Assembly: GCF_000429545.1 (NCBI RefSeq) | Contig: NZ_AUCB01000019.1 | Span: 1 to 64,000, forward strand | Source: Arenibacter certesii DSM 19833 | Lineage (GTDB): Bacteria > Bacteroidota > Bacteroidia > Flavobacteriales > Flavobacteriaceae | Length of the DNA stretch: 64,000 nt | Reading direction: 5' to 3' | Shown: piece by piece, positions 1 through 64,000 of the stretch | Position numbering within the stretch: position 1 is the stretch's first letter | How the letters are laid out: each line of letters starts with the position of its first letter | Notes under the pieces: model-generated | The model's database searches: none | What the model was told of the DNA's origin: nothing | What the model saw: only the letters and a program-made list of their open reading frames with translations | Translations under genes and position numbers: made by a program

Positions 1-138
1 TGTCGGCCATGGCGCTGGAAAAAGCGGCATAGGGACTAGCGATCCGAAACTTCGATGGGAAAGGTATGCCAGAACCTCACTAAAACGACCAAAAAGCCCT
101 CTTAAACCGGACGAAAATCCACTTCGAAAATAAACCAT
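1..138. other. Left-edge stretch, no gene supported
   Basis: No gene can be called with confidence. On the plus strand one frame reads a few residues (ending ALEKAA) to a TAG at 30-32, which could be the last codons of a gene lying mostly outside the window. On the minus strand a frame stays open from an ATG at 138 to the edge (46 codons, rich in F, R, S and P), but its composition looks like chance. The stretch is more GC-rich than its surroundings. It lies just downstream of the terminator of the next minus-strand gene. Confidence 0.3.
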
Positions 139-173
139 AAAAAAAATCCCGGAAACATCGATGTTCCAGGATT
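139..173 (-). terminator. Rho-independent terminator of the small lipoprotein gene
   Basis: Inverted repeat with AATCC(T)GGAACAT pairing with ATGTTTCCGGGATT (one bulge) around a CG loop, followed on the minus strand by a run of eight T residues. It lies about 70 bases after the stop codon of the lipoprotein gene, in the right orientation to end that transcript. Confidence 0.75.
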
Positions 174-240
174 CGTTCTGTCCAGTTTTTAGTGAAAATC
201 GGCCTACTCCCGAATATCCCTAATTCATGTCAGATTAAAA

Positions 241-615
241 TTATCTATCGCAATTGGCTGTCCACGTTTCGTTGTCTTTATTATAGCCGATAATTAATGT
301 TCCTTCGTCAATTTTAATAGCACCATCCAAAGAAATTAATACACTCTGATTCTTTTCCATTTTAATACCTTTTAAACTTGGAATTCCATCAGAAAAATCA
401 AAATTATACGTGTTTCCTACTTTAACGAGGGTGACACTCCCATTTTCTGTGGAGATGGCTGTATCGCCTTCAGAATCAGTATACCCTACAGACCCCTTGT
501 ATGTTCCAACAAAAACATTGTCATCCGTAGGGTCATTGTCCTTACTGCAAGATGCGATTAGAACAGTCGTGATAAATAGTAAGCTCAGGAATTTAAATGA
601 TTTCTTCATGTTCAT
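241..615 (-). CDS. Small putative lipoprotein, unknown function
   Basis: A 124-residue protein with a lipoprotein signal: lysines at 4-5, a hydrophobic stretch, then a lipobox LIASC with the acylated Cys at 23. The mature part is acidic (SKDNDPTDDN) and then shows short alternating hydrophobic/polar segments suggesting a small beta sandwich or lipocalin-like fold. The Asp-rich start after the Cys resembles the lipoprotein export signal used in Bacteroidota for surface exposure, so it may face outward; this is inference. Met3 could be the start instead of Met1. A -7-like TAGTTTTG lies at 633-640 on the minus strand. It has its own terminator. I do not recognise a named family. Confidence 0.7.
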   Translation of the reverse strand: MNMKKSFKFLSLLFITTVLIASCSKDNDPTDDNVFVGTYKGSVGYTDSEGDTAISTENGSVTLVKVGNTYNFDFSDGIPSLKGIKMEKNQSVLISLDGAIKIDEGTLIIGYNKDNETWTANCDR

Positions 616-702
616 ATTTTTTAATTAATGAACAAAACTAATCCCTTCCATTAAAAAATAAAATAGCCAAAATGTATCGTGTTAACCTTTTATGCATTAC
701 AG

Positions 703-1668
703 TTATAAAGCGCTATCCACTTTCATTTCCGTATTAATAATTTGATCAACCGCATGCCTATATTTTACTGGATTGGAAGCTTTTTTTATGACTTTGTAGG
801 TTTTTTGTGGGTTTGAAGTAGTTTGGGAAAAGAACTCCCAAAACCCTAGCATTTTCATTTTTATAGGTGTTGGTCCCGACAAATATGCGTCATATTGCCT
901 GTAAATGGTGTCATGGAACTCCGAAAATATAGCCCAACGGTTTTTAGGATATTCCGTAGTGTTGTTTTTTATCATATTAGGTAAAAAGGGATCGGCAATT
1001 AATCCGCGACCAATCATAAAGTGGTCAATAGTTGGAAAACGTTTTTGGATGTCTTTAAAAGCTGCAACACTTGTAATATCCCCGTTATAGTACAGCTTGT
1101 GTTTGGTACGATCGATACATTTTTCAAAAGCATCCAAATCTACTGGGCCTTTATAGAGTTGCTTGCCAATTCTGGCATGAATTGCAATGTTTTTAAGGGG
1201 GTATTGATCTAAAATAGGAAAGGCGTATAGAATTTCTTCTGCATTTTCGTAGCCCATCCTCATTTTCATAGAGACCAAAATATCGGTTTCGTTGTGTGCT
1301 CTGTGTAGGACTTCATTAATTCTATTGGGGTTGCAAATTAAGCCAGAGCCCATGCCAGATTTTGTCACCATAGGATAAGGACAACCTAGATTCCAGTTTA
1401 ATTCCTTGTAGCCTAAACTTTGCACATATTTGGCGACAAATAAAAACTCCTCTGGGTCATTGGTTATCACTTGTGGAATAACCTCTAAGGTATTGTTGTT
1501 TTCTGGTAATAGATCGTTTTGGTAGGATTGCTTAATTTTTAGCTTTCCATTTAGTCTAATATAGGGTGCGTAAAAAGTATCAATACCACCAAAATAATGG
1601 TTAAAGGCATTGCGAAACCTGAAATCTGTAAATCCTTGTAAAGGTGATGAAAGTAGAGTAGAAGCCAT
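703..1668 (-). CDS. tRNA-dihydrouridine synthase family protein
   Basis: A 321-residue flavin-dependent TIM-barrel enzyme expected to reduce specific uridines in the D-loop of tRNA with NAD(P)H. It begins with the family's phosphate/FMN-binding start (SSPLQGFTDFRFR, residues 7-19) and carries the hallmark NLGCPYPMVTKSGMGSGL at 93-110, in which Cys96 is the general acid that protonates the uracil ring. MKMRMG near 135 and IHARIG near 163 hold the usual FMN and substrate lysine/arginine/histidine residues, and GRGL near 222 binds the FMN phosphate. The closest familiar subgroup seems to be the short DusC-like group, but subgroup and target position cannot be fixed from sequence reading. It stands alone, with its own promoter at 1686-1715. 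Confidence 0.9.
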   Translation of the reverse strand: MASTLLSSPLQGFTDFRFRNAFNHYFGGIDTFYAPYIRLNGKLKIKQSYQNDLLPENNNTLEVIPQVITNDPEEFLFVAKYVQSLGYKELNWNLGCPYPMVTKSGMGSGLICNPNRINEVLHRAHNETDILVSMKMRMGYENAEEILYAFPILDQYPLKNIAIHARIGKQLYKGPVDLDAFEKCIDRTKHKLYYNGDITSVAAFKDIQKRFPTIDHFMIGRGLIADPFLPNMIKNNTTEYPKNRWAIFSEFHDTIYRQYDAYLSGPTPIKMKMLGFWEFFSQTTSNPQKTYKVIKKASNPVKYRHAVDQIINTEMKVDSAL

Positions 1669-1685
1669 CTTATTAATTAATACGG

Positions 1686-1715
1686 CAAAGATAGGCTAAT
1701 TGGATGTTGCTTCAA
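1686..1715 (-). promoter_or_regulatory. Flavobacterial-type promoter before the dihydrouridine synthase gene
   Basis: Read on the minus strand: TTG, 19 bases, TATCTTTG. This fits the TTG/TAnnTTTG consensus of Bacteroidota and lies about 20 bases before the start codon. Confidence 0.6.
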
Positions 1716-1761
1716 TATGGCATTAAGTTAGATTTTTTCTCCTTGTAATTCCAGCTAGCTA

Positions 1762-1787
1762 ATCCCTACAGTAGCTATCGTAGGGAT
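1762..1787 (-). terminator. Hairpin after the beta-lactamase-like gene
   Basis: Perfect 8-bp inverted repeat ATCCCTAC/GTAGGGAT with a 10-base loop, 15 bases after the stop codon of the beta-lactamase-like gene. No clear U tract follows, so it may be a weak terminator or an RNA-stabilising 3' hairpin. Confidence 0.35.
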
Positions 1788-1801
1788 AGTGTTTAAACTG
1801 G

Positions 1802-2710
1802 TTAATTACTACTTACATAATCATAAACGGTTTTAGATATTTTGGCCAATTGAACGGTTCCTTTGTCAAAGTCTTTTAGATTCTTTGAGAGTAGCACTAA
1901 TACATAAGAACGGCCATCAGGTAAATACACAATTCCCGCGTCGTGATGAACTCCCGTTATAGAACCGGTTTTATGAGCCACTTTTACTTCCTTAGGCAAG
2001 TAAAAAGGGATGACATTCTTGTGTTGCTGATCTTTTAAAATGGCAATCATCGCTTCGCAATCTTTTTGATTGCCCGCATTGGTATTGGCAATAGATTTCA
2101 TAATAATCATTAAGTCCCTGGCGGTGGTAGAATTGCTTAGCCCTTTTTCATACGCTTTTAGGTCTTCTACGCCTCGCAATACCTCAATTTTTTCTGCGCC
2201 TAATTCCCGCATCGTTGCCGTTACTTTTTTAGCATCCACAAGTTCAATAAGAACATTGGTAGCAAGATTGCTGCTAATGGTGATCATGCTATGCATTAAA
2301 TCTTTAAGCGCCACTTTAGTGTCTATTTGTTGGTAAATAATATCGTCACTGTCCTCGTTTATATCCATGCTATATAAACTACCATCAACAATACTTTTAA
2401 ATTCATTTTTTAAGACAATAGAATCATTCAGGTTTATTTTTCCTTCGTTGGCCTGTTTAAATAATTCTATCATCACGGGCACTTTCATGGTGCTGGCCGC
2501 ATGAAATTTTTCATCAACATTAATATATAAACTGTCTTTGGGTTCCGATAAGCTGTAAAATGCAATAGCCACAGTTCCATCTATAGTGTCAATCTGAGTC
2601 TTAATGGTCTTTTTTAAACGCTCTTTTTTAGAGGCTTTTTCTTGGCAAGAGGAAAGTATAAGAATAAGGGCTAGTAAGGTGATGGAAAAAGTTGTTTTTA
2701 GAGAGTTCAT
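1802..2710 (-). CDS. Class A beta-lactamase-like serine hydrolase lipoprotein
   Basis: A 302-residue protein with a lipoprotein signal (lipobox LSSC, Cys22), so probably anchored in a periplasmic membrane leaflet. The penicillin-recognising fold is clear: active-site S73-T-M-K76, an SxN motif S146-S-N148 where classic class A enzymes have SDN, and KTG at 247-249 followed by the strand that lines the active site. The omega loop is not canonical: E182 may stand for the general base Glu166, but the ExxxN spacing is absent. The family (Beta-lactamase2 type) includes true cephalosporinases of Bacteroidota as well as proteins of unknown substrate, so resistance should not be assumed. Flanked by unrelated genes with no regulator. 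Confidence 0.8.
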   Translation of the reverse strand: MNSLKTTFSITLLALILILSSCQEKASKKERLKKTIKTQIDTIDGTVAIAFYSLSEPKDSLYINVDEKFHAASTMKVPVMIELFKQANEGKINLNDSIVLKNEFKSIVDGSLYSMDINEDSDDIIYQQIDTKVALKDLMHSMITISSNLATNVLIELVDAKKVTATMRELGAEKIEVLRGVEDLKAYEKGLSNSTTARDLMIIMKSIANTNAGNQKDCEAMIAILKDQQHKNVIPFYLPKEVKVAHKTGSITGVHHDAGIVYLPDGRSYVLVLLSKNLKDFDKGTVQLAKISKTVYDYVSSN

Positions 2711-2859
2711 GCTTTTAGTTGCGCTATTAATTTAGTTGTGTTAGGAATAGATTCTTTAAATTTAAGGTAAATAACGTAAGGTCAATCAATTCGATTCCTT
2801 GTCAGTGTAACTTACTGATTTTAATAATAAAGAATTGAAATCTAGTTGTTTTTTTACAA

Positions 2860-2886
2860 TTGTAATTAGGCACAAGGGTAACTTTG
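2860..2886 (+). promoter_or_regulatory. Possible promoter of the sialidase-like gene
   Basis: TTG, 16 bases, TAACTTTG, about 100 bases before the start codon at 2988. The spacer is one base short of the usual 17-19. Confidence 0.4.
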
Positions 2887-2987
2887 CCGGCCGAAATAGG
2901 TAGGCTCGCGCCAGCTAAGGATAATGGATCTGTGAGAATTTTAGAAATTATAAAGAATAGTTAATGTTAGCTCTAAACAATGTGAAA

Positions 2988-4112
2988 ATGAAATTTAAAG
3001 CGCTATTTAATCTGCTAATTTGTTTATCGTTTGCTTTTGCTGCAAGCTCACAATCTTCAAAAGTAGATGAGCCTAAAAAAGTCTTATCCCTAAATCCTGG
3101 TTTAGATAATCCACGAAATAGTGAAGGAGATTTTATCGCCCTGAAAGAGGGTCCTAATATGTTTGTGTATAGTAAGTACTATGGAGAATCTACAAGTGAT
3201 CATGCTCCCGCCTCCTTGGCAGCTAGATATTCAAAAGATCAGGGGAATACATGGTCCGCGGAAGACAGAACCATAGTGTAGAATGAAGGGGGTTTGAATG
3301 TAATGTCAGTTTCATTGCTTCGTTTACAAAACGGAAATATTGCTCTTTTCTACTTGTTAAAGAATTCTACTGAAGATTGTGTTCCTATAATGCGAATTTC
3401 AAAGGATGAGGCGAAAACTTGGAGTAATCCTGTTAAATGTATCCAAGATAAACAAGGGTATTTTGTGCTTAATAATGACCGGGTAATACAGCTTAAAGAC
3501 GGAAGACTAATGATGGCTGTGGCGCTTCATAGAATTCCTGGAGGAGAGTTTGTGAACAAAAGTGATTTGTATGCCTATTATTCTGATGATAATGGGGTGA
3601 CTTGGACTTCTAGTATGAAAGTGCCTAATGCAACTGATATAGTTACTCAGGAACCTGGTCTATTAGAAATGGAGGATGGGAGAGTAATGATGTACATTAG
3701 AACCAGTGGTGGTGTTCAGCAATTGTCATTTCCTTTAGACCGAGGTGAATCTTGGAGTCCAATTGAGGCCAGTAATATTCCTTCCCCTTTGTCACCAGCA
3801 ACCATCGAAAAACTTCCGTCTACGGGAGATTGGTTAATAGTATGGAATAACAACGACGGTAGGGACATTAAGTTAGAAGGTAAACGAACACCTTTAACAG
3901 TAGCAATATCAAATGATAAAGGAATTAGTTGGAAATATGTAAAAAATATAGAAGACGACCCCGATGGTTGGTATTGTTATATCGCAGTTCATTTTATAGA
4001 AGGTAGTGAGAATGTGTTACTAGGATATTGTGCTGGCGATAGGCCTTCGGGTACAGGCCTTTCAGTTACAGATATTACAAAATTAAATACTGATTGGATT
4101 AATGAGAAATAG
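2988..4112 (+). pseudogene. Sialidase/BNR-repeat exoenzyme gene interrupted by an in-frame TAG
   Basis: One continuous reading frame (from ATG 2988; an upstream ATG at 2964 is also in frame) encodes a secreted protein with a signal peptide (MKFKALFNLLICLSFAFA) and a six-bladed-propeller-type sialidase-like sequence. Five Asp-box/BNR signatures are visible: SKDQGNTW, SKDEAKTW, SDDNGVTW, LDRGESW and SNDKGISW. A single TAG at 3279-3281 breaks the frame inside the first blade; both sides are otherwise intact and homologous in style, with no frameshift. The next ATG (3303) would give a protein lacking its signal peptide and first repeat. Family members hydrolyse sialosides or related glycans, but the catalytic set cannot be checked here. 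It could be a recent pseudogene or a sequencing error. Confidence 0.8.
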
Positions 4113-4195
4113 TCTACGTGGTAGCTTCTTTTATATTTTTCACTTGTAATTAAAAGCAAGGAGGAGGAAGCTAATGTAAATGGATGGTTTGTTAA

Positions 4196-4232
4196 ATTAA
4201 AAACCCTTGAAAATCTATTGATTAACAAGGGT
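4196..4232 (-). terminator. Terminator of the tRNA-Gly/tRNA-Leu operon
   Basis: On the minus strand ACCCTTG pairs with CAAGGGT across a 16-base loop and is followed by TTTTAATTT. It lies six bases beyond the 3' end of tRNA-Leu. Confidence 0.7.
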
Positions 4233-4237
4233 CTTCG

Positions 4238-4322
4238 TACTCGAGGCGGGACTTGAACCCGCACGGCCATAATGGCCATTGGATTTTAAGTCCAACGTGT
4301 CTACCAATTCCACCACTCGAGC
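4238..4322 (-). tRNA. tRNA-Leu (TAA)
   Basis: An 85-nt cloverleaf with the long variable arm of class II tRNAs. The acceptor GCTCGAG pairs with CTCGAGT (the terminal pair is G-U), the anticodon loop ACTTAAAAT gives TAA, and the variable arm hairpin TGGCCATTATGGCC precedes a T arm with GGTTCAAGTCC. Discriminator A; the CCA end is not encoded. It is the second gene of a two-tRNA transcript after tRNA-Gly. Confidence 0.95.
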
Positions 4323-4372
4323 CTCTGCGTTATACAGCGTTTCCACATCTGGTAGTACGTGGATTGTAAGTG

Positions 4373-4445
4373 AGCGAAAAACGGGATTCGAACCCGCGAC
4401 CTCCACCTTGGCAAGGTGGCGCTCTACCAACTGAGCTATTTTCGC
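4373..4445 (-). tRNA. tRNA-Gly (GCC)
   Basis: A 73-nt cloverleaf: acceptor GCGAAAA/TTTTCGC, D arm GCTCAGTTGGTAGAGC, anticodon stem CACCT with loop TTGCCAA (GCC), T arm GCGGGTTCGAACCCCGT. The discriminator is U, the normal identity base for glycine. CCA is not encoded. First gene of the two-tRNA operon. Confidence 0.96.
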
Positions 4446-4487
4446 GTAAGGTTTTTAAGAACTTCACATCCTTCTCGAATGCGGGAG

Positions 4488-4516
4488 CAAATTTAATACA
4501 ATTCTTTAAAATGCAA
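4488..4516 (-). promoter_or_regulatory. Promoter of the tRNA operon
   Basis: On the minus strand TTG, 18 bases, TAAATTTG, an excellent match to the Bacteroidota sigma-A consensus, about 40 bases before the tRNA-Gly 5' end. Confidence 0.7.
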
Positions 4517-4612
4517 AGCCTTTTTTATTAAAAAGTATTTTATTCTTTATAATTATCGCAGGCTGAATGATTTGTAAATAAAAAACTTTTGTTCCAACGC
4601 TGATCAAAAGTC

Positions 4613-7228
4613 TTAAGCATTCTTCTGCCTAGTGAGTAATCGCTTTATTTCATTAAGCTTCATCAAGGCTTCTACCGGAGTTAAAGTATTGATGTCCAAG
4701 TGAGTGATCTCTTCTTTTATCTGTTCCAAAAGAGGATCGTCTAAATTGAAGAAGCTAAGCTGCATCTCATTCTGTACCAATTGCAATTTATCCGTAAGCT
4801 CTTCGCTGGAATGTGATTTTTCTAATTTCTTTAGAATCTTATTTGCTTTGTGGATTACCTGTTGTGGCATTCCTGCCATCTTGGCTACATGGATCCCGAA
4901 ACTATGTTCGCTGCCCCCTGGCGTTAGTTTGCGTAAAAAAAGCACATTGTCCTCCAGTTCTTTTACCGATACGTTGTAGTTTTTTATACGGTCAAAAGTA
5001 TTCGTCATTTCGTTTAGCTCGTGATAATGCGTAGCGAAAAGTGTTTTAGCCTGTGCTGGATGCTCATGTAAATATTCCGAAATGGCCCAAGCTATGGAAA
5101 TACCGTCATAGGTGCTTGTACCTCTCCCAATCTCATCTAAGAGTACTAGACTACGCTCCGATAAGTTGTTTAGAATCGAAGCAGTCTCATTCATCTCTAC
5201 CATAAAAGTAGATTCTCCCATAGATATATTATCACTGGCACCTACACGGGTGAATATCTTATCTACATAACCAATTTTGGCCGAGGTGGCCGGAACAAAA
5301 CAACCCATCTGTGCCAAGAGTACAATAAGGGCGGTTTGTCTTAAAATTGCCGATTTACCACTCATGTTGGGACCAGTAATCATTATGATTTGTTGTTCGT
5401 CCCTGTTTAAAACAAGATCGTTTGCAATATATTCCTCCCCCAAAGGCAGCTGTTTTTCAATTACTGGATGCCTGCCGCCAACAATAGATAATTCCGTAGA
5501 GTCATCCATAGCCGGTTCAATGTAATTATTGTCTAGTGCCAATTGGGTAAAACCACATAGGCAATCTAACTGAGCTACCAAATGGGCATTATTCTGTACC
5601 GGTGCTATGTACTCTTGCATCCACACCACGAGTTGGGAGAATAATTGCTGCTCTAAGTCGAGGATGCGCTCTTCTGCCCCCAATATTTTGGCTTCGTATT
5701 CTTTCAGTTCCTCTGTAATATAGCGTTCAGCGTTTACCAAGGTCTGCTTGCGGATCCATTCTTGCGGAACCTTGTCTTTATGCGTGTTACGGACTTCTAT
5801 ATAGTATCCAAAAACGTTGTTGGATGCAATTTTTAGAGAGGTAATGCCAGTGCGTTCGGATTCGCGTTGTAGCATTTTATCCAAGTAATCCTTTCCTGAA
5901 AAGGCCAAACTCCTAAGCTCGTCCAACTCTTGGGAATAGCCTTCTGCAATAGTTTTCCCCTTTAACATATTAACTGGAGCCTCTTCATTCAGCATTTCCG
6001 TAATCTTGCTGCGTAGCAATTCGCAGCTGTGTAACTGATCGCCTAATAAAGCGAGCGATTCGTTCTTGGTATTGACGGTAAGTTGTTTAATGGGAACAAT
6101 AGCTTCTAAGGAGTTTTTTAACTGCACTACCTCCTTAGGGTTAATTTTGCCCGTAGCCACCTTGGAAATTAATCTTTCTAGGTCTCCTATAGTTTTAATA
6201 GTGTTTCTCAGTTCCTGCAACACATTATTGTTCTCCTTTAAATGAGAAATAACCTGATGCCTTCTTCTTATTTTTTCTATATTTTTAAGCGGAAGTGCTA
6301 ACCATCGTTTAAGCATCCGACCACCCATAGGGGATAGGGTTTTATCTATTACGTCTATTAGGGTTACCGCATTCTGATTGTTGGAATGGTAAAGTTCCAA
6401 ATTCCGGATGGTAAAGCGATCCATCCAAATATGCTCCTCTTCCGCAATACGCTGTAAACTGCTTATGTGTTGTAGCTGCTTATGTTGGGTGTCGGATAGA
6501 TAATGCATAATTACCCCAGCCGCCACTATTCCATGGCATAAATGATCTACCCCAAAACCTTTTAAGCTCTTAGTTTTAAAATGATTGGTGAGGGATTCTA
6601 AGGCATAATCGTCCTGAAAGACCCAATCCTCTGTAAAGAAAGTGTGGTATTGGGTTCCAAAAACAGCTGCAAACTCTTTTCTGTTGGACTTGGAAACCAA
6701 TACTTCGTTTGGAGAAAAATTCTGTAAAAGTTTGTCAATTTGTTCTTCATTGCCCTCCGAAGTAAGGAACTCTCCTGTAGAAATGTCTACAAAAGCAATG
6801 CCCAATCGCTTTCTACCAAAATGTACCGCACAAAGAAAGTTGTTGTTTTTAGCCGTTAGAATATCATCATTCATGGCTACGCCGGGAGTCACCAATTCTG
6901 TAACACCTCTTTTTACAATAGTTTTGGTGAGTTTTGGATCTTCTAGTTGATCGCAAATAGCAACCCGTTGCCCTGCTTTTACTAACTTAGGTAGATAAGT
7001 GTTTAAGGAATGATGAGGAAATCCTGCCAATTCGGTTTTGTCACCGCCATTGTTCCTATGGGTAAGAATTATTCCCAAAATCTGTGATGCCTTAATGGCA
7101 TCTTGACCAAAAGTTTCGTAAAAGTCGCCTACTCTGAACAATAGTAGGGCATCTGGATATTTCCCCTTTATGGTATTGTACTGCTTCATTAAAGGTGTTA
7201 CCTTTTTTGTCTTTCCTGTGTCTCCCAA
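4613..7228 (-). CDS. mutS: DNA mismatch repair protein MutS
   Basis: An 871-residue MutS, the mismatch-recognition ATPase of post-replicative repair. The N-terminal mismatch-binding domain has the conserved TPLMKQY start and the [11 protein letters not shown] motif carrying the Phe and Glu that contact the mispaired base. The connector, lever and clamp domains follow, then the ABC-type ATPase with Walker A GPNMSGKS (about residue 619), the GESTFMVEM signature and Walker B with [12 protein letters not shown]. Length is normal for the family. The chosen start at 7228 is a TTG codon: no ATG lies in frame upstream or before Met14, and the family normally has about 10-15 residues before TPLMKQY, so TTG is the best start available. 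Monocistronic, divergent from the TrmH-type gene. Confidence 0.97.
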
Positions 7229-7394
7229 AAGCGATTTTATTAACTTATTTTTGCAATCTCTCTAAAGGAACGAAATTAAGGTTTATCTATTGGAATGCCT
7301 ACTTTTGTTGATATTTTGAGGACAACTTTGTGAAAAAACGAATCGTTTTCATCTCTGGGAAGTGGTGAAATAGAATGATAATATAAAAATTGGA

Positions 7395-7925
7395 ATGCGT
7401 AAACTTGAAAATAGTGAATTAGACCGTCTGAATGTAGAGGAGTTTAGGAAGCACAAAAAGACCCCTATTTGCATAGTGCTGGATAATGTCAGGAGTCTTA
7501 ATAATATAGGATCTGTTTTTAGGACTGCCGATGCTTTTTTGATCGAAAAAATTTATCTCTGTGGCATTACGGCAACGCCGCCACATAAAGAAATTCATAA
7601 GACTGCCCTTGGGGCTACGGACAGTGTGGCCTGGGAATATGCTGAAGATGCCCTTCAAGTGGTGGAGAAATTGCAATACGAAGGATATGCTGTGTACTCA
7701 GTTGAGCAAGCAGAGGATGCGCAAATGCTGAACGATTTTAAATGTGAAAAAGAAAAAAAGTACGCGTTGGTATTTGGGAATGAGGTAAAAGGCGTTTCTC
7801 AGAAAATAGTCTCCCGAGGTGATGGCGTTTTAGAAATTCCTCAATACGGGACAAAACATTCCCTAAATATCTCTGTTAGTGTCGGAATTGTGGTCTGGGA
7901 CCTTTGGGCAAAATTGCAAGAATAA
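7395..7925 (+). CDS. TrmH/SpoU-family RNA 2'-O-methyltransferase
   Basis: A 176-residue SPOUT-class methyltransferase that would use S-adenosylmethionine to methylate a ribose 2'-OH in tRNA or rRNA. All three SpoU motifs are visible: N37-I-G-S-x2-R43 (motif 1, catalytic Arg), LVFGNEVKGVS at 125-135 (motif 2) and EIPQYGTKHSLNISVSVGI at 147-165 (motif 3), which form the trefoil-knot cofactor pocket. There is no N-terminal substrate-binding extension of the RlmB kind, and the size resembles the minimal TrmL/TrmH group; the target nucleotide cannot be inferred. Convergent with the FolK-kinase gene, 13 bases away. Confidence 0.9.
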   Translation: MRKLENSELDRLNVEEFRKHKKTPICIVLDNVRSLNNIGSVFRTADAFLIEKIYLCGITATPPHKEIHKTALGATDSVAWEYAEDALQVVEKLQYEGYAVYSVEQAEDAQMLNDFKCEKEKKYALVFGNEVKGVSQKIVSRGDGVLEIPQYGTKHSLNISVSVGIVVWDLWAKLQE

Positions 7926-7938
7926 TTTATAGCTTGGC

Positions 7939-9084
7939 CTAAAGGGGAAGCTGTAACGCAGCGGCCTGAATCTTTTGTAGGATTTTTTCGTAATCCTGCT
8001 TATTTTTAACAAAATCCATCTCACTGATATCGATAATCAGATTGTTCTGTTCCGGAAAGCTTTTAATATAATCTAAATACCCACGATTGATTTTATCTAA
8101 ATAAGCGGTCTCAATATTTTGTTCATAACTTCTCCCTCTTTTTTTGATATTTTCTATAAGCCTTTCCGTATTCTGGTGTAGGAAAACAAGCATTCTAGGT
8201 CTTTGTGTCTCCTTGTACATCATATTGAATAGCTTTCGGTATAGTTTAAATTCCTCTTCTTGGAGAGTTACCTTTGCGAAAATCAAGGATTTGTGAATGT
8301 CATAATCACTTACCATAAAATTCTTGAACAAATCATACTGGGAAGTATCGTCCATAAATTGTTGGTACCTATCGGCTAGGAAAGACATCTCTAGTGGGAA
8401 AGCAAATCGTGCTTGATCCTCATAGAATTTGGGAAGGAAAGCGTTGTCCGCAAATCGTTCCAAAACCAACTTAGCATTGTAATCTTGCCCAATCATTGTA
8501 GCTAATGTGGTCTTTCCAGCACCTATATTTCCTTCAATGGAGATAAAATGAAGCTGAGAGAAAAGCTGAAGCCTGTTGGTATACAGTTTGTGGGGAGCTC
8601 GTATTATTTCACTCTTGTCCTGGCATTCCTGAAGTAGGTTTCTGGTATCCTTATTAAAAATAGGATGGTAAAACTGAGGTGCTATATCGGCTAACGGCTT
8701 AAGTACAAACCTTCTTTTAGAAATGTTGGGATGGGGGATTTCTAGGCTATCTGTTTTACTAATTTCTGTATTATAGTATAGAATATCAAGATCTAAGGTC
8801 CTAGAAGCATAACCGCTACTTTGCTTTCGTTCCCTACCTAGAAATACTTCTATTTTTAATAACTCCTCCAGTAGTTCGGAAGGTGATAGTTGAGTTTCAA
8901 CCGTAACACAAGCATTGTAAAATGGCTCTCCTTCAAAACCCCAAGCTGGAGTTTCGTATACATGAGAGGTCTTCGTAACCTTGCCTATACGGGCGTTAAT
9001 CTGAAAGATGCCTTCTTGTAAGTGATTAAGCCGGTCTCCTAGATTACTTCCTAAGGATACGTATGTTGTTGTGCTTGGGTTCAT
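7939..9084 (-). CDS. folK: HPPK (FolK) fused to a deoxynucleoside kinase
   Basis: A 381-residue two-domain protein. Residues 1-165 are 6-hydroxymethyl-7,8-dihydropterin pyrophosphokinase of folate synthesis: SLGSNLGDR at 10-18, the pterin-binding ETPAWGFEG region at 44-52, and R95-T-L-D98-L-D100 holding the two magnesium aspartates. Residues 178-381 are a deoxynucleoside kinase with P-loop GNIGAGKT at 185-192, ER at 209-210 and a lid arginine cluster near KKRGRSYEQ. The fusion recurs in Bacteroidota. It joins dihydrofolate supply to salvage of deoxynucleosides, both serving dNTP/thymidylate production, though direct coupling is unproven. A separate stand-alone kinase of the same family is at 57422-58036. 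Confidence 0.93.
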   Translation of the reverse strand: MNPSTTTYVSLGSNLGDRLNHLQEGIFQINARIGKVTKTSHVYETPAWGFEGEPFYNACVTVETQLSPSELLEELLKIEVFLGRERKQSSGYASRTLDLDILYYNTEISKTDSLEIPHPNISKRRFVLKPLADIAPQFYHPIFNKDTRNLLQECQDKSEIIRAPHKLYTNRLQLFSQLHFISIEGNIGAGKTTLATMIGQDYNAKLVLERFADNAFLPKFYEDQARFAFPLEMSFLADRYQQFMDDTSQYDLFKNFMVSDYDIHKSLIFAKVTLQEEEFKLYRKLFNMMYKETQRPRMLVFLHQNTERLIENIKKRGRSYEQNIETAYLDKINRGYLDYIKSFPEQNNLIIDISEMDFVKNKQDYEKILQKIQAAALQLPL

Positions 9085-9321
9085 AATAGGGTGGCAAAGT
9101 AAATAAAAGAAATCAACTTGATAAAGGGAATGTTATGAACAAAATCCAAATATTAAGAAATGAAAGTTAGTTTTATTACGGAAAGTGCTTTGATCAGTAC
9201 GGTATTTGCAAAATATACTTTTGTGATTTAAAAAATAAACACGGAAATATTAAGTAAAAATTTGTAATAACTTAAAACTCCTATTGACTATCTTTGTGAG
9301 TTATAATTAATTCATATTTAA

Positions 9322-11082
9322 ATGAAGTTTTTAAGAAATTTATTGGCCTCCATTATAGGAGGATTAATAGCATTCGGGATCTTGTTAGTGATGTTTTTTA
9401 TTTTTGCTGCATTGATCGGAAATGCCGATGGTACCGTTGCAGTGAAAGACAATTCTGTCTTGGAATTGCAGTTGGAATACCCGATTAATGATTATGTGGG
9501 AATGGATAAATCTGATCCGTTTGCCGGACTTTTCAATATAAATCAAGGATTGGATGAGATTTTGCACGCCATCCGCGTTGCTAAAGAGGATGATAAGATT
9601 AAAGGGATCAGTATAAGTAACAGCATGTTAATGGCCGGACTTTCTCAAACCCATGCGATACGTAATGCCTTAAAAGAGTTCCAAGAAAGTGGAAAATTTA
9701 TATATGCCTATGGGGATTTCTTTACCCAGCAAGATTATTATCTCGCTAGTGTAGCGAGTGATGTCTACCTAAACCCAGTAGGGGCTATGGACTTTAGAGG
9801 GTTATCTACCGAAGTTCTGTTTTTTAAGGATTTACAGGAAAAATCTGGTATTAAGATGGAAGTAATTAGGCACGGGAAATATAAAAGTGCAGTAGAGCCT
9901 TTCTTATCTAATGAAATGAGTGATGCTAATAGGAGCCAAATTAAGGAACTGTTAGATGCTCTTTGGGCTTCCCTGCTTTCTGATATTTCCGAGAGTAGAG
10001 GACTTGCAGTAGAAAACCTAAATCAAATTGCAGATACTTTAGGGGCTAGGACTACCGATTATGCCTTGCAGTCTGGATTAATAGACCAGGTAGCTTATTA
10101 TGATGAATATGAGACAATGATCAAGGAAACCCTTGGGGTGGAAATGGATGAGGATATAAATTATGTGGGTATTAGCGACTATATTAAGGCAGCTAATAAG
10201 AAGAAGCTTAACAGAGGGAAAGATAAGGTAGCAGTGATATACGCTCAAGGAGAGATTATGTACGGTGAAGGTGGACCAAACGTTATTGGGCAGGGGATTA
10301 TTAATGAAGCTTTGATAAAAGCAAGGAAGGATGAGGATGTGAAGGCCATCGTGCTTAGAGTGAATTCTCCAGGGGGTAGTGCTCTTGCTTCCGATATTAT
10401 CTGGAGGGAAGTAGAACTTACAAAGAAAGTGAAGCCAGTGTTGGTCTCCATGGGAGACGTAGCGGCCTCGGGAGGATATTATATTGCTGCAGGTGCCGAT
10501 AAAATCTACGCAGAACCTACTACAATTACGGGCTCAATTGGAGTCTTTGGTGCGGTTCCTAATTTAAGTGAGCTAGCAGAAAATATAGGCGTAAATGCAG
10601 AGCAGGTGGGAACCAATAAAAATGCGGTAGAATATTCCCTGTTTAAGCCTATGCAAGACACGTTTAGAGGTAATGTGCAAGAGAGCATTGAGCAGGTGTA
10701 TACTACTTTTTTAGATCGTGTGGCAGAAGGTAGGGGGATTACCATTGCCCAGGCCGATAGTTTGGCCCAAGGACGCGTATGGAGTGGAGTAGATGCAAAA
10801 CGCTTAGGACTGGTAGATGAATTGGGGGGATTGGATGATGCTATTGCTGGAGCGGCAGAAATGGCGGGAATTGAAAAATACAGCATCCAGAATTTGCCTA
10901 AATATAAAACGGGACTGGAAAAATTCATGGAAGATTATGGAGGTGCCGGCGCAAAAGCAAGGGAGGCCATGATTGAAAAAGAAATTGGGGCAGAGGCGTA
11001 TGGTATATTAAAAGAAGTGCGTGCTGTAATGGAAAATAAAGGTGTGCAGGCACGTATGCCTTTTACGCTACGGATCCAATAA
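9322..11082 (+). CDS. sppA: Signal peptide peptidase SppA, 67K (long) type
   Basis: A 586-residue membrane-anchored serine protease that degrades signal peptides left in the membrane. One N-terminal transmembrane helix (about residues 4-32) is followed by two tandem peptidase S49 domains, as in the E. coli long form. The Ser/Lys dyad is split between domains: Lys188 in GKYKSAVEPF and Ser383 in DVAASGGYYIAAG, next to TITGSIGVFG. Family members assemble as a tetrameric bowl facing the periplasm. A -7-like TATCTTTG lies at 9289-9296, just before the ATG, with no well-placed TTG. The gene appears monocistronic. Confidence 0.95.
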   Translation: MKFLRNLLASIIGGLIAFGILLVMFFIFAALIGNADGTVAVKDNSVLELQLEYPINDYVGMDKSDPFAGLFNINQGLDEILHAIRVAKEDDKIKGISISNSMLMAGLSQTHAIRNALKEFQESGKFIYAYGDFFTQQDYYLASVASDVYLNPVGAMDFRGLSTEVLFFKDLQEKSGIKMEVIRHGKYKSAVEPFLSNEMSDANRSQIKELLDALWASLLSDISESRGLAVENLNQIADTLGARTTDYALQSGLIDQVAYYDEYETMIKETLGVEMDEDINYVGISDYIKAANKKKLNRGKDKVAVIYAQGEIMYGEGGPNVIGQGIINEALIKARKDEDVKAIVLRVNSPGGSALASDIIWREVELTKKVKPVLVSMGDVAASGGYYIAAGADKIYAEPTTITGSIGVFGAVPNLSELAENIGVNAEQVGTNKNAVEYSLFKPMQDTFRGNVQESIEQVYTTFLDRVAEGRGITIAQADSLAQGRVWSGVDAKRLGLVDELGGLDDAIAGAAEMAGIEKYSIQNLPKYKTGLEKFMEDYGGAGAKAREAMIEKEIGAEAYGILKEVRAVMENKGVQARMPFTLRIQ

Positions 11083-11289
11083 AAGCAGTAAAGGCTATCG
11101 TAACTGATTTTTGCTTCCTTAAAATCAGCCGGCACCTATGGTTTTCTTAACTTCCGATTGGTAGGATTAATTGTATGTTGCATCTATTTGATTGGGGTTG
11201 TGTACCTTTGGTTTTTGTGGAAATAGTGGATGTCCGATAAACCGGTGACTATTAAAGTATAACTTGATATTAAAAATGTTACAAGTACA

Positions 11290-12009
11290 ATGGAGGATCA
11301 CATCTTAAAGGAAGGCGATAGAAAACTTGCCTTTAAAATATACCTCTATTTAGGTGCTTTGTTCATTACCTCATTGGTAGTGTCCAACCTTATATTTCAA
11401 AAATTTTTTTATTGGAATCCGTTTGGGGACTTCACTGTATTTGGGGCCCCGCTTTTTGAGATTTCGGTGGGAGTATTGCCTTATCCTATTACCTTTCTAA
11501 TAACAGATCTTATTTCTGAGATGTATGGGAGGAAAAAAGCAAACCAAGTGGTAACGGCTGGTATTTTCGCTTCTGTATTCTCTATGGGCATTGTGTTGAT
11601 CTCAAACGTTGTACCAGCCATAGAAGGTTCTCCTGTAAATGATGAGCTGTTTAATAAGGTGTTTTCACTGTCTCCCATTGCGGTAGTTGCTTCTATGATG
11701 GCCTATCTATTCGCTCAGTATATAGATATAGGAATCTTTCACTTTTGGAAAAAACTAACTAACGGAAAGCACCTGTGGTTGCGAAATAATTTTTCCACCT
11801 TTCTTTCTCAGTTTATAGACACCTTTACCGTAGTAGGGCTTTTATGTGTTTTTGGCGTACTACCTTGGCATATGTTTTATGGCCTAGTGGTCAGCGGATT
11901 TGTTTTTAAGGTAATCATAGCAGTTTTGGACACCCCTTTTCTCTATTTTTTCGTATATCTATTTAGAAGGCGATTTAAGTTGGGGTTAAATCAAGAAATA
12001 CAGATTTAA
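11290..12009 (+). CDS. YhhQ/VUT-family queuosine-precursor transporter
   Basis: A 239-residue integral membrane protein with about six hydrophobic segments. It has the family signatures PYPITFLITDLISEMYGR (about 66-83) and WLRNNFSTFLSQFIDT in the second half. YhhQ-type proteins import queuine precursors (preQ0/preQ1) for the modified tRNA base queuosine; the assignment to that substrate is by family. A -7-like TACCTTTG lies at 11203-11210. No other queuosine gene is in the window. Confidence 0.88.
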   Translation: MEDHILKEGDRKLAFKIYLYLGALFITSLVVSNLIFQKFFYWNPFGDFTVFGAPLFEISVGVLPYPITFLITDLISEMYGRKKANQVVTAGIFASVFSMGIVLISNVVPAIEGSPVNDELFNKVFSLSPIAVVASMMAYLFAQYIDIGIFHFWKKLTNGKHLWLRNNFSTFLSQFIDTFTVVGLLCVFGVLPWHMFYGLVVSGFVFKVIIAVLDTPFLYFFVYLFRRRFKLGLNQEIQI

Positions 12010-12234
12010 AGAGTATAAGATATAGTGTTTTGGGTTATTTCATAGTGCTGGTAAGAAGTTGGAAATAAAACGTATAACTTATTATAACGTTGGTTATGCT
12101 GAGAAGATTAATTTAATATGAAGATAAGGGTATATACGGAATGATGGGAAAGTGGAATGAGCCAAAATAAGATTGATTATAGATCATAAGGTTGATCGTT
12201 GAAATTTATATTGCTAAAAAAATAGAATTGCAGA

Positions 12235-14991
12235 ATGAAAAATAAAGTTTTAAAAATTATAGGAGGTTTTCTTTTGGTAGTGGTTTTGTTGCTTATTGCA
12301 ACCCCATTTTTCTTAAAGGGTAAAATTGCGGACATCATTAGGAATAAAGTAAATAATAGTATTAATGCGTCCTTCGATTTTTCCGATGCAGACCTTACCT
12401 TATTTAGTAGTTTCCCGTATGCTAGGGTTACCATGAAGGACATCACATTAATTAATAGAGCTCCTTTTGAAGGAGACACCTTGTTTGCTGCAAAGGGGGT
12501 GTCACTTAATATGTCGGTCAAAGAATTATTGAAAGACGCTTCGGAGCCCATAATACTTAAGAGCCTTAAGGTTGATGGTGGCCGATTAAATATAAAAGTA
12601 GATAAGGAAGAAAATGCTAATTATGATATAACCTTGGCAGATGATGGAGATCAGGAAGTGGTTAGCACCGATTCATCTGGTGAATTTACCTTATCTCTTG
12701 AATCTTATGAAATTAATGATGCTATAATAAATTATGGGGACGCTTCTTCGGGAATATATCTTACTATAGATGAAATGGATCATAAAGGTAAGGGAGACCT
12801 TTCCTTGGATACGTCCGAGCTAGATACGGAAACCAGTGGTAGGGTATCTTTTATGATGGACAGTACCCAATATTTAAATCGCAATCCCGTTAAACTTAAA
12901 GCGCTAATAGGGGTAGATCTTAACGAGAGCAAATATACTTTCCTAAAGAACGAAGCGCTTGTAAATCAATTGCCCTTGGTTTTTGAGGGGTTTGTAAAAT
13001 TGAACGAGGACAATCAAGAAGTAGCTATTTCATTTAAGACTCCCTCATCGGACTTCAAAAACTTTTTGGCTGTAATTCCGGAGGTCTATTCCAAAAACAT
13101 AGAAAATGTTACCACTACCGGGAACTTTACAGTTGCAGGTGAATTTAAGGGTATCGTTGATGATCTTCATATTCCTAAATTTAAAATCGATATAAATTCT
13201 GATAATGCTTCTTTTAAATATCCGGATCTGCCAAAATCGGTTAGGAATGTCTTTATAGATACGGAAATATCCAATACTACCGGAATAACTGAAGATACCT
13301 TTGTAGATATTAGAAGGTTGTCCTTTATGATTGACGAGGACAAATTTAATATGGTAGCAAAAATTCGTGATCTAATGGGCAACACTAAGGTAGATGCACA
13401 AATGGACGGAAGAATGAACTTGGCAAATATTTCCAAAGCGTATCCTGTGCCTTCTGGAATGGATCTTAAGGGGATTTTAAATGCGGATATCGCTACTGCT
13501 TTTGATATGGCTTCTATAGAGCGCAAGGAATATGAGAAGACCAAGACAAAAGGGACAATGCAGCTAAAAGATTTTGAATATAAATCCGATGAAATTCCAA
13601 ACCCTATAATTTTACAGTCAACCGCGGTGTCATTTAATCCCACTACGGTTAGCCTAACAGAGCTTAAGGGGAAGACTGGAAGTACAGATTTTGATGCTAC
13701 GGGTACAATTGATAACCTTTTGGGCTTTATGTTCAATAATGAAAAGGTAGAAGGTAGGTTCAATTTACATTCCAACACCTTTTCTATTGCAGATTTTATG
13801 GTTCCAGATACCGATGAAGTAAGTAAGGACGGAGGGAAATCGACTTCTAATTCGCCAGCCCCATCTGCAGAGAAGATTAAGATTCCATCGTTTTTAGACT
13901 GTATTATAAATGCTAGTGCGAATACTGTGGTCTATGATAATCTAAGGTTGAAAGATGTTAAGGGGACGCTTGCAATAAAGGATGAGAAAGCCACGCTTTC
14001 CAATATGTCCTCTTCTCTTTTTAATGGGAAATTAGCACTTAACGGAGAGGTGTCTACCAAAGGAGAAACTCCAACTTTTGCCATGGACTTAGGGATGAGC
14101 AACTTCAGTATAGCGGAAACATTTAATGGACTAGAGATGTTTAGGACCTTGGCGCCCATAGCTAAAGTACTTCATGGGGCTATGAATACCGAGGTGCATA
14201 TTTCGGGGAATTTGAAGGATGACTTTACACCTAATTTATTGACTATAACAGGGAATATATTGGCAGAGCTAATGACAAGTAAAATTGATGCCAAGGATGC
14301 TCCTTTGCTTTCTGCCTTAGATAGTAAGTTGAACTTTCTAGATCTTGAAAATCTAAATTTGAAAGATTTAAAAACCGACCTGAATTTCGAAAATGGGGTA
14401 GTTAAAGTAAAACCATTTACTATTAATTATAAAGATTTTGCTATTGACGTTGCGGGAAGCCACTCTTTTGATGAAACCTTGAATTATATGGCTACCATTC
14501 AGGTGCCGGCCAAATATCTTGGTAAGGATATAAACCAATTACTGACTAGGATTAATGAGTCAAGTTTAGAAGAACTTACTATTCCGGTTACGGCTAATAT
14601 AGGAGGGTTGTATAACAATCCTAAGATTACTACTGATCTTACCACCGGAGTCAAGAATATTACAGCTCAATTAGTGGAAATAGAAAAGCAAAAGCTAATT
14701 AATAAAGGGAAGGACAAAGCCAAGGATGTTATTGGGGATATTTTGGCTAAAAATCAGAAGGCTACCGATTCTACCAAAAAAGAGAATGCAGAAAAAGTGA
14801 AAGATGTTTTGGGTGGGCTTTTTGGCGGTGGAGCGAAACAAACAGACTCCGTCTCTAAAAAAGATTCAGTAGGAACTGGAAGTAAGGAGGCGCAAAAAGA
14901 GGCCCAGAAAGATGCCGCCAAGAAAATATTAGGCGGAATCTTTGGGAAGAAAAAAGAAGCTGAAGAAACTAAGAAAGATTCTGTTAACTAA
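12235..14991 (+). CDS. AsmA-like envelope protein
   Basis: A 918-residue protein anchored by one N-terminal helix (residues 5-25) with a large periplasmic part. The first 120 residues match the AsmA pattern (FSDADLTLFSSFPYARVTMKDI and later LKSLKVDGGRLNIKVD), and the C-terminal third repeats the AsmA style of beta strands (LNFENGVVKVKPF). Related TamB/AsmA/YhdP proteins form beta-groove bridges linked to lipid transport between the inner and outer membranes; that role here is inference. The last 100 residues are low-complexity, rich in K, D, E and S, with GGLFGGGAK and KKILGGIFGKK repeats. The stop codon overlaps the converging DUF2797 gene by 8 bases. Confidence 0.85.
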   Translation: MKNKVLKIIGGFLLVVVLLLIATPFFLKGKIADIIRNKVNNSINASFDFSDADLTLFSSFPYARVTMKDITLINRAPFEGDTLFAAKGVSLNMSVKELLKDASEPIILKSLKVDGGRLNIKVDKEENANYDITLADDGDQEVVSTDSSGEFTLSLESYEINDAIINYGDASSGIYLTIDEMDHKGKGDLSLDTSELDTETSGRVSFMMDSTQYLNRNPVKLKALIGVDLNESKYTFLKNEALVNQLPLVFEGFVKLNEDNQEVAISFKTPSSDFKNFLAVIPEVYSKNIENVTTTGNFTVAGEFKGIVDDLHIPKFKIDINSDNASFKYPDLPKSVRNVFIDTEISNTTGITEDTFVDIRRLSFMIDEDKFNMVAKIRDLMGNTKVDAQMDGRMNLANISKAYPVPSGMDLKGILNADIATAFDMASIERKEYEKTKTKGTMQLKDFEYKSDEIPNPIILQSTAVSFNPTTVSLTELKGKTGSTDFDATGTIDNLLGFMFNNEKVEGRFNLHSNTFSIADFMVPDTDEVSKDGGKSTSNSPAPSAEKIKIPSFLDCIINASANTVVYDNLRLKDVKGTLAIKDEKATLSNMSSSLFNGKLALNGEVSTKGETPTFAMDLGMSNFSIAETFNGLEMFRTLAPIAKVLHGAMNTEVHISGNLKDDFTPNLLTITGNILAELMTSKIDAKDAPLLSALDSKLNFLDLENLNLKDLKTDLNFENGVVKVKPFTINYKDFAIDVAGSHSFDETLNYMATIQVPAKYLGKDINQLLTRINESSLEELTIPVTANIGGLYNNPKITTDLTTGVKNITAQLVEIEKQKLINKGKDKAKDVIGDILAKNQKATDSTKKENAEKVKDVLGGLFGGGAKQTDSVSKKDSVGTGSKEAQKEAQKDAAKKILGGIFGKKKEAEETKKDSVN

Positions 14992-15778
14992 TTTCTAAGG
15001 CAATTACAGTGCCTTCATTACTGCGGATATTGAAGACGGTATTGTCTTCAAAAATAAGATACTGGCCCTTAATACCTTTAAGGGCCCCTTGGTAGTTGGG
15101 GGTCTTAACTAAATTAAGGCTTTTTACTTTTGTTGGATATTGAAGAACGGGAAACTCTAAATGGGTTTCCTTGTTGTTTTCTATATAATATTCCAATGCC
15201 TCGTCGGGAAGATATTGCTTCAGGTTATTTCGGATTTCTACTAAATTCTCATCCACCACATCGTTGGTAAGCATCTTTCGCCAATTGGTTTTATCGGCAA
15301 CGTGATCTTTAAGAGCTACCTCTGTAATTCCTGCCAGATATCTATTGGGAACTTCTACTATCTCAATTGCTTCATGTGCCCCTTGGTCTATCCATCTTGT
15401 GGGGACTTGGGATTTTCGGGTTACACCCACCTTAATGGTGCTAGAGTTGGCTAAATACACAATATGTGGCTGTAATTGAACCTTTTTTTCGTATTCGAGG
15501 TCCCTGTCCTCCTGACCTAAATGGGCGGTACTCAGTTCGGGACGCATAATCCAATCCCCAGCCGATGGGATATCGAAAAAGCAACTTTGACAGAACCCTT
15601 GGCGGTAAATTGGTCTATCTGCTCCACAATTTAAGCATTGATAACCAATAAATTGTATCTTAATTTCCTTGTTAAGTACCTGGTTTACATTTAAGAAATC
15701 CCCTTCAAAAAGTAAATAATATTGAATGGGGTCTCCCATTTCTGTTTCCATTTTTTTTAATACTCCCTGGTACTGCAT
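14984..15778 (-). CDS. DUF2797 protein with zinc ribbon and GIY-YIG-like segment
   Basis: A 264-residue protein of the DUF2797 family. It carries a zinc-ribbon-like CLNCG...CQSC (CxxC pairs around residues 48-51 and 66-69) followed by HIVYLANSSTIKVGVTR (near 105-121), which resembles the first strands of a GIY-YIG nuclease with conserved Tyr, Gly and Arg. TRWIDQGA and the downstream NWRKML are further family hallmarks. Function is unknown; a nucleic-acid-binding or nuclease-like role would be inference. It converges on the AsmA-like gene with an 8-base overlap of the two stop ends and is divergent from the GH3-like gene. Confidence 0.8.
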   Translation of the reverse strand: MQYQGVLKKMETEMGDPIQYYLLFEGDFLNVNQVLNKEIKIQFIGYQCLNCGADRPIYRQGFCQSCFFDIPSAGDWIMRPELSTAHLGQEDRDLEYEKKVQLQPHIVYLANSSTIKVGVTRKSQVPTRWIDQGAHEAIEIVEVPNRYLAGITEVALKDHVADKTNWRKMLTNDVVDENLVEIRNNLKQYLPDEALEYYIENNKETHLEFPVLQYPTKVKSLNLVKTPNYQGALKGIKGQYLIFEDNTVFNIRSNEGTVIALEIS

Positions 15779-15888
15779 ATAAATTATCTTGTGTAAATTC
15801 TATTTGATTATGAATTCAATTAAAACTATTTTTAGCTAAAATAAAAACAACTGCCCGACTTAAAAAATCTGGATAAAGATATCTAAAA

Positions 15889-17403
15889 ATGCCAATACCA
15901 TTATTTAATTCAATTGCTTCTTGGTTATTAAAAAAGAGATACCATCAAATTGAGCTTTTTATAAAATATCCGGCGGAAGTCCAAGATGAGGTATTGCATC
16001 AATTGCTTTCAATTGCCGAAGATACGGAGATTGGTAAGAAGTATGGATTTGATACTATTCCTAATTATGAAACCTTTGTGGAGCGGGTGCCCATAACTTC
16101 ATATGAGGAGATAGAACCTATGGTAGAAAGGTCTAGAAGAGGGGAGCAGAATATTTTTTGGCCTACGAGTATAAAATGGTTTGCAAAAAGTAGTGGAACT
16201 ACCAATGCTAAAAGTAAATTTATCCCAGTAAGTACTGAAGCATTGGAGGACTGTCATTTTAAATCTGGAAAAGATTTACTTTGCTTGTACCTTAATAATA
16301 ATGAGAACTCCCAACTCTTTACAGGGAAGAGTCTTCGGCTGGGGGGGAGTACAGAAATGTATCAAGATAACGGTACTTCTTTTGGGGACCTTTCAGCAAT
16401 CCTTATAGATAATATGCCGTTTTGGGCAGAACTGAGTAGTACTCCTAGTAACAAGGTGTCCCTTATGAGTGAATGGGAGTCTAAATTACAGGCTATTATA
16501 AAAGAGAGTATCCAAGAAAATGTCACGAGTTTGGCAGGAGTACCCTCATGGATGTTAGTGCTTCTGAATAAGGTGCTGGAAGAAACAGGAAATCAGCACT
16601 TGTTTCAAGTGTGGGAGAATCTAGAAGTATATTTTCACGGAGGGGTTAGTTTTAATCCGTATAAGGAACAGTATGCGGCCTTACTACCACGAAAGAGTTT
16701 TAATTACTATGAAATCTACAATGCCTCTGAGGGATTCTTTGCTATTCAGGATAGAAATAATTCTGATGACCTATTGTTGATGTTGGACTATGGTATTTTT
16801 TATGAATTTATTCCCATGGATGATTATGATAATTCTGAAAAAAGTACCATTCCCCTATGGAACGTTAAGCTGAACACGAATTACGCCATAGTAATTACGA
16901 CCAATGCCGGACTTTGGCGCTATAAAATTGGGGATACGGTACGCTTTACCTCCCTAAATCCATATAGAATAAAGGTTACCGGAAGAACAAAGCATCATAT
17001 TAATGTGTTTGGAGAAGAGTTGATTATAGAAAATGCGGAAGAGGCGCTAAAACAGGTCTGTAAGAAAACTGGAGCAGAAATAAAAGATTATACCGTAGCC
17101 CCTATTTTTATGGTAGGCAAAGAAAAGGGGGCTCATGAATGGATTATAGAGTTTAGAAAAGAACCAGAAGAACTAGCTGTTTTTATCGAATTTCTTGATA
17201 ATTCCCTTAAATCCTTAAATTCCGATTACGAGGCAAAAAGATACAATAATATTACACTGAGATTGCCCCAAGTCCATGTTGCCAGGGAAAACCTATTCTA
17301 TGATTGGTTAAAGTCTAAAGGCAAATTAGGAGGTCAGCATAAAATACCGAGATTATCCAATAAAAGGGATTATATCGAAGAATTACTTCACATAAACAAA
17401 TAA
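15889..17403 (+). CDS. GH3 auxin-responsive promoter family (acyl-adenylating) protein
   Basis: A 504-residue protein of the GH3 family, the group of plant hormone-amino acid ligases that also occurs in bacteria. The ATP/AMP-binding signature is KSSGTTNAKSKFIPVS (about residues 102-117). Further family segments are the YNASEGFFAIQ motif near 280, GLWRYKIGDTVRF near 343-355 and the C-terminal lysine region KSKGKLGGQHKIPRL. Bacterial members probably adenylate a carboxylate and join it to an amine or thiol, but substrates are unknown. No carrier protein or biosynthetic cluster adjoins it. It is followed by a degraded hydrolase-like gene. Confidence 0.88.
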   Translation: MPIPLFNSIASWLLKKRYHQIELFIKYPAEVQDEVLHQLLSIAEDTEIGKKYGFDTIPNYETFVERVPITSYEEIEPMVERSRRGEQNIFWPTSIKWFAKSSGTTNAKSKFIPVSTEALEDCHFKSGKDLLCLYLNNNENSQLFTGKSLRLGGSTEMYQDNGTSFGDLSAILIDNMPFWAELSSTPSNKVSLMSEWESKLQAIIKESIQENVTSLAGVPSWMLVLLNKVLEETGNQHLFQVWENLEVYFHGGVSFNPYKEQYAALLPRKSFNYYEIYNASEGFFAIQDRNNSDDLLLMLDYGIFYEFIPMDDYDNSEKSTIPLWNVKLNTNYAIVITTNAGLWRYKIGDTVRFTSLNPYRIKVTGRTKHHINVFGEELIIENAEEALKQVCKKTGAEIKDYTVAPIFMVGKEKGAHEWIIEFRKEPEELAVFIEFLDNSLKSLNSDYEAKRYNNITLRLPQVHVARENLFYDWLKSKGKLGGQHKIPRLSNKRDYIEELLHINK

Positions 17404-17486
17404 ATAAAGTGTATAGCGATTAAAATGTGCAATTTATTCTATCACAAATACCCTCACCCCTGTTTTAATAACTTAAATCAACGACT

Positions 17487-18032
17487 ATGACTAGAAAATT
17501 AGTGATACTATCGGACATGAGGGGTGCATAAAGAGGGATGTGGATAACGTCCTATTTAGGATATTTGCAGCAATATTATGATTTAACATTCTACGACTCA
17601 CAGCGATTGGCAAATATTCATTTAACCATAAATTCGGATGAAAACGTTGGAAAAGAGTTTGATAGTGGTGGGATAGCTACAGCAGTAGCACATTTGCTTA
17701 AGAATGAAAAAGAACCAAGGCATTATTTGGCCTTTGGTGCTGGTGGTACCATTGCTTGGAAAGCCGCGTTAAAAGGACTACCCGTGGAATCGCTATATGC
17801 TATCTCTAGTGCTTGGGTGCGATTGGAATCCCAACGACCTGTTGTTGATGTTAAGTTGCTGTACGGGGAATATGATGAGTTTAAGCCTTCCCAAGAGTGG
17901 ATGGATCGTATTGGGACTAGGAACGAAATAGTACGGAATTTTGGACACGACCTTTATACCGACGAAAAAATCATCATTAAAGTGTGCCAAGATCTGTTGG
18001 TTACTGTTTCGGTAAAAGATACCGTAATTTAG
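17487..18032 (+). pseudogene. Small alpha/beta-hydrolase-like gene with an in-frame TAA
   Basis: From ATG 17487 the frame reads MTRKLVILSDMRGA, stops at TAA 17529-17531, and continues in the same frame with RG and then MWITSYLGYLQQYYDL for another 165 codons. The two halves fit together as one protein: the first piece supplies the opening beta strand of an alpha/beta hydrolase, and the second contains the nucleophile-elbow-like AFGAGGTIAWK and later YGEYDEFKPSQEW and NFGHDLY, positions suited to the acid and histidine. Relatives I recall from flavobacteria begin KLVILSDxWG, so the Arg in DMRG may be a second change. Elbow Ser is Gly here. Reinitiation at ATG 17538 could give a truncated 164-residue product, but function is doubtful. 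Confidence 0.7.
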
Positions 18033-18388
18033 TACATAATAGGGCATGGGCTCCGCTTCTGCTTCCCATGATGAAAAAGTAAACATAGCTGCCTTGTACT
18101 ATAAGGGGGCTTTTTTTATTTAGGGACAGGCCTGCCATAGTATCTGGAAGATGGGAAAACTTCCTATATGTTGGTCCTAAAACACAAGTACGTGGGTATC
18201 ACATTTCTGCACAACACTACCGAAATTTTTCGTATAATTGAATGAGCAAATGAAATGGGGTCCAGTTCTTAAGTGGCCCTATTACTTTTAATCAATTAAA
18301 TATCCCGTAAATAAGACTATGGTGTTTTTCTTTCTCAGAGAGTACTGCTGCCTTAGCGTTATTTATAATTCCACACAAAATCATAAAT
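18033..18388. other. Intergenic region of 356 bases
   Basis: Apart from the hairpin at 18088-18117 I see nothing I can name. Short inverted repeats such as CTGCTTCCCATG are present but not structured into a recognised RNA. No ORF over 40 codons has coding character. Confidence 0.5.
18088..18117 (+). terminator. Probable terminator after the broken hydrolase gene
   Basis: AGC..CCTT pairs with AAGG..GCT around a seven-base loop with a 2x2 internal mismatch, followed by seven T residues. It lies 56 bases after the stop codon. Confidence 0.5.
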
Positions 18389-19171
18389 ATGAAACTTAAA
18401 ATAATGTTCCTCCTTTTTTACATTGCTTCCTCTTTTGGTGTTTATGCTATTAATGATCCGGAGCCATTGAAAATTCTTTGTTATAACCTGCGTTTTGGCG
18501 AGTTGGCTTCATTGGAAGAGTTGGCGGAGTTTATTAAAAGTGTGGATCCAGACATAGTTGCCCTTCAAGAGGTGGATGTACGTACATATAGGGAAAGGGC
18601 CCCCAAGCAAAATGGCAAGGATTTTATTACTGAACTAGGTTATCGTACAGGGATGCTAAGTGCATTTGGGAAGACGATCCCCTATATGGATGGGTATTAC
18701 GGAATTGGTATTTTAAGTAAGTACCCCTTGTCTAGCATAGAACGTATCTATTTGCCCAAGTCAGCGCACGGTAAGGAGCAGAGGGCAGTATTGGTTGCCG
18801 ATGTGGAATATAGGGATGGAGCTTATATTACCTTTGCCAGTACACACTTAGACTACACCAATACGCAGGAAAGACAGTTGCAAGTTCAGGCACTGAACAA
18901 GGAGCTTCTTAATAGGAGCTACCCGGTACTATTGGCAGGAGATTTTAATGCCATCCCTGAGGCAGAAGAAATTATGAATGGGATGAAACGCTGGAAAGAC
19001 TTATCTGGTAAAGATGCAACGGTTCCCGCCAAAAACCCAAAAAAGAAAATCGATTATATTTTTGGCTATCCGGCAGGGAAATGGGAGCTTATACGTGATA
19101 CCACTTATCAGGTTCAGCTCTCCGATCATTTGCCCCTCAGTGCAATAGTGCAGATGAAACAACACAATTAA
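18389..19171 (+). CDS. Secreted endonuclease/exonuclease/phosphatase (EEP) family protein
   Basis: A 260-residue protein with an N-terminal signal peptide (cleavage likely after GVYA, about residue 20). The EEP fold is clear: LCYNLRFG (Asn at 33), ALQEVDVRTY with the metal-binding Glu, THLDY, AGDFNAIPEAEE with the catalytic Asp/Asn, DYIFGY and the final SDHLPL with the Asp-His pair. Family members cleave phosphodiesters in nucleic acids, sphingomyelin or inositol lipids; short secreted bacterial forms are mostly uncharacterised, so the substrate is unknown. It lies 37 bases before the glycerate kinase gene, possibly in the same transcript. Confidence 0.88.
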   Translation: MKLKIMFLLFYIASSFGVYAINDPEPLKILCYNLRFGELASLEELAEFIKSVDPDIVALQEVDVRTYRERAPKQNGKDFITELGYRTGMLSAFGKTIPYMDGYYGIGILSKYPLSSIERIYLPKSAHGKEQRAVLVADVEYRDGAYITFASTHLDYTNTQERQLQVQALNKELLNRSYPVLLAGDFNAIPEAEEIMNGMKRWKDLSGKDATVPAKNPKKKIDYIFGYPAGKWELIRDTTYQVQLSDHLPLSAIVQMKQHN

Positions 19172-19208
19172 TTTTAATGCTGGCCATAAAGCGGTATAGT
19201 TTCTATAT

Positions 19209-20360
19209 ATGAAAAAAATAGTAGTAGCATGCGATTCTTTTAAAGGTTGCGTTTCTTCTATGGAAATTGCTGAACATGCCGAAATTGCTATTCATAGGAT
19301 TTATCCTGAATGTATGGTAACCAAAATTGCGGTTGGTGATGGGGGAGAAGGTACCTTAAGTGCTCTAGTTTCAAAATTAAAGGGTGAGTTGGTTACCTGC
19401 AAGGTCAATGGGCCTCTTTTTGATCCGGTCTTAGCGGAATACGGCATTATTGGGGGTAATGGTACAGCAATCATTGAAATGGCAGTAGCTAGTGGCCTAA
19501 CCCTGCTTCCTATGGGTAAGCGTAACCCCATGCTGACCTCTACTTTTGGAACGGGGGAATTGATAAAAGACGCATTAGGGAAAGGATGCAGGAAGATTTT
19601 AATAGGCATTGGGGGAAGTGCCACCAATGATGGGGGAACTGGAATGTTGCAAGCTTTAGGTTATAACTTCTTGGACAACAAAGGAGAAAAGCTTGGCCAC
19701 GGCGGGCAAATATTAAATAGTATAACCGCTATAGATGACACTGGGGTTCCGCCCGAAGTAAGGGAAGCTAGTTTTACTATTGCTTGTGATGTAAACAATC
19801 CGTTTTCTGGAAGTAATGGTGCCGCTTATGTATATGCGCGTCAAAAAGGAGCAGACGAACACATGATTCTAGAATTGGATAAAGGTTTGAAGAATTTTGC
19901 TAAGGTAATTAAGGAGAATAATAATAGAGATATTGATGGGGTCCCTGGGGCAGGGGCTGCGGGCGGAATTGGTGGAGGGTTTCTTGGCTTTTTAAATGCG
20001 CGTTTAAAACCGGGTATTGAAGTGGTCTTGGAGGCAATTGGGTTTAACGAATTAATAGAAGAAGCTGACCTTATAGTTACGGGAGAAGGTAAGTTGGATG
20101 CACAAACAGCAATGGGGAAAACCCCGGCCGGAATTCTAAAAGCCGCAAAAAAACAAGGAGTTCCTGTAATTGCTATTGGGGGAGGCGTGGAGGCGGTTGA
20201 AGAATTGAATAGGGCGGGTTTTCTTGCAGTTCTTCCTTTGTTGCCCTATCCTGTTACCTTGCAGCAAGCAATGGATCCAAAATTTACCTTGGAGAATATA
20301 AGGCGTACTTTAGAGCAGCAACTTCGGATTATTGCGTTTTATAAAAGTAAAAATGTATAG
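19209..20360 (+). CDS. Glycerate kinase (GarK/GlxK type)
   Basis: A 383-residue class II-type glycerate kinase that phosphorylates D-glycerate with ATP, feeding it into lower glycolysis. Signatures: ACDSFKGCVSS at 8-18, VGDGGEGT near 43, IGGSATNDGGTGMLQ near 137-151 and GVPGAGAAGGIGGGF near 247-261, then TGEGKLDAQTAMGKTP. Length matches the family (about 380). The gene overlaps or abuts the following GntP permease gene, which supports a pair for uptake and use of glycerate or a similar sugar acid. No regulator is adjacent. Confidence 0.93.
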   Translation: MKKIVVACDSFKGCVSSMEIAEHAEIAIHRIYPECMVTKIAVGDGGEGTLSALVSKLKGELVTCKVNGPLFDPVLAEYGIIGGNGTAIIEMAVASGLTLLPMGKRNPMLTSTFGTGELIKDALGKGCRKILIGIGGSATNDGGTGMLQALGYNFLDNKGEKLGHGGQILNSITAIDDTGVPPEVREASFTIACDVNNPFSGSNGAAYVYARQKGADEHMILELDKGLKNFAKVIKENNNRDIDGVPGAGAAGGIGGGFLGFLNARLKPGIEVVLEAIGFNELIEEADLIVTGEGKLDAQTAMGKTPAGILKAAKKQGVPVIAIGGGVEAVEELNRAGFLAVLPLLPYPVTLQQAMDPKFTLENIRRTLEQQLRIIAFYKSKNV

Positions 20361-21612
20361 TATGAGCGCAATAGGTGCATTATTAGGGTTAATCTTATCT
20401 ATAATACTGATAATTAGAAAAGTATCCCCTGTTTATAGTCTTATTCTGGGAGCACTTATTGGTGGTTTATTAGGAGGTTTTACGCTTTTAGATACTATTA
20501 CATACATGGTGGATGGGGTAAAAGATATTACTCCGGCTATTTTAAGGATTCTGACTGCTGGCGTTTTATCCGGTGTTCTTATAAAAACGGGAGCGGCGTC
20601 TTCTATCTCCAACACAATTATTGAGAAATTAGGAAGGTCACATGTGTACCTCGCTTTGGCTTTGGCCACCTTTTTTCTTACCGCTATAGGTGTTTTTATT
20701 GATGTAGCGGTGATTACTGTAGCGCCAGTTGCACTTAGTATAGGGAAAAGGTTGTCCATTAGAAAAGCAGTCTTGCTACTCGTAATGATCGGAGGTGGGA
20801 AGTGTGGTAATATAATTTCACCCAATCCAAATACCATTATCGCTGCTGAAAATTTTAATGCTGATTTATTTTCGGTGATGTATGCTAATATTTTACCAGC
20901 AATTTTAGGGTTAATAGTCACAGTTTATGTGGTAGCTCGCTTTATGCCGGTTATGGGAGATCTAGTACAGGAAGAAGATTTGGATAAGGAGCAGGAAAAT
21001 CTCCCTTCCTTTTTAAGTAGTATGGTGGCGCCTGGGGTTACAATATTGTTGCTTTCTTTTCGTCCACTATTTGGGTATGGAATAGACCCTTTAATTGCAC
21101 TCCCAGTAGGTGGTGTTGTGGGGGTGATGGCGATGGGTAAAGTGCGCTTTTTAAAGGAAAGTATGACGTATGGTCTAAGTAGAATGTCCGTAATTGCTGT
21201 TCTTTTAGTGGGTACGGGGACCATTGCAGGAATAATAAAGGCTTCTACTCTTAAAGAGGTGATGCTGAGTGTATTGGGGAACACAAATTTCGGAGAAGTT
21301 TTAATAGCTCCACTGTCGGGGATTTTAATGGGAGCTACCACAGCTTCATCTACAGCAGGAGCTACTATAGCGTCCTCTTCATTTTCAGAAATAATTCTTA
21401 ATGCCGGTATAAGCGGTATTTGGGGCGCCGCTTTAATTAATGCAGGAGCAACGGTATTAGATCATTTGCCACATGGTTCCTTCTTTCATGCAACCGGCGG
21501 TGTAACCAATGTTAACATTAATAATCGACTTAAATTAATTCCCTATGAATCGATTATTGGATTTGTACTTACCTTTTCATCTGTTATCGCATACTATTTA
21601 TTTGAGGGGTAA
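20353..21612 (+). CDS. GntP-family permease (gluconate/glycerate type)
   Basis: A transporter of about 420 residues with 12 or so hydrophobic segments. It shows the GntP features: GALLGLILSIILI at the N-terminus, GGGKCGNIISPNPNTIIAA near 145-160, and the Ser/Thr/Ala-rich GATTASSTAGATIASSSF near 330. GntP transporters are proton symporters for gluconate and related acids; pairing with glycerate kinase points to glycerate. The ATG at 20353 overlaps the kinase stop codon by eight bases; an ATG at 20362, one base after the stop, is equally possible. Either arrangement suggests translational coupling. An earlier in-frame TTG at 20332 is unlikely. Confidence 0.9.
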   Translation: MYSMSAIGALLGLILSIILIIRKVSPVYSLILGALIGGLLGGFTLLDTITYMVDGVKDITPAILRILTAGVLSGVLIKTGAASSISNTIIEKLGRSHVYLALALATFFLTAIGVFIDVAVITVAPVALSIGKRLSIRKAVLLLVMIGGGKCGNIISPNPNTIIAAENFNADLFSVMYANILPAILGLIVTVYVVARFMPVMGDLVQEEDLDKEQENLPSFLSSMVAPGVTILLLSFRPLFGYGIDPLIALPVGGVVGVMAMGKVRFLKESMTYGLSRMSVIAVLLVGTGTIAGIIKASTLKEVMLSVLGNTNFGEVLIAPLSGILMGATTASSTAGATIASSSFSEIILNAGISGIWGAALINAGATVLDHLPHGSFFHATGGVTNVNINNRLKLIPYESIIGFVLTFSSVIAYYLFEG

Positions 21613-22314
21613 AAAGTTCAAGGTCCAATGTCTAAAATATTAAAGTTGAATGTTCAAGGCAAATGTCTAAAGTTTAGCGGCAAAGCCTTCAATTCGATGG
21701 TAATTATATAAGGAAGGTTCTTAGGCGATTGGTATCACCTCTAAAATTCGACTCTATGGCAAATGATTACATATACCCCTGTATGTAATGAAAACAGCGA
21801 ACTTTATATGAGATAAAGTGTATGACTTCGGTTCCGCTAGTCTACTGCTCAGGGTGCCGAAAATTGTTTGAATATTTGAATCGAGTTCGCTTTAGGGCCT
21901 GCCATATTTTTTTAGCTCTTATTTCATTTTCAAATTAGCACATTTCTATATTTTCACATTGAGTTGCGTTAGCTATTGCAGCGGCAACCTTTTTTTTGAC
22001 TTTTCACCAATGAGGTCATTTATCCAGCAAGGTTTAGAGAACCTTGTAGGTGTTGTGATAATGCCCTAAAAAACAAACATATTGATGAAGCGCTACAACC
22101 AAAAAAGTTATAGCGGAAAGAGCGACCCAACAGGGGAACGCCCCATATAAAGATAAACTAAGGAGTCTTATATGAAAAGTAACGTGTTCCAACCAACGAC
22201 TCTAGATTTTTTGTAATATAAATGTGGTGATTGCTGATTGTAGCGTTACACTAAGCTGTTGATGCCTTGGTGTATTTAAAAAGTGAAATCCCTTCGGTTA
22301 CGAAACCTTAAAAG
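21613..22314. repeat. Gene-free 700-base region with dispersed-repeat character
   Basis: No credible gene. The first 80 bases hold two imperfect direct copies of a TTCAAGG...AATGTCTAAA unit (about 21619-21637 and 21654-21674), a junk-like repeat style common between flavobacterial genes. Read on the minus strand, about 22146 down to 21960 contains GGGCGTTCCCC, GGGTCGCTCTTTCCGCTATA and later GCCGCTGCAATAGCTAACGCAA. From memory these match a repeat family scattered through flavobacterial intergenic regions; no database check was possible. No second full copy is in this window. Confidence 0.45.
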
Positions 22315-22346
22315 ATAAAAAAAAGCAGTCTTAAGAGACTGCTTTT
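22315..22346 (-). terminator. clpX terminator overlapping the clpX stop codon
   Basis: On the minus strand AGCAGTC pairs with GACTGCT (extended by flanking A-T pairs), the TTAA containing the stop codon sits in the loop, and eight T residues follow. The last codons of clpX therefore form the 5' arm of the terminator. Confidence 0.85.
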
Positions 22347-23566
22347 AATTTTTTGATTGTTTCAAAGGATAGCTTTTCTTCTGCATAAGATTTGCTTACC
22401 TTAAAGGTAGTTTCATCTGAACTGGGCAGTTCAAACATGGCATCCGTAAAGATGGCCTCACATAAGGAACGAAGTCCTCTTGCGCCCAATTTGTATTCAA
22501 TAGCCTTGTCTACGATATAATCCAACGCCTGATCCGTTATTTCAAATGAGATATCATCCATTTTGAATAACTTCTCATATTGCTTGATAATAGCGTTTTT
22601 AGGCTGTGTTAAAATGGCCCTCAACGTTTTCTTATCCAATGGATTCATGTGCGTAAGTACCGGTAGTCTTCCTATAATTTCTGGAATTAGACCAAAGTCC
22701 TTTAAATCTTTAGGTATTATGTATTGAAGTATGTTTTCGTTGTCTACTTTTTCTTCCGCTTTGGAAGCGCTGTATCCCACGGCTTGCATATTCAACCTTT
22801 TTGTGATGATACGTTCAATACCATCAAAGGCTCCCCCAGCAATAAAAAGGATGTTTTCTGTATTCACCTCAATAAACTTCTGGTCAGGATGTTTTCTACC
22901 TCCTTTTGGCGGTACATTTACTACGGTACCCTCTAAAAGTTTAAGAAGTCCTTGTTGAACTCCTTCACCGGAAACGTCTCTAGTTATGGAAGGGTTATCG
23001 CTTTTTCGGGCTATTTTATCAATTTCATCAATAAAAACAATACCACGCTCCGCCTTCTCTAAATTGTAATCCGCGGCTTGCAATAAACGGGTTAAAATAC
23101 TCTCTACATCTTCCCCAACATATCCTGCTTCGGTAAGAACCGTTGCATCAACTATGGTGAGAGGTACATTAAGCATTTTTGCAATGGTTTTGGCAATTAA
23201 GGTCTTTCCGGTCCCCGTTTGCCCTGCCATTATAATATTGCTCTTTTGGATCTCAATATCGTCTTCCTTGCTCTTTGGCTGTAACAATCTTTTATAGTGA
23301 TTGTATACTGCCACGGACATTACTCTTTTAGTTCTGTCTTGTCCAATTATATAAGTGTCTAAAAATTCCTTTATTTCTAAAGGCTTTTTTAGGGTCAGTT
23401 CGGAAGAGAGGTCCTGATTTTTTGTTTGCTTGGATTCTTCTGCAACTATACCATGTGCCTGTTCTATACAACGGTCACAGATATGTGCATCTAAACCTGC
23501 AATCAACAAATTGGTCTCCGGTTTTTTTCTTCCACAAAAAGAGCATTCTAAATTTTCTTTTGCCAT
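22331..23566 (-). CDS. clpX: ATP-dependent Clp protease ATPase subunit ClpX
   Basis: A 411-residue AAA+ unfoldase that recognises tagged substrates and feeds them to ClpP. The N-terminal zinc-binding domain has Cys8, Cys11, Cys30 and Cys33; Walker A is GQTGTGKT at 115-122; Walker B is IVFIDEID with Asp180-Glu181; the pore loop GYVGEDVE follows Walker A, and sensor 2 GARGLRS is near the C-terminus. Length is normal. Downstream of clpP by 95 bases in the tig-clpP-clpX order, so probably partly co-transcribed; its terminator overlaps its own stop. Confidence 0.98.
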
Positions 23567-23661
23567 ATCATTTTATCACATTCAATAATAGGAACGAAAT
23601 AATTCGTTCTTTAGGTATGCCTTTTGGGGCAATACCACCATTTCATAGGGCTTAGTCGTTG

Positions 23662-24342
23662 CTATTCGGTATCCCTTACCAGGATTTCATCAATCATGCC
23701 ATATTCTTTAGCTTCGTTAGCTTTCATCCAATAGTCTCTATCACTATCATCACTTACTTTTTCTAGAGGCTGTCCAGAATGTTTTGCAATAATTTGGTAA
23801 AGCTCATCTTTTAATTTTATAATTTCCCTTGCGGTAATTTCAATATCGCTGGCTTGACCTTGCGCACCACCCAATGGTTGATGAATCATCACTCTGGAAT
23901 GGGTAAGACCACTTCGCTTGCCTTTTTCACCGGCACATAATAGTACAGCGCCCATAGAAGCTGCCATTCCTGTACAAATGGTTGCAACGTCTGGTTTAAT
24001 AAATTGCATAGTGTCATAAATGCCTAATCCGGCATATACGCTACCTCCTGGAGAGTTGATGTATATTTGAATATCCTTGGATGCATCGGTACTTTCTAGA
24101 AAAAGCAATTGTGCTTGTACTATGTTCGCAACTTGGTCGTTAATGCCTGTGCCCAAGAATATAATCCTGTCCATCATCAGTCTAGAAAAAACATCCATTG
24201 CTACTGCATTTAGCTGTCTTTCCTCAATAATGTTCGGGGTTAGGTTAGTAGGGTACATGCTACTTAGAATGCTGTCATAGTACATGCTATTGATCCCTTG
24301 ATGCTTAATAGCGTAGTTTTTAAATTCTTTCCCGTAATCCAT
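23662..24342 (-). CDS. clpP: ATP-dependent Clp protease proteolytic subunit ClpP
   Basis: A serine protease of 226 residues forming the two-ring ClpP chamber. The triad in this numbering is Ser129 (GMAASMGA), His154 (MIHQPLGG) and Asp203 (DSDRDYW). The start at 24342 (MDYGKEF) is preferred over an in-frame GTG at 24399, because the longer version would translate through the tig terminator hairpin and add residues unlike any ClpP leader. The 30-40 residue segment before the core is longer than in E. coli and may be a propeptide. Between tig and clpX in the same orientation. Confidence 0.96.
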
Positions 24343-24366
24343 ATTTTTAATCGAGGTTTTATAAGA

Positions 24367-24400
24367 TAAAAAAAGTGTCGAAAATAAATTCTCCGACACT
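24367..24400 (-). terminator. Terminator between tig and clpP
   Basis: On the minus strand GTGTCG pairs with CGACAC across a 13-base loop and is followed by seven T residues. It lies about 120 bases after the tig stop codon and 25 bases before the clpP ATG, so it may attenuate read-through from tig to clpP. Confidence 0.75.
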
Positions 24401-24519
24401 GTAAATATACTTATTTTTCGTGTAACTTAACTTTAACGGCTGTTAAGGAAGGGCCAAATATTATTGCATAAATGGCCGCTCCTGCCTGCAGCTTTAGTTT
24501 TTATCAGTATTGGGGTAAA

Positions 24520-25842
24520 TTACCCGTATACTTCTTTTACAAAATCTTCGTAAGTAACTTCCTTTGGCTTTAGATTAGCTTTTTCCTTATATAGGGTCAA
24601 TAATTTTTGACTCATAAGTTGCTCGCTCAATCTTTTTACCTCGTCTTGATTCGAAAGTACTCTTGCAGCAATGTTGTCTAATTCCTCTTCTTTAGGGTCT
24701 AATTGACCAAATTGAGCCATTTGTTGTTTGATAAATCCTTTGGCAAACTCCTTAAGTTCATCAAATTGGATCTGGATCTCATTTGCTTCAATGATTTTTC
24801 CTTCAATCAACTGATAACGCAATCCTTTTTCGGATTTTTCAAATTCTTCTGCTGCTTCTTCCTCTGTTAAAGGTGTTTCTCCAGTAGTCTGAATCCATTT
24901 AGTTAAGAATTCCGTAGGAAGGTCAAACTTAATAGTTTCTATAAAATGTTCCGTAATGTCATTTAACAACTTTTGATCTGATTGTTGCTCAAACTGCTTT
25001 TCGGAATCTTCTTTGATCCTTGTTTTTAGTTCTTCTTCAGAAGTTACTTTCCCTTCTCCGAATAACTTATCAAAAAGCTCCTGGTCTAATTTGGCCGGTT
25101 CTTTTTCGTTAATTTCTTCAATAGTGAAAGATACCTCTATATCCAATTCCTTGGCTTTTCCTGTTTCAATGCCCAAAGCACTTCCCAGTAAATAGTCTTC
25201 CTTAAATAGGTCTTTGGTGTTAAGGGTAACTACATCCCCAACTTTTTTGCCCAAAAGGCTATCCACGGCTTTTTTGTTCTTTATTTTTTCGATCTCTACA
25301 ACGGTCTTGTTGTCAATTTCCTCAGCTTCGTTAGTGAAGGTACCATTAACTTCATCTTTCTTGCCTACTTCGGATTTGCTGATCAATTTTCCGTATTGTT
25401 TCTGAATACGCTCTACTTGCTCGTTAATCATCTTGTCATCAGCAACGATCTTGTAATGAGTTAAGGCCTCTTTGGTTTTTAGATCTACCTCAAATTTAGG
25501 GGCAAGTCCCAATTCAAATTCGAATGCAAAATTTTCCGCATCCCAATCAAAATTGTCTTGTTGTTTTGGAATGGGATTTCCTAAGACGTCAAGTTTTTCT
25601 TCTGTAAGATATTTGTTTAAATTGTCTTGCAAAAGTTTGTTAACCTCATCTACCAAAACAGCTTTTCCGTATTGCTTCTTGATCAATCCCATAGGAACCT
25701 GACCTTTTCTGAAACCAGGGATATTGGCTTGCTTTCTGTAATCCTTTAAGATGGATTCTACCTTGTCGAAATAATCCTCCTTGGTTACCGCAACTTTAAC
25801 TACTGCATTTAGTTCGTCTATCTGCTCTTTAGTGATATTCAT
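24520..25842 (-). CDS. tig: Trigger factor
   Basis: A 440-residue ribosome-associated chaperone and peptidyl-prolyl isomerase. The N-terminal ribosome-binding signature is present as PGFRKGQVPMGLIKKQYG (about residues 42-59), a variant of the GFRxGxxP loop. The middle FKBP-like segment (about 160-245) is divergent, as usual in Bacteroidota, and a long helical C-terminal chaperone body follows. It starts the tig-clpP-clpX series and has a strong promoter at 25878-25905. Confidence 0.93.
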   Translation of the reverse strand: MNITKEQIDELNAVVKVAVTKEDYFDKVESILKDYRKQANIPGFRKGQVPMGLIKKQYGKAVLVDEVNKLLQDNLNKYLTEEKLDVLGNPIPKQQDNFDWDAENFAFEFELGLAPKFEVDLKTKEALTHYKIVADDKMINEQVERIQKQYGKLISKSEVGKKDEVNGTFTNEAEEIDNKTVVEIEKIKNKKAVDSLLGKKVGDVVTLNTKDLFKEDYLLGSALGIETGKAKELDIEVSFTIEEINEKEPAKLDQELFDKLFGEGKVTSEEELKTRIKEDSEKQFEQQSDQKLLNDITEHFIETIKFDLPTEFLTKWIQTTGETPLTEEEAAEEFEKSEKGLRYQLIEGKIIEANEIQIQFDELKEFAKGFIKQQMAQFGQLDPKEEELDNIAARVLSNQDEVKRLSEQLMSQKLLTLYKEKANLKPKEVTYEDFVKEVYG

Positions 25843-25877
25843 TTGTTATCTGTATTTTGCTAAAATAAAATGGGACG

Positions 25878-25905
25878 CAAAAGTACTATATTTTATAATC
25901 TTCAA
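25878..25905 (-). promoter_or_regulatory. Promoter of tig
   Basis: On the minus strand TTG, 17 bases, TACTTTTG, about 35 bases before the tig start codon; a very good consensus match. Confidence 0.7.
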
Positions 25906-25946
25906 CAAGTTTTTAAACCACTGATTGTCATAAAGGTATCTTAAAG

Positions 25947-26291
25947 CTATTTGTCGTCGTTAAGGAGGCTGTAAAATAGCGATTGAAGAAAGGAAAGCAA
26001 TAGACTAAAAAGGAGCGCCCACCATATATTATCTACGGTAAACCCTCCAACTAAACTGTCGGCCAAAAGAATAATTATGGCATTAATTATTAGAAGGAAA
26101 AGTCCTAGAGTAAGAATGGTTACCGGTAAAGTGAAAATAACTAGGATGGGTTTTACAATATAGTTTAGTAGTCCTAACACTATGGCTACGATTATAGCGG
26201 TTCCGTAACTGTCTACGCCCACTCCAGGTAAAATATTGGCCAGGATGACTACCGCAATTGCGCTAAGGAGTACTCTTAATAGTAATTTCAT
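25947..26291 (-). CDS. Four-helix membrane protein of the phage holin family 4 type
   Basis: A 114-residue, highly hydrophobic protein with about four transmembrane segments and the family-typical GLLNYIVKPILVIFTLPVTILTLG pattern (residues 41-64; conserved N, P and LT). Databases call this a 4TM phage holin superfamily, but it is common on bacterial chromosomes without phage genes and its role is unknown. Last gene of the pdxJ-hydrolase transcript, 88 bases downstream of the hydrolase. No prophage features surround it. Confidence 0.85.
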   Translation of the reverse strand: MKLLLRVLLSAIAVVILANILPGVGVDSYGTAIIVAIVLGLLNYIVKPILVIFTLPVTILTLGLFLLIINAIIILLADSLVGGFTVDNIWWALLFSLLLSFLQSLFYSLLNDDK

Positions 26292-26379
26292 TGGTGTTGA
26301 TTTTTTTTGGTTGTGATTTAAATAGTTTCGTTAAATTAAAATAATTTTTATTGATGGTAAAATCATTAGGAGTAAATCG

Positions 26380-27150
26380 TTACTCTTTTATGAAAGGGAT
26401 GGATTTTGACAAGAACTGTTTTGGGTTCTCCGCATGTAACCAATGTCCAGCATTACTAATAGTTTCTAAGGTGGCATTAGGAAAGTGCTTTTTTATTTCC
26501 ATCATATCGGAATCGGTGATATATTCGGATTTGTCTCCTCTTAAAAACAGGGTGGGTCCGGCATAAAAATCCGTGGTGCCAATATTTTCTCCTACCTCCT
26601 CCATGCGTTCGCTTAGTACCTCCAGATTAAACCTAAAATCGAGTACTCCTTTTTCTACCCAATATAAATTTTTGAGCAGAAATTGTCTTACACCAACTTG
26701 TCCTATATATGCTGCTAATCGTTTGTCTGCCTCTTGTCTAGAAGCGATCTCGCGGATTTTTATAGCGTTCAGTCCGTTAAGTATATCCTGGTGGTGGGGT
26801 GGGTAGTATTTTGGTGCTATATCTGCAACCAATAATTTTTCAACTTTTTCTGGGTGCTTGCATGCAAATAACATGGCAACCTTCCCGCCCATGCTGTGGC
26901 CTAGGACTGTAGCGCTAGGGATGTTATGATGGGACATGTAGCGATTTAGATCCGCTACCATTACATCATAGTTGAACTGGGGGGAGTGGAAACTTTTTCC
27001 ATGGTTTCGCTGGTCTATCAAATGAACCTGGAAACCTTCGTCAGCATATTTAGTGCCTATCGTTTTCCAATTGTCGAGCATTCCTAAAAATCCGTGTAGG
27101 ATAAGAATAGGTTCTCCTTCGCCAATAATATTGGAATGTAGTATTTCCAT
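26380..27150 (-). CDS. Alpha/beta-hydrolase, YbfF-esterase type
   Basis: A 256-residue alpha/beta hydrolase. The oxyanion motif ILHGFLGMLDNW (residues 18-29) and DQRNHGKS (46-53) precede the nucleophile elbow GHSMGGK (Ser96); Asp near FLRGDKSEYI (about 209) and His in AGHWLHAE (about 237) complete the triad. The pattern matches YbfF-like acyl-CoA/short-chain esterases and MenH-like hydrolases; natural substrate unknown. Separated from pdxJ by three bases, so almost certainly co-transcribed. Confidence 0.9.
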   Translation of the reverse strand: MEILHSNIIGEGEPILILHGFLGMLDNWKTIGTKYADEGFQVHLIDQRNHGKSFHSPQFNYDVMVADLNRYMSHHNIPSATVLGHSMGGKVAMLFACKHPEKVEKLLVADIAPKYYPPHHQDILNGLNAIKIREIASRQEADKRLAAYIGQVGVRQFLLKNLYWVEKGVLDFRFNLEVLSERMEEVGENIGTTDFYAGPTLFLRGDKSEYITDSDMMEIKKHFPNATLETISNAGHWLHAENPKQFLSKSIPFIKE

Positions 27151-27153
27151 GAG

Positions 27154-27867
27154 TTATTTTAATTTGTTTAGATACATATTTACAACGTTTTCCAATCCTA
27201 GGTAAAGCGATTCTGAAATTAAGGCGTGACCTATGGAAACTTCTAGAAGATGAGGAACACTTTCTTTGAAAAACTGAATGTTGTTTAGGCTTAAATCGTG
27301 TCCTGCATTAATTCCTAATCCTAATTCATGTGCAAGTTTAGCTGCCTCTACAAAGGGAAGTACCCCTTCTTTGTTTCCGTTCTCGTATGCAATGGCATAG
27401 CTCTCAGTGTACAATTCAATGCGGTCTGTTCCAGTTAACGCCGCGCCTTCTACCATTTTTGGATCTGGATCCACAAAAATAGAGGTTCGGATTCCATTGT
27501 TTTTAAAGATTTGAATAACTTCTTTAAGGAAGTCTTTGTGTTTTATGGTATCCCATCCTTCATTGGAGGTGATGGCGTCTACGCCATCTGGTACCAAAGT
27601 AACTTGGGTGGGTTTCACTTCTAGGACCAGTTCAATAAATTTGGGAATAGGATTACCTTCAATATTGAATTCTGTTGTTACCACCTTTTTTAGATCCCTG
27701 GCATCTTGATAAGTGATATGTCTTTCATCTGGTCTTGGGTGTATAGTTATTCCTTGTGCGCCAAATTCTTCAATATCCTGGGCTGCTTTTACTAGGTTGG
27801 GGACATTTCCTCCTCTAGAATTCCTAATTGTTGCAATTTTATTTACGTTAACGCTAAGCTTTGTCAT
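27154..27867 (-). CDS. pdxJ: Pyridoxine 5'-phosphate synthase PdxJ
   Basis: A 237-residue TIM-barrel enzyme that condenses 1-deoxyxylulose 5-phosphate with 3-amino-2-oxopropyl phosphate to make pyridoxine 5'-phosphate. Family blocks are plain: LSVNVNKIATIRNSRGG at 4-20, GITIHPRPDERHI near 39-51 (catalytic His), FNIEGNP, VTLVPD near 93, SIFVDPDP, and the C-terminal AGHDLSLNN and VSIGHALI. First gene of a three-gene minus-strand transcript; a TACTTTTG -7 element lies at 27891-27898. Divergent from the CBS-domain gene. Confidence 0.97.
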   Translation of the reverse strand: MTKLSVNVNKIATIRNSRGGNVPNLVKAAQDIEEFGAQGITIHPRPDERHITYQDARDLKKVVTTEFNIEGNPIPKFIELVLEVKPTQVTLVPDGVDAITSNEGWDTIKHKDFLKEVIQIFKNNGIRTSIFVDPDPKMVEGAALTGTDRIELYTESYAIAYENGNKEGVLPFVEAAKLAHELGLGINAGHDLSLNNIQFFKESVPHLLEVSIGHALISESLYLGLENVVNMYLNKLK

Positions 27868-28128
27868 ATCTTTCTTGTAAGTTTAAATGACAAAAGTACA
27901 AATTAGGCATGCCTTTTGTAATTTATATAGGGAAAGAATTTATCTCGTTCAATAGTAGTTGTTGCATTTTGGGCTACGTGTAGCAAGTAGATTACCAGGC
28001 CAGTTAATAATAGGACGCAGTCAATACTAAATAAGAGTTAAGTCAGTTTCTTAAGCGATAATACTTGTTCCAATTTTGGTGCTAAGAATATTTTATTAGT
28101 AATTTGCGTTATAATAGAAAACAAAGTC

Positions 28129-28785
28129 ATGCAAATCCAAGACAGTATATTAACAACAGTTCCTGTTTTTAAAGTGACGGACTCTTTAAAAGAGGTGATC
28201 CAGTACTTTAATCAGACTGCCTATTCGCATGTGGCGGTAGAGGATGATGGATTGTATATAGGAATGCTGGAGAAAAATGACGTAGATAATTATGGAGCAG
28301 ATAAGATAATTGAGGAATATAGGTGTCAACTCGCTACTTTTTTTGCGAGACCCGAGGCTTCTTGGTTAGATGTGTTGGAATTATTCTCTAAAAATGAAGC
28401 CAATGTATTGCCAATAGTAAATAATGAAGGTAAGGTGGTAGGTCATTATGATTTGATTGATGTGGTAAATCTATTTATTGACACCCCCTTTTTTACTGAG
28501 CCAGGAGGTATTTTAGTGCTTGCCAAAGGAATTAAAGATTATTCTTTTAGTGAAATTGCACAGATTGTGGAGAGTAATAATCTAAAGCTAATTGGAGCCT
28601 TTATTACTGATAGTAGGAATGATGTTATACAGATAACCATAAAAATTGGTGCAACGCATCTTAATGAAGTGATACAATCTTTTAGGCGTTACAATTATAC
28701 CATTCTATATGGTAATGACGATGATCAATTTTTGGAGGACTTAAAAGAAAGATCCGATTACTTGGATAAATACCTTAACGTATAA
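28129..28785 (+). CDS. CBS-domain protein (AcuB-like) with ACT-like C-terminus
   Basis: A 218-residue cytoplasmic protein. Residues 1-130 form a pair of CBS motifs (LTTVPVFKVTDSLKEVIQYF... and ...SKNEANVLPIVNNEGKVVGHYDLIDVV), which usually bind adenine nucleotides. Residues 140-210 look like an ACT-type sensor (GGILVLAKGIKDYSFSEIAQIVE...). The architecture resembles AcuB-type regulators; ligand unknown. It ends five bases before nadK, a conserved neighbour in flavobacteria, so adenine or nicotinamide nucleotide sensing is a reasonable guess only. Confidence 0.85.
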   Translation: MQIQDSILTTVPVFKVTDSLKEVIQYFNQTAYSHVAVEDDGLYIGMLEKNDVDNYGADKIIEEYRCQLATFFARPEASWLDVLELFSKNEANVLPIVNNEGKVVGHYDLIDVVNLFIDTPFFTEPGGILVLAKGIKDYSFSEIAQIVESNNLKLIGAFITDSRNDVIQITIKIGATHLNEVIQSFRRYNYTILYGNDDDQFLEDLKERSDYLDKYLNV

Positions 28786-28790
28786 TAGTT

Positions 28791-29672
28791 ATGAAGGTAG
28801 CCATTTATGGAATTGCTTACCAAGAGACTGCAGTAGAATATGTTTTGCAGCTTATTGAAGAGCTACAAAATGAAAATGCAGAGATTTATTTCGAGAAAGA
28901 ATACTATCACTTTATAAGATTGCGTGGGAAAGTGGGAGAATATGCCACTTTTACAAATTCGGAGGGGTTAGACCGAAGTTTTGATATGTTCATTAGCTTT
29001 GGTGGAGATGGTACTATTTTAAGGGCTACCACTTATGTAAGGGATTTAGATATTCCTATAGTAGGTGTCAATACGGGTCGCCTTGGTTTTTTGTCTACCT
29101 TTAAGAAGGAAGATGTTAGAAAGGTGGTGCGTGAGTTTGTTGCGGGGGCATATACTATTGAGGAGAGGAGCTTGGTAGAAATTGCCGAGTCTTCCGATAT
29201 TCCAGAATTTAAAGAATTGAATTTTGCCTTGAACGAAATTACGGTAAGTAGAAAGGATACTACTTCCATGATAACCATAGAGACCTATCTTAATGATGAG
29301 TATTTAACTTCGTATTGGGCAGATGGGTTTATAGTGTCTACCCCAACTGGTTCTACTGGATATTCTTTAAGCTGTGGTGGTCCTGTAATGGCGCCCACGG
29401 TTAAATCTTTTATTTTAACTCCAATTGCGCCCCATAATCTTAACGCCAGACCTTTGGTTATTTCTGATGATACGGTTATACGACTTAAGGTATCAGGTAG
29501 GGCAGAAAGTCATTTAGTTTCCTTGGATTCCCGCATCGCCGCAGTGGCCAACGGAAAGGAGATTTTGGTTCGAAAGGCTCCCTTTACAATAAAAATGATA
29601 GAATATACCTCAGAGAGTTTTCTGAAAACTTTGAGGAATAAATTGTTGTGGGGGGAAGATAAGCGTAATTGA
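28791..29672 (+). CDS. nadK: NAD kinase
   Basis: A 293-residue enzyme that phosphorylates NAD to NADP with ATP. Signatures: SFGGDGTILRA with G71-G-D-G-T75 (Asp73 catalytic), NTGRLGFLS near 97, NEITVSRK near 148 and TPTGSTGYSLSCGGPVM near 184-200. Length is as expected. Translated directly after the CBS-domain gene; the DUF6089 gene follows after about 117 bases. Confidence 0.97.
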   Translation: MKVAIYGIAYQETAVEYVLQLIEELQNENAEIYFEKEYYHFIRLRGKVGEYATFTNSEGLDRSFDMFISFGGDGTILRATTYVRDLDIPIVGVNTGRLGFLSTFKKEDVRKVVREFVAGAYTIEERSLVEIAESSDIPEFKELNFALNEITVSRKDTTSMITIETYLNDEYLTSYWADGFIVSTPTGSTGYSLSCGGPVMAPTVKSFILTPIAPHNLNARPLVISDDTVIRLKVSGRAESHLVSLDSRIAAVANGKEILVRKAPFTIKMIEYTSESFLKTLRNKLLWGEDKRN

Positions 29673-29789
29673 TTCTTTGTTGGTAGCACAATAATAAAGT
29701 GCGAAACCTGTTTATCAGGATAGAACAAGAATATAATAAAAAATCGGGCATAGTGATTGAATTGGTTATATTTGCAAACTTTTAAAATA

Positions 29790-30479
29790 ATGAGGTTTTT
29801 TCTTGCAGTACTTCTTGCGTTAGTATATTCCGGAGTAAATGGCCAAACTTATGAAGTGGGGTTGTTTGCGGGTGGAGCTAATAATATTGGTGATGTGGGA
29901 AGGACTAATTTTATAATGCCTTCGGGGCCCGCTTTTGGCGGAATTTTTAAATGGAATGTGAGTCAACGGTACGCTTGGCGGGGAAGTATAATTTATGGTG
30001 AATTTACTGCCGATGATTCCAAATCGAATATGTCGTCCAGGATGGATAGGGGCTATAAGATGGATAACAACGTACTTGAGGTATCTGCAGGACTAGAATT
30101 TAATTTTGTAGAGTATAATTTACATAGGTTAGGTCCGGCATTTACACCTTATCTATATACAGGGGTCACTTATTTTAGATATGGATATCATTATTTTGAT
30201 GATTTAGGGCACCTACAGGATGCTGGTCAGAAAGACGGAGCTTTTGCGATTCCGATGACGGTAGGTGCAAAACTCAGGTTGAATCAGTTTTTGATTGCGG
30301 GGGCAGAGATTGGGGCTAGATATACCTTTACGGATAATCTAGATGCTAGTAATCCTTCCGGCTCTAATTTTCAAGACTTTAAATTTGGAAATAGTTTAAG
30401 TGATGATTGGTATGTTTTTTCAGGTATAACACTTACGTATACCTTTGGCCGAAAACCATGTCAGGATTCCTTCCGATAA
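29790..30479 (+). CDS. DUF6089-family outer-membrane beta-barrel protein
   Basis: A secreted protein of 229 residues with a signal peptide (MRFFLAVLLALVYSGVNGQ). The rest alternates aromatic and polar residues in strands (YEVGLFAGGANNIGDVG, YAWRGSIIYGEF, YLYTGVTYFRYGYHYF, VFSGITLTYTFGRK), consistent with a small outer-membrane barrel. The ATG at 29790 is chosen over an in-frame TTG at 29757 because it begins the signal peptide. It sits seven bases before uppS in the conserved DUF6089-uppS-bamA order, suggesting a role in envelope biogenesis; function unproven. Confidence 0.82.
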   Translation: MRFFLAVLLALVYSGVNGQTYEVGLFAGGANNIGDVGRTNFIMPSGPAFGGIFKWNVSQRYAWRGSIIYGEFTADDSKSNMSSRMDRGYKMDNNVLEVSAGLEFNFVEYNLHRLGPAFTPYLYTGVTYFRYGYHYFDDLGHLQDAGQKDGAFAIPMTVGAKLRLNQFLIAGAEIGARYTFTDNLDASNPSGSNFQDFKFGNSLSDDWYVFSGITLTYTFGRKPCQDSFR

Positions 30480-30486
30480 TACATAT

Positions 30487-31224
30487 ATGGATATCACTAC
30501 AGGAAACAAAAAACAATTGCCCAAGCATATTGCCATCATCATGGATGGTAATGGGAGATGGGCCAAAAAGCAGGGTAAACTTCGAGTTTTTGGCCATGAG
30601 CATGGTGTGAAGACTGTAAGAAGAACTGTGGAGGATTGTGCAAAAATGGGGATTGAGTTTCTTACCCTTTATACTTTTTCCACCGAAAATTGGAACAGAC
30701 CCAAATTGGAAGTGGATACCCTAATGCGTCTATTGGTATCTTCGTTAAAAAAAGAATTGGTAACGCTTAACAAGAATAATATTAGGTTAAATACTATTGG
30801 TAATATTAGCACCTTGCCCAAAAGAGCCCATAGGGAATTATTGGATGTGATGGATAAAACCGGGGAAAATACCGGAATGGTCTTAACCTTGGCGTTAAGT
30901 TATGGTGCTCGGGAAGAATTAAAGCATGCCGTTCAGCAGATTGCAGCCAAAGTTAAAAATAATATAATTATTCCTGAAAATATTGATGAAACCATTATAA
31001 ATAACCATCTTTACACGCATAATTTACCAGATGTAGATCTCCTAATTCGCACTAGTGGTGAGCAAAGGATCAGTAATTTTCTACTTTGGCAGATTGCATA
31101 TGCGGAATTATATTTTATTGATGTATTTTGGCCCGATTTTACGGAGCATCATTTATTGGAAGCCATTAAAAATTACCAGAACAGAGAACGACGATTTGGA
31201 AAAACAAGCGAACAACTTATCTAG
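30487..31224 (+). CDS. uppS: Isoprenyl transferase, undecaprenyl diphosphate synthase
   Basis: A cis-prenyltransferase of 245 residues making the C55 carrier lipid for peptidoglycan and surface polysaccharides. Catalytic motif HIAIIMDGNGRWAKK with Asp20; FLTLYTFSTENW near 58-69; LIRTSGEQRISNF and LLWQIAYAELYF in the C-terminal half carry the diphosphate-binding arginines and final Glu. The ATG at 30487 fits the family start; an in-frame TTG at 30445 lies inside the previous gene. bamA follows after four bases. Confidence 0.96.
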   Translation: MDITTGNKKQLPKHIAIIMDGNGRWAKKQGKLRVFGHEHGVKTVRRTVEDCAKMGIEFLTLYTFSTENWNRPKLEVDTLMRLLVSSLKKELVTLNKNNIRLNTIGNISTLPKRAHRELLDVMDKTGENTGMVLTLALSYGAREELKHAVQQIAAKVKNNIIIPENIDETIINNHLYTHNLPDVDLLIRTSGEQRISNFLLWQIAYAELYFIDVFWPDFTEHHLLEAIKNYQNRERRFGKTSEQLI

Positions 31225-31228
31225 AGGC

Positions 31229-33808
31229 ATGGGAAGAATCATGACCCTACACTTTTTTACTGCACTTACCTTCTTTTTTTTTACATCCATAAACTACGCA
31301 CAGGACCCCTCCTATGAGGATGGGAAACAATACACTCTTGCCGGTTTGGAGGTTACCGGTCTTCAAAGCTATAACGAGCAGACGGTTAAGACCTATACCG
31401 GACTAAGGATAGGGCAACCTATTACGGTTCCTGGGGACGAAATCAGTGCGGTTATCAATAAATTATGGGGGCTAGAGCTTTTTACAGACATTAGCTTTTA
31501 TATCACTAATATAGAGGGTGAAAATGTATACCTAGAACTAAACATTATTGAGCGACCCACACTTACAGATGTCACCGTCTATGGAGTTAAGCCTAAAAAG
31601 GTTCCTGAAATTCTTAAAGACGCAGATCTTAAAAAAGGCAAGAAAATCACCGAGAGCTTAATTGCCAACACCAAAAATTACCTTCAAAACAAATATAAAA
31701 AGAAGGGCTATCTCAATGCCACCGTAAATATTGCTACGGCAAAAGATACTGTGGATACCAATACCCAGAGTATGGTGATCAATATTAAACAAGGTGAAAA
31801 GGTAAAGATCAATGATATTGTTTTTGAAGGAAACGAACAGTTGTCCGATAAGCAGCTGAGAAAAGCCTTAAAGAATACGAAGAAGAAAAAATTCTATCGT
31901 TTTTGGAAAAAATCTAAATACATAGAGGAAGATTATAAGGAAGACCTAGTTTCTTTGGTAGATAAATATGCCGAAAAAGGATTTAGGGATGCCAGAGTGG
32001 TTTCGGATACTTTTGTTAGGACAGGAGATAAGCTTATCGACCTGAAAATAAAAGTGGAAGAAGGAGATAAATACTACTTTGGGGATATAAATTTTGTTGG
32101 TAATACCGTGTATTCTGATCGCCAAATGGCTAGTGTCTTGGGACTGAAGAAAGGGGATACTTATAATGGAGTACTTTTAAGAAAGCGTATAGCGGATGCT
32201 TCCGATCCGGATGCTAATGACCTTACCAACCTCTATCAAAATAACGGATATTTATTTTCTAGTATTAATCCAGTAGAAATGTCTGCTGAAAATGATACCA
32301 TCGATTTTGAGATCAGGATCATTGAGGGGAAAGAGACTTTTCTTAACCACGTAACTGTAGTAGGGAACGACAAGACTAATGATCACGTGATCTTTAGGGA
32401 ATTGCGTACCAGACCAGGACAACGCTATAATAAATCAGACATCATAAGAAGTATTAGGGAATTAGGTCAGTTAGGTTTCTTTGATGCCGAACAAATTAAG
32501 CCGGATATACAAAACCCTAATCCTAATGAGGGAACAGTAGATCTTGCCTATAGTTTAGTAGAATCTGGTTCTAGCCAAATAGAATTGCAAGGAGGCTACG
32601 GGGGTGGTGGATTTATTGGTACCCTTGGACTATCCTTTAGCAACTTCTCTGTTAAGAATTTATTTAATGGAGAGGCCTATAAGCCGGTTCCTATGGGAGA
32701 TGGACAAACATTTGCCTTGCGTTTGCAGGCCAGTAGAACCTATAGGGTGTATAGCCTTAACTTTTCTGAGCCTTGGTTGGGGGGTAAGAAACCGGTTCGT
32801 TTTAATATGTCCCTCTCTAGAACACAACAATTTTATTACAACCCTTACGTAAGTAGAAGACCAGATAAAAACAGAACATTCTCTATTACTGGAATATCTG
32901 CTGGATTAGCAAAAAGGGTGCAATGGCCAGATGATTTCTTTACCATTTCGCACTCCGTAGGGTATCAGTTGTACGATTTTAAAAATTATAACTTAGGTCT
33001 TTTCAATTTTGGTAACGGACAGTCCAATTCCATAGCATATAGTTTAGGGATTGCTAGGAATGCTACCGGGGGAGGGCGTATTTTCCCTAGATCTGGATCT
33101 AACTTTGAGATAACAGCTAAATTTACACCACCATTTTCTTTATTCAATAATAAGGACTATGATAAGTTGAATTCTGATCTTGAGGTGGCCGTTGCTGAAA
33201 AGAACAACGCAGAAATAGAACGCATAGATCAAGAGCGATTTAAATGGTTAGAATTTTACAAGGTTAACTTTAAAGGAGACTGGTATACTACCCTAGTAGA
33301 TAAATTAGTACTTAGAACCAATGCCGAATTTGGATTTTTGGGTAGCTATAACGAAAAGGTGGGAAAGGTACCGTTTGAACGATTTTATGTTGGAGGAGAC
33401 GGATTGGGAACCTATACCTTGGATGGCAGGGATGTGGTCCAGTTAAGGGGATATGAAAATCAGTCCTTAACACCCTATAGTGTAGATCCTGTTTCTGGAC
33501 AACAGATACAAGATGGTGGAGTGGTTTATAATAAGTACTCCTTAGAGCTTAGATACCCACTTACACTTAAGCCTTCTGCATCTATATATGGACTGGCATT
33601 TTTGGAAGCTGGTAATGCTTTCAACAATTTTCAGAGCTTTAACCCGTTTGAAATAAAAAGATCGGCCGGAGTGGGACTGCGAATCTTTATGCCTGCATTT
33701 GGACTTCTAGGAATTGATTTTGGATATGGATTTGATAAAGATTATAACCCAAACTCCGTTGGGCCTAGCGGATGGCAAACCCACTTTATTATTGGACAAC
33801 AGTTTTAA
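31229..33808 (+). CDS. bamA: Outer membrane protein assembly factor BamA
   Basis: An outer-membrane protein of 859 residues that folds and inserts barrel proteins. A signal peptide (to about NYAQ, residue 26) precedes about five POTRA domains (KQYTLAGLEVTG, VKINDIVFEGNEQLSD, YYFGDINFVGNTVYSD, FLNHVTVVGNDKTNDH) and a C-terminal 16-strand barrel ending in HFIIGQQF with terminal Phe. The barrel has the GLGTYTLDGRDVVQLRGYE segment equivalent to the VRGF/Y loop. The start at 31229 is chosen because upstream in-frame ATGs lie inside uppS and precede no signal peptide. Its client chaperones lie directly downstream. Confidence 0.96.
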   Translation: MGRIMTLHFFTALTFFFFTSINYAQDPSYEDGKQYTLAGLEVTGLQSYNEQTVKTYTGLRIGQPITVPGDEISAVINKLWGLELFTDISFYITNIEGENVYLELNIIERPTLTDVTVYGVKPKKVPEILKDADLKKGKKITESLIANTKNYLQNKYKKKGYLNATVNIATAKDTVDTNTQSMVINIKQGEKVKINDIVFEGNEQLSDKQLRKALKNTKKKKFYRFWKKSKYIEEDYKEDLVSLVDKYAEKGFRDARVVSDTFVRTGDKLIDLKIKVEEGDKYYFGDINFVGNTVYSDRQMASVLGLKKGDTYNGVLLRKRIADASDPDANDLTNLYQNNGYLFSSINPVEMSAENDTIDFEIRIIEGKETFLNHVTVVGNDKTNDHVIFRELRTRPGQRYNKSDIIRSIRELGQLGFFDAEQIKPDIQNPNPNEGTVDLAYSLVESGSSQIELQGGYGGGGFIGTLGLSFSNFSVKNLFNGEAYKPVPMGDGQTFALRLQASRTYRVYSLNFSEPWLGGKKPVRFNMSLSRTQQFYYNPYVSRRPDKNRTFSITGISAGLAKRVQWPDDFFTISHSVGYQLYDFKNYNLGLFNFGNGQSNSIAYSLGIARNATGGGRIFPRSGSNFEITAKFTPPFSLFNNKDYDKLNSDLEVAVAEKNNAEIERIDQERFKWLEFYKVNFKGDWYTTLVDKLVLRTNAEFGFLGSYNEKVGKVPFERFYVGGDGLGTYTLDGRDVVQLRGYENQSLTPYSVDPVSGQQIQDGGVVYNKYSLELRYPLTLKPSASIYGLAFLEAGNAFNNFQSFNPFEIKRSAGVGLRIFMPAFGLLGIDFGYGFDKDYNPNSVGPSGWQTHFIIGQQF

Positions 33809-33908
33809 TTGATAAAATTATTTTGCAGTTTTATACAGTGTACTGTGCGTTTAAGAATGAAACATTATTTTTGGCACGATATTTTCTATAATATAAAACG
33901 AAGATATT

Positions 33909-34730
33909 ATGAAGATAAACGGAAAATTACTTGTAGTCCTTTTTATAGCCTTAACCACGGCTAATCTTACTGCTCAAAGAGGAGTTAGGATAGGGTATGT
34001 GGATATGGAATATATACTTGAGAATGTTGATGAGTATAGAGAGGCTAACGAGCAATTGGCTAATAGAGTACAGCGCTGGAAGCAGGAGTTGGAGAAGGAG
34101 AAGTCCGAAATTGAGCAGATGAAGAAGGACCTAATGGCAGAGAAGGTGCTTCTGACTGCAGAACTAATTGCGGAGCGTGAAGAAGAAATACAGATCCTGG
34201 AAAAGGAGATGTTGGAATACCAACAAAATAGATTTGGCCCATCAGGTGACCTAGTCTTGCAAAAAAGAAGATTGATTCAGCCAATACAAGATCAGGTTTT
34301 TAATGAGGTGCAGAAAATAGGTGCCAATAAAAAATATGATTTTATTTTTGATAAATCTGCAGATGTTGTAATGTTGTATTCAGAAAAAAGGCACGATATT
34401 AGCGACTTAGTATTGAGAGGTATCTCTAGAACGAGAAAAATAAGCGCTCCAGAAAAGAAGGATTCCAGAACAGATTTTAATGATTTTGAGGATGAAGAAG
34501 AGGAGGTTAGTGGCGCGCTATTGGATCGTCAGGAGCGAGCTAAACAGGCAGAGGAAGCAAGGAATAAAACTGCTGATGAAAGAAGAGCTGAGCAGTTAAG
34601 GATTAGAGAAGAGCGGAAGAAAGCGTATGAGGCCAGAAGAAAACAACTGTTAGAAGAAAGAGAAGCAAAGAGACAGAAAGAAGGAGAAAAAAGAAGTGGC
34701 AAAAAGGATGACGAGGAAACAGGAAGTTAG
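33909..34730 (+). CDS. OmpH/Skp-like periplasmic chaperone with charged C-terminal tail
   Basis: A 273-residue protein with a signal peptide (to about NLTAQ, residue 23), then the OmpH/Skp pattern: RIGYVDMEYILENVDEY, a long coiled-coil hairpin (residues 40-115) and a returning strand (KYDFIFDKSADVVMLY). Skp trimers hold unfolded barrel proteins on the way to BamA, which is encoded just upstream. It is longer than usual: residues about 185-273 form a very charged, Lys/Arg/Glu-rich helical tail with EERKKAYEARRKQ-type repeats, typical for the first of the two Bacteroidota paralogs but of unknown purpose. Confidence 0.9.
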   Translation: MKINGKLLVVLFIALTTANLTAQRGVRIGYVDMEYILENVDEYREANEQLANRVQRWKQELEKEKSEIEQMKKDLMAEKVLLTAELIAEREEEIQILEKEMLEYQQNRFGPSGDLVLQKRRLIQPIQDQVFNEVQKIGANKKYDFIFDKSADVVMLYSEKRHDISDLVLRGISRTRKISAPEKKDSRTDFNDFEDEEEEVSGALLDRQERAKQAEEARNKTADERRAEQLRIREERKKAYEARRKQLLEEREAKRQKEGEKRSGKKDDEETGS

Positions 34731-34790
34731 TATTAGGAATAATTACAATCATTATATATAACTAAATTTAAAATTAACATTCAAACATTA

Positions 34791-35309
34791 ATGAGAAACA
34801 TGAAACAAATAAAGAAAATTGCGGTAGCCATAGTTTTGTTCGTAGCAGCAACTGGGTTTGTAAACGCCCAAGCTAAGATTGCACACATAGACGTTCAGGA
34901 ATTACTATCTTCTATGCCAGAGATGAAAGCGGCAGATGCGGAACTTAAAAAACTATCCGAAACATATAGGGCCGATATTGAAAGTTCTATGACCGAGCTC
35001 AGAAACAAGTACACGCAATATCAGAATGAATCTGCTTCTAAATCTGATGAAGAAAACCAGAAGAGAGCATTAGAATTGCAAGGATTCGAAAAGAACATTG
35101 GAGAGGCACAACAAACTGCTCAGCAAGAATTACAAAAGAAACAAGCAGAACTTTTAGGTCCTATTACAGAAAAAGCTAAAAAAGCTATTGAGGCCGTTGC
35201 GGCTGCTCAAGGAATAGAATACGTAATTGATGCTACCCAAGGTGGCGGACTTATTGTAGCGAAAGGAAAAGACCTTTTACCCGCAGTTAAGAAGCAATTA
35301 GGTTTCTAA
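34791..35309 (+). CDS. OmpH/Skp-like periplasmic chaperone
   Basis: A 172-residue Skp-family protein with signal peptide (cleaved after about FVNAQ, residue 25). Mature part: KIAHIDVQELLSSMPEM, coiled-coil arms rich in E, K and Q (residues 45-125), then GIEYVIDATQGGGLIVAKGKDLL, closing the trimer body. Normal family length, unlike the upstream paralog. Met4 (34800) is an alternative start. Followed at once by a terminator, so it ends the uppS-bamA-skp-skp transcript. Confidence 0.93.
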   Translation: MRNMKQIKKIAVAIVLFVAATGFVNAQAKIAHIDVQELLSSMPEMKAADAELKKLSETYRADIESSMTELRNKYTQYQNESASKSDEENQKRALELQGFEKNIGEAQQTAQQELQKKQAELLGPITEKAKKAIEAVAAAQGIEYVIDATQGGGLIVAKGKDLLPAVKKQLGF

Positions 35310-35330
35310 AAAATAACGTTATAATATTTT

Positions 35331-35364
35331 AAAAAGAGCTATGCAGTCGCGTAGCTCTTTTTTT
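35331..35364 (+). terminator. Terminator of the uppS-bamA-skp cluster
   Basis: AAAGAGCTA pairs with TAGCTCTTT around a 10-base loop, followed by further T residues; 22 bases after the second Skp-like gene. Confidence 0.88.
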
Positions 35365-35463
35365 ATTCATTATTCGCACTTTCAAAAGTTGCCCATTACG
35401 GATTGTTGCCTATTCTAACAGCAAAAACTAACTTCTTGGAATCCGATTAATAGTAACATCATT

Positions 35464-35492
35464 TTGGGAAAAGCAATAATAATGTAACTTTA
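35464..35492 (+). promoter_or_regulatory. Probable promoter of murI
   Basis: TTG, 18 bases, TAACTTTA (last base differs from the TAnnTTTG consensus), 19 bases before the ATG. Confidence 0.5.
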
Positions 35493-35510
35493 GGACTTAA
35501 ATTTCGTTGA

Positions 35511-36299
35511 ATGAGTAAAGGTCCTATAGGTATTTTTGATTCTGGTATTGGAGGCACTTCTATATGGCGTGAGATAAATAGGTTGTTGCCCCAAGAATCC
35601 ACCATCTATTTAGCGGATAGTAAAAATGCCCCTTATGGTGAAAAATCACAGGAAGAGATTCTGCGACTAAGCATTAAGAATGTAGAATTTCTTATCAGTA
35701 AAGGATGTAAACTAATTGTGGTAGCCTGCAATACAGCCACTACCAATGCCATTAAAGAACTCCGGGAAAAGTATGAATTACCGTTTATTGGAATAGAACC
35801 AGCTATAAAAACTGCAGCCCTTAATTCGAAGTCGAAAAAGATTGGGGTCTTGGCTACAAAAGGCACCCTGTCTAGCAGTCTTTTTCATAGTACCTCCATT
35901 AGTCATGCCAATGGTATACAGATAATGGAGCAAAAAGGTACTGGTCTGGTTGAATTAATAGAAAACGGGGAGCTTAATACCATGAAAACAAAGGCGCTTT
36001 TAGAGCGTTATTTGTCTCATATGGTAAAAGAGGGTATTGATCAACTGGTGTTGGGATGCACACATTACCCGTATTTAATTCCATTGCTTACGGATATATT
36101 ACCCGATAATGTTAAGATTATCGATTCTGGAGAGGGAGTCGCCAAGCAAACTAAAAATATTTTAGAAAAATATAATATAAATGCCCCTCCAACATCCAAA
36201 GGAGAATTTCAATTTTTCACCAATAAAGAGGTATCCGTTTTAGAGGGCTTTATAAAAGATGCAGGTGTACCTTTTGAAGTCTCCTTTTTAGAGTTTTAA
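35511..36299 (+). CDS. murI: Glutamate racemase
   Basis: A 262-residue cofactor-independent racemase supplying D-glutamate for peptidoglycan. N-terminal IGIFDSGIGG (6-15), catalytic Cys73 in VACNTATTNA and Cys183 in LGCTHYPYL, with Glu in the IGIEPAIK segment. Size is normal. It follows the bamA cluster but has its own promoter and lies after a strong terminator, so it is probably a separate unit. Confidence 0.97.
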   Translation: MSKGPIGIFDSGIGGTSIWREINRLLPQESTIYLADSKNAPYGEKSQEEILRLSIKNVEFLISKGCKLIVVACNTATTNAIKELREKYELPFIGIEPAIKTAALNSKSKKIGVLATKGTLSSSLFHSTSISHANGIQIMEQKGTGLVELIENGELNTMKTKALLERYLSHMVKEGIDQLVLGCTHYPYLIPLLTDILPDNVKIIDSGEGVAKQTKNILEKYNINAPPTSKGEFQFFTNKEVSVLEGFIKDAGVPFEVSFLEF

Positions 36300-36415
36300 C
36301 GATAACTGTATTTTGTAATTGTAGCCTTGTCGTTCAGAGATTTCGCTATCCTCGCTTTGCAATCGCTTTACCGAGTCGGCTGCACTTTAACTTATAGCTT
36401 CAATGGAACCATACC

Positions 36416-36913
36416 CTAAAGCTTCCTTATGTAGGTTAGATAGGTGAAGTCATAGTCGTGCCGTTCATCTTTCGGATGGAATTCCTCTTTTATAAGCATC
36501 CAATCTTTCTCGTCAAAATTGGGAAAAAATGTATCTGCCTCAAAACGCTCATGAACGCGAGTCAATTCCAATTGATTGGCATGCTTTAATCCAAGTCGAT
36601 AAATTTCCCCACCTCCAATAATAAAAGCCAAGGAATCATCTTTCACCAGATCTAAGGCTTCTTCCAGAGAATGAACTACAATACAATCTGCATAGGGAAT
36701 TTGATAGTCTGGGTCCCTAGTAATGACAATATGTACGCGATTTGGTAAGGGTTTTGGGAAGCTTTCAAAAGTTTTTCTTCCCATTATAATCGTATGGCCA
36801 GAGGTTCGCTTTTTAAAATACTTAAAGTCATCTGGCAAATGCCATAAAAGGTCGTTGTCTTTTCCTAAGGCATTATTTTCCCCTGCTGCGGCAATCATTG
36901 ATATAATCTGCAT
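36416..36913 (-). CDS. folA: Dihydrofolate reductase
   Basis: A 165-residue DHFR reducing dihydrofolate with NADPH. Landmarks: N-terminal ISMIAAAGENNALGKDNDLLWHLPDDF, with Asp29 as the substrate-binding acid, HTIIMGRKTFES (40-51) and IIGGGEIYRLGL (about 97-108) for NADPH. The start ATG overlaps the stop codon of the 2TM gene by one base (TAATG), so translation is probably coupled. thyA lies 4.5 kb further along on the same strand. Confidence 0.96.
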   Translation of the reverse strand: MQIISMIAAAGENNALGKDNDLLWHLPDDFKYFKKRTSGHTIIMGRKTFESFPKPLPNRVHIVITRDPDYQIPYADCIVVHSLEEALDLVKDDSLAFIIGGGEIYRLGLKHANQLELTRVHERFEADTFFPNFDEKDWMLIKEEFHPKDERHDYDFTYLTYIRKL

Positions 36914-37299
36914 TACTCTTTACTTTTATTGATACGGGACAGTGGGAAGTCCGTTTCTATTTCTTTTTGTAATTGGGCAATCTTCTGTTTTTGTTTTAAA
37001 ACCAATTTTTCTCTTTGTGACCTTTCCCATTCAGGGCCCATAAATTTAGAGGTTATAAATACGTTAAAGGCATGGATGATAAATAGAAAGAACCAGGCAA
37101 GAATGACCCAGATAAACCAGTCATGCGTTTTACCATAGCCAAGGATTTTATTGATTACGATCATAAAAATACTGCCTATAAAAAAGATGACGAAATGGGA
37201 AAACAATCGTTTTTTTTGTTTTATCCTAGTCTGGGCATCTTCCAGCATTTGGTGGTGCTCCAAATCTATTTTAGACTTATTTTTATTTCTGGTAAACAT
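36913..37299 (-). CDS. 2TM-domain membrane protein
   Basis: A protein of 128 residues with two transmembrane helices (about 33-54 and 66-88) and charged cytoplasmic ends, matching the Bacteroidota 2TM family. The C-terminal third is a coiled-coil-like KLVLKQKQKIAQLQKEIE helix. The start at 37299 (MFTRNKNK) is chosen because the longer frame to 37377 would run over the promoter and start of the divergent aminotransferase gene. Coupled to folA by a one-base overlap. Function unknown; the family is often fused to LytTR regulators elsewhere. Confidence 0.8.
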   Translation of the reverse strand: MFTRNKNKSKIDLEHHQMLEDAQTRIKQKKRLFSHFVIFFIGSIFMIVINKILGYGKTHDWFIWVILAWFFLFIIHAFNVFITSKFMGPEWERSQREKLVLKQKQKIAQLQKEIETDFPLSRINKSKE

Positions 37300-37307
37300 C
37301 CTAATAA

Positions 37308-37328
37308 GTATCTTTAGGGTAAAGATAC
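37308..37328. promoter_or_regulatory. Palindrome in the divergent 2TM/aminotransferase promoter region
   Basis: GTATCTTTA-GGG-TAAAGATAC, a perfect 9-bp inverted repeat with a three-base centre. Each arm holds TATCTTTA, one base off the TAnnTTTG -7 element, so it could be two face-to-face promoter elements or an operator. It lies between two divergent genes only 58 bases apart. Confidence 0.4.
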
Positions 37329-37356
37329 CAAAATACAAATCTTCATCAATAAGATT

Positions 37357-38433
37357 ATGAAAAACATCATTAAACAATTTCCTGTCTTAAGTCAATATAT
37401 TTATGCAGATACGGCTACCGCGGGATTGCTGTACGAAGGGTTGTTGGATTGGAGGCAAGAACACGATTTGGATGTGCTGATCGGAGGCAGAAAGCTAGGC
37501 TCCAAGCAAGGCAAAATAATATCAGAGACTAGAATTACCGTGTCGGAATTTTTCAGCTGTAAAAAAGAGAATGTCGCGTTGGTACCTAATTTTTCCATTG
37601 GTATAAATCTATTGTTGGAAGGGATAGGGGATAAGGAAAACGTGTTGTTGTTAGAAGGAGATTATCCTTCGGTAAATTGGCCATTTGAGTCTAGAAATCT
37701 AAAGATTAACTTTGTAGATCTTTCGGAGGATATAGAAAATCAAATTTTTGAAAAAATAAAGTCGGAAAAGATTACAATACTTGCCTTAAGTCTGGTGCAA
37801 TGGTTAAATGGGATCAAAATAGATATTGAGTTCCTTAAATCACTAAAAAAAGAATTTCCAGACCTTATCATTATAGCGGATGGTACTCAATTCTGTGGCA
37901 CTGAAAATTTTAATTTTGATCGCTCAGGAATAGATGTACTTGGAGCAAGTGGCTATAAATGGATGTTGGGAGGACATGGGAACGGCTTTATGCTGTTTTC
38001 GGATGAGGTAGTACATCGCTTTAAATGTGCTGCTATTGGATTTAATGCTGCTAAGGGGGATTTAGGAGGTAGGGATGGAATTTCATTTTCGAATAGATTT
38101 GAGCCTGGACACTTGGATAGTTTGTCTTTTGGAAGTCTCAATTATTCTTTGAAGTTTCTTACCAGCATAGGGATGGAAGTGATAGAAGAACAGATAAAAA
38201 AGCTCTCCGTTATGGCCCTAACTGAATTTGGCAACTTGGGGCTTTTAGAACCCTGTGTTATAAAGAGAAAGGACCATAGTACAATATTTAATATCGCGGT
38301 GGGCGAGAAGGGATATACAAAATTAATGCAGAACAAAGTGCTCCTTGCACAACGGGGTAGTGGTATTAGACTCTCTTTTCATTTCTATAATACGGAAAAT
38401 GAAATAGATAGCATTATAAAAATCCTAAAATAA
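37357..38433 (+). CDS. PLP-dependent class V aminotransferase family protein
   Basis: A 358-residue fold-type I PLP enzyme of the cysteine desulfurase/isopenicillin epimerase group. The PLP lysine is Lys201 in ASGYKWMLGGHGNG; the cofactor-binding Asp is in IIADGTQFCG (about 172-181); substrate-phosphate and Arg regions follow. Family members are aminotransferases, C-S lyases, desulfurases or epimerases, and sequence alone does not decide. It lies about 700 bases from the 3' end of the egtB-egtD transcript on the opposite strand; an EgtE-like C-S lyase role is possible but speculative. Confidence 0.85.
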   Translation: MKNIIKQFPVLSQYIYADTATAGLLYEGLLDWRQEHDLDVLIGGRKLGSKQGKIISETRITVSEFFSCKKENVALVPNFSIGINLLLEGIGDKENVLLLEGDYPSVNWPFESRNLKINFVDLSEDIENQIFEKIKSEKITILALSLVQWLNGIKIDIEFLKSLKKEFPDLIIIADGTQFCGTENFNFDRSGIDVLGASGYKWMLGGHGNGFMLFSDEVVHRFKCAAIGFNAAKGDLGGRDGISFSNRFEPGHLDSLSFGSLNYSLKFLTSIGMEVIEEQIKKLSVMALTEFGNLGLLEPCVIKRKDHSTIFNIAVGEKGYTKLMQNKVLLAQRGSGIRLSFHFYNTENEIDSIIKILK

Positions 38434-38588
38434 AGATGATTAATCATTGTATTATGAAATTGGGCTTCTTAATTTAAAGATGTGTGTACTGTAGTTATTC
38501 AATTTTTATGAAATTGGCAAAATGACATTGATCATTGTTAATGAGGCATTTAATAATGTAAGTTTGTAAAAAATTAAATACGAGAATT

Positions 38589-38885
38589 ATGGCAATTTCA
38601 AAACAATATTTAAAGAGTAAACCAGTTTGTAAAGTTACATTTTCAGTGGAGGCTAAAGAAGCGAAAAAAGTAGCTGTTGTAGGTGATTTTAATAATTGGG
38701 ATCCTAAAGGGAGTGCTTTAAAGAAGTTGAAGAACGGCACTTTTAAAGGAACCCTTAATTTTCCTAAAGATCATTCGTATGAGTTTAAGTATCTTATAGA
38801 TGGTGAATTTGTAAATGAGTTGGAAGGAGATGGTTTGCAGTGGAATGATTACGCAGGTGCTGAGAATTCAGTATTAAAGGTGTAA
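38589..38885 (+). CDS. Stand-alone glycogen-binding (CBM48/AMPK-type) domain protein
   Basis: A 98-residue protein made almost entirely of one CBM48/isoamylase N-terminal-like domain: CKVTFSVEAKEAKKVAVVGDFNNWDP (14-39), with the conserved Trp in FNNWDP, and YEFKYLIDGEFVNE (62-75), where the conserved Trp/Tyr sugar platform is found in AMPK-type modules. No catalytic domain is attached or adjacent. A TAAGTTTG -7 element lies at 38559-38566. It may bind glycogen or starch-like glucan, or act as a regulatory subunit; partner unknown. Confidence 0.85.
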   Translation: MAISKQYLKSKPVCKVTFSVEAKEAKKVAVVGDFNNWDPKGSALKKLKNGTFKGTLNFPKDHSYEFKYLIDGEFVNELEGDGLQWNDYAGAENSVLKV

Positions 38886-39094
38886 TTCACCGAAAATAGT
38901 ACAATATATTATCGTTAAGGTCATGAATGACTAGTAGCAGGAATAACCTAAAATGCTGGAATTTCCCCCCCATTCCAGATCTAGGTATAGTAGGAGATGC
39001 TCTGCCGTCCTTATAAGCTAGTAAAGTTGGAGGACGTCTAAATTTAATGCTTTTTACATAAAATGCGCTTCTCCATCCGAAACGCAAACACGTT

Positions 39095-40078
39095 TCAATC
39101 AAAGGATGTTGCCTTAGTAAGGATGTAGTTTTTAAAATAATTCTTCTTATCCGAGAATTGAGCAGTAATCTGTAATCCTGCGGCTTTGACTAAATCAGAT
39201 ATTAGCCCATCATCGTACTTTTGCGATATCTCTGTATGAATGGTTTCCCAAGCTTTAAAATCAACCTCAAGGTCTAAAGCGGCAATCTGCACCTTCTGGT
39301 TAATTTTAGAGACTAAAAAGCTTTTTGCAGTCCCACTCTGTGGGTTGTAAGACTCCCAATGTAAAAAGTTGTCTAGAATAAAGTTTGCATTTAATTCACT
39401 ATTGATACGGTGTAGTAGATTTTTATTAAATGCTTCTGTGACACCCTTTGGATCATTATACGCATTTAATATGGTCTGGGGGTTTTTTTTCTGGTCACAG
39501 CCAACAAAGATCATATCATTACTGTGCATTCCTGAGGCCAGTTGGGATAAAAAGGTAATAGCTTGGCTGTGGGATAGATTTCCAATATTAGAACCTAAAA
39601 AAAGAATTACATTCTTTACGGATTCAGAAGATTCAATGGTTTCCAGCATATTAAAATAGGTGCCCTGCTTAGGGGTTACAGTAAGACTTGGAAATTCTAT
39701 GGATAGGGAGTTTTTTAGTTGGAGTAGTGCATTGCCACTAATATCTATAGGGACATAGCGAAAGTTGGGACTTTGTTTTTGGAGTTGCTCCAAAAGTATC
39801 TTTGTCTTTTTTCCGTTTCCAGCCCCGAGTTCTACTAAGTTTAAGGAGGCGGTATTTTGTAAGAATAGGTTGGCAATCTCTTTCCTGTTATTTTTCAGTA
39901 TAGCTAACTCACATTCGGTTAAATAATATTCAGGAAGATTCATAATCTGCTCAAATAGCAGGTCTCCTTTATGGTCGTAGATATATTTTGAGGCCAAATG
40001 TTTTGGGGAGGCCGTGAGTCCTTCATGTACATCGTGAGCAAATTGAGCTTGAATTTTGGTTAAGGTATCTGCTTCCAT
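39095..40078 (-). CDS. egtD: L-histidine N-alpha-methyltransferase EgtD
   Basis: A 327-residue SAM-dependent enzyme that trimethylates histidine to hercynine, the first step of ergothioneine synthesis. Family marks: ASKYIYDHKGDLLFEQIMNLPEYYLTECE block (substrate lid), SAM motif VELGAGNGKKT (about 82-92), FLGSNIGN near 158-165, and the D-Q-K-K-N-P block. Length equals the family norm. It is 31 bases downstream of egtB, so one transcript. egtA and egtC homologs are not in the window. Confidence 0.93.
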   Translation of the reverse strand: MEADTLTKIQAQFAHDVHEGLTASPKHLASKYIYDHKGDLLFEQIMNLPEYYLTECELAILKNNRKEIANLFLQNTASLNLVELGAGNGKKTKILLEQLQKQSPNFRYVPIDISGNALLQLKNSLSIEFPSLTVTPKQGTYFNMLETIESSESVKNVILFLGSNIGNLSHSQAITFLSQLASGMHSNDMIFVGCDQKKNPQTILNAYNDPKGVTEAFNKNLLHRINSELNANFILDNFLHWESYNPQSGTAKSFLVSKINQKVQIAALDLEVDFKAWETIHTEISQKYDDGLISDLVKAAGLQITAQFSDKKNYFKNYILTKATSFD

Positions 40079-40109
40079 AAATGGGTAGTTTAAGTTAATT
40101 TTGGTTAGT

Positions 40110-41258
40110 TTATTGGGCTAATCTTATTCCTGTATATTGCCACCTGAGATTGGTCTGGAAGAAATTGCGATAGGTAATTCTTGCGTGGTAATTAGGTGTA
40201 GCAACAGAACTGCCTCTTAGAACTTTTTGGTTTACCATAAATTTACCATTGTATTCCCCTAGCGCTCCATCAGCCTTTTTATATTGGGGATAGGGGAGGT
40301 ATGCGCTTTCTGTCCATTCCCATCGCGCTCCCCATTTAAATTTCGGGGCTGCTATTTCCCATTCAAATTCGGTGGGTAATCTACAGCCCTTCCATTGTGC
40401 AAAGGCAAAAGCCTCAAAATATGAGATATGGGTCACTGGATGCTCTCGCTCCAATTTATTTAAGCCTCCTAAAGTGTAATGGTGCCACTCACCATTAATC
40501 TGATGCCAATGCAAAGGTGATTCTATCTTGTTGGTTTTTATCCATTCCCAACCTTCCGAATGCCAAAGATCAAATCTTTCATACCCACCATCATTAATAA
40601 ATTCCAAATATTCCTGATTGGTAACCAGCTTGTTGGATATTGAATATGGTGATAGATAAACTTTATGCCTTCCCAACTCATTGTCATAGCAGAATTCTTC
40701 ACCCAAGTGACCAATTTCATAAATTCCTTCTGGGAGAGATAGCCATTCTTGTTTATGGTCTTCAGTGCTATGTTCCTTAAACGAAGCGTCGTAGATTGGG
40801 AGCAAGGGGTTGTTGCCCAATATGTATTTTATATCGGTAAGTAATAATTCTTGATGTTGTTTTTCGTGGTGAATTCCTATTTCGGTAAGCTGTACTATTT
40901 CCTTACTTGGGTTATTGTTTAAAAGCGCCTCCATATGTAAAGTGACAAATTCACGATATTCATATACCTTGTTTACGGAAGGCCTAGATAGATTGCCACG
41001 ATCTGCCCTTACCACTCGTTTGCCTATACTTTCATAATAGCTGTTAAAAATATAGGAAAAATTAGGGTCAAAAACGGTATAGTCTATTAAGTGCTTTTTT
41101 AAGATAAACTCCTCAAAAAACCAGGTGGTATGGCCTAAGTGCCATTTTGGAGGGGAGACATCAACGATGGGTTGTACTACATAATCCTCAATTTCTAAAG
41201 GTTTGCACAAATTTTTTGTATGGGTCCTTGTTTGTAGGAAAAAAGCAGTGATATCCAT
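40110..41258 (-). CDS. egtB: Ergothioneine biosynthesis sulfoxide synthase EgtB
   Basis: A 382-residue non-haem iron enzyme that joins hercynine to a thiol (gamma-glutamylcysteine or cysteine) with oxygen. The N-terminal DinB-like domain holds the iron ligands His43 (LGHTTW), His131 and His135 (HHEKQHQE); the C-terminal formylglycine-generating-enzyme-like domain has the FxxWxGCRLPTEFEWE segment (substrate side) and RWEWTES...RGSS...RITYRNFFQ. Both halves are complete. No egtA/egtC neighbour is seen, so cysteine as co-substrate is possible but not shown. Separated from thyA by a strong terminator. Confidence 0.93.
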   Translation of the reverse strand: MDITAFFLQTRTHTKNLCKPLEIEDYVVQPIVDVSPPKWHLGHTTWFFEEFILKKHLIDYTVFDPNFSYIFNSYYESIGKRVVRADRGNLSRPSVNKVYEYREFVTLHMEALLNNNPSKEIVQLTEIGIHHEKQHQELLLTDIKYILGNNPLLPIYDASFKEHSTEDHKQEWLSLPEGIYEIGHLGEEFCYDNELGRHKVYLSPYSISNKLVTNQEYLEFINDGGYERFDLWHSEGWEWIKTNKIESPLHWHQINGEWHHYTLGGLNKLEREHPVTHISYFEAFAFAQWKGCRLPTEFEWEIAAPKFKWGARWEWTESAYLPYPQYKKADGALGEYNGKFMVNQKVLRGSSVATPNYHARITYRNFFQTNLRWQYTGIRLAQ

Positions 41259-41357
41259 AATGATAACTAAAACATATTGTTACTGTTAGTCCACTAAAAT
41301 TACGCAATAATTAGCATACAAAATTAACCTATAGGTAAATGTATTAACTCAAATCAA

Positions 41358-41401
41358 CAAAAAATGGGTCATTATCCGTTAAATTGATAATGACCCATTT
41401 T
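41358..41401 (-). terminator. Bidirectional-looking terminator after thyA
   Basis: Perfect 16-bp inverted repeat: 41361-41376 pairs with 41386-41401, nine-base loop. On the minus strand it is followed by a T run, 30 bases after thyA and 100 bases before egtB. Confidence 0.9.
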
Positions 41402-41431
41402 GCTTGAAAAAGGTATTTTTAATTCGTAGTT

Positions 41432-42256
41432 CTATACAGCTACGGCGCCTTTTATATGAGGGTAAGGATCGTAATCTTCTAGAGTGAAATCCTCAAATTT
41501 AAAATCAAAAATATCTTTTACTTCTGGGTTAAGTACCATTTTTGGAAGTGGATTTGGAGTACGTTTTAGTTGAAGCTCCACCTGTTCCATGTGGTTGTTG
41601 TAAATATGTGCGTCTCCAAAGGTGTGAATAAATTCCCCTGGCTCTAGATCACATACCTGGGCTAGCATTAATGTAAACAAAGCGTAGGAAGCAATATTGA
41701 AAGGAACTCCTAAAAATATGTCGGCACTGCGCTGATATAACTGGCAAGATAATTTTCCGTCTGCTACATAAAATTGAAAAAATGCATGGCATGGAGGGAG
41801 CGCGACTTTTCCGTTGGCCACATTTTCTGAAAAGGTAACATTGGTATCTGGCAATACACTAGGGTTCCATGCAGAAACTAACATGCGTCTGCTATTTGGA
41901 TTGTTTTTGAGGGAGTGGACAATTTCTTTTATCTGATCTATTTCTTCTCCATTCCAATTTCGCCATTGGTAACCATAAACAGGACCTAAATTCCCATCTT
42001 CATCAGCCCACTCATTCCAGATCCGTACCCCATTTTCCTGTAAATAGGAAATATTTGTGTCTCCTTTTAAAAACCATAGTAGTTCATGTACAATGGATTT
42101 TAGATGTAATTTTTTAGTGGTAATCAGGGGAAAACCTTCAGCTAAATTGAACCGCATCTGATATCCAAACACGCTTTTTGTGCCTGTTCCTGTGCGATCC
42201 CCTTTTTGGGTCCCATTATCCAAAACATGTTTAAGTAAATCGTGGTACTGTTTCAT
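41432..42256 (-). CDS. thyA: Thymidylate synthase ThyA
   Basis: A 274-residue enzyme converting dUMP to dTMP with methylenetetrahydrofolate. Landmarks: RTGTGT (21-26), GPVYGYQWR (91-99), catalytic Cys156 in [33 protein letters not shown] and the C-terminal [11 protein letters not shown]. Length matches the classical dimeric enzyme. Works with FolA (36416-36913) in the thymidylate cycle. Confidence 0.98.
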
Positions 42257-42513
42257 ATTCCTATCCTAATTATGCTTTAAGGAGCCATCAGAAAACCTAT
42301 GTTTGTGTCTTTTGGCTACACGCCGCAAATTAATGAAATCTGCTCATATGGGAGATTATGATTCCCTTAAGTTATCATAAATTATTAACGGAATGGTTAA
42401 AGCATATTGTGTGATTGTAGCATTTGAATGCTCCAGCCCTGAGTTCCGAATGTGATGAGTAGTTTTAATATAATACCACACAAGTTTGGCTTCATGTAAT
42501 TGACTTAATGGAA

Positions 42514-43785
42514 TTAGGAATCCCTATCACTGGGTTTAATGATCATTCTAAAGGATTGATCCTTATAAATGTAATATCCGATCCAATTATAGAGGGTGCG
42601 TACTTTGTTCTTAAAATTGACCAGGCCCATTATATGAACGAATATCCAAATAAACCAAGCGATAAATCCGTTTAGATGATATTTGTGTTTAGGAGAATCC
42701 ATTACCGCCTTATTTCTTCCAATAATTGCTAAAGAGCCTTTGTCATTATAGGAAAAAGGTTTCCAATCCTGGGTGTCCAGATTAAGGTTGTGGGCTAAGT
42801 TTTTAGCCTGTTGAAGAGCTGGTTGGGCAAGTTGAGGGTGTCCTTCCGGAAAATTCTTATCTCCAGAGACCAAGGCGCTATCTCCCAAGGCGTATATATT
42901 CTCGTAGCCACTAACTAAATTAAAAGCATTTGTCTTTAAGCGTTTTCCGTGACCATAGCTTTCCTTGGTAAAACCCTTGAAAATCTTTGCAGATACACCT
43001 GCGGCCCAGATTAAGTTTTTGGTAGGAATTTGTGTACCGTCTGATAGGTATACGGTTTCATCCTTAAAATCCTTGACCAAAGTGTTAAGCTTAATTTTTA
43101 CGTTTAGTTTACTAAGTTGTTTATGGGTATAGGTTTGTGATTGTTTAGACATTGGAGCCAAAACTGCATCCAGACCATCTATTACATAAATGTCACCAAG
43201 ATCTTCTATGCTTAATTCAGGATAATCCTTTGTAATTATAAAAGATCTCATTTCTGCTAAAATCCCAGAGAGTTCAACTCCTGTAGGTCCGGCACCGGCA
43301 ACTACGAAAGTTAGAAGTTTTTTGCGTTCCTGTGTGTCTTTTAAACGGGTGGCGCGATCTAATCTGGTAAGGATCACATTCCTAAGGGAAAGGGCATCAC
43401 TAATTGTTTTCATTGGCAAACTCTTTTTCTCAATATTCTTGTTGCCAAAAAAGTTAGTTTCTGCTCCTGTCGCCATTACCAATATATCATACCTTAAAAT
43501 GCCATTGTTAAGTATAATTTTATTTTCTGAGGGTACAACCTCTTTAAGTGCGCCAAGTCTAAAGTGAACATTTTTTTTATCCCTTAAAATTTTACGAAAA
43601 GGATAGCTGATAGCAGAAGGTTCCATAAAGCCTGTAGATACCTGATAAATTAGTGGTGGAAAAAAATTATAGTTATTGCAATCCACGAGAATTAATTCAT
43701 ATTTACTAGAATTCCCTAGTCGTTTTACAAATTCTAGGCCTGCAAAGCCACCCCCTACTACAATTATCGTTTCCTTCTCTTTCAT
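42514..43785 (-). CDS. ndh: Type II NADH:quinone oxidoreductase
   Basis: A 423-residue flavoprotein passing electrons from NADH to quinone without proton pumping. FAD Rossmann motif VVGGGFAGLEFVKRL (8-22), NADH motif VVAGAGPTGVELSGILAEM (about 164-182), and the FAD-contacting NIYALGDSA (about 297-305) followed by LAQPALQQAKNLA. The C-terminal region (about 350-400) has the hydrophobic WFIWIFVHIMGLV segment for membrane attachment. Monocistronic. Confidence 0.93.
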   Translation of the reverse strand: MKEKETIIVVGGGFAGLEFVKRLGNSSKYELILVDCNNYNFFPPLIYQVSTGFMEPSAISYPFRKILRDKKNVHFRLGALKEVVPSENKIILNNGILRYDILVMATGAETNFFGNKNIEKKSLPMKTISDALSLRNVILTRLDRATRLKDTQERKKLLTFVVAGAGPTGVELSGILAEMRSFIITKDYPELSIEDLGDIYVIDGLDAVLAPMSKQSQTYTHKQLSKLNVKIKLNTLVKDFKDETVYLSDGTQIPTKNLIWAAGVSAKIFKGFTKESYGHGKRLKTNAFNLVSGYENIYALGDSALVSGDKNFPEGHPQLAQPALQQAKNLAHNLNLDTQDWKPFSYNDKGSLAIIGRNKAVMDSPKHKYHLNGFIAWFIWIFVHIMGLVNFKNKVRTLYNWIGYYIYKDQSFRMIIKPSDRDS

Positions 43786-43994
43786 TTCCTAATGATTATA
43801 TATAAAGATAATTGCTATTGGGGAAAGAACGACTAAAATGAGTATATAATGTTGATGCTAAAACATATCTCAATTGTTTAATGAAAATATGTGAGATTCC
43901 TGGTGGTCACTTAATGAACTCCAATTAATTAAGGTGTAACTAGTATTTGTCTAGCGTTTACCTTTTATTTCCAAGAATTCATAAACGTTATTAT

Positions 43995-45452
43995 CTAGCC
44001 AAGAATCATACCTGCAATAGCTGCGGAAAGTAGGGATGCTAAAGATCCACCTAATACGGCTTTCATTCCAAACTCGGAAAGGGTTTTGCGTTGCCCAGGG
44101 GCCAAGGAGCCTATACCACCTATTTGTATTCCTATTGAGGCAAAATTAGCAAATCCACATAGCATATAAGTAGCCATGATAATCGACTTGTTGTATGTGA
44201 AATGTGTGGCATTGGCAACATCTTTTAGTCCTGCTAATTGTATATAGCCTACAAATTCACTGGCAGCTAACTTAATTCCCAATAATTGGCCCATCAACAT
44301 CATATCCGTAGATTCTACACCTATAAGCCACATTAAAGGGGCAAATATTGTCCCTAAAAGAGCTTCTAACGATAACTTTTGATAAGGGGAGCTCGCTGCA
44401 ATCCATGAGTTTAAATTAGTCACATCTCCGGTCCAGTTTAATATCCCATTGATCATAGCGATGAATGCTACAAAAACAAGAAGCATGGCACCCACATTTA
44501 CTGCAAGTTTAAGACCTTCGGTGGTACCGTTAGCTATAGAATCAAGAATATTGGATCCAATTTTTGATGTAGATACATGTACTTCAGTATTTACCGCTTC
44601 TATTTGAGGATATAATATTTTTGAGACGACTATGGCTCCTGGTGCTGCCATCACCGATGCTGCTAATAAGTGTTTGGCAAACTGAAGTCGCAATAAAGGG
44701 TCGTCACCGCCTAGGAAGCCAATGTAGGCTGCCAATACTGCTCCGGCCACCGTTGCCATTCCGCCAATCATTACCAAAAGGATTTCTGAGCGGCTCATTT
44801 TTTCTAAGTAAGCTTTGATCAATAGAGGGGCTTCGGTTTGTCCAAGGAAAATATTCCCAGCTACACTAAGGCTCTCCGCTCCAGAAATACCCATAGATTT
44901 AGATAATAACCATGCCAAGGCCTTAACCACCTTCTGAATGACCCCTAAATAGAAAAGTAGAGAGGTGAGTGCCGAAAAGAATATAATAGTAGGCAGAACT
45001 TGAAAGGCAAATATAAAACCGAAAGTGTCCATATCAATTACCAAGCCCTCAAAGAGAAACTTACTGCCAGCTCGGGTGTAATCTAGTACGCTTACAAAGA
45101 GCTGTCCTCCAAATTCAAAGATTTTTGATACAAAACCTAGGTCAAACCTGTACCCAAAAGCATTAAATCCAATTCTGTTGCCAATCAATATGAAAATGGC
45201 TAAGAGAAGCTGAATAAATAAACCGATACCTACAGTACGCCAGTTAATTGCTTTTCTATTGGCGCTAAAGAGGTATGAGATAAATAGTAATGCTGCCATG
45301 CCCAGAACCCCTCTTCCGATACTATAAAAAGAAACTCCCTCATTGGGGATGATATCGGGGGAAGCAGCGTTGGCGGTAACATTAAGTTCTTGAGCTACGG
45401 AAGGGAATGTAATCAACAATAAAATTAAAATAATCCAAAACTTATTTTTCAT
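43995..45452 (-). CDS. Concentrative nucleoside transporter NupC
   Basis: A 485-residue CNT-family symporter for nucleosides. An extra N-terminal hydrophobic segment with signal-peptide features (ending about FPSVAQ, residue 20) precedes a first helix at about 45-62, which is unusual versus E. coli NupC but common in Bacteroidota. The family signature GNIFLGQTEAPLLIKAYLEKM lies near 200-220, and GVESTDMMLMGQLLG near 380. Last gene after etfB-etfA-bifunctional nuclease; possibly co-transcribed. Confidence 0.92.
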   Translation of the reverse strand: MKNKFWIILILLLITFPSVAQELNVTANAASPDIIPNEGVSFYSIGRGVLGMAALLFISYLFSANRKAINWRTVGIGLFIQLLLAIFILIGNRIGFNAFGYRFDLGFVSKIFEFGGQLFVSVLDYTRAGSKFLFEGLVIDMDTFGFIFAFQVLPTIIFFSALTSLLFYLGVIQKVVKALAWLLSKSMGISGAESLSVAGNIFLGQTEAPLLIKAYLEKMSRSEILLVMIGGMATVAGAVLAAYIGFLGGDDPLLRLQFAKHLLAASVMAAPGAIVVSKILYPQIEAVNTEVHVSTSKIGSNILDSIANGTTEGLKLAVNVGAMLLVFVAFIAMINGILNWTGDVTNLNSWIAASSPYQKLSLEALLGTIFAPLMWLIGVESTDMMLMGQLLGIKLAASEFVGYIQLAGLKDVANATHFTYNKSIIMATYMLCGFANFASIGIQIGGIGSLAPGQRKTLSEFGMKAVLGGSLASLLSAAIAGMILG

Positions 45453-45478
45453 CCAGCAGCACTTGATTTGAATTATGT

Positions 45479-46108
45479 TTATTTGCGTTTGGAAATTTCA
45501 TCCCTAAGTTTTGCGGCCTTTTCGTAATCCTCGCTGGCAACGGCCTTGTCTAGCTCTGTATTCAATTCTTCCATACTGAGTTCTTTGTACATGTCTGCGG
45601 AACCTGGATTAATTTCAATTGTTTCACCCTCTTGTAAGATCTCGTCTACCATGATACTATCGTCAGTTTCTTCCTTATCCTTTTCCTTGGAAGAGAATTT
45701 AAGGAAAATACCAGCCTTGTCCAAGATGGTCTTATAGGTAAAAATAGGTGCATTAAACCGAAGCGCTAAAGCAATTGCGTCGCTAGTCCTTGCATCTATA
45801 ATTTCCTCGATTTTGTCCCGCTCACAAATAATACTGGAGTAAAAGACCCCATCTACCAGTTTATGGATAATTACCTGTTTGATAACAATATCAAATCGGT
45901 CTGCAAAATTTTTGAAAAGATCATGGGTTAAGGGGCGAGGCGGTTTAATTTCCTTTTCCAAAGCAATAGCGATGGATTGGGCTTCAAACGCACCAATAAC
46001 TATAGGTAGTTTTCGGTCACCTTCAACTTCATTCAATATAAGGGCATATGCGCCATTTTGCGTTTGGCTATAGGATATTCCCTTAATTTTTAATCTAACT
46101 AAACTCAT
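45479..46108 (-). CDS. Bifunctional nuclease family (DUF151) protein with UvrB/C motif
   Basis: A protein of 209 residues. The first 140 residues are the DUF151/bifunctional nuclease domain (VEGDRKLPIVIGAFEAQSIAIALE, and DARTSDAIALALRF), and the C-terminal 35 residues form a UVR helix-hairpin (ELDKAVASEDYEKAAKLRDEI). Plant and bacterial relatives have reported RNase/DNase activity. The start at 46108 (MSLVRLKIKG) is chosen over 46168, since it begins the conserved domain directly. Sits between etfA and nupC on the same strand. Confidence 0.9.
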   Translation of the reverse strand: MSLVRLKIKGISYSQTQNGAYALILNEVEGDRKLPIVIGAFEAQSIAIALEKEIKPPRPLTHDLFKNFADRFDIVIKQVIIHKLVDGVFYSSIICERDKIEEIIDARTSDAIALALRFNAPIFTYKTILDKAGIFLKFSSKEKDKEETDDSIMVDEILQEGETIEINPGSADMYKELSMEELNTELDKAVASEDYEKAAKLRDEISKRK

Positions 46109-46197
46109 ACGTATTTTTAAACTAAAAAAGGCTGTACAAATAACTGGAAGGACCACGTTGACTTGCACAGCCCTTTAGGGGCACAATTTAACAAAAA

Positions 46198-47166
46198 TTA
46201 AGTGCTTTGACTCTTAAATTCCTTTAATTTTTCGATTAGTTTGGGAACTACTTCAAAAGCATCGCCTACAACACCGTAGTCCGCTGCCTTAAAAAATGGA
46301 GCTTCTGGGTCGGAGTTAATTACCACCTTTACTTTAGAAGCGCTAACCCCAGCCAAATGCTGAATAGCACCAGAAATGCCTATGGCTATGTATAAATTGG
46401 TTGCTACTGGTTTTCCTGTTTGTCCTACATGTTCCCCATGTGGTCTCCACCCAAGATCGGAAACTGGTTTGGAACACGCAGTTGCTGCACCTAGGACTTC
46501 AGCTAGTTCTTCAATCATACCCCAATTCTCCGGGCCTTTAAGACCGCGACCGCCAGAAACTACAATATCTGCATCGGCAATAGTAGCTTTACCAGCTACT
46601 TTGTCTATTTCAACAGAGGTAGTGCCAAATATATTTCCGTCTAAAGAAGGGCTAAAAGCCGCTACGTTGGCAGTAGTCTTGTTTTCCTTATTTCCAAATG
46701 AATTATTTGAAACTCCAATAACTTTGATCTCGGATTTAAGTTTTGAATGGGCAAAACCTTTGTTGCTGAATACGGTGCGCTTCACCTTAAAAGGGGAAAT
46801 ACTGTCTGGTGCCGCTACTACATTTGGAACATACCCTCCTTTTAGTAGTGCCGTTACCATAGGAGCCAAATATTTGGCATCTGTACTGGAGCTCAAAATG
46901 ATTACTTTAGCGCCTTCTTTTTCTGCCGCTTGCTTAAGAACATGTGCGTAGGCTTGGGCGTTGAAAGTTTTTAACTTTTCATCCGTGACATTTAAAACCT
47001 TGGAAATCCCGTAGTCGCCAATTGATTCTGAATCACCAGTATTGATGGCTATTGCGGTGGCGGTAGTATTCATTTGTTGGGCTACCTCATAGGCATAAGA
47101 GGCTACTTCAGCAGCGTTTTTTTTAAACTTTCCGTTTTCGGACTCCGTATATACTAAAACTGACAT
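46198..47166 (-). CDS. etfA: Electron transfer flavoprotein subunit alpha
   Basis: A 322-residue subunit holding FAD. The C-terminal FAD domain shows GRGLKGPENWGMIEELAEVLGAA (about 202-224), CSKPVSDLGWRPHGEHVGQTGK and YIAIGISGAIQHLAG. ETF carries electrons from acyl-CoA and other dehydrogenases to ETF-quinone oxidoreductase. Encoded downstream of etfB with about 116 bases between. Confidence 0.96.
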   Translation of the reverse strand: MSVLVYTESENGKFKKNAAEVASYAYEVAQQMNTTATAIAINTGDSESIGDYGISKVLNVTDEKLKTFNAQAYAHVLKQAAEKEGAKVIILSSSTDAKYLAPMVTALLKGGYVPNVVAAPDSISPFKVKRTVFSNKGFAHSKLKSEIKVIGVSNNSFGNKENKTTANVAAFSPSLDGNIFGTTSVEIDKVAGKATIADADIVVSGGRGLKGPENWGMIEELAEVLGAATACSKPVSDLGWRPHGEHVGQTGKPVATNLYIAIGISGAIQHLAGVSASKVKVVINSDPEAPFFKAADYGVVGDAFEVVPKLIEKLKEFKSQST

Positions 47167-47282
47167 AGTTGTTTTGTTATTTATAGATCGTTGCTATACC
47201 ATTTATTAAAAAATAGAGGGGCAATTGATCATTTTTGTTTTTAAATCGATTTTCGAAAAGAACCATTTGGTAGTCCCTTTAC

Positions 47283-48029
47283 TTAGATTACTTTGGCTTC
47301 GTTGTGCAAAAGGCTGATTAATTCGTCCAAATTATCGGCATCTACCATTTTGATACTCCCTTTAGGGGCTGGTTTGTCAAAAGCAACATCTTCTGTTGTA
47401 CTATGGGCATCCACCGGTTCTACAACATTTAGCTTTTTTTGTCTTGCCATCATAATTCCTCTCATATTTGGAATCTTAAGGTCGCTTTCAGAAACCAAAC
47501 CTTTTTGTCCTCCAATAACTAACGGAAGAGTAGTAGTCAATTTTTCTTTTCCGCCATCAATTTCTCTTACTGCTGTAGCGTTTTCTCCTTCAATTTCTAA
47601 GCTAATGCAGGAATTCACAAAATTCATACCTAATAAGGTAGCAAGAATACCAGGAACCATCCCGCCATTGTAATCTATGGATTCCCTTCCGGCAATGACT
47701 AAATCGTATCCACCGTCTTTAACAATAGCAGCCAGTTGTTCCGCTACAAAATACCCGTCCAAAGGGTCCGCGTTCACCCTTATGGCTTCGTCCGCACCAA
47801 TGGCCAGTGCTTTTCTTATAGTGGGTTCTGTGGCAGGTCCGCCAACAGTGGCTACATGCACGGTAGCGCCCTGCTTCTCTTTAAACCACATTGCTCTGGT
47901 AAGACCAAATTCATCATTGGGGTTAATCACAAATTGAACACCATTACTATCAAACTTGGTATTGCCTTCGGTGAAATTAATTTTAGACGTCGTATCGGGA
48001 ACGTTGCTGATGCACACTAAAATCTTCAT
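47283..48029 (-). CDS. etfB: Electron transfer flavoprotein subunit beta
   Basis: A 248-residue ETF beta subunit, including NPNDEFGLTRAMWFKE, IGADEAIRVNADPLDG, VIAGRESIDYNGGMVPGILA and LPLVIGGQKGLVSESDLKIPNMRGIMMARQK, the recognition-loop region that contacts dehydrogenases. Starts the etfB-etfA transcript, divergent from pdhB across a 184-base intergenic region. Confidence 0.96.
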   Translation of the reverse strand: MKILVCISNVPDTTSKINFTEGNTKFDSNGVQFVINPNDEFGLTRAMWFKEKQGATVHVATVGGPATEPTIRKALAIGADEAIRVNADPLDGYFVAEQLAAIVKDGGYDLVIAGRESIDYNGGMVPGILATLLGMNFVNSCISLEIEGENATAVREIDGGKEKLTTTLPLVIGGQKGLVSESDLKIPNMRGIMMARQKKLNVVEPVDAHSTTEDVAFDKPAPKGSIKMVDADNLDELISLLHNEAKVI

Positions 48030-48213
48030 ATAAATATATTTTTTAAATCGTTTTTTTTAGAATCACAGCTAAGATACTCATTAAATTTCAAAATACTATG
48101 CATGCATAATATGTTTTTGGGGTTTTTTTAATTATTTACCTCTTAGTATTGATATAATATTTCCTATTTTTGCTTGCACTTTTAGAATTTAACAAAAGAA
48201 TTCCAGTTTACAG

Positions 48214-49191
48214 ATGAAAACAATACAGTTTAGGGAAGCTATTCAGGAAGCAATGTCCGAAGAAATGAGAAGGGACGAGTCCATTTACTTAATGGGAGAG
48301 GAAGTTGCGGAATATAATGGAGCCTATAAAGCTTCTAAAGGAATGTTGGATGAGTTTGGTCCAGAAAGAGTAATTGACACACCTATTTCGGAACTAGGTT
48401 TTGCAGGAGTGGGTGTAGGCTCTGCTATGACCGGTAATAGACCTATTATTGAGTTTATGACCTTTAACTTCTCCTTGGTAGGAATAGATCAAATTATTAA
48501 CAATGCCGCTAAAATTAGGCAAATGTCTGGTGGACAGTTCAATTGTCCTATTGTTTTCCGTGGGCCAACAGGTTCTGCGGGTCAATTGGGGGCAACGCAT
48601 TCACAAGCTTTTGAAAGCTGGTTTGCAAATTGCCCTGGTTTAAAAGTAGTGGTTCCTTCTAATCCTAAGGATGCCAAAGGATTGTTGAAATCTGCTATCC
48701 GTGATAATGATCCTGTTATTTTTATGGAATCTGAGCAGATGTATGGTGATAAGGGAGAAGTTCCTGAAGGAGAATATACTATCCCATTGGGTGTTGCTGA
48801 TATAAGAAGAGAAGGTACAGATGTAACCGTGGTTTCTTTTGGAAAGATTATTAAAGAAGCAGATAAGGCTGCCGATGAATTGGCAAAAGAAGGTATAAGT
48901 ATCGAGATAATAGACTTGCGCACAGTTAAGCCTATGGATTACGAGTGTATATTAAATTCGGTAAAGAAAACTAACAGATTGGTTATTTTGGAAGAAGCAT
49001 GGCCTTTTGGCAACGTAGCAACCGAAATTACGTATTATATCCAGGCAAATGCGTTTGATTACTTAGATGCGCCGATTGCCAAAATTAATACTGCTGACGC
49101 ACCAGCACCCTATTCTCCAGTACTATTTGCAGAATGGTTGCCAGATCACGAAGATGTGATTAAGGCTGTTAAAAAGGTGATGTACAAGTAA
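48214..49191 (+). CDS. pdhB: Pyruvate dehydrogenase E1 component beta subunit
   Basis: A 325-residue transketolase-type beta subunit of the heterotetrameric E1. Landmarks: MGEEVAEYNGAYKASKGM (27-44) with the TPP-contacting Glu, DTPISELGFAGVGVGSAM (54-71), EFMTFNFSLVGIDQIINNAAK and PCM-like DLRTVKPMD...EEAWPFGNVATEI. Member of the 2-oxoacid dehydrogenase E1-beta family; pyruvate is the likely substrate by close resemblance. The E1-alpha gene is not in the window. A -7-like TATTTTTG lies at 48165-48172. Confidence 0.94.
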   Translation: MKTIQFREAIQEAMSEEMRRDESIYLMGEEVAEYNGAYKASKGMLDEFGPERVIDTPISELGFAGVGVGSAMTGNRPIIEFMTFNFSLVGIDQIINNAAKIRQMSGGQFNCPIVFRGPTGSAGQLGATHSQAFESWFANCPGLKVVVPSNPKDAKGLLKSAIRDNDPVIFMESEQMYGDKGEVPEGEYTIPLGVADIRREGTDVTVVSFGKIIKEADKAADELAKEGISIEIIDLRTVKPMDYECILNSVKKTNRLVILEEAWPFGNVATEITYYIQANAFDYLDAPIAKINTADAPAPYSPVLFAEWLPDHEDVIKAVKKVMYK

Positions 49192-49212
49192 AAAGCAAAA
49201 CAAAATTCTTTG

Positions 49213-49250
49213 AGCTTCGTTAACGTTATCTTACTGTTAACGAAGCTTTT
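49213..49250 (+). terminator. Terminator after pdhB
   Basis: AGCTTCGTTAAC pairs perfectly with GTTAACGAAGCT across an 11-base loop; a short T run follows. It starts 22 bases after the stop codon. Confidence 0.8.
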
Positions 49251-49346
49251 ATGTTAAAACCCTATAGTAGTATAAAGTAGGTGGTTACGATTTTTCGTGC
49301 TTTTAATACTAAAAGTTAAATTTAGGCAGGTTTTACAAATAAGACC

Positions 49347-51842
49347 ATGAGAACATTCCTTTTACTCCTACTTTTTGGTACGCTTCAATATGCCTTCTCC
49401 CAGACTAAGGTGGGGGGAGTGGTTATTGATGAAGTCGGGAGTCCTGTGGCATTTGCTAATATATTGTTTAAGAATTCTAGTGAGGGAACTATTACCAATG
49501 ACGACGGTAGGTTCTATATAGAATCTAGCAAAACCCATGATACACTACTAATTTCATTTATAGGGTTTGAATCACAGGAGATTCCCTTAACCACAAAGAC
49601 TACTGTTAATATGAAAGTTGTAATGCTGGAAGCCAGCGAGCAACTCAATGAAGTGGTCCTTTATTTTGGGAAGACGGACAAAAAGAACAATCCAGCTATA
49701 GATATTCTGAAGAAAATTTGGGCGAAAAAGCGAAACAATGGATTGTATATGTTTGAACAGTACCAATATGATAAGTACGAAAAGATACAATTTGATTTAA
49801 ATACAATAGATAGCGCCCTGATGAAGAGTAGGGTGTTTAAGGGACTCGAATTTGTATTTAAGGATTTGGACACTTCCAGAATAACAGGGAAAACTTATTT
49901 GCCCATATTTTTGGATGAAACCTTTTCTAAGGTCTATGGTGACAATATTTCTAAATTAGCTAAGGAGGACGTCTTGGGCAGTAAAAACTCGGGCTTCGAA
50001 AATAATCAAGCTATCATCGCCTTTGTAGAGGATCTGTATTCGGATTATGATATCTATAACAACTACCTAAAATTTTTTGATAAGAGTTTTACAAGTCCCT
50101 TGTCTAAAACAGGTGTGGATACCTATAATTATGTGCTTTCCGATAGTGCTTATATTGACAATAAATGGTGTTATAATATTGTTTACTATCCAAGAAGAAA
50201 AAATGAACTAACCTTTAAGGGGAATTTTTGGGTAAACGATACCACCTATGCGGTTAAAAATATAAATCTAGCCGCAACCAAGAGTGCTAATATTAACTGG
50301 GTTAAGGAGATATATATAGAACAGGAATTTGATGTGGTAAACGATTCTGTGTTTCTTTTAAAAAGAGACTACATGTTGTCGGATTTCAGTTTTTCTAAAA
50401 AGGAAGAGTCTCGCGGGGTATATGGGAAGCGTACTACCGTTTATGATAATTACCGTTTTAATGAAGCTAAACCAAAAGACTTTTATAAGACCAAAACAGA
50501 TCCATTTGATCCCTTAGTTTTAAATAGGGAGGATGTCTTTTGGGAAAATAATCGTTTAGAATCTTTAAATAAAGATGAAAGAGGTATCTATAAATTATTG
50601 GACACTTTAAAAACGGTACCCAAATTTAAGTCCTACTATAATTTGGTAAGTATATTGGGGTCAGGATATGTTGAGATTGATAAATGGAACTTGGATCTGG
50701 GTGAGGTGTTCAGTGTATTTGGATACAATGAGGCAGAAGGTGTGCGACTCAGGGCTGGTGCGCGGACTTACTTTGGGCAGAACGACCCCTGGCGTTTAGA
50801 AGGGTATATGGCGTATGGGTTTGGGGACGATAAGTTTAAATATGGAATATCGGCAAAATTCTTGGTGGATAAAGGAAGTCGTTTAATTATTTCCGGGGGC
50901 ACTCGAAGGGATGTGGAGCAATTAGGGCTTAGTCTAACCGCTACAAATGACGTATTAGGGCGTAGTATCGCTTCTTCATCGGTTTTTACGGTAGGGTCTA
51001 ATGATAGGCTGACCAATATTAACCTAGCTACGTTTAATTTGGAAATGGAGCCGGTTACTAATCTAAGAGTAGGTGTGGGAAGTAGTTTTAGAACGCTAAG
51101 CTCCGCATTGCCAGAGAAGTTTAATCTGGATTATGTAGACCTATCGTCTCCAACAGGGGTTACATCGGAGGTGAAGCAATTTGATATCAATACTACATTG
51201 ATCTATACCCCAGGGAAACGCACTATTGGAAATGGGGTAGAAAGAAAGAATATCAATGACAATTACAGTACCCTGTTTTTGGCCTATACCACTGGTGTTA
51301 AAGATATTCTGGAGAGTGATTTTGATTATAAGAAAATTCAGTTTAGCTATACCCAACCTTGGCAGGTAGGTGGATTTGGTAGGCTTTTAAGTACAGTGGA
51401 AATAGGGAAGACCTATGGTGAAGTGCCCTTAGGGCTCTTAAACGCAATTCCGGGGAATCAAACATTTTTCTCCGTATATAATACCTTTTCCAATCTTAAT
51501 TTTTATGAATTTGTTACCGATACCTATGCTTCAGTGCATTTGGAACATAATTTTAATGGGCGACTTTTTTCTCGGCTTCCCGTGATTAGAAGCTGGAATT
51601 TAAGAGAGATTATAGGGATTAGGGGAGTGTGGGGAGAGTTGTCTAACGAAAATAAGTCATTAAGTGCGCCAGCAAATATCCCACTTATGGCACCCTCGGG
51701 TACTCCTTATTGGGAGTATTCTGTTGGAGTAGGGAATATCTTTAAAATATTGAGGATCGATTTTAACTTTAGGGGCAATTATTTAGATGCTCCCGAAGCA
51801 AGGCCTTTTGGAGTGACCGGATCCTTTGGATTTTATTTCTAA
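49347..51842 (+). CDS. DUF5686/carboxypeptidase-regulatory-like outer-membrane protein
   Basis: An 831-residue outer-membrane protein. Signal peptide to about AFSQ (residue 19), then a carboxypeptidase D regulatory-like domain (22-105: VGGVVIDEVGSPVAFANILFKNSSEGTITND...), then the DUF5686 region with a predicted C-terminal beta barrel ending in FGVTGSFGFYF with a terminal Phe. The layout resembles TonB-dependent receptors without a plug domain. Family members are widespread in Bacteroidota, function unknown. Monocistronic between terminators; the pyrophosphatase gene follows. Confidence 0.88.
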   Translation: MRTFLLLLLFGTLQYAFSQTKVGGVVIDEVGSPVAFANILFKNSSEGTITNDDGRFYIESSKTHDTLLISFIGFESQEIPLTTKTTVNMKVVMLEASEQLNEVVLYFGKTDKKNNPAIDILKKIWAKKRNNGLYMFEQYQYDKYEKIQFDLNTIDSALMKSRVFKGLEFVFKDLDTSRITGKTYLPIFLDETFSKVYGDNISKLAKEDVLGSKNSGFENNQAIIAFVEDLYSDYDIYNNYLKFFDKSFTSPLSKTGVDTYNYVLSDSAYIDNKWCYNIVYYPRRKNELTFKGNFWVNDTTYAVKNINLAATKSANINWVKEIYIEQEFDVVNDSVFLLKRDYMLSDFSFSKKEESRGVYGKRTTVYDNYRFNEAKPKDFYKTKTDPFDPLVLNREDVFWENNRLESLNKDERGIYKLLDTLKTVPKFKSYYNLVSILGSGYVEIDKWNLDLGEVFSVFGYNEAEGVRLRAGARTYFGQNDPWRLEGYMAYGFGDDKFKYGISAKFLVDKGSRLIISGGTRRDVEQLGLSLTATNDVLGRSIASSSVFTVGSNDRLTNINLATFNLEMEPVTNLRVGVGSSFRTLSSALPEKFNLDYVDLSSPTGVTSEVKQFDINTTLIYTPGKRTIGNGVERKNINDNYSTLFLAYTTGVKDILESDFDYKKIQFSYTQPWQVGGFGRLLSTVEIGKTYGEVPLGLLNAIPGNQTFFSVYNTFSNLNFYEFVTDTYASVHLEHNFNGRLFSRLPVIRSWNLREIIGIRGVWGELSNENKSLSAPANIPLMAPSGTPYWEYSVGVGNIFKILRIDFNFRGNYLDAPEARPFGVTGSFGFYF

Positions 51843-51910
51843 ATGAATTTTGGTGATTGCAAAGGAAAAATTTATTAAATTGAAAGTTGAATTAGTATAA
51901 AAACAAATTT

Positions 51911-52441
51911 ATGAGTAACGATGAAATTACTTCGTTCGATGTATTGATCGAAATACCAAAGGGTAGCAGAAACAAGTATGAATACGATTTTGAATTAAAG
52001 AAAATACGTTATGATAGGATGATTTTTTCATCTATGATGTATCCTGCGGATTATGGTTTTATACCGGAAACACTTGCTTTAGACGGAGATCCATTGGATG
52101 TGCTTGTGTTGGTGACCGAGGCAACCTTCCCTGGATGTGTGATGGAAGTAAAACCTATTGGGGTGTTTCATATGGCCGATGAAAAAGGTCCCGATGAAAA
52201 AGTAATCTGTGTGCCTGTTTCTGATCCAGTATGGAATAGGATTAACGATCTTTCCGAGTTAAACCCGCATTTAATAATGGAGATAGAGCACTTCTTTAAG
52301 GTGTACAAGGACCTAGAGAAGAAAAAAGTAGATGTTGGCGGATGGGGCCAATTAGAGGCTGCTAAGGAAATTGTAGCTAAATGTATCAAAAGGTATCAAG
52401 ACAGCGATGTGCCTGCAAAAGACGTGAGCATTAAGTATTAG
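51911..52441 (+). CDS. ppa: Soluble inorganic pyrophosphatase, family I
   Basis: A 176-residue cytoplasmic PPase hydrolysing pyrophosphate to phosphate. The signature DGDPLDVLVL (62-71) holds the metal aspartates, flanked by IPKGSRNKYEYDFEL (15-29), MMYPADYGFIPETL and DEKVICVP; family size is normal. The membrane pyrophosphatase gene starts 116 bases downstream after a strong terminator. Confidence 0.97.
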   Translation: MSNDEITSFDVLIEIPKGSRNKYEYDFELKKIRYDRMIFSSMMYPADYGFIPETLALDGDPLDVLVLVTEATFPGCVMEVKPIGVFHMADEKGPDEKVICVPVSDPVWNRINDLSELNPHLIMEIEHFFKVYKDLEKKKVDVGGWGQLEAAKEIVAKCIKRYQDSDVPAKDVSIKY

Positions 52442-52467
52442 GCCTTTTATTTTTTAGAATTAATTTT

Positions 52468-52501
52468 AAAGCAATATTATACAGATAATATTGCTTTTTT
52501 T
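52468..52501 (+). terminator. Terminator after ppa
   Basis: A 13-bp perfect stem (AAAGCAATATTAT/ATAATATTGCTTT) with a four-base loop and a run of T residues, 26 bases after the stop codon. Confidence 0.92.
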
Positions 52502-52557
52502 ATTCTGTCTTATTTTACTACATTTAGCAACCTAAACAATCAACTAAAACACATTAA

Positions 52558-54975
52558 ATGGAATCAATAATTATTTATGTGCCAATAATTATGGCACTTA
52601 TCGGCCTCGCTTTTATGGCGGTTAAAAGGTCTTGGGTATTAAAACAAGATGCTGGGGATGGTAGAATGAAAGAAATTTCAGATTACATCTATGAGGGGGC
52701 CTTAGCGTTTTTAAAAGCAGAATATAGATTATTGACATTTTTTGTGATAGGTGCAAGTATTGCCTTGGCGGTAGTCTCCTTCATTGTACCAACAACTCAT
52801 ATTCTTATCGTAGTGGCCTTTATATTTGGAGCCTTTTTCTCTGCCCTTGCAGGAAATATGGGGATGAAAATAGCTACTAAGACCAATGTGAGGACCACCC
52901 AGGCGGCCCGTACAAGTTTACCACAGGCACTAAAGGTCTCGTTTGGTGGAGGTACCGTAATGGGACTTGGCGTTGCTGGTCTAGCTGTGCTTGGGCTAAC
53001 AGCAGCCTTTATTCTTTTGTTCCAATATTTTATGAACGGTACTTGGAGCTCCACGGATGATATGACCATAGTGTTGGAAACCTTAGCAGGATTTTCCTTA
53101 GGTGCAGAATCTATTGCCCTTTTCGCAAGAGTGGGAGGCGGAATCTATACCAAAGCTGCTGATGTAGGGGCAGATTTAGTGGGTAAAGTAGAAGCTGGGA
53201 TTCCAGAAGATGACCCTCGTAACCCCGCGACTATTGCAGATAATGTTGGGGATAACGTGGGAGATGTTGCCGGTATGGGTGCAGATTTATTCGGTTCGTA
53301 TGTAGCTACCGTTTTGGCGGCTATGGTATTGGGTAATTACGTGATAAGGGATATGGGAGGCGCTATTGATGATGCCTTTAATGGAATAGGGCCAATTTTA
53401 TTGCCAATGACTATTGCTGGTTTTGGAATTTTGTTTTCTGTAATCGGAACCATGTTGGTTAAAATCAAAAGCAATGATGCTAAAGAAAAAGAAGTGCAAG
53501 GTGCGTTAAACATAGGAAACTGGGTTTCTATAGGGCTAACCTTAATTGCTTGTTATGTTTTAGTTATCTATATGTTACCAGAAACTATGAAAATGGAATT
53601 CTTTGGCGAAGGTTTAAAAGATATTTCCTCAATAAGAGTATTCTATGCTACAGTGATCGGATTGGTTGTAGGAGGTGTTATTTCTTCCATTACCGAATAT
53701 TATACCGGTTTAGGCACCAAGCCTGTATTGGCTATAGTGCAAAAATCTAGTACTGGGGCAGGAACAAATGTGATTGCAGGTTTGGCCACGGGTATGATTT
53801 CTACCTTTCCTACTGTGTTGGTATTTGCTGCAGCGATCTGGTCTTCCTATGCTTTAGCAGGTTTCTATGGTGTGGCATTAGCGGCTTCAGCTATGATGGC
53901 TACTACTGCTATGCAGTTGGCGATCGATGCCTTTGGGCCTATTGCAGATAACGCAGGGGGTATTGCCGAGATGAGTGAGCAGGACCCAATTGTAAGGGAG
54001 CGTACAGATATTTTGGATTCTGTAGGGAATACAACTGCAGCAACCGGGAAAGGATTTGCAATTGCTTCAGCGGCGTTAACCTCACTGGCCTTATTTGCAG
54101 CCTATGTAACTTTTACTGGAATAGATGGAATAAATATTTTTAAAGCGCCTGTTTTGGCTATGCTTTTTGTAGGTGGAATGATTCCTGTTGTCTTTTCTGC
54201 ATTGGCTATGAATTCCGTTGGGAAGGCAGCTATGGACATGGTATATGAAGTGAGGAGACAGTTTAAAGAGATTCCTGGTATTATGGAAGGGACAGGTAAG
54301 CCTGACTATGCCAAATGTGTAGATATATCAACCAAAGCTGCATTACGAGAAATGATGCTGCCAGGAATATTGACTATCGGATTCCCTATAGCCATAGTTC
54401 TTTTAGGGAAATTGGTGTATGGAAGCGATAACCAATTGATTGCAGAAATGTTAGGTGGATATATGGCTGGGGTTACCGTATCGGGTGTGTTATGGGCAAT
54501 TTTCCAGAACAACGCAGGTGGAGCATGGGATAATGCTAAAAAATCATTTGAAGCAGGAGTAGAGATTAATGGAGAAATGACCTATAAAGGATCCGATGCA
54601 CATAAGGCTGCTATTACTGGGGATACCGTAGGAGATCCCTTTAAAGACACATCTGGTCCTTCTATGAACATCCTAATAAAGCTTACCTGTTTAATTGGAT
54701 TGGTGATTGCGCCTATTTTGGGTGGACATGAACTGGAATCTGGGGTTGCCAAGGAAGAAATAAAGGTGGAAATGACATCGGATTCTGAAGATGTGGCGCA
54801 GGCTGTCATAAATTATACTACCATTAAAAATGATAAATCAGTAAAAGAAGAGATAACCTTTAAAGGAACTCGAGAAGAGGTAGAAGCGCAGTTGAAAGCT
54901 TTTGAGAAAACTACCGTCAACGGAGATGATGTTGATATTAAAGTTATTGTCGATAAGGTGGAAATTGGAAAATAA
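52558..54975 (+). CDS. hppA: Ion-pumping membrane pyrophosphatase HppA with C-terminal extension
   Basis: An 805-residue integral membrane enzyme coupling pyrophosphate hydrolysis to H+ and/or Na+ export, with about 16 helices. Catalytic blocks: [20 protein letters not shown] (about 196-215), [18 protein letters not shown] (about 227-244) and [18 protein letters not shown]. The Ala in [10 protein letters not shown] is typical of the potassium-dependent subtype; H+ versus Na+ cannot be told by eye. After the usual end near ILGGHELES (about 728), some 75 hydrophilic residues follow, with two K/E-rich beta-alpha-like repeats, absent from typical family members. Next to ppa. Confidence 0.95.
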
Positions 54976-55005
54976 TTTACAGAATTAATATTTTAATACT
55001 ATATT

Positions 55006-55041
55006 AAAACCTCGTTTAAAAGACGGGGTTTTTGCTTTTTT
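55006..55041 (+). terminator. Terminator after hppA
   Basis: AAAACCTCGT pairs with ACGGGGTTTT (one G-U) with a seven-base loop, then T-rich DNA. 30 bases after the hppA stop; the next gene starts 20 bases downstream. Confidence 0.78.
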
Positions 55042-55061
55042 AAAAGTAATTTTGATGGAAA

Positions 55062-56327
55062 ATGAACTATAATGATCTGGTGACTTTAGGTATCGCCTTT
55101 GGATTGGGGCTTCTTGTTGGACTTCAGCGTCAGAAGGCCAATGATGAAATGGCTGGGGTTAGGACATTTACCTTAATAGGAATCCTTGGAGTACTATCAG
55201 GATTTTTAACCAGAGACTATGGTAATCCCTATATTTTACCAATATTGGGGATTGCAGTAACTGCTCTCTTGGTTATTGCGAACTTTGTTAAACTAAAGAA
55301 GCTTACCCATCCCGATGTTGGTCAGACTACAGAGGTAGCGGCCTTGTTAATGTTTGCCATTGGAGCATATTTAGTAATGGGGGATAGAGTTTTAGGGGTG
55401 ATAATGGGAGCCTCTATGGCGGTGCTACTTCACTTAAAGGACTGGCTTCACAGCTTTATAGATCGGTTAAAGGATAAGGATATCGCCGCTATAATGACCT
55501 TTGTAGGTATTTCATTGGTGGTGCTGCCCATTTTGCCAAACAAGACCTTTGGGCCCTACCAGGTATTAAATCCGCAGAATATATGGTTGATGGTTACCCT
55601 TATTGTAGGGTTAAGTGTATTGGGGTATTTTATATACAAATTTGTAGGAAAGAAAGTAGGAATTATTTCTAACGGAGTTTTAGGCGGCCTAATCAGTAGT
55701 ACGGCTACAACGGTCAGTTACGCCAAGAAAACAGCAGATACCGCTGGGATAGGTAAGTTGGCGGCGTTTGTAATTACTACAGCTTCTACAATTGCCTTGG
55801 CAAGGGTTATGGTAGAGGTAATTGTAGTAATACCGGAGAAAATTCCTGAAATGCTATTGCCTTTATTGTTTCAATTCGTAGTAATGGCCTTGGTGTGTGT
55901 GGTGCTGTTTTATACGATAACCAAGGACAGTTCCGATGAAAAGATGCCAGAACCTAGTAATCCTGCACAATTTAAGAGTGCATTGCTATTTGGGTTGCTC
56001 TATGGGCTTATTTTATTAGCTGTGGCTTTTGCTAAAGAAGAGTTTGGTAATGAAGCACTGTATGCAGTAGCTATTATTAGTGGGCTCACAGATGTAGATG
56101 CAATTACGCTTTCATTGTCCCAGCTAGTTAAGGGAGGTTCTCTGGAAACTACAACAGGATGGAGGTTAATATTATTGGCTTCGCTCTCTAATTTAGTTTT
56201 TAAGGGAATAGTGGCTGCTGTGATGGGAACAAGGGAATTAACAAAATGGATAGCCTATTCCTTTGGCGTTGCTGTTGTTGCTGGGGTATTATTAATTTGG
56301 CTATGGCCAACAAATTGGCACTTTTAG
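55062..56327 (+). CDS. MgtC/SapB-DUF4010 family membrane protein
   Basis: A 421-residue polytopic membrane protein. The N-terminal part has the MgtC-like GIAFGLGLLVGLQRQK (11-26) and MAGVRTFTLIG, and the rest matches DUF4010 (ISNGVLGGLISSTATTVSYAKK near 203-224; GLTDVDAITLSL near 341). The fused arrangement is a known family of unknown transport or stress role. It ends three bases before the App1-type phosphatase gene, so the two are probably one transcript. Confidence 0.86.
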   Translation: MNYNDLVTLGIAFGLGLLVGLQRQKANDEMAGVRTFTLIGILGVLSGFLTRDYGNPYILPILGIAVTALLVIANFVKLKKLTHPDVGQTTEVAALLMFAIGAYLVMGDRVLGVIMGASMAVLLHLKDWLHSFIDRLKDKDIAAIMTFVGISLVVLPILPNKTFGPYQVLNPQNIWLMVTLIVGLSVLGYFIYKFVGKKVGIISNGVLGGLISSTATTVSYAKKTADTAGIGKLAAFVITTASTIALARVMVEVIVVIPEKIPEMLLPLLFQFVVMALVCVVLFYTITKDSSDEKMPEPSNPAQFKSALLFGLLYGLILLAVAFAKEEFGNEALYAVAIISGLTDVDAITLSLSQLVKGGSLETTTGWRLILLASLSNLVFKGIVAAVMGTRELTKWIAYSFGVAVVAGVLLIWLWPTNWHF

Positions 56328-56330
56328 GTT

Positions 56331-57344
56331 ATGGGTTGGTTCAGTAGAGATCCCTTGCAGATCATCGCTTTTCAGACTTACGGTACTTCCCGTAATTTAT
56401 ATATAAAAGGTCGTGCTTTGGAAGATGAGGATATTGACTTGTCTAAAAAAAATATTTTTCATCTAGTGGTCAATTCTTGGAAGCGATTTAAAACCGATGT
56501 GGTGGGTAATGCTAAACTAGAGTTGACTCTTTCCAATGGATTTAAGCATGAGTTTAAAACGGACAAGGAAGGGTATTTCTTGGTGAGACTCCAACTAGAA
56601 GGTCAGCCTCCCGAATGTAATGAAGAAGGGTGGTTGATTTATGAACTTTCCTATGCAGATGTTGAACTTGAGCGAAAAATTCAGCTAGAAAATAGGTTCC
56701 CCGGAAAGATGTTGGTGCCATCTCTAAAGTCGAATTATGGGGTGATTAGCGATATAGATGACACTATTTTACATACAGGAATAGTTTCTCTACTAAAGTG
56801 GCGCGTTATCTATAACACGTTGTTTAAAACCCCTGGAAAGCGATTGCCTTTTGCCGGTGCGGCAGACTTTTATCATCTTTTGCACAGAGGGCCAACCGGG
56901 AAAGCGGCAAACCCTATTTTTTACGTGAGCAATAGCCCCTGGAATTTGTACCGCTATCTAGAATTCTTTTTAAAAAACAATAATTTTCCTAAAGGCCCCA
57001 TTCTATTGAGGAGCTTAAGTTCTTTTTTTAAAAAGAATAAGGTTGTAAATGGAGAAAGCTTATCGCATAAGCCCCATGAAATACTCAATATTTTGGATAT
57101 GTATCCTGAACTTTCCTTTATCTTAATTGGGGATAGTGGGGAGCGGGATGCCGATATTTATCTCGATATCGCCCAACGTTTCCCAGATAGAATTAAGGCT
57201 ATTTACTTGAGAAGTGTGGCTCATAAGAAAAGGATGTTTCGGGTTAAAAGCCTATTTTCAGACTATAAAACCGTTCCAGTGTTGTTGGTGGAAAATTCCG
57301 ATGAGGCCGTAATACATGCCAGGGAAAATGGGTTTATTCGCTAA
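56331..57344 (+). CDS. App1-type (DUF2183) phosphatase-like protein
   Basis: A 337-residue cytoplasmic protein. Residues about 30-130 form a small beta-rich domain; residues 140-320 are a HAD-like App1 catalytic domain with the nucleophile motif GVISDIDDTILHTGI (about 139-153, DxDxT) and LIGDSGERDADIY (about 264-276). Yeast App1 is a phosphatidate phosphatase in actin patches; bacterial homologs may hydrolyse phosphatidate or other phosphate esters. Encoded directly after the DUF4010 protein. Confidence 0.88.
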   Translation: MGWFSRDPLQIIAFQTYGTSRNLYIKGRALEDEDIDLSKKNIFHLVVNSWKRFKTDVVGNAKLELTLSNGFKHEFKTDKEGYFLVRLQLEGQPPECNEEGWLIYELSYADVELERKIQLENRFPGKMLVPSLKSNYGVISDIDDTILHTGIVSLLKWRVIYNTLFKTPGKRLPFAGAADFYHLLHRGPTGKAANPIFYVSNSPWNLYRYLEFFLKNNNFPKGPILLRSLSSFFKKNKVVNGESLSHKPHEILNILDMYPELSFILIGDSGERDADIYLDIAQRFPDRIKAIYLRSVAHKKRMFRVKSLFSDYKTVPVLLVENSDEAVIHARENGFIR

Positions 57345-57376
57345 CAATGTATTATGTCACTGTGAAACAGCTAATT

Positions 57377-57396
57377 AAATTTCTTGGAAATTTTTT
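57377..57396 (+). terminator. Terminator between the App1-type and kinase genes
   Basis: AAATTTC pairs with GAAATTT around a TTG loop, followed by more T. 32 bases after the phosphatase stop, between convergent genes. Confidence 0.6.
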
Positions 57397-57421
57397 ATAG
57401 CGATTAACCCATTTTCAGAAC

Positions 57422-58036
57422 CTAAAACAGCCCGTTTATTTCAGCGTCTATTTTATTGATTACCAGTCCTAAGTCTTCCGGATTGTCTACGAAATCTAGC
57501 TTATCCACGTCTATTACTAATAGGTTTCCTTTCTCATAGCTTTGAGCCCAGGCTTCGTAGCGTTCATTAAGTCGGCTTAGGTAATCTATGGAAATGGTAT
57601 TTTCGTATTCTCTTCCCCTTTTATGGATTTGGTTAACCAAATTGGGAATAGTGCTTCGTAGGTATATTAAAAGATCCGGAGGTTGTACCAAAGTTTCCAT
57701 CAATTGAAAAAGACTGTTGTAATTTTCAAAATCCCTATTGGTCATTAAGCCCATGGCATGCAAGTTAGGAGCAAAAATATGGGCGTCCTCATAAATTGTT
57801 CTATCTTGGATGGTTTCTTTGCCGCTTTTTCTAATCTCCAAAATTTGGCGGTATCTACTGTTGAGGAAATATATTTGAAGATTAAAACTCCAACGTTCCA
57901 TCTGATTGTAAAAGTCATCTAAATAAGGATTGTCCACAACGTCTTCATATTGTGCTTCCCATTTATAGTGTTTGGATAGTAATCGGGTCAAGGTTGTTTT
58001 ACCAGCTCCAATGTTTCCAGCAACAGCAATATGCAT
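57422..58036 (-). CDS. Deoxynucleoside kinase
   Basis: A 204-residue dNK/dGK-type kinase phosphorylating a salvaged deoxynucleoside. P-loop GNIGAGKT at 7-14; acidic substrate Glu31 in the EDVVDNPYL segment; D78-R79 (QDRTIYEDAHIF) for the base and sugar; lid arginines in HKRGREYENTIS. It is about 200 residues, the stand-alone version of the domain fused to FolK at 7939-9084 and distinct from it in sequence, suggesting different nucleoside specificity. Convergent with the App1-type gene. Confidence 0.93.
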   Translation of the reverse strand: MHIAVAGNIGAGKTTLTRLLSKHYKWEAQYEDVVDNPYLDDFYNQMERWSFNLQIYFLNSRYRQILEIRKSGKETIQDRTIYEDAHIFAPNLHAMGLMTNRDFENYNSLFQLMETLVQPPDLLIYLRSTIPNLVNQIHKRGREYENTISIDYLSRLNERYEAWAQSYEKGNLLVIDVDKLDFVDNPEDLGLVINKIDAEINGLF

Positions 58037-58240
58037 AGGTGAATTTATATTAGGGTTATTGATTTTTGGGCTTATCCAAATAATGGGTGCAATATACGAG
58101 ATATACTGTGCATGCTAAAATCTTTGGAATATAATCTAATGAAAAGTGCCCGAAAATGAATTCGAGCTTATTTTTTCGGAGCTAGACTAAACCAAATCTC
58201 TTATTAGTAGTCTTAGCTGTAATTACAAGATAATATTATT

Positions 58241-59065
58241 ATGAGGATCTCATTTATTTTGCCATTGTTGTTGTTAGCGATTAATATCTATTCTCAGGAT
58301 TTTCAAGGGGAGGCTACCTATTTGAGCAATGCCACCGTGGATATGGATTTAAGTGGAAGGCAAATTCCGGAGGAGCGAAAGGAGCAAATAATACAAAGGA
58401 TGAAGGAAGCCAATGAGCGAACCTATATTTTGACTTTTGACAGATTCTCCTCAAATTATAAAAAGGAAGAACGTGTGCAACAGTCAGGTAGAGGAAGAGG
58501 TGGAATGAGATTTGGTATATTGGACGGTGAAAGTAAGGATTATTACAAAGACATAAAAGAAGGTAAATATCTGGCTCAAAATGAGCTTTTGGGGAGGTTG
58601 TTCTTAATAGAAGATGAATTGCCTAAATTAGATTGGAGATTGGAAGCAGAAACAAGACAGATTGGGAATTATACTGCTCAAAAGGCTACTGCTAAAAAAG
58701 TGATTACAAGACCAAACTTGCGAGGCGCTTTTCGTAGAGGTGAGGATAATCCTGAAAATGAGGGAGAATTGTTCTTGGAAAAGGAAGTGGAGATAGTTGC
58801 TTGGTATACCATGGATATACCTGTTAACCAAGGTCCCGGTGAATATTGGGGGTTGCCAGGATTAATCTTGGAAATCAGTGATGATATTACCGTAATTCGC
58901 TGTACTAAAATAGTGCTCAACCCAGTAGAGAAAAAAGAGATAAGTGCCCCCGCTGGCGGTAAGAAGTTGACTCAAGCGGAATACGATAAAATTTACAACG
59001 AAAAAGTATCCGAAATGAGAGATCGTTTTCGCACAGGAAATGAGGGTAGGAGAGGGAGGCCATAA
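58241..59065 (+). CDS. GLPGLI-family protein
   Basis: A 274-residue secreted protein, signal peptide to about NIYSQ (residue 19). Named for the motif YWGLPGLILEI (about 206-216), which is present. The N-terminal half includes the typical YILTFDRFSSNYKKEE stretch; an RGRGGMRFG segment and a K/R-rich tail are visible. The family is common in Bacteroidota and its function is unknown; some members adjoin TonB-linked proteins. The tail contains RTGNEGRRGRP. Confidence 0.87.
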   Translation: MRISFILPLLLLAINIYSQDFQGEATYLSNATVDMDLSGRQIPEERKEQIIQRMKEANERTYILTFDRFSSNYKKEERVQQSGRGRGGMRFGILDGESKDYYKDIKEGKYLAQNELLGRLFLIEDELPKLDWRLEAETRQIGNYTAQKATAKKVITRPNLRGAFRRGEDNPENEGELFLEKEVEIVAWYTMDIPVNQGPGEYWGLPGLILEISDDITVIRCTKIVLNPVEKKEISAPAGGKKLTQAEYDKIYNEKVSEMRDRFRTGNEGRRGRP

Positions 59066-59267
59066 GTCTAATTAAATTATAGGGTTTTATACTGTAATTC
59101 CAATTTTATCCATAGTTCTCTTATTTTTTTGCCCTGGTAAAAATGGGTCTTATGAATTACTTTTATTGTCCCTTCATGCTATATTCTGCTCGGGTGTACG
59201 ATGTTTGACGTAAATTATAATTTAAAGGCCGTTTATTGCTCCCTTAAAAAATCTTGTTAAACCTATT
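59066..59267. other. Intergenic, no feature seen
   Basis: This stretch between the GLPGLI gene and the metK promoter holds no gene or structured signal I can name. Confidence 0.5.
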
Positions 59268-59296
59268 TTGATTCGTCAGTAATTCTTGTACTTTTG
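59268..59296 (+). promoter_or_regulatory. Promoter of the metK leader
   Basis: TTG (59268-59270), 18 bases, TACTTTTG (59289-59296), an excellent consensus match. Transcription would begin a few bases before the SAM-II-like aptamer. Confidence 0.75.
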
Positions 59297-59310
59297 TGCC
59301 TGTAAAATTT

Positions 59311-59384
59311 ACGAGGAAGGATTTGACTGATTGCAACCTCTGAGGACCATAAAGAATTTTGGTCTAACAAAATGCTAAAGCAGT
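59311..59384 (+). promoter_or_regulatory. SAM-II (SAM-alpha)-like riboswitch in the metK leader
   Basis: The H-type pseudoknot of SAM-II can be drawn: P1 is GAGG (59313-59316) with CCTC (59337-59340); the P1 loop contains GATTTGACTGATTGCA, whose ACTG (59326-59329) pairs with CAGT (59381-59384) and whose GCA pairs with TGC (59373-59375); the conserved TGCTAAAG follows. A hairpin GACCA/TGGTC is inserted at about 59344-59363. The motifs GATTTG..ATTGCA and GCTAAA match the alphaproteobacterial SAM-II consensus as I know it. It sits 14 bases after the -7 element and about 90 bases before the metK ATG, so control of initiation or elongation is possible. Confidence 0.75.
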
Positions 59385-59475
59385 TTATGTTGTTTGTTGT
59401 TTTTGTAACTCTTGCAGCTACTCTTCTCTAGAATTCATCAAATCCTTGCCCTTATTTAGTTATATATATACGAAT

Positions 59476-60732
59476 ATGGCATATTTATTTACTTCAGAAT
59501 CCGTTAGTGAGGGACATCCCGATAAAATTGCAGACCAGATAAGTGATGCGCTTTTAGATAATTTCTTAGCCTTCGATCCGGAGAGCAAAGTGGCTTGTGA
59601 GACTTTAGTGACCACTGGGCAAGTAGTATTGGCTGGCGAAGTTAAGAGTCGCACCTACCTAGACGTTCAGCAGATAGCAAGGGATGTAATCAATAGGATT
59701 GGTTATACCAATGGGGAATATAAGTTTAGCGGGGATTCTTGCGGGGTTATTTCCTTGATCCATGAGCAGTCCCAAGATATCAATCAGGGAGTGGATAGAG
59801 GTGCTAAAGAAGATCAAGGCGCTGGTGACCAAGGGATGATGTTTGGATATGCCACTAGGGAAACCGATAATTATATGCCATTGGCTTTGGATATTTCTCA
59901 TAAGATTTTGCAAGTTTTGGCAGAACTAAGACGGGAAGGGACTCAGATTAGCTATTTGCGCCCCGATGCCAAAGCTCAAGTGACTATAGAATATTCTGAT
60001 GAAAATGTTCCGCAAAGAATAGATACCATTGTGGTTTCTACCCAGCATGATGAATTTGATGCTGACGATGCGGTGATGTTGGCGAAAATTAAAAAGGACA
60101 TAATTTCTATTTTAATCCCTAGGGTAAGGGAGCAATTGCCAGAAAATATTCAACTACTTTTTAATGATGAAATTAAATACCATATAAATCCAACCGGAAA
60201 ATTTGTAATTGGTGGGCCACATGGGGATACTGGTCTTACAGGAAGGAAAATTATTGTGGATACTTATGGTGGTAAAGGTGCCCATGGTGGTGGTGCATTT
60301 AGTGGTAAAGATCCAAGTAAGGTAGATAGAAGTGCTGCCTATGCAGCGAGACATGCGGCTAAGAATTTGGTTGCAGCTGGAGTTGCCGATGAGCTATTAC
60401 TACAAGTGAGCTACGCCATTGGGGTAGTAGAGCCAACCTCTATATTGGTGGATACTTACGGTACTGCCAAGGTAGATCTTACCGATGGGGAAATTGCTAA
60501 GAAAGTAGCGCATCTGTTTGATATGCGTCCCTTTGCCATAGAAGAGCGTTTGAAGCTGAGAAATCCAATATATTTGGAAACTGCAGCCTACGGACATATG
60601 GGTAAAGAACCCATTATAGTGACCAAAGTGTATGAATCTCCATATAATGGGAGAGTAGAAAAGGAAGTGGAATTGTTTACGTGGGAAAAATTAGATGCTT
60701 TGGACGAAGTAAAAAAAGCCTTTAATTTATAA
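59476..60732 (+). CDS. metK: S-adenosylmethionine synthase
   Basis: A 418-residue enzyme making SAM from methionine and ATP. N-terminal [14 protein letters not shown] (11-24, His14 binds the triphosphate), [12 protein letters not shown] near 118-129, and the C-terminal [20 protein letters not shown] phosphate loop. Length is normal. The start at 59476 (MAYLF) matches the family start; an in-frame ATG at 59446 would add ten residues within the leader. Preceded by a SAM-II-like aptamer; metY with a SAM-I riboswitch follows. Confidence 0.97.
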
Positions 60733-60770
60733 TTTTTTGAAAATATTAGGAAATTAAAATTTTCCGTAAC

Positions 60771-60778
60771 TATATTTG
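60771..60778 (+). promoter_or_regulatory. -7 element before the metY riboswitch
   Basis: TATATTTG about 30 bases upstream of the aptamer; no well-spaced TTG was found, so only the -7 part is supported. Confidence 0.45.
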
Positions 60779-60807
60779 CATACCTAAAGTTCAAGCACTT
60801 ATTGAAT

Positions 60808-60944
60808 TGTTATCAAGAAAGGTGGAGGGAATAGACCCTTTGAAGCCTTAGCAACCCTTTGACCCCATGTCAATGAAGGTGCTACATTCTACCGAAACTA
60901 AAAATTGGACCCATAAGCGTCTAATGTAGTCAAGGCAGATAACA
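60808..60944 (+). promoter_or_regulatory. SAM-I (S-box) riboswitch upstream of metY
   Basis: Near-consensus S-box core: P1 TGTTATC/GATAACA closing 60808-60944, ATCAAGA..AGGTGGAGGGA (60812-60830), then GACCCTTTGAAGCC and GCAACC (P2-J2/3), GAAGGTGCTA..ATTCTACC (P3/P4) and a variable P4 hairpin before P1 closes. It senses S-adenosylmethionine; here it would lower metY expression when SAM is plentiful. Confidence 0.93.
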
Positions 60945-60948
60945 CAAA

Positions 60949-60976
60949 CGATTACTTCGGTAATTGACTTTCTTTT
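60949..60976 (+). terminator. Riboswitch-linked terminator with UUCG tetraloop
   Basis: CGATTAC pairs with GTAATTG (one G-U) around a TTCG loop closed by C-G, then ACTTTCTTTTT. It lies four bases after the SAM-I aptamer and about 95 bases before metY, fitting a transcriptional expression platform. Confidence 0.7.
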
Positions 60977-61069
60977 TAACTCTTTGATTTTATAATAAGG
61001 CATTGTCCGCTTTATTTGCTTTGGATTTTTATTTAATAATTTAATAATTTAATAAAAAACAAAAGAATC

Positions 61070-62362
61070 ATGAGTAATCAAAAATTTGCAACTAACGCGT
61101 TACACGCTGGTCACGATACCAATTTAACCGCAGGAACAAGAGCTGTACCGATTTATCAGAATACGGCGTATGTTTTTGATAATACAGACAATGCAGCTGG
61201 TAGATTTAATCTTTCCGAACCAGGATTTATTTATACAAGATTAAATAATCCTACTAATGATATCTTGGAAAAGCGTTTAGCTGCTTTGGAGGGTGGAATC
61301 GGAAGTGTAGTCACCGCATCTGGTACTGCTGCTATTTCTACCGCCTTGTTGGTGTTGTTAAAGACAGGGGATCATATTGTGGCATCTAGCAGTCTATACG
61401 GAGGTACTTATAATCTGTTAGCGGTTACTTTACCTAGATTTGGGATTACTACCACTTTTGTAGATCCAGGAGATGAGGAGAACTTTAGCAAAGCTATAAA
61501 GGAGAATACCCGTGCCATTTTTGTGGAGTCTTTAGGGAATCCAAAATTAGATGTGTTGGACTTAAAAGCGATTTCCAAGGTAGCTAAAAATGCCAAAATC
61601 CCGTTTATTGTAGATAATACCGTAGCAACGAGTGCTTTGGTAAAGCCAATAGATCATGGTGCCAATATAGTGATCCATTCCCTTACAAAATACATTAACG
61701 GAAATGGAACATCTATGGGGGGAGTAATCGTGGATGCTGGAACTTTTGATTGGAGCAGTGGTAAGTTCCCTGAGTTTACAGAACCATCTCCAGGGTATCA
61801 TGGATTGGTATATCATGACGTATTGGGTGCTGCTGCATTCATTGCCAAGGTGAGGATAGAAGGGTTAAGGGATCTTGGTGCCGCGCTAAGTCCATTTAAT
61901 GCATTCCAGATTATCCAAGGGTTGGAAACGCTAGAAATTAGAATAAAAAAACACAGCGAAAATGCTTTGGCCGTTGCAAAATGGCTTCAGGATAGGGAAG
62001 AAGTAGCTTGGGTGAATTATCCAGGACTACCATCAAGTCCTTACTACAAGCTTGCACAAGAGTATCTCCCTAAAGGACAAAGTGGAATTATCACTTTTGG
62101 GGTAAAAGGAGGATATGAGTCGGCCAAGAAAGTTGTGGACGAGACAAAACTATTTTCTCTTCTAGCCAATATTGGAGATACCAAATCACTTATTATCCAT
62201 CCAGCAAGTACCACTCATCAGCAATTGGATGACAATGCGCAACAAACCACTGGGGTTACCAAAGATCTAATACGTATTTGTGTAGGATTGGAAGACCTAG
62301 AAGACATAAAAGCGGATTTGGAGCAGGCATTTGCCGTAATCGATAAATCACATTTGGTTTAA
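61070..62362 (+). CDS. metY: O-acetylhomoserine sulfhydrylase
   Basis: A 430-residue PLP enzyme of the Cys/Met metabolism family. It converts O-acetylhomoserine plus sulfide to homocysteine. Signatures: ALHAGHD near the N-terminus, PIYQNTAYVF (25-34), GFIYTRLNNPTNDILEKRLA (46-65) and the PLP lysine Lys207 in HSLTKYINGNG, with HPASTTHQQL near 389. Length fits MetY (about 430) rather than shorter MetB/MetC. It is preceded by a SAM-I riboswitch and followed by a terminator and the metX-aspartokinase gene. Confidence 0.96.
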   Translation: MSNQKFATNALHAGHDTNLTAGTRAVPIYQNTAYVFDNTDNAAGRFNLSEPGFIYTRLNNPTNDILEKRLAALEGGIGSVVTASGTAAISTALLVLLKTGDHIVASSSLYGGTYNLLAVTLPRFGITTTFVDPGDEENFSKAIKENTRAIFVESLGNPKLDVLDLKAISKVAKNAKIPFIVDNTVATSALVKPIDHGANIVIHSLTKYINGNGTSMGGVIVDAGTFDWSSGKFPEFTEPSPGYHGLVYHDVLGAAAFIAKVRIEGLRDLGAALSPFNAFQIIQGLETLEIRIKKHSENALAVAKWLQDREEVAWVNYPGLPSSPYYKLAQEYLPKGQSGIITFGVKGGYESAKKVVDETKLFSLLANIGDTKSLIIHPASTTHQQLDDNAQQTTGVTKDLIRICVGLEDLEDIKADLEQAFAVIDKSHLV

Positions 62363-62405
62363 TATTTAACCATCCGAAATTATATATAATATAAATGGAA
62401 GTTAA

Positions 62406-62450
62406 GGAGCGCTTATGTAATTGTCTAATGGCAAAGCGCTCCCTTTTTTT
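62406..62450 (+). terminator. Terminator after metY
   Basis: GGAGCGCTT pairs with AAGCGCTCC across a 19-base loop, then C and seven T residues. It separates metY from the metX-aspartokinase gene, which should therefore have its own promoter or rely on partial read-through. Confidence 0.88.
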
Positions 62451-62500
62451 AAAACTTCCGAAATTGCTTTATTTAGAAATTTTACTTTCAACCTTAGTTT

Positions 62501-64000
62501 ATGCTACATCAACTTTCGATTCAGGATTACGTTACCGATAGCGGATACAAATTGGATATTAATTTGTCTTATGAGTTATTTGGACTCCCATTGCATACGG
62601 CGCCAATAATAATGGTAAACCATGCCTTGACCGGAAATTCTAATGTTGCTGGGGAACAGGGATGGTGGAAAACGCTCATTGGGGATGGAAAGTGTATCAA
62701 TACAAAGAAATATACAATACTATCTTTTAATATTCCAGGGAATGGGTATGACGGATTTGTTATTGATAATTATAAGGAATTTGTAGCAAGGGATATTGCT
62801 AGAATATTTCTTCTGGGCTTGGAGGCCTTAAAGATAAATCGACTTTATGCGTTAATAGGCGGTTCTTTGGGTGGAGGTATTGCTTGGGAAATGGCAGCTC
62901 TAGATCCTAACTTAATAGAGCATTTAATTCCTGTCGCATCCGATTGGAAATCTACAGATTGGTTAATTGGTAACTGCCAAATACAAGAGCAGTTTTTGAT
63001 CAATTCAAAACAGCCAGTACATGATGCCCGTATGCATGCCATGTTATGTTATAGAACTCCAGAATCTTTTAAAGAGCGTTTTAAAAGGAGTACCAACGAG
63101 GAACTTAACGTATTTAATGTGGAGAGTTGGTTAACGCATCATGGTAATAAATTACAGGAACGTTTTCAGCTGTCGGCTTATAAATTAATGAACCAATTGC
63201 TGAAGACCATAGATATTACCCGTAATGGTGAGGAAGCTTTTGAAGCTTTGCAAAACAGCAATACCAATATCCATATCATTGGGGTAGATTCCGATCTGTT
63301 TTTTACTGCAAGGGAGAACAAGGATACCTTTAAAAAATTAGCACAAGCTAACAGTAATGTAACCTATGGAGAAATTCAGTCCCTTCATGGCCACGATGCG
63401 TTCTTAATCGAATTTAAGCAGATGGAAGAACTGCTAAAAGGAATCTTCGATCTAAATGGTAGGTCTAAAAAGATTAAAGTTCTAAAGTTTGGAGGTAAAT
63501 CCTTGGCAAATGGAGAAGGTTTGGATTCTGTTGTTCGAATAATTTCTGGAAAGGTGGCGGCAGGTGAGAATATGGCGGTAGTGGTCTCGGCAAGGAATAA
63601 AGCAACGGATGAACTAGAAAGTATTTTGGATAAGGCGGCTAGAGGTGTTGAATATAGTAAAGATTTAAAGGAATTTGAAAAATATCAAAAGCACCAGTTT
63701 ACCAATATAGACACTTCCGAAGAGATAAAGGGCTTGAAGAAACTATTTGAAGGAGTGGCTATTTTGGGGGATTATAGTCTTAAGATAAAAGATCAGGTAT
63801 TGGCCTGCGGTGAAATTTTATCAGCCAAATTATTGACTCAAATTTTATTGGACAAAGGAATAAAAGCCAGATTTGTAGATACCCGAAAGTTAATAAAGAC
63901 CGATAGCAATTTTGGGGATGCAAAAGTGCTTGACTCCCTATCTAAAGAAAATGTTATACGGGAATTTGCGGATCAGGATGAAGATATCGTATCTATTGCT
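62501..64000 (+). CDS. MetX-like homoserine acetyltransferase fused to aspartokinase (partial, runs off right edge)
   Basis: An open frame of 500 codons with no stop before the edge. Residues 1-320 are an alpha/beta-hydrolase of the MetX type: HALTGNSN (41-48), FNIPGNGYDGF (76-86), elbow GGSLGGG with Ser122, Asp in GVDSDLFF (about 266) and His in LHGHDAF (about 303), giving homoserine O-acetylation. Residues 326-500 start an aspartokinase with KVLKFGGKSLANGEGL (326-341) and VVVSARNKATDEL, as in ThrA-type aspartokinase-homoserine dehydrogenases. In flavobacteria such fusions usually continue into homoserine dehydrogenase, which would lie beyond the window. The whole protein would make aspartyl phosphate, homoserine and O-acetylhomoserine for MetY. 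Confidence 0.92.
   Translation, partial: MLHQLSIQDYVTDSGYKLDINLSYELFGLPLHTAPIIMVNHALTGNSNVAGEQGWWKTLIGDGKCINTKKYTILSFNIPGNGYDGFVIDNYKEFVARDIARIFLLGLEALKINRLYALIGGSLGGGIAWEMAALDPNLIEHLIPVASDWKSTDWLIGNCQIQEQFLINSKQPVHDARMHAMLCYRTPESFKERFKRSTNEELNVFNVESWLTHHGNKLQERFQLSAYKLMNQLLKTIDITRNGEEAFEALQNSNTNIHIIGVDSDLFFTARENKDTFKKLAQANSNVTYGEIQSLHGHDAFLIEFKQMEELLKGIFDLNGRSKKIKVLKFGGKSLANGEGLDSVVRIISGKVAAGENMAVVVSARNKATDELESILDKAARGVEYSKDLKEFEKYQKHQFTNIDTSEEIKGLKKLFEGVAILGDYSLKIKDQVLACGEILSAKLLTQILLDKGIKARFVDTRKLIKTDSNFGDAKVLDSLSKENVIREFADQDEDIVSIA

Follow-up and report, generated by a model that had tools for sequence, protein, structure and literature searches.

Known SAM-II riboswitches

The SAM-II riboswitch of Proteobacteria (RF00521) is an H-type pseudoknot aptamer for SAM, with core blocks similar to those of the aptamer described here. 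The class has been counted among the direct-occlusion switches, P2 containing the ribosome-binding site (as stated in passages of PMC10907184). Two cases from Sinorhizobium meliloti are described in parts of PMC9373788: the metA SAM-II acts on a start codon 74 nt away and needs a Shine-Dalgarno (SD) sequence in the aptamer, and the metZ SAM-II works by structural exchange in its platform, with a predicted intrinsic terminator. From Bacteroidetes and marine sequences, "SAM-II long loops" (RF01726) appear in Table 1 of Weinberg 2010 (PMC2864571, in the portion with that table). Given this 2010 listing, neither the aptamer nor its presence in the taxon is new.

SAM-II is thus filed as an SD-hiding switch, and Bacteroidetes mRNAs are without SD sequences (abstract of PMC6847099), which raises the question of how SAM-II works in Bacteroidota. 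Because SD sequences are not used in the phylum (PMC6847099 and PMC9976891, both in part), direct SD occlusion is unlikely here. The main-text parts of the 2010 paper, which refers to an additional file for details of the SAM-II expansion, hold no answer as to mechanism. A search of the open-licence PMC literature, supplementary files (PMC2864571 Additional File 1) excluded, found no anti-aptamer platform for SAM-II, and PMC12121620 does not mention SAM-II. As far as the literature searched goes, the expression platform put forward below would be an undescribed variant.

The aptamer and its distribution

The window, that is, the whole 64,000-nt stretch of Arenibacter certesii DNA analysed, was compared with Rfam using cmscan. 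The match to RF01726, "SAM-II long loop", exceeded the gathering score (Table 1), had an E value of 5.2e-9 over the whole window and covered model positions 1-60 of 60. Judged by this covariance model, the aptamer is confirmed as a SAM-II class member of a known family; it fits the full-length model and comes from the same phylum as the RF01726 family of PMC2864571, the Table 1 and main text of which, in the parts available, give taxa and status and no platform, unlike the present account. An earlier note, made from the DNA letters, had recognised a SAM-II-type pseudoknot with conserved GATTTG, ATTGCA and GCTAAA blocks, and this was borne out, the three blocks and both P1 and P2 being present. 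It had erred in the choice of Rfam family: RF00521, the proteobacterial SAM-II that includes the metX aptamer crystal structure, gave no cmscan match in 59200-59700 even at E up to 5. Matches to L19-Flavobacteria and KCNQ1OT1_1, seen in the same interval at relaxed E, were dismissed as far under their cut-offs.

Table 1. Features of the SAM-II/metK region, with positions in the window and the basis of each call
Feature	Position	Strand	Basis
Presumed promoter, Bacteroidota-type: TTTTG 59266-59270 and TACTTTTG 59289-59296	59266..59296	+	sequence
SAM-II (long loop) aptamer, RF01726	59307..59388	+	cmscan 59.9 bits, cut-off 44
P1: GAGG 59313-59316 with CCTC 59337-59340	59313..59340	+	RF01726 alignment
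H1 5' strand (GAGG AAGGATTTGA), shared with aptamer	59313..59326	+	free MFE, centroid; family swap tests
P2 pseudoknot: ACTG 59326-59329 with CAGT 59381-59384	59326..59384	+	sequence
Inserted hairpin in long pseudoknot loop: GGACCA 59344-59349 / TGGTCT 59360-59365	59344..59365	+	z -2.2
Candidate H2: CTAAAGcAG 59375-59383 with CTtCTcTAG 59423-59431	59375..59431	+	segment MFE
Expression platform, P2 to metK, 91 nt	59385..59475	+	50-116 nt in 139 metK leaders
H1 3' strand: TCAAATCCTT 59438-59447, GC bulge, CCTT 59450-59453	59438..59453	+	duplex here in 18/18 genus species
metK, SAM synthetase	59476..60732	+	TIGR01034 505 bits, cut-off 309
SAM-I (S-box) riboswitch before metY homologue	60807..60919	+	RF00162 59.4 bits, cut-off 44.4
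O-acetylhomoserine sulfhydrylase, metY type	61070..62362	+	TIGR01326 648 bits, cut-off 495
Fusion frame, MetX-like (residues 11-315) and aspartate-kinase-like (327-485)	62501-64000	+	below curated cut-offs

The family survey covered 149 Flavobacteriaceae genomes, one per genus and drawn from a larger group. RF01726 was found in 141 of these, in all 18 genomes of the window's genus and, in a sample of 296 genomes from the phylum, in 45, of which 30 belong to the window's family; among 14 control genomes only one Bacteroides gave a match. All 144 loci from the 149-genome search were fetched and anchored, two of them (in genomes G122 and G085) scoring below the RF01726 cut-off. The phylum search added 28 loci (L145-L172), several duplicating family genomes, of which L166 and L171 could not be anchored; the platform statistics below cover the family leaders, these 28 lying outside the platform test. 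The promoter that the earlier note had placed upstream of the aptamer also has family-wide support. It fits the Bacteroidota promoter consensus (TTTTG / TAnnTTTG), and its TAnnTTTG box, at 59289-59296 in the window, recurs 5' of the aptamer in 140 of the 144 loci against a shuffle mean of 9.75; a scan for sigma-70 type promoters found nothing at the window's leader.

The gene behind the aptamer is metK at 139 of the 144 loci, in agreement with the assignment first made for this window, where the product meets TIGR01034 (Table 1). By eye, from the translated starts, the aptamer of L010 precedes a metY-like gene and that of L070 a methionine-synthase-like (metH-like) gene. Three genomes of 1.3-1.9 Mb (G081, G004 and G052) have two SAM-II copies each, with copies (L142, L143 and L144) before genes other than metK.

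P1 is kept through compensatory change across the 144 family loci, as GAGG/CCTC in 134, AGGG/CCCT in five and AAGG/CCTT in one, the other four falling outside the register of the script. The CTG/CAG core of P2 is nearly invariant, and its outer pair is lost in some loci (for example TCTG with CAGT in 14 of 144). The compensatory change anticipated for the two helices was therefore found for P1 and hardly for P2, where the one exchange, ATTG/CAAT, is that of L070. In two loci from another family of the same class (L149 and L158), P1 reads GTGG/CCAC by eye, a further compensatory exchange. In L171, a leader from another family of the class, a hairpin standing between GATTTG and GATTGCAACC appears to divide the SAM-II core. 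The extra hairpin in the pseudoknot loop is real in the window, slightly longer than the limits of 59344-59363 first given to it. An insert of at least 20 nt occurs there in 64 of the 144 loci, with a mean z of -3.4 and 56 of the 64 under -1.5. The other 80 loci have less than 20 nt in this place, contrary to the suggestion that the hairpin might mark Bacteroidota; it is an optional variable loop, genuine where present, and not a mark of the phylum.

Two SAM sensors around metK

The gene row reads SAM-II, metK, SAM-I, metY-type gene and MetX-aspartate kinase fusion, the last continuing past the window end, so that metK is flanked by two unrelated SAM sensors. The SAM-I (S-box) element, like SAM-II, senses SAM in the same gene row; it belongs to another Rfam family (RF00162) with another fold and stands between metK and the metY homologue. 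Neither this second riboswitch nor the expression platform had appeared in the earlier note. SAM-I was found in 118 of the 149 family genomes, 114 of which also have SAM-II and four of which do not. The sharing of both sensors by most family genomes (114/149) runs against the statement of the 2007 survey, as it stands in the available part of that source. A pattern search at the 144 loci placed SAM-I downstream of the SAM-II gene, in tandem, in at least 16 and divergently before that gene in at least 22, counts which are lower bounds because 30 loci extend only 1500 nt downstream.

At the metK start of relatives, the serines of TSESVSEG are encoded by codons of the AGT..TCT type in some genera and of the TCT..AGT type in others. 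The AGT..TCT type yields a coding-region hairpin at the metK start in L098 and L101, and a structural constraint is a possible cause of the codon pattern.

A platform strand complementary to the aptamer

The window's platform includes a strand that is the reverse complement to the 5' half of the aptamer: AAGGATTTGA at 59317-59326 pairs with TCAAATCCTT at 59438-59447 with zero mismatch. This predicted helix, H1, is lengthened by GAGG with CCTT beyond a two-base bulge, and it is the core of the centroid fold in the window. It occupies the P1 5' strand, the GATTTG block and the first P2 base and is therefore incompatible with the aptamer. Judged from the window by itself, the pairing does not exceed chance expectation (duplex z -0.9, 16 of 100 shuffles equally good; leader fold z -0.78, 52 of 200 equally good), and its support comes from relatives. 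H1 can form at the same place in all 18 genus members and is part of the free MFE of 13 of them, and the mean z of the leader fold in the genus is -2.1. The platform is divergent in the genus; by eye, CTTCT(C/T)TA is retained in all 18 members and TCAAAT in 15 of them.

Across the 139 metK leaders, the ATGCTAAAG block ends 50-116 nt (median 66) before the ATG. CAAAT, which faces ATTTG of the aptamer, occurs in 92 of the 139 platforms (shuffles 24.8 +/- 5.1), and CAAAT or GCAAT (against ATTTG and ATTGC) in 111 (shuffles 31.6 +/- 5.3); neither word is present in 28. The best aptamer-platform duplex ranked at or below 5 of 100 shuffles in 89 of the 139 leaders.

The words themselves differ between lineages. 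A GTCAAATC-type word is present in many leaders, and L050 retains GAATAATTTGGTC against GACCAAATTATTC. In other lineages different platform words face the same aptamer at other places: in L162 and L168 the word is GCAATTATTTTTCCTC, which faces GAGGAAAAAT...ATTGC and has near variants in other leaders of the same family, and three members of a group of nine genera have TCAAATCCTTCC. The near invariance of the GTCAAATC-type element within the genus is what would be expected of a protein site, and the element might be bound by a protein or a small RNA, its complementarity to the aptamer being incidental. We regard this as very improbable, given that lineages with GCAATTATTTTTCCTC or TCAAATCCTTCC direct different words at other stretches of the aptamer and that platform variants match aptamer variants.

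That match was measured by exchanging platforms among aptamers. Native aptamer-platform pairs averaged -17.0 kcal/mol, against -15.3 for permuted pairs (sd 0.16), a difference reached in none of 5000 permutations. Thinning by the MetK tree, to 116, 81 or 56 genera, left the result at 0/5000, as did restriction to the 95 leaders having GATTTGAC in common. Swaps within four small AATTTG classes of 5 to 9 members gave 4468 of 5000 in one class, which is contrary, and 431, 413 and 358 of 5000 in the others, which is weak. For 70 of the 139 loci, picked at random, the platform gave a swap z of -8.7, and the controls gave +1.3 (reversed platform), -0.7 (upstream of the promoter) and +1.0 (CDS+200); the first coding bases showed a slight signal too (z -2.3, 57/5000).

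Position by position, the 92 leaders anchored on ATTTG/CAAAT have A-T in 43, G-C in 17, G-T in five and T-A in two at offset -2, where pairing was 0.74 against 0.59 permuted (0/5000). At offset -1 it was 0.90 against 0.84 (p 0.0002), offsets -3 and +2 were weakly better than permuted (p 0.04 and 0.03), and the other eleven of the 15 flanking positions paired no better than permuted. A tree-corrected count at offset -2 gave 1.1 changes the same way and 0.1 opposite, that is, few independent changes. Taken as predicted pairing, these comparisons show that the aptamer has a complementary strand in the platform and that the two co-vary family-wide.

Co-variation with the aptamer is not to be expected of a neutral spacer, and such a spacer is therefore unlikely. 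This bears on direct occlusion as in the metX SAM-II, in which the pseudoknot would hide the ribosome entry site and the leader would be neutral. The aptamer class is the same and has been grouped with direct-occlusion switches (PMC10907184, in part), and within the family the P2 3' strand of L070 (G055:C3, SAM-II 26710-26768), which carries the ATTG/CAAT exchange, runs directly into the ATG of the methionine-synthase-like gene, an apparent direct occlusion of the start codon. The occlusion described for RF00521 concerns the ribosome-binding site (same passages of PMC10907184), whereas in the window P2 ends 91 nt before the metK ATG, the aptamer's 3' strand holds neither ribosome-binding site nor start codon, and the ATGCTAAAG block stays 50-116 nt from the ATG throughout the 139 leaders. 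With SD use absent in Bacteroidetes (abstract of PMC6847099) and with the co-variation just described, direct occlusion at metK is unlikely.

The candidate second hairpin

A second, candidate hairpin, H2, would engage GCTAAAG along with some bases of the P2 3' strand (CAGT). When the segment was folded in isolation, the MFE showed this hairpin, by eye, in 17 of 18 members of the genus, the window among them, with a mean z in the genus of -1.8; in the window alone its z is 0.3, which is not significant. RNAalifold on the genus H2 alignment gave -0.5 kcal/mol, with 48 of 200 column shuffles equally good, possibly because of misaligned loops. Family-wide the signal is weak, with 21 of 139 leaders at or below 5 of 100 shuffles and a swap z of -1.85. 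Of the leaders with GCTAAAGG, 41 of 44 contain CCTT or CCTG, as do 33 of 69 leaders with GCTAAAG; CTTTAG-type words are present in 37 of those 69 and in none of those 44. The family-wide support for H2 is thus mainly a lineage-bound word match.

Proposed switch and its output

We consider it probable, from the pairing patterns above, that SAM-II feedback on metK acts by strand exchange and not by an SD sequence hidden inside the aptamer. When SAM is scarce, the transcribed platform would pair with the aptamer through H1, the pocket would be destroyed and metK would be expressed; H2 would perhaps assist by capturing GCTAAAG and some bases of CAGT. If instead the nascent aptamer binds SAM at a time when the H1 3' strand is still to appear, P1 and P2 would hold, the platform would be released and metK would be shut down. 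The final step may take two forms. In nine of the 139 genera the released platform would close a hairpin just 5' of the start codon, suggesting a block of translation, and in the remaining genera release would mainly bare a C-rich, G-poor single strand suited to Rho or RNase. Action at a distance or platform exchange is shared with the S. meliloti metA and metZ switches; the window differs in that no terminator was found, as opposed to metZ, and in that Bacteroidetes make no use of the SD, which metA has.

The predicted energetics are compatible with such an exchange. The free MFE was more stable than the MFE with P1 enforced, the latter calculated without P2 and without SAM, by a median of 5.3 kcal/mol; under the same terms the free fold was ahead by more than 3 kcal/mol in 104 of 138 leaders and by 9.9 in the window. 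Synthesis of the H1 core (CAAAT) follows completion of the aptamer by a median of 26 nt in 92 leaders and by about 54 nt in the window. Such timing is suited to a decision taken while the RNA is still nascent.

With the aptamer occupied, the platform is predicted to open in 135 of the 139 leaders, the mean unpaired probability rising from 0.37 to 0.57, with a small rise from 0.42 to 0.48 in the window. In the nine-genus group, a TTGCTTT...AAAGCA hairpin closes just before the ATG in the occupied state; in most of the nine, TTGCTTT could alternatively pair with an AAAGCA inside the aptamer. Predicted access to positions -18..-1 falls from 0.63 to 0.49 in this group (lower in 7/9), and the pre-ATG hairpin argues for SAM as an off signal acting through translation. 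In the other 130 genera access to the same positions hardly moves (0.58 to 0.55, lower in 82 of 130), and a general sequestration of the start region in the SAM-bound state is unsupported beyond the nine genera.

An off signal is also to be expected because metK makes SAM, and we infer that SAM plays this part. The reverse, with SAM turning metK on and the H1/H2 state being the blocked one, would agree with the more paired platform of the free fold and with the tuning of translation by start-codon structure in Flavobacterium johnsoniae (passages of PMC6847099). Yet SAM-II also precedes metY-like (L010) and metH-like (L070) genes, and in the nine-genus group access before the ATG drops in the occupied and not in the free state (0.63 to 0.49, 7/9); SAM as an on signal is accordingly given little credence.

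The opening of the platform and its C-rich, G-poor makeup make Rho or RNase a serious rival as to output. The H1 switch would be the same, in overlap with the explanation preferred here, and SAM would expose the platform so that the transcript is cut before metK. Platforms contain 23.9% C and 11.6% G, against 15.8% and 14.3% further upstream, they open as described (0.37 to 0.57, 135/139), and Rho is encoded in the window's genome (647 bits). Intrinsic terminators (hairpin and U-run) are not general, having been found in none of the window's leader and in eight of 139 family leaders against 4.8 +/- 1.6 in ten shuffles, a small excess, and an intrinsic terminator was rejected for the window. 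Against an output at the RNA level, the C-richness is partly explained by the purine-rich aptamer strand with which the platform pairs, CAAAT ends at a fairly constant distance from the ATG (median 24, quartiles 21-31, 92 leaders), which fits a translational role, and the window's own rise is small (0.42 to 0.48). Such an output has, in our view, somewhat less than an even chance.

A leader-peptide ORF at 59387-59431 (14 residues), right after the aptamer, was considered and rejected: only 10 of the 139 leaders have an ATG no more than 18 nt from that position, and the products are dissimilar in length and sequence.

Significance

On balance we lean slightly towards a wider reading, in which the SAM-II of Flavobacteriaceae has lost its coupling to SD occlusion and is wired instead to an anti-aptamer of two parts, H1 against the 5' half and H2 against the 3' half, that would decide SAM capture in the nascent transcript. 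Its words would differ by lineage with the target constant, and a platform of this type, undescribed for SAM-II in the literature found, would suit ribosomes that do not read the SD. If strand exchange is true, these bacteria would switch metK without the ribosome-binding signal that they lack. A conserved anti-aptamer platform offers a concrete and testable answer to how SAM-II works in Bacteroidota, and it may extend to other pseudoknot riboswitches of the phylum.
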